A DNA stretch of 5,347 nt from Lentisphaerota bacterium (GTDB lineage: Bacteria > Verrucomicrobiota > Kiritimatiellia > RFP12 > UBA1067). Shown piece by piece: positions 1-5,347 of this stretch; position 1 is the stretch's first letter; each line of letters begins with the position of its first letter. The stretch lies in assembly GCA_022839525.1 (NCBI GenBank), contig JALHET010000159.1:700-6046 (forward strand), given 5' to 3'. A program made the translations under genes and the position numbers. Below the pieces are notes generated by a model, which was not told the DNA's origin, searched no databases, and was given only the letters and a program-made list of their open reading frames with translations.

Positions 1-334
1 GGAGCCCAAAATCAAACTGCCGATCATCGCGCGCCAGTACATCGAAACCGAGGCGGTCGTGCGCAGCGGCGAGACCGTCGTGCTCGGCGGGCTCGTCGAC
101 TCCAGTAAGACCGAGACCACTTCAGGAACCCCATGGCTCTCTAAAATTCCGTTTATTGGCTGGCTCTTCAAGACAGAGGAAAAGACCGAAACGGCCAAGA
201 ACATCCTCATTTTCGTGACCGCCACGCTCATCAGCGACGTCGGCGAGGAGCTGATCCCGATCAACGATTTCGAGCGTTACGGTCTCGCCGTGCCGGACGG
301 CGCGCAAGTCCCCGACATCCTGAAAGCCAACTGA
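1..334 (+). CDS. Secretin (PilQ/GspD family), C-terminal end only
   Basis: Outer-membrane secretin, the multimeric gated channel through which a type IV pilus or type II secretion pseudopilus acts. The gene enters from the left edge; the first whole codon is at base 2 and the TGA stop is at 332-334, leaving about 110 residues. Visible secretin signatures, in order, are PIIARQYIETEAVVRSGETV, then VVLGGLVDSS, then the late barrel/lip motif IPFIGWLFK (compare the family pattern VPxLGxxPxxGxLF), then the closing strand NILIFVTATLI. A tail of about 34 residues follows (ending DILKAN), which may carry the pilotin or S-domain function, though no specific motif is recognisable. The N-domains that would separate PilQ from GspD are outside the window, so the subfamily is open. 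It is the first gene of the visible operon, 103 bases ahead of the PilM-PilN gene. Family assignment is firm. Confidence 0.95.
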   Translation, partial: EPKIKLPIIARQYIETEAVVRSGETVVLGGLVDSSKTETTSGTPWLSKIPFIGWLFKTEEKTETAKNILIFVTATLISDVGEELIPINDFERYGLAVPDGAQVPDILKAN

Positions 335-346
335 CCCCAAAGAACT

Positions 347-437
347 TTCAACGCTCAACGCTCAACGTTCAACGCTCAACCCGAAACCCGGAACCAGAAA
401 CCAGAAACCCGAAACCCGGAACCCGGAACCAGAAACC
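347..437 (+). repeat. Tandem heptanucleotide array, 13 units, ending at the pilM start codon
   Basis: The spacer between the secretin stop and the next ATG is almost entirely seven-base units in perfect phase: TTCAACG, CTCAACG, CTCAACG, TTCAACG, CTCAACC, then CGAAACC, CGGAACC, AGAAACC, AGAAACC, CGAAACC, CGGAACC, CGGAACC, AGAAACC. That is 13 x 7 = 91 bases with no indel, and the last unit touches the ATG at 438. Two sub-blocks are visible, a TCAACG type (347-381) and a GAAACC type (382-437). The same NNNNNCC phase recurs in the other arrays of this window. No Shine-Dalgarno sequence separate from the repeat is visible; a GGAAC inside a unit at 425-429 is the only purine-rich candidate. Function unknown. 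The seven-base period resembles in kind the STRR heptamers of heterocystous cyanobacteria, although the unit sequences differ. Confidence 0.93.
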
Positions 438-2192
438 ATGTCCCGAACCAAACAGATGTTAGCCTTCGATATCGGCTCCCGTTCCGTGCGGGCCGTCTGG
501 GTGGGGCTGCGCGGCGGCCGTCCGGCCGTAATGCGCGCGGAAACCTTCGCCCTGCCGCTGGACGAGGAGGAACCCCACAAACTCATCAGCGCGTGGGCCG
601 ACAAGCTCGGCATCGCCAAACACTTCTGCGCCATTGCCCTGCCGGGATCCCAGGCCGTTTTCCAGAGCGGGCGCATCATGCACAACGACCCGCGCACGCC
701 CGAACAGGTCGCCGCCATCGACATCGCCCAGTTCAACGAGATGGCCGGCGATGAGATGGCGCATGACGTCTTCGCGTTCGAGACCCCCTTCGAAGCCGGC
801 GTCCGGCGTTACATCATGTCGATGGCGCGCCCCGCCTCGATCCAGGAGGTCATCCAGGCGACCCGCCGCAACCACCTGCGCCCGTCCGACCTGATCGCCG
901 CGCCGGTCGCGCTGTTCAACGCGCTGGAGGCGTTCGCCGGCGCGCACGAAGAGCCGTACTGTTACGTGAGCATCGGCCACACGCAGACCGAGGTCGCGGT
1001 CGGCATCAGCGGCGGGCTGCTCTTCGCGCGTTCCCTTGCGGCGGGCGGCAAGCTCTTCACGGATGCGGTGGCCCAGTCCACCGGCCTGCCGGCCGTGCAG
1101 GCCGAAGTGCGCAAACATGTCGATTGCGGACTGCGCGAGAGCGATGCCTGCTACGAGCCGCTGCGCCTCGCGGCCGACCGCTGGGTCTCGCAGTTCAACG
1201 CCTGCATGGGCGTTTACCGCAGCACGTTCCAAGACCGGAAATTCACCGTCGCGCGCATCATCATCACCGGCGGCGGCGCCCAACTCAAGGGACTCAAGGA
1301 GTATCTCGCCGCCAAGCTGTTCATGCAGGTGCAACACGTCTCGGAACTGCCGGGTATCGACAGCGCTTACCAGCCGTATGCGGGCGTCTACGACTTGGCC
1401 TTCGGTCTCGCGCTCACCGCCCTCCACGTCGGCACCACATACCTCTCGCTCCTGCCCGGAGACCTGAAAGACGAGGTGGTCTTCCGCGCGAAGAAACCGT
1501 GGTGGATCGCCGCGGCCGTCTTTCTGCTCGGTGCCATGGCCCTCTACTCCGCCACCGGCGTCGTGCTCCTGCGGCGCGACAACGCCCAGCTCGACGAGGT
1601 GCGCGACCTGCTCCGTCGACGCGAGCAGATCGACAAACGCATTCAGGATCTCAAGCTGCTCGGCGCGCACACCTTGACCAATTCGATGCCGCTTACAAAC
1701 CTCCTGCTAAACGGCCCACTCGCCCGAGAAGTGCTCTCGCTGGTGGCCTCCACGGTCGACCCCAACGACTGGATCACCCTTTTCTGCGACGAGAATCTCT
1801 ACACCCCGAAAGAGCAGGAAAACGAAACCAAAAAACCTACGCCGCAGACGGCCGCCCGAAACCCCTTTTCCCTTTTCCGCACGCTCCGGCAGGCTCCGCC
1901 CGCAACGGGGAAGCCTGCCGCCACTGCGGCGGCAGGTTCCGCAGCCACCCAGAAGAAAGACCTTCCCGACCCGCTCGCGTCGGTTTTCATCGTGGAGGGC
2001 TACACGCCCACCGTCAGCCTCAAAAGCGTCCGGGAAATGATCGAGCGGCTCAAAACCTCCCCGGAGATCGCACGCGTGGACCTCCGCAGCGACGACCAGG
2101 TCTTTGCCCCCACCGGCATCCCCGAATTGGAAACGGAAAAAGTCCCCAACTTCCGCCGTTTCGTGATCGAGATCGAAGTGAAGCGACTATGA
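438..2192 (+). CDS. pilM: PilM-PilN fusion: actin-like ATPase joined to inner-membrane PilN domain
   Basis: Inner-membrane alignment-complex protein of a type IV pilus-like machine, 584 residues, against about 350 for a usual PilM. Residues 1-330 are a PilM/FtsA-like actin fold: phosphate-1 motif AFDIGSRSVRAV (9-20), phosphate-2 region YVSIGHTQTEVAV (176-188) and adenosine motif IIITGGGAQLKGL (274-286). All look intact, so nucleotide binding is likely. Residues 335-341, YLSLLPG, resemble the INLLP peptide with which a separate PilN docks onto PilM. One membrane segment follows at about 355-378, then a charged coiled-coil helix (380-407), an Ala/Pro/Thr-rich linker (about 455-512), and a ferredoxin-like PilN-type end (515-584: VFIVEGY, SVREMIERLKTSPEIARVDL, FVIEIEVKRL). 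No start codon is seen near the junction, so the fusion is genuine in this sequence. The topology matches T2SS GspL, but GspL has generally lost ATP binding. ATG 438 abuts a repeat array; Met7 at 456 is an alternative start. Confidence 0.9.
   Translation: MSRTKQMLAFDIGSRSVRAVWVGLRGGRPAVMRAETFALPLDEEEPHKLISAWADKLGIAKHFCAIALPGSQAVFQSGRIMHNDPRTPEQVAAIDIAQFNEMAGDEMAHDVFAFETPFEAGVRRYIMSMARPASIQEVIQATRRNHLRPSDLIAAPVALFNALEAFAGAHEEPYCYVSIGHTQTEVAVGISGGLLFARSLAAGGKLFTDAVAQSTGLPAVQAEVRKHVDCGLRESDACYEPLRLAADRWVSQFNACMGVYRSTFQDRKFTVARIIITGGGAQLKGLKEYLAAKLFMQVQHVSELPGIDSAYQPYAGVYDLAFGLALTALHVGTTYLSLLPGDLKDEVVFRAKKPWWIAAAVFLLGAMALYSATGVVLLRRDNAQLDEVRDLLRRREQIDKRIQDLKLLGAHTLTNSMPLTNLLLNGPLAREVLSLVASTVDPNDWITLFCDENLYTPKEQENETKKPTPQTAARNPFSLFRTLRQAPPATGKPAATAAAGSAATQKKDLPDPLASVFIVEGYTPTVSLKSVREMIERLKTSPEIARVDLRSDDQVFAPTGIPELETEKVPNFRRFVIEIEVKRL
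1887..1936. repeat. G+C-rich palindrome cluster inside the PilN linker
   Basis: Three mutually complementary blocks lie in the coding sequence of the PilM-PilN fusion: CGGCAGGCT (1887-1895), AGCCTGCCG (1912-1920) and CGGCAGG (1930-1936). The right pair forms a perfect nine-base stem, CCTGCCGCC (1914-1922) with GGCGGCAGG (1928-1936), around a five-base loop. The left pair forms a nine-base stem around 16 bases. The two hairpins compete for the middle block. The region encodes the low-complexity linker (about residues 484-500, PPATGKPAATAAAG), where an in-frame insertion would be tolerated. It could be a REP/RPE-like palindromic element captured in a gene, or a by-product of Ala/Pro/Gly codons in G+C-rich DNA. 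The exact nine-base arms favour an element, but I see only one locus. Confidence 0.5.
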
Positions 2193-2197
2193 AAAAT

Positions 2198-2232
2198 GGG
2201 TTCTGGTTCCTGGTTTCTGGTATCAGGTGAGA
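2198..2232 (-). repeat. Short heptad array in reverse orientation before the IVP gene
   Basis: Five seven-base units in phase: GGGTTCT, GGTTCCT, GGTTTCT, GGTATCA, GGTGAGA. On the minus strand these read TCTCACC, TGATACC, AGAAACC, AGGAACC, AGAACCC, the same NNNNNCC family as the other arrays (AGAAACC is also a unit of the 347-437 array, and TGATACC recurs at 4467-4531). It begins six bases after the pilMN stop codon at 2190-2192. It is the only array in the window pointing against transcription. Confidence 0.8.
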
Positions 2233-2245
2233 ACCGAGTTGTGCG

Positions 2246-2677
2246 ATGATTAAGAACTTTGAAGAGATTGAAGCGTGGCAGTTGGCCCGTGAATTGACAA
2301 AGGTGGTCTACGCCATTGCCAAAACACCTGCTTTTGCCCATGATTTTGGTCTCCGCGACCAGATCCGCAGGGCTTCAGTCTCGATCATGGCCAATATAGC
2401 CGAGGGTTTCGAGCGTGATGGCACAAATGAGTTTATCCAGCATCTCTCCATCGCCAAAGGTTCGTCCGGAGAAGTCCGTTCGCATCTCTATGTCGCATTG
2501 GATGCCTCTTACATCGACCGGCAAACTTTTGATTCTCTGTTCTCACTTTCCGTGAGCATTAGTAAACTGATCGCCGCGTTTATCACTCATCTCAAGAACT
2601 CACCTTTGAAAGGCTCGAAGTTCAACCGCCCACGAGACCTGTCACCTGAAACCTGTCACCTGTCACCTGAAACCTGA
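2246..2677 (+). CDS. Four-helix-bundle protein, 23S rRNA intervening-sequence protein (IVP/S23) family
   Basis: Small cytoplasmic helical protein of the family first noted in intervening sequences of 23S rRNA genes, related in fold to the Avd accessory protein of diversity-generating retroelements. Its biochemical role is not established. Family hallmarks are FEEIEAWQLARELTKVVYAI (5-24), the signature GLRDQIRRASVSIMANIAEG (35-54) followed by FER, and FIQHLSIAKGSSGEVRSHL (63-81). The family fold ends near residue 118, which fits the usual length of about 115-125. Residues from about 130 on (DLSPETCHLSPET) are translated from the downstream heptad array, which also supplies the TGA stop at 2675-2677; this tail is probably accidental. 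The start at 2246 is the only one giving the conserved N-terminus; no strong ribosome binding site is visible. No rRNA, reverse transcriptase or variable repeat lies nearby. It interrupts a pilus operon and is lower in G+C than its neighbours, so lateral arrival is likely. Confidence 0.92.
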   Translation: MIKNFEEIEAWQLARELTKVVYAIAKTPAFAHDFGLRDQIRRASVSIMANIAEGFERDGTNEFIQHLSIAKGSSGEVRSHLYVALDASYIDRQTFDSLFSLSVSISKLIAAFITHLKNSPLKGSKFNRPRDLSPETCHLSPET

Positions 2678-2702
2678 AACCTGAAACCTGAAACCTGAAA
2701 CC
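2638..2702 (+). repeat. Tandem heptanucleotide array, nine units plus CC, overlapping the IVP gene end
   Basis: Nine perfect-phase units: CCTGTCA, CCTGAAA, CCTGTCA, CCTGTCA, then CCTGAAA five times, closing with CC (65 bases). In the NNNNNCC reading the phase runs on in degenerate form as TCTCTCC (2703-2709) and CAAAACC (2710-2716), then CT and the pilO ATG at 2719. The array overlaps the last 40 bases of the IVP reading frame and provides its stop codon. The five identical units at 2666-2700 suggest recent expansion by slippage. Confidence 0.93.
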
Positions 2703-2718
2703 TCTCTCCCAAAACCCT

Positions 2719-3495
2719 ATGTCCTTCTCCAATCTTCATGTCCAACCGGTCTTCCGGCTATTATCGACCGAACGCATGCAGGTCGTCTTCATCCTGCTTT
2801 TCGTCCTCTTCAGCGCCTTTCTCACCGTGCGCCTCGTTGTGCTCCCCCAGCGCGAGCTGGCCGAAAACAACCGCATGGTGCGCGAGCAGCTCGAGCACAG
2901 CCGCTATGCCAACCTCTCGCTGATGAATATGCAGGTGATCGCCAACCACGAGTCCGCCAACCTGGCCGCGCTCTCCAACGAGTGGTTCCGTATCGCGGAA
3001 CGCCTCGCCACCTTCCCGAATCAGGGCGAGCTGCGCCATGCCGAAGTCAACCGCATCGATTACAAGGTGCAGCTCTACGAGATCCGCCAGCGCCTGCAGG
3101 CCAAATCCGACGAGCTGAAAATCCGGCTCATGCCCACCGAGCTCGGCCTCGACGAAACCGTCGCCAGCGGCGATGTCATCCGGGTGCGCATGTTGCAACT
3201 CAAGGCTGTTGAAAAGCTCGCGGACCTCACGCTCGACCGGCAAATCCAGCGGCTGGTGGAGATCTACCCGCTCGCGCCGGTCGAGCACAAAGACAACAAA
3301 GGGCGCCGGACGTTCGAGGAATACCCGGTGCGCATCGAGTGCGACGTGGACTTCGAGCACCTGTTCACCTTTTTCCAGTCCGTTTTTGAGGAGGGTCAGG
3401 TTTTCGTGTTCAGAAACCTGCGTATCGAGTCGGGACCCACGTTCGACTCCAAGCTGCGCGTAAAGGCCATCCTCTCCGCGCTCCTGTTTGAATGA
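2719..3495 (+). CDS. pilO: PilO-like inner-membrane alignment protein
   Basis: A 258-residue bitopic protein in the position of PilO (GspM in type II systems), which pairs with PilN in the periplasm and passes contact on to PilP and the secretin. Its short cytoplasmic N-terminus (1-20) is followed by one membrane segment at about 21-42 (VVFILLFVLFSAFLTVRLVV) and a heptad-like charged helix (about 44-64). Longer helical stretches follow (85-135 and 155-182). The C-terminal alpha/beta section (about 200-258: EYPVRIECDVDFEHLFTFFQ, VFVFRNLRIESG, LRVKAILSALLF) has the look of the PilO ferredoxin-like fold. Sequence similarity to textbook PilO is weak, so the call rests on topology, fold pattern and neighbours. 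The single-membrane-segment, coiled-coil, PilO-like layout is comparable to Amuc_1100 of Akkermansia (317 residues), but I cannot test homology here. ATG 2719 is chosen because it precedes the membrane segment with a normal spacing; no Shine-Dalgarno sequence precedes it. Confidence 0.72.
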   Translation: MSFSNLHVQPVFRLLSTERMQVVFILLFVLFSAFLTVRLVVLPQRELAENNRMVREQLEHSRYANLSLMNMQVIANHESANLAALSNEWFRIAERLATFPNQGELRHAEVNRIDYKVQLYEIRQRLQAKSDELKIRLMPTELGLDETVASGDVIRVRMLQLKAVEKLADLTLDRQIQRLVEIYPLAPVEHKDNKGRRTFEEYPVRIECDVDFEHLFTFFQSVFEEGQVFVFRNLRIESGPTFDSKLRVKAILSALLFE

Positions 3496-3525
3496 CGCGG
3501 GCGGCACCCGCAACCCGATTTTAAC

Positions 3526-3603
3526 CTCACACAAAGGCACAAAGGACACAAAGATTTTCATGGCACCCCATTCTCCTTCGTGGCCTTCGTGCCTTCGTGT
3601 GAG
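3526..3603. repeat. Imperfect 28-base inverted repeat (CACAAAGG type) between pilO and pilP
   Basis: The left arm at 3526-3553 begins CTCACACAAAGGCAC and the right arm at 3576-3603 ends GTGCCTTCGTGTGAG. Across 28 paired positions the arms match except at four sites, where the left arm has A in place of the right arm's complementary G (three times) or C (once). The spacer is 22 bases (3554-3575). Each arm is internally repetitive (CACAAAGG-like units on the left, CCTTCGTG-like units on the right). Repeats of this CACAAAGG/CACGAAGG type are familiar in environmental bacterial genomes. Transcribed, it would form a long hairpin ending 16 bases before the ribosome binding site of the next gene. 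Lacking a T-run, it is not a standard terminator. Confidence 0.85.
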
Positions 3604-3618
3604 AAACAACTGGTAGCT

Positions 3619-3624
3619 AAAGGA
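3619..3624 (+). promoter_or_regulatory. Ribosome binding site of the PilP-like gene
   Basis: AAAGGA lies five bases before the ATG at 3630, a normal Shine-Dalgarno placement that fixes this start. It is the clearest ribosome binding site in the window. The three pilus genes whose upstream gap is filled by heptad repeats lack one. Confidence 0.65.
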
Positions 3625-3629
3625 TTTTT

Positions 3630-4466
3630 ATGGACAACCTCTGGAAATGGATCATGCGCCTTAACGCCACGGCGTTCTGCCTCGTGGCCATACTCTTTTT
3701 TGCGGGGGTCGCCGGCTTTTGCGCCTGGCAATACACGCACCCGCCCACACCGGTCAAAGACGGCGGCGACGGCAAACCGCCCGAGCCCGTCCCTGCCTGG
3801 GACATTGGGATCCTCGACTTCGTCACCAACCAGTTAACCGCCGAAACCCTTACGATTCCTGTCGATCCTTTCCGCCCCACCATCGAGGCCATCTTCACCA
3901 ACGAGACCGAGCGGGCCGCTTTCCTCAAAGCCCTCAAGGCCGCCCAAGCCGCGGCCGCCGGTATCGCGGAAGGCGCGGGAGGCGCCAACGCGGCGGGCGC
4001 AAAGAAAGAGGATCCCTTCGCCAACTTGCGGAAAAAAGCCTCTGTGCCTAGCGGACTCGTCGGCCCGAACGGCAGACCCATGGTCATCCCCAAGCTCTCT
4101 TTCATGGGTTTCTTCCAACGCCCGGACGGCAAACAGGCCGCCCTTTTCTACGACTCCGCCGAAAACACCACCGTCTTCTATGATGCGGGCAAACAGATTC
4201 ACGGCGTGGACATCCTGAGCGCCAACGTGCGCGAGGCTGAGATCCGCTTCCCGGACGGGACAACCCGTAAACTGGAAATCGGCGGCTCCGTCGAGCTCCC
4301 CCCCGAACCCGCAAAAAACCCGCCGAAAAAGGTAGTGCCCGCCAAACCCGCCGCCGGTAAACCGGGGCCCGCTGCAGGAGGCAAGGCCGATGCCAAAAAG
4401 CCGAAGCCCGCGCAAAAGAAAGGCCTCCAGAAAAAGGCCGCCCCTCAAAAGAAAGCCGCCCAGTAA
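3630..4466 (+). CDS. PilP/GspC-like periplasmic linker with Lys/Ala/Pro-rich tail
   Basis: A 278-residue bitopic protein in the PilP position, expected to join the PilN-PilO complex to the secretin. It has a short cytoplasmic start (1-12) and one membrane segment (about 13-33: ATAFCLVAILFFAGVAGF). A proline-rich linker (36-56) leads to a DPFRP motif (79-83). An Ala/Gly-rich helical section (97-125) and a second DPF (128-130) follow. A compact beta domain at about 151-224 (MVIPKLSFMGFF, AALFYDSAENTTVFYDAGKQ, EIRFPDGTTRKLEIGG) matches the strand pattern of the PilP/GspC homology region. The last 54 residues (225-278) are nearly all Lys, Ala, Pro, Gly and Gln, with QKK and KKAA repeats, strongly basic and probably disordered. 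Unlike typical PilP, there is no lipobox: the N-terminus is a membrane anchor, as in GspC. Assignment rests on topology, the beta pattern and context. The AAAGGA site sets the start. Confidence 0.68.
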   Translation: MDNLWKWIMRLNATAFCLVAILFFAGVAGFCAWQYTHPPTPVKDGGDGKPPEPVPAWDIGILDFVTNQLTAETLTIPVDPFRPTIEAIFTNETERAAFLKALKAAQAAAAGIAEGAGGANAAGAKKEDPFANLRKKASVPSGLVGPNGRPMVIPKLSFMGFFQRPDGKQAALFYDSAENTTVFYDAGKQIHGVDILSANVREAEIRFPDGTTRKLEIGGSVELPPEPAKNPPKKVVPAKPAAGKPGPAAGGKADAKKPKPAQKKGLQKKAAPQKKAAQ

Positions 4467-4531
4467 CCTGAAACCTGTCACCTGTCACCTGACACCTGAT
4501 ACCTGAAACCTGATACCTGAAACCTGATACC
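4467..4531 (+). repeat. Tandem heptanucleotide array, nine units plus CC, before the ATPase gene
   Basis: Begins on the base after the TAA stop at 4464-4466. Units are CCTGAAA, CCTGTCA, CCTGTCA, CCTGACA, CCTGATA, CCTGAAA, CCTGATA, CCTGAAA, CCTGATA, then CC: 65 bases, the same length as the array at 2638-2702 but with a different order of variants. The NNNNNCC phase continues as TTCAACC (4532-4538), CCAGTCC (4539-4545) and CTTGTCC (4546-4552), then CT and the ATG at 4555. No Shine-Dalgarno sequence is visible. Confidence 0.93.
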
Positions 4532-4554
4532 TTCAACCCCAGTCCCTTGTCCCT

Positions 4555-5347
4555 ATGAACCCTGACCGTTCCATCCGATATTATACCGACGACCTGATTG
4601 TCGAGGTCACCCAACGCCTCGTCGACGCGGGGCTCCTCACTTCCGGCAAACTGGGCGAGATCCAAGGCCGCGCCGCATTAACCCTGCAAGGCATTGACCG
4701 CCTGCTGATCCAAGAGGGCATCGTCAACGAGACGGATCTCCTCAAGGCCTTCTCCGAGGCCAGCGGCATCCCCTTCCACACGATCGGCGATTTCAAAATC
4801 GAGCAGGCGGCCATCGACAAGGTCAGCGCGAAAGTCGCCCTGCGTCACCGCATCGTCCCCCTCACGTTCCAGAACGGCGTCCTCCTGCTCGCCGTCAGCC
4901 GGGTGCCGAACCTGACCACAGTGGACGGCCTGCGGATGGTGCTCGATGCGGGCATCGATTTCATCCTCTGCCCCGAAAGCGACGTCGCCATGTCGCTCAC
5001 CCATTTCTACGGGCTCGGCGCCGAGACCATCGACCAGTTGATCGCCGAAGCCGAAGCCATGCCGCAGCCTGAGGAGAACGAGGACATTAACGTCCGCACC
5101 CAAGAGACCGGCATGGTGCGCTTCATCAACCTCATCATCGCCGAAGCGATCCGCATGGACTGCACCGACATCCACCTCGAGCCCTTCGAGAATACCCTGC
5201 GCCTGCGTTACCGCATCGACGGCATCCTGCAAGAGATTCCGCTGCCGAAAGGCGTGGACAAACTGCGTAACGCGGTCAGCTCCGCCGTGAAGATCATGGC
5301 AAACATGGACATCGCCGAGCACCGCAAACCCCACGACGGGCGCATCA
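4555..5347 (+). CDS. pilB: PilB/GspE-type secretion ATPase, N-terminal part, cut by the right edge
   Basis: Hexameric cytoplasmic ATPase that powers pilus or pseudopilus assembly; 264 codons are visible. Residues about 15-155 form the T2SSE_N/MshEN-type N-terminal domain: LVDAGLLTSGKLGEIQ, then LLIQEGIVNETDLLKAFSEA, then GIPFHTIG. A variable linker (165-182) precedes the start of the core ATPase: MVRFINLIIAEAIRMDCTDI (187-206), HLEP (207-210) and RYRIDGIL (218-225), the classic DIHxEP...RxRIDG signature. AVKIMANMDIAEHRKPHDGR (244-263) matches the family pattern K(M/L)MAxxDIAExRxPQDGR, with His in place of the usual Gln. Walker A, the Asp box, Walker B and the His box lie beyond the edge. PilB and GspE cannot be told apart here; the PilM-containing neighbourhood favours PilB. 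ATG 4555 is chosen because it precedes the conserved region and follows the repeat array. Confidence 0.93.
   Translation, partial: MNPDRSIRYYTDDLIVEVTQRLVDAGLLTSGKLGEIQGRAALTLQGIDRLLIQEGIVNETDLLKAFSEASGIPFHTIGDFKIEQAAIDKVSAKVALRHRIVPLTFQNGVLLLAVSRVPNLTTVDGLRMVLDAGIDFILCPESDVAMSLTHFYGLGAETIDQLIAEAEAMPQPEENEDINVRTQETGMVRFINLIIAEAIRMDCTDIHLEPFENTLRLRYRIDGILQEIPLPKGVDKLRNAVSSAVKIMANMDIAEHRKPHDGRI

Follow-up and report, generated by a model that had tools for sequence, protein, structure and literature searches.

A probable mobile element composed of an IVP gene and opposed heptad arrays in a Kiritimatiellae pilus operon

In the 5,347-nucleotide stretch of Lentisphaerota bacterium DNA analysed here (the window), a segment of about 0.5 kb (2196-2703) is very probably one copy of a mobile element, in which opposed arrays with a unit of 7-8 bp enclose an IVP gene and of which the intervening sequence (IVS) of 23S rRNA genes is one case. 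The comparisons described below demonstrate the association of such arrays with IVP genes, the co-inheritance of arms and IVP, the occurrence of several copies within one genome, differing occupancy of orthologous sites, and purifying selection acting on the IVP gene. Related elements are present at unrelated loci, as is typical of transposable elements.

The element in the pil operon

The window covers a Kiritimatiellae pilus operon (Table 1); among named homologues, the PilMN protein is closest to one of a Kiritimatiellae MAG (86% identity). The name PilM is backed by Pfam. The names pilO, pilP, pilB and gspD are presumptive labels that we assigned by position in the operon; the pilO product has no Pfam family. 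The IVP ORF has 143 codons, and PF05635 (23S_rRNA_IVP), found at 115.6 bits against a curated cut-off of 33.8, is the sole Pfam domain of the protein. The neighbours of the IVP gene in the window are PilMN and the protein without Pfam match. No Rfam family matched the window. The AlphaFold model of the IVP protein has a mean pLDDT of 91.3 (about 60 at residues 121-140), and in a Foldseek search its best matches are the S23p structures 2GSC and 2RLD (E 2.2e-05, TM by target 0.92), followed by Avd, 4DWL (TM by target 0.84, E 0.03), and by 8UB7. Both the domain match and the predicted fold agree with the preliminary description of this DNA, in which a four-helix-bundle IVP gene had been placed between pilMN and pilO. 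The drop in base composition inside the segment, also claimed there, was confirmed: GC content is 49.1% in the IVP domain, 64.9% in pilMN and 59.8% in pilO, and GC3 is 0.56, 0.84 and 0.84, respectively.

Table 1. Features of the pilMN-pilO region of the window
Feature	Position	Strand	Remarks
pilMN, upstream host gene	438..2192	+	PilM_2 40.1 bits (Pfam); 140 homologues at E <= 0.001
ATGA closing pilMN	2189..2192	+	Seen by eye; probably what remains of the ancestral pilO start
Left arm, GG-type heptad array	2196..2230	+	Pairs with 2663-2695; inverted to further arrays of the window too
IVP gene, S23p-type, four-helix bundle	2246..2677	+	PF05635 at residues 6-110
Right arm, CC-type heptad array	2637..2703	+	TRF period 7/21; 2663-2695 pairs with the left arm
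pilO (named by position), downstream host gene	2719..3495	+	N-terminus unlike that of insert-free relatives

The two arrays are approximate inverted repeats, as had been proposed: the best alignment of the two arms, between 2198-2230 and reverse-complemented 2663-2695, has 27 of its 33 columns complementary (6 mismatches, score 36). The right array contains the final codons and the stop codon of the IVP gene. Among the pairs listed (25 of 32), the left array has its inverted partners in CC-type arrays elsewhere in the window and not in 2637-2703. An arm score of at least 36 was also reached by 11 of 654 control ORFs. The score of the window is not extreme because its genome is rich in arrays, and the weight of the arm match comes from the family-wide test presented below rather than from this score. 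In the predicted fold of the transcript (2186-2722) the arms do pair, as anticipated, but the fold is only modest in comparison with shuffled sequences (z -1.67, 5 of 100 as good).

Other arrays are present in the window. A single CC-type array at 378-437 reaches the pilM start codon, and another, at 4465-4532, lies just 5' of the start codon of the pilB-like gene; at the sites orthologous to both, relatives have arrays of different units. Contrary to the earlier claim, the left arm is not the only reversed array, since the gap between pilO and the next gene contains a second opposed pair, recognised by eye, at about 3526-3553 and 3576-3603 (CACAAAGG and CCTTCGTG), gene-free and with a unit of 8-9 nt. 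At the loci of relatives, this pair is present in L002 and L003 and missing from L001.

We retrieved 19 loci that contain the orthologous gene, and 18 of them reach the pilMN-pilO junction (L019 stops inside pilMN). An IVP gene is found at the junction in two of the 18 (L001 and L002) and is lacking in the other 16; for the window's own IVP lineage, the pil site is the only one known. At the loci inspected (L004-L007, L009, L010, L014 and L016) the pilMN stop and the pilO start overlap or nearly overlap, and in the insert-free L004-L007 pilO begins, as judged by eye, where the window has ATGA. Since the window keeps this ATGA before the left arm and starts pilO at a new place, the former start of pilO was probably the point of insertion. 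In L003, which lacks the IVP gene, the same junction is occupied by an opposed hairpin with a different unit (GTTACAG type) and a strong RNA fold (z -4.18; none of 200 shuffles as good). In a tree of pilMN plus pilO, L003 is the sister of the IVP-bearing L002 (support 100/100), and for this reason loss of the IVP gene in L003 seems likelier than a site that was never filled. The simplest history would be one gain before the window and L001-L003, followed by a loss in L003 that left the hairpin behind; a second gain at pilMN-pilO is a less simple possibility. The alignment with relatives, which had been suggested as a way to demonstrate insertion, established that the gene is not universal, but the history of the site is not that of a plain empty site, given the hairpin in L003.

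Arms and IVP genes across the family

IVP genes above the cut-off were found in 9 of 10 genomes of relatives. Opposed arrays recur on their flanks, with a unit that varies from locus to locus and agrees between both arms of a locus. The arm score used here is that of a local alignment between the upstream flank and the reverse complement of the downstream flank. In a first set (44 of 54 unique IVP matches, 7 partial domains and 3 short flanks being omitted), 33 of the 44 IVP genes scored 32 or more, compared with 16 of 654 other ORFs of the retrieved loci; mismatched IVP flanks did so in 47 of 1892 combinations. In a fresh set with one locus per genome from the class of genome G003 (28 of 30 domains scored), 17 of 28 scored at least 32 and 25 of 28 at least 24. 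Among plasmid regions of Cyanobacteriota, Bacteroidota and Pseudomonadota (12 regions hand-picked from the 20 records listed, of 26 in all, 11 of the regions being scored), 10 of 11 scored at least 29.

An enlarged set comprised 159 of 166 unique domains from sampled genomes of the window's phylum and from plasmids of three other phyla. A score of at least 32 was found at 112 of these 159 IVP loci versus 72 of 4740 mismatched arm pairs, and at 16 of 159 in the direct-orientation control. By set, the fractions were 3/3 (pil), 29/39 (first genomes), 16/27 and 31/40 (class), 14/20 and 10/20 (phylum, the second being the weakest set) and 9/10 (plasmids). Forty-seven of the 159 loci scored below 32 and 18 below 24, some of the low scorers having short matched heptads. 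The genomes are mostly drafts, in which binning errors are possible. Thus, other IVP genes are flanked by matched opposed arrays, as the preliminary description had suggested; the two observations that it had named as speaking against an element, universal vertical presence of the gene in relatives and array-less IVP genes elsewhere, were not made, the gene being carried by 2 of 18 loci and the arms being recurrent.

The period of the arm repeats and the sharing of arms were analysed at the 124 of 159 loci with an arm score of at least 28, as were the arm mismatches discussed below. The period is 7 in 93 of the 124 and 8 in 24. Arms were shared by 22 of 22 pairs of loci whose IVPs are at least 80% identical, by 29 of 35 at 70-80%, 47 of 127 at 60-70% and 27 of 370 at 50-60%, and by 2-3% of the pairs at lower identity. 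For IVPs that are at least 65% identical and come from different genomes, arms are shared in 75 of 108 pairs; for unlike IVPs (<50%) within one genome, they are shared in 1 of 82. On this comparison, the arm unit tracks the IVP lineage and not the host genome. The flanks of 116 pairs were compared, of which 86 have unrelated flanks, 23 have a shared flank and 7 are undecided. With IVP identity of at least 65%, arms are shared in 54 of the 86 pairs with unrelated flanks, including pairs between a Nostoc plasmid IVP and IVPs of the Kiritimatiellae class sample, and in all 23 of the shared-flank pairs.

Genome G001 has three copies (L058, L059 and L060) on different contigs, with IVP domains 93-96% identical, and their alignment stops at the array ends. 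Only the pair L058-L059 passed the flank test, as the upstream flank of L060 is too short. Inspection of these three copies by eye revealed no target-site duplication. On either side of each IVP copy there is a whole hairpin with a similar loop. We had considered that solitary hairpins sharing this loop exist elsewhere in G001; this idea was dropped, as the six loops found in 231 kb all adjoin the three IVP copies. One further such loop is found in another genome (L083). The claim that the segment is a small mobile element is supported by related elements with shared arms at unrelated loci. The IVP protein's Pfam content and genome-level count correlations identified no mobilising enzyme.

The dN/dS ratio of the IVP gene is 0.00-0.33 in 13 pairs, with dS saturated in several of them. 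As judged from these ratios, the IVP is under purifying selection.

Insertion sites and gene-less hairpins

Outside the pil operon, IVP genes are found within several other gene rows. At L028, an IVP gene lies between an S1-domain gene and the tyrosyl-tRNA synthetase gene. Among 22 tyrS loci of the family, not all of which have the S1 gene on the upstream side, one has the IVP. At least 5 of the 22, as judged by eye, have different, IVP-less hairpins, and one of these 5 belongs to a relative with 98.5% identity in the protein. At 20 loci of a VWA-domain gene, which we take to be bat, IVPs are present at two distinct junctions, a hairpin only is present in 3 (downstream of the gene, by eye), and many loci are clean. 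Because IVP, hairpin-only and clean states are mixed at the tyrS and VWA sites, turnover at such junctions appears to be fast. At some orthologous junctions (pilMN-pilO in L002 and L003; upstream of tyrS in L232 and L233) the hairpin stays and its unit differs, which plain cut-and-paste transposition does not predict.

On plasmids, IVPs were found within cas6-cas4, cas10-cmr3 and suf gene rows. Three cyanobacterial plasmid loci (L142, L144 and L148) have heptad-armed IVPs that separate cas6 from cas4 or cas10 from a Cmr3 gene. In the available text of PMC10910872, IVP is listed beside CRISPR adaptation modules; such a listing may reflect insertion.

What opposed arrays enclose was surveyed twice. 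The first survey covered 0.83 Mb, partly selected for IVP content, and gave 30 opposed periodic pairs. All 10 pairs with a spacer of 250-700 nt have an IVP inside, whereas none is present in the 19 pairs with a spacer below 250 nt, nor in one pair with a longer spacer. Five of these 19 short-spacer pairs are flanks of IVP copies and were counted as such because the G001 loops all adjoin the three IVPs. The second survey covered 1.07 Mb retrieved for other genes or randomly. An IVP is inside 7 of the 8 pairs with a 250-700 nt spacer, four of them previously known (L001, L002, L232 and L266) and three new (L263, L279 and L328); the eighth pair is in an IVP-free genome, within a run of several hairpins and with no convincing gene. 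The 13 pairs with a spacer below 250 nt again hold no IVP. The short gene-less opposed arrays at similar sites look like ORF-less or decayed forms of the element, and they resemble ORF-less short IVSs or MITE-like hairpins in lacking an IVP at spacers below 250 nt and in lying, in some cases, at shared junctions.

Relation to known systems and possible mechanism

The preliminary description had proposed that the segment shows the architecture of rRNA IVSs outside rRNA, and two findings support this. First, a 23S rRNA gene on an Azospirillum lipoferum plasmid (L150:292-3330; Rfam LSU, 2520.7 bits) contains an IVP with 36-nt heptad arms of GGACAGA type. Second, according to the available text of PMC4990558, the Coxiella 23S IVS has three tandem GACAGAT heptamers by the ORF (upstream of it), terminal inverted repeats and excision by RNase III. 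The feature table of the Azospirillum plasmid lists nothing over the 23S rRNA gene stretch. In 23S IVSs of Coxiella and Leptospira, an IVP ORF is likewise flanked by inverted arms. Nevertheless, elements of the window type sit between protein genes, the arm unit of extra-ribosomal elements varies with the IVP lineage, and there are often several copies per genome. The window element, located between pilMN and pilO and not in a 23S rRNA gene, would work like an IVS though it is not a 23S IVS. A search of ten IVP loci with Rfam found no rRNA and one tRNA (L058). The Coxiella ORF was deemed expendable in the portion of PMC4990558 available, in contrast to the purifying selection on the IVP seen here. 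The same portion of that 2016 paper calls the functionality and origin of 23S IVSs unclear, and describes an IVP-family protein of Xanthomonas as a pentamer. IVP is also named in the context of CPR rRNA in the available text of PMC11270868.

Heptamer repeat arrays are also known from other bacteria, for example as the STRR of cyanobacteria. The arrays of Xanthomonas (GGGAATC), Beggiatoaceae (TAACTGA) and Geobacter, as far as their descriptions were available, are similar to those reported here in having a period of 7 and in being largely intergenic. Opposed heptamer pairs in Xanthomonas are given as 70 and 75 cases in the available part of PMC4692102. The terms 'four helix' and 'S23' are absent from the main text of PMC4692102 and PMC4679880, as is 'four-helix' from the Geobacter heptamer paper PMC2700814. 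In the open-access literature, to the extent that its text was available, we found no account of extra-ribosomal IVP genes flanked by matched heptad arms, and an earlier description is possible. Phage records gave no IVP protein match, and a search of viral contigs with an alignment of closer IVP relatives gave 50 pattern matches and no relative.

On the favoured reading, arms and IVP gene move as a unit among unrelated loci, plasmids and phyla. They settle in narrow intergenic gaps within operons or, in some cases, inside 23S rRNA genes, and there they are the IVSs. Given lineage-specific arms and a selected, Avd-like protein in a mobile element, we infer that the IVP reads the arms: it may recognise its own heptads, either as a hairpin or as a tandem array, and could be the specificity factor of the element, the strand-transfer enzyme being supplied in trans. 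By analogy with rRNA IVSs, the transcript is expected to be cut by RNase III, which would be a consequence of the arms and not the cause of their maintenance. Taken further, the IVP could define a new class of mobile elements as their sequence-specific recognition protein, with each IVP lineage building and reading its own heptad and with 23S IVSs as a minor niche. Opposed arrays with one unit at the two ends would then be formed if the 7-8 nt unit were added repeatedly, in a telomere-like manner, to each 3' end of the DNA in transit. This extension is doubtful and is offered tentatively.

One candidate for the supply in trans is a hairpin-reading, REP-type HUH Y1 transposase. PF01797 (Y1) is matched in all 21 genomes with at least 8 IVP matches, and in the class-wide genomes (G003, G011-G066) IVP and Y1 counts are correlated (rho 0.49; 0.38 after correction for genome size), unlike those of the control DDE_Tnp_1 (rho 0.19, p 0.15). 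However, this correlation may reflect the overall load of mobile DNA, a Y1 match is missing in 3 of 44 genomes with at least 3 IVP matches, and arrays are rare at Y1 loci: in same-class loci of similar length they were detected at 1 of 30 Y1 transposase loci versus 20 of 29 IVP loci at the middle threshold (3 versus 25 at the lax and 1 versus 11 at the strict threshold). The Y1 transposase was set aside as the mobilising enzyme on account of these rare arrays, and mobilisation by it is considered unlikely.

Alternatively, opposed heptad arrays may themselves reside at operon junctions, IVP genes merely landing or surviving there. The IVP-less opposed hairpins at the shared tyrS, VWA and pilMN-pilO junctions are consistent with this possibility, and the sister relationship of L002 and L003 implies that the hairpin outlasts or precedes the gene. 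IVP-free genomes also have arrays, at 2 of 20 pieces with the middle threshold and 7 of 20 with the lax one. On the other hand, arm units match the IVP lineage across genomes and are not shared within a genome, related IVPs at unrelated sites keep the arm unit, and near-identical copies take their arms along to other loci. In addition, arrays are few in the first contigs of 20 IVP-rich genomes (3 lag-7 arrays in 243 kb versus 1 in 352 kb of IVP-free genomes), although these numbers are too small to decide and carry little weight. We regard this explanation as quite improbable.

There is a similarly slim chance that the IVP works, as Avd does, with a reverse transcriptase whose gene lies elsewhere, and that the element moves through RNA. 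The predicted IVP fold resembles Avd of diversity-generating retroelements (4DWL), and an alignment in the available text of PMC10053308 suggests homology of IVP and Avd. In contrast to a diversity-generating retroelement, there is no reverse transcriptase beside the window IVP. PF00078 (reverse transcriptase) has no match in 10 of the 21 genomes with at least 8 IVP matches, these being drafts, and IVP and reverse transcriptase counts are only weakly correlated (rho 0.24, p 0.07). A reverse transcriptase as a necessary partner was rejected for this poor fit.

Finally, it is very improbable that arm complementarity is kept for folding of the transcript (RNase III excision, or insulation or regulation of neighbours) with the IVP as an incidental passenger: although RNase III cuts rRNA IVSs (PMC4990558, as available), the fold of the L003 hairpin is strong and the arms pair in the window transcript, the IVP is under purifying selection and the arms match at L147, an annotated record, even though both neighbours are on the opposite strand. 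Selection on a folded transcript is also unsupported because G.U shows no excess over A.C among the arm mismatches on the sense strand (231 versus 228; bootstrap 44-56%), and the earlier suggestion that the arms act by pairing in the transcript finds no support in this pattern. A count of neighbour strands (28 of 137 downstream neighbours opposite; 43 of 143 in controls) used a crude ORF method and is not relied on, since the method misread at least L002 and L028.

If the segment is a copy of a mobile element, as we favour, 23S IVSs and the stray genes annotated as 'four helix bundle protein' would become one testable mobile element. Such an element would explain the presence of IVP genes within rows of pil, suf and cas genes, and would give a reason for some of the heptamer arrays reported in bacteria. 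It also suggests that the link between IVP and CRISPR genes may be one of insertion. The pairing of arm unit with IVP lineage would, in turn, predict the binding specificities of these proteins.
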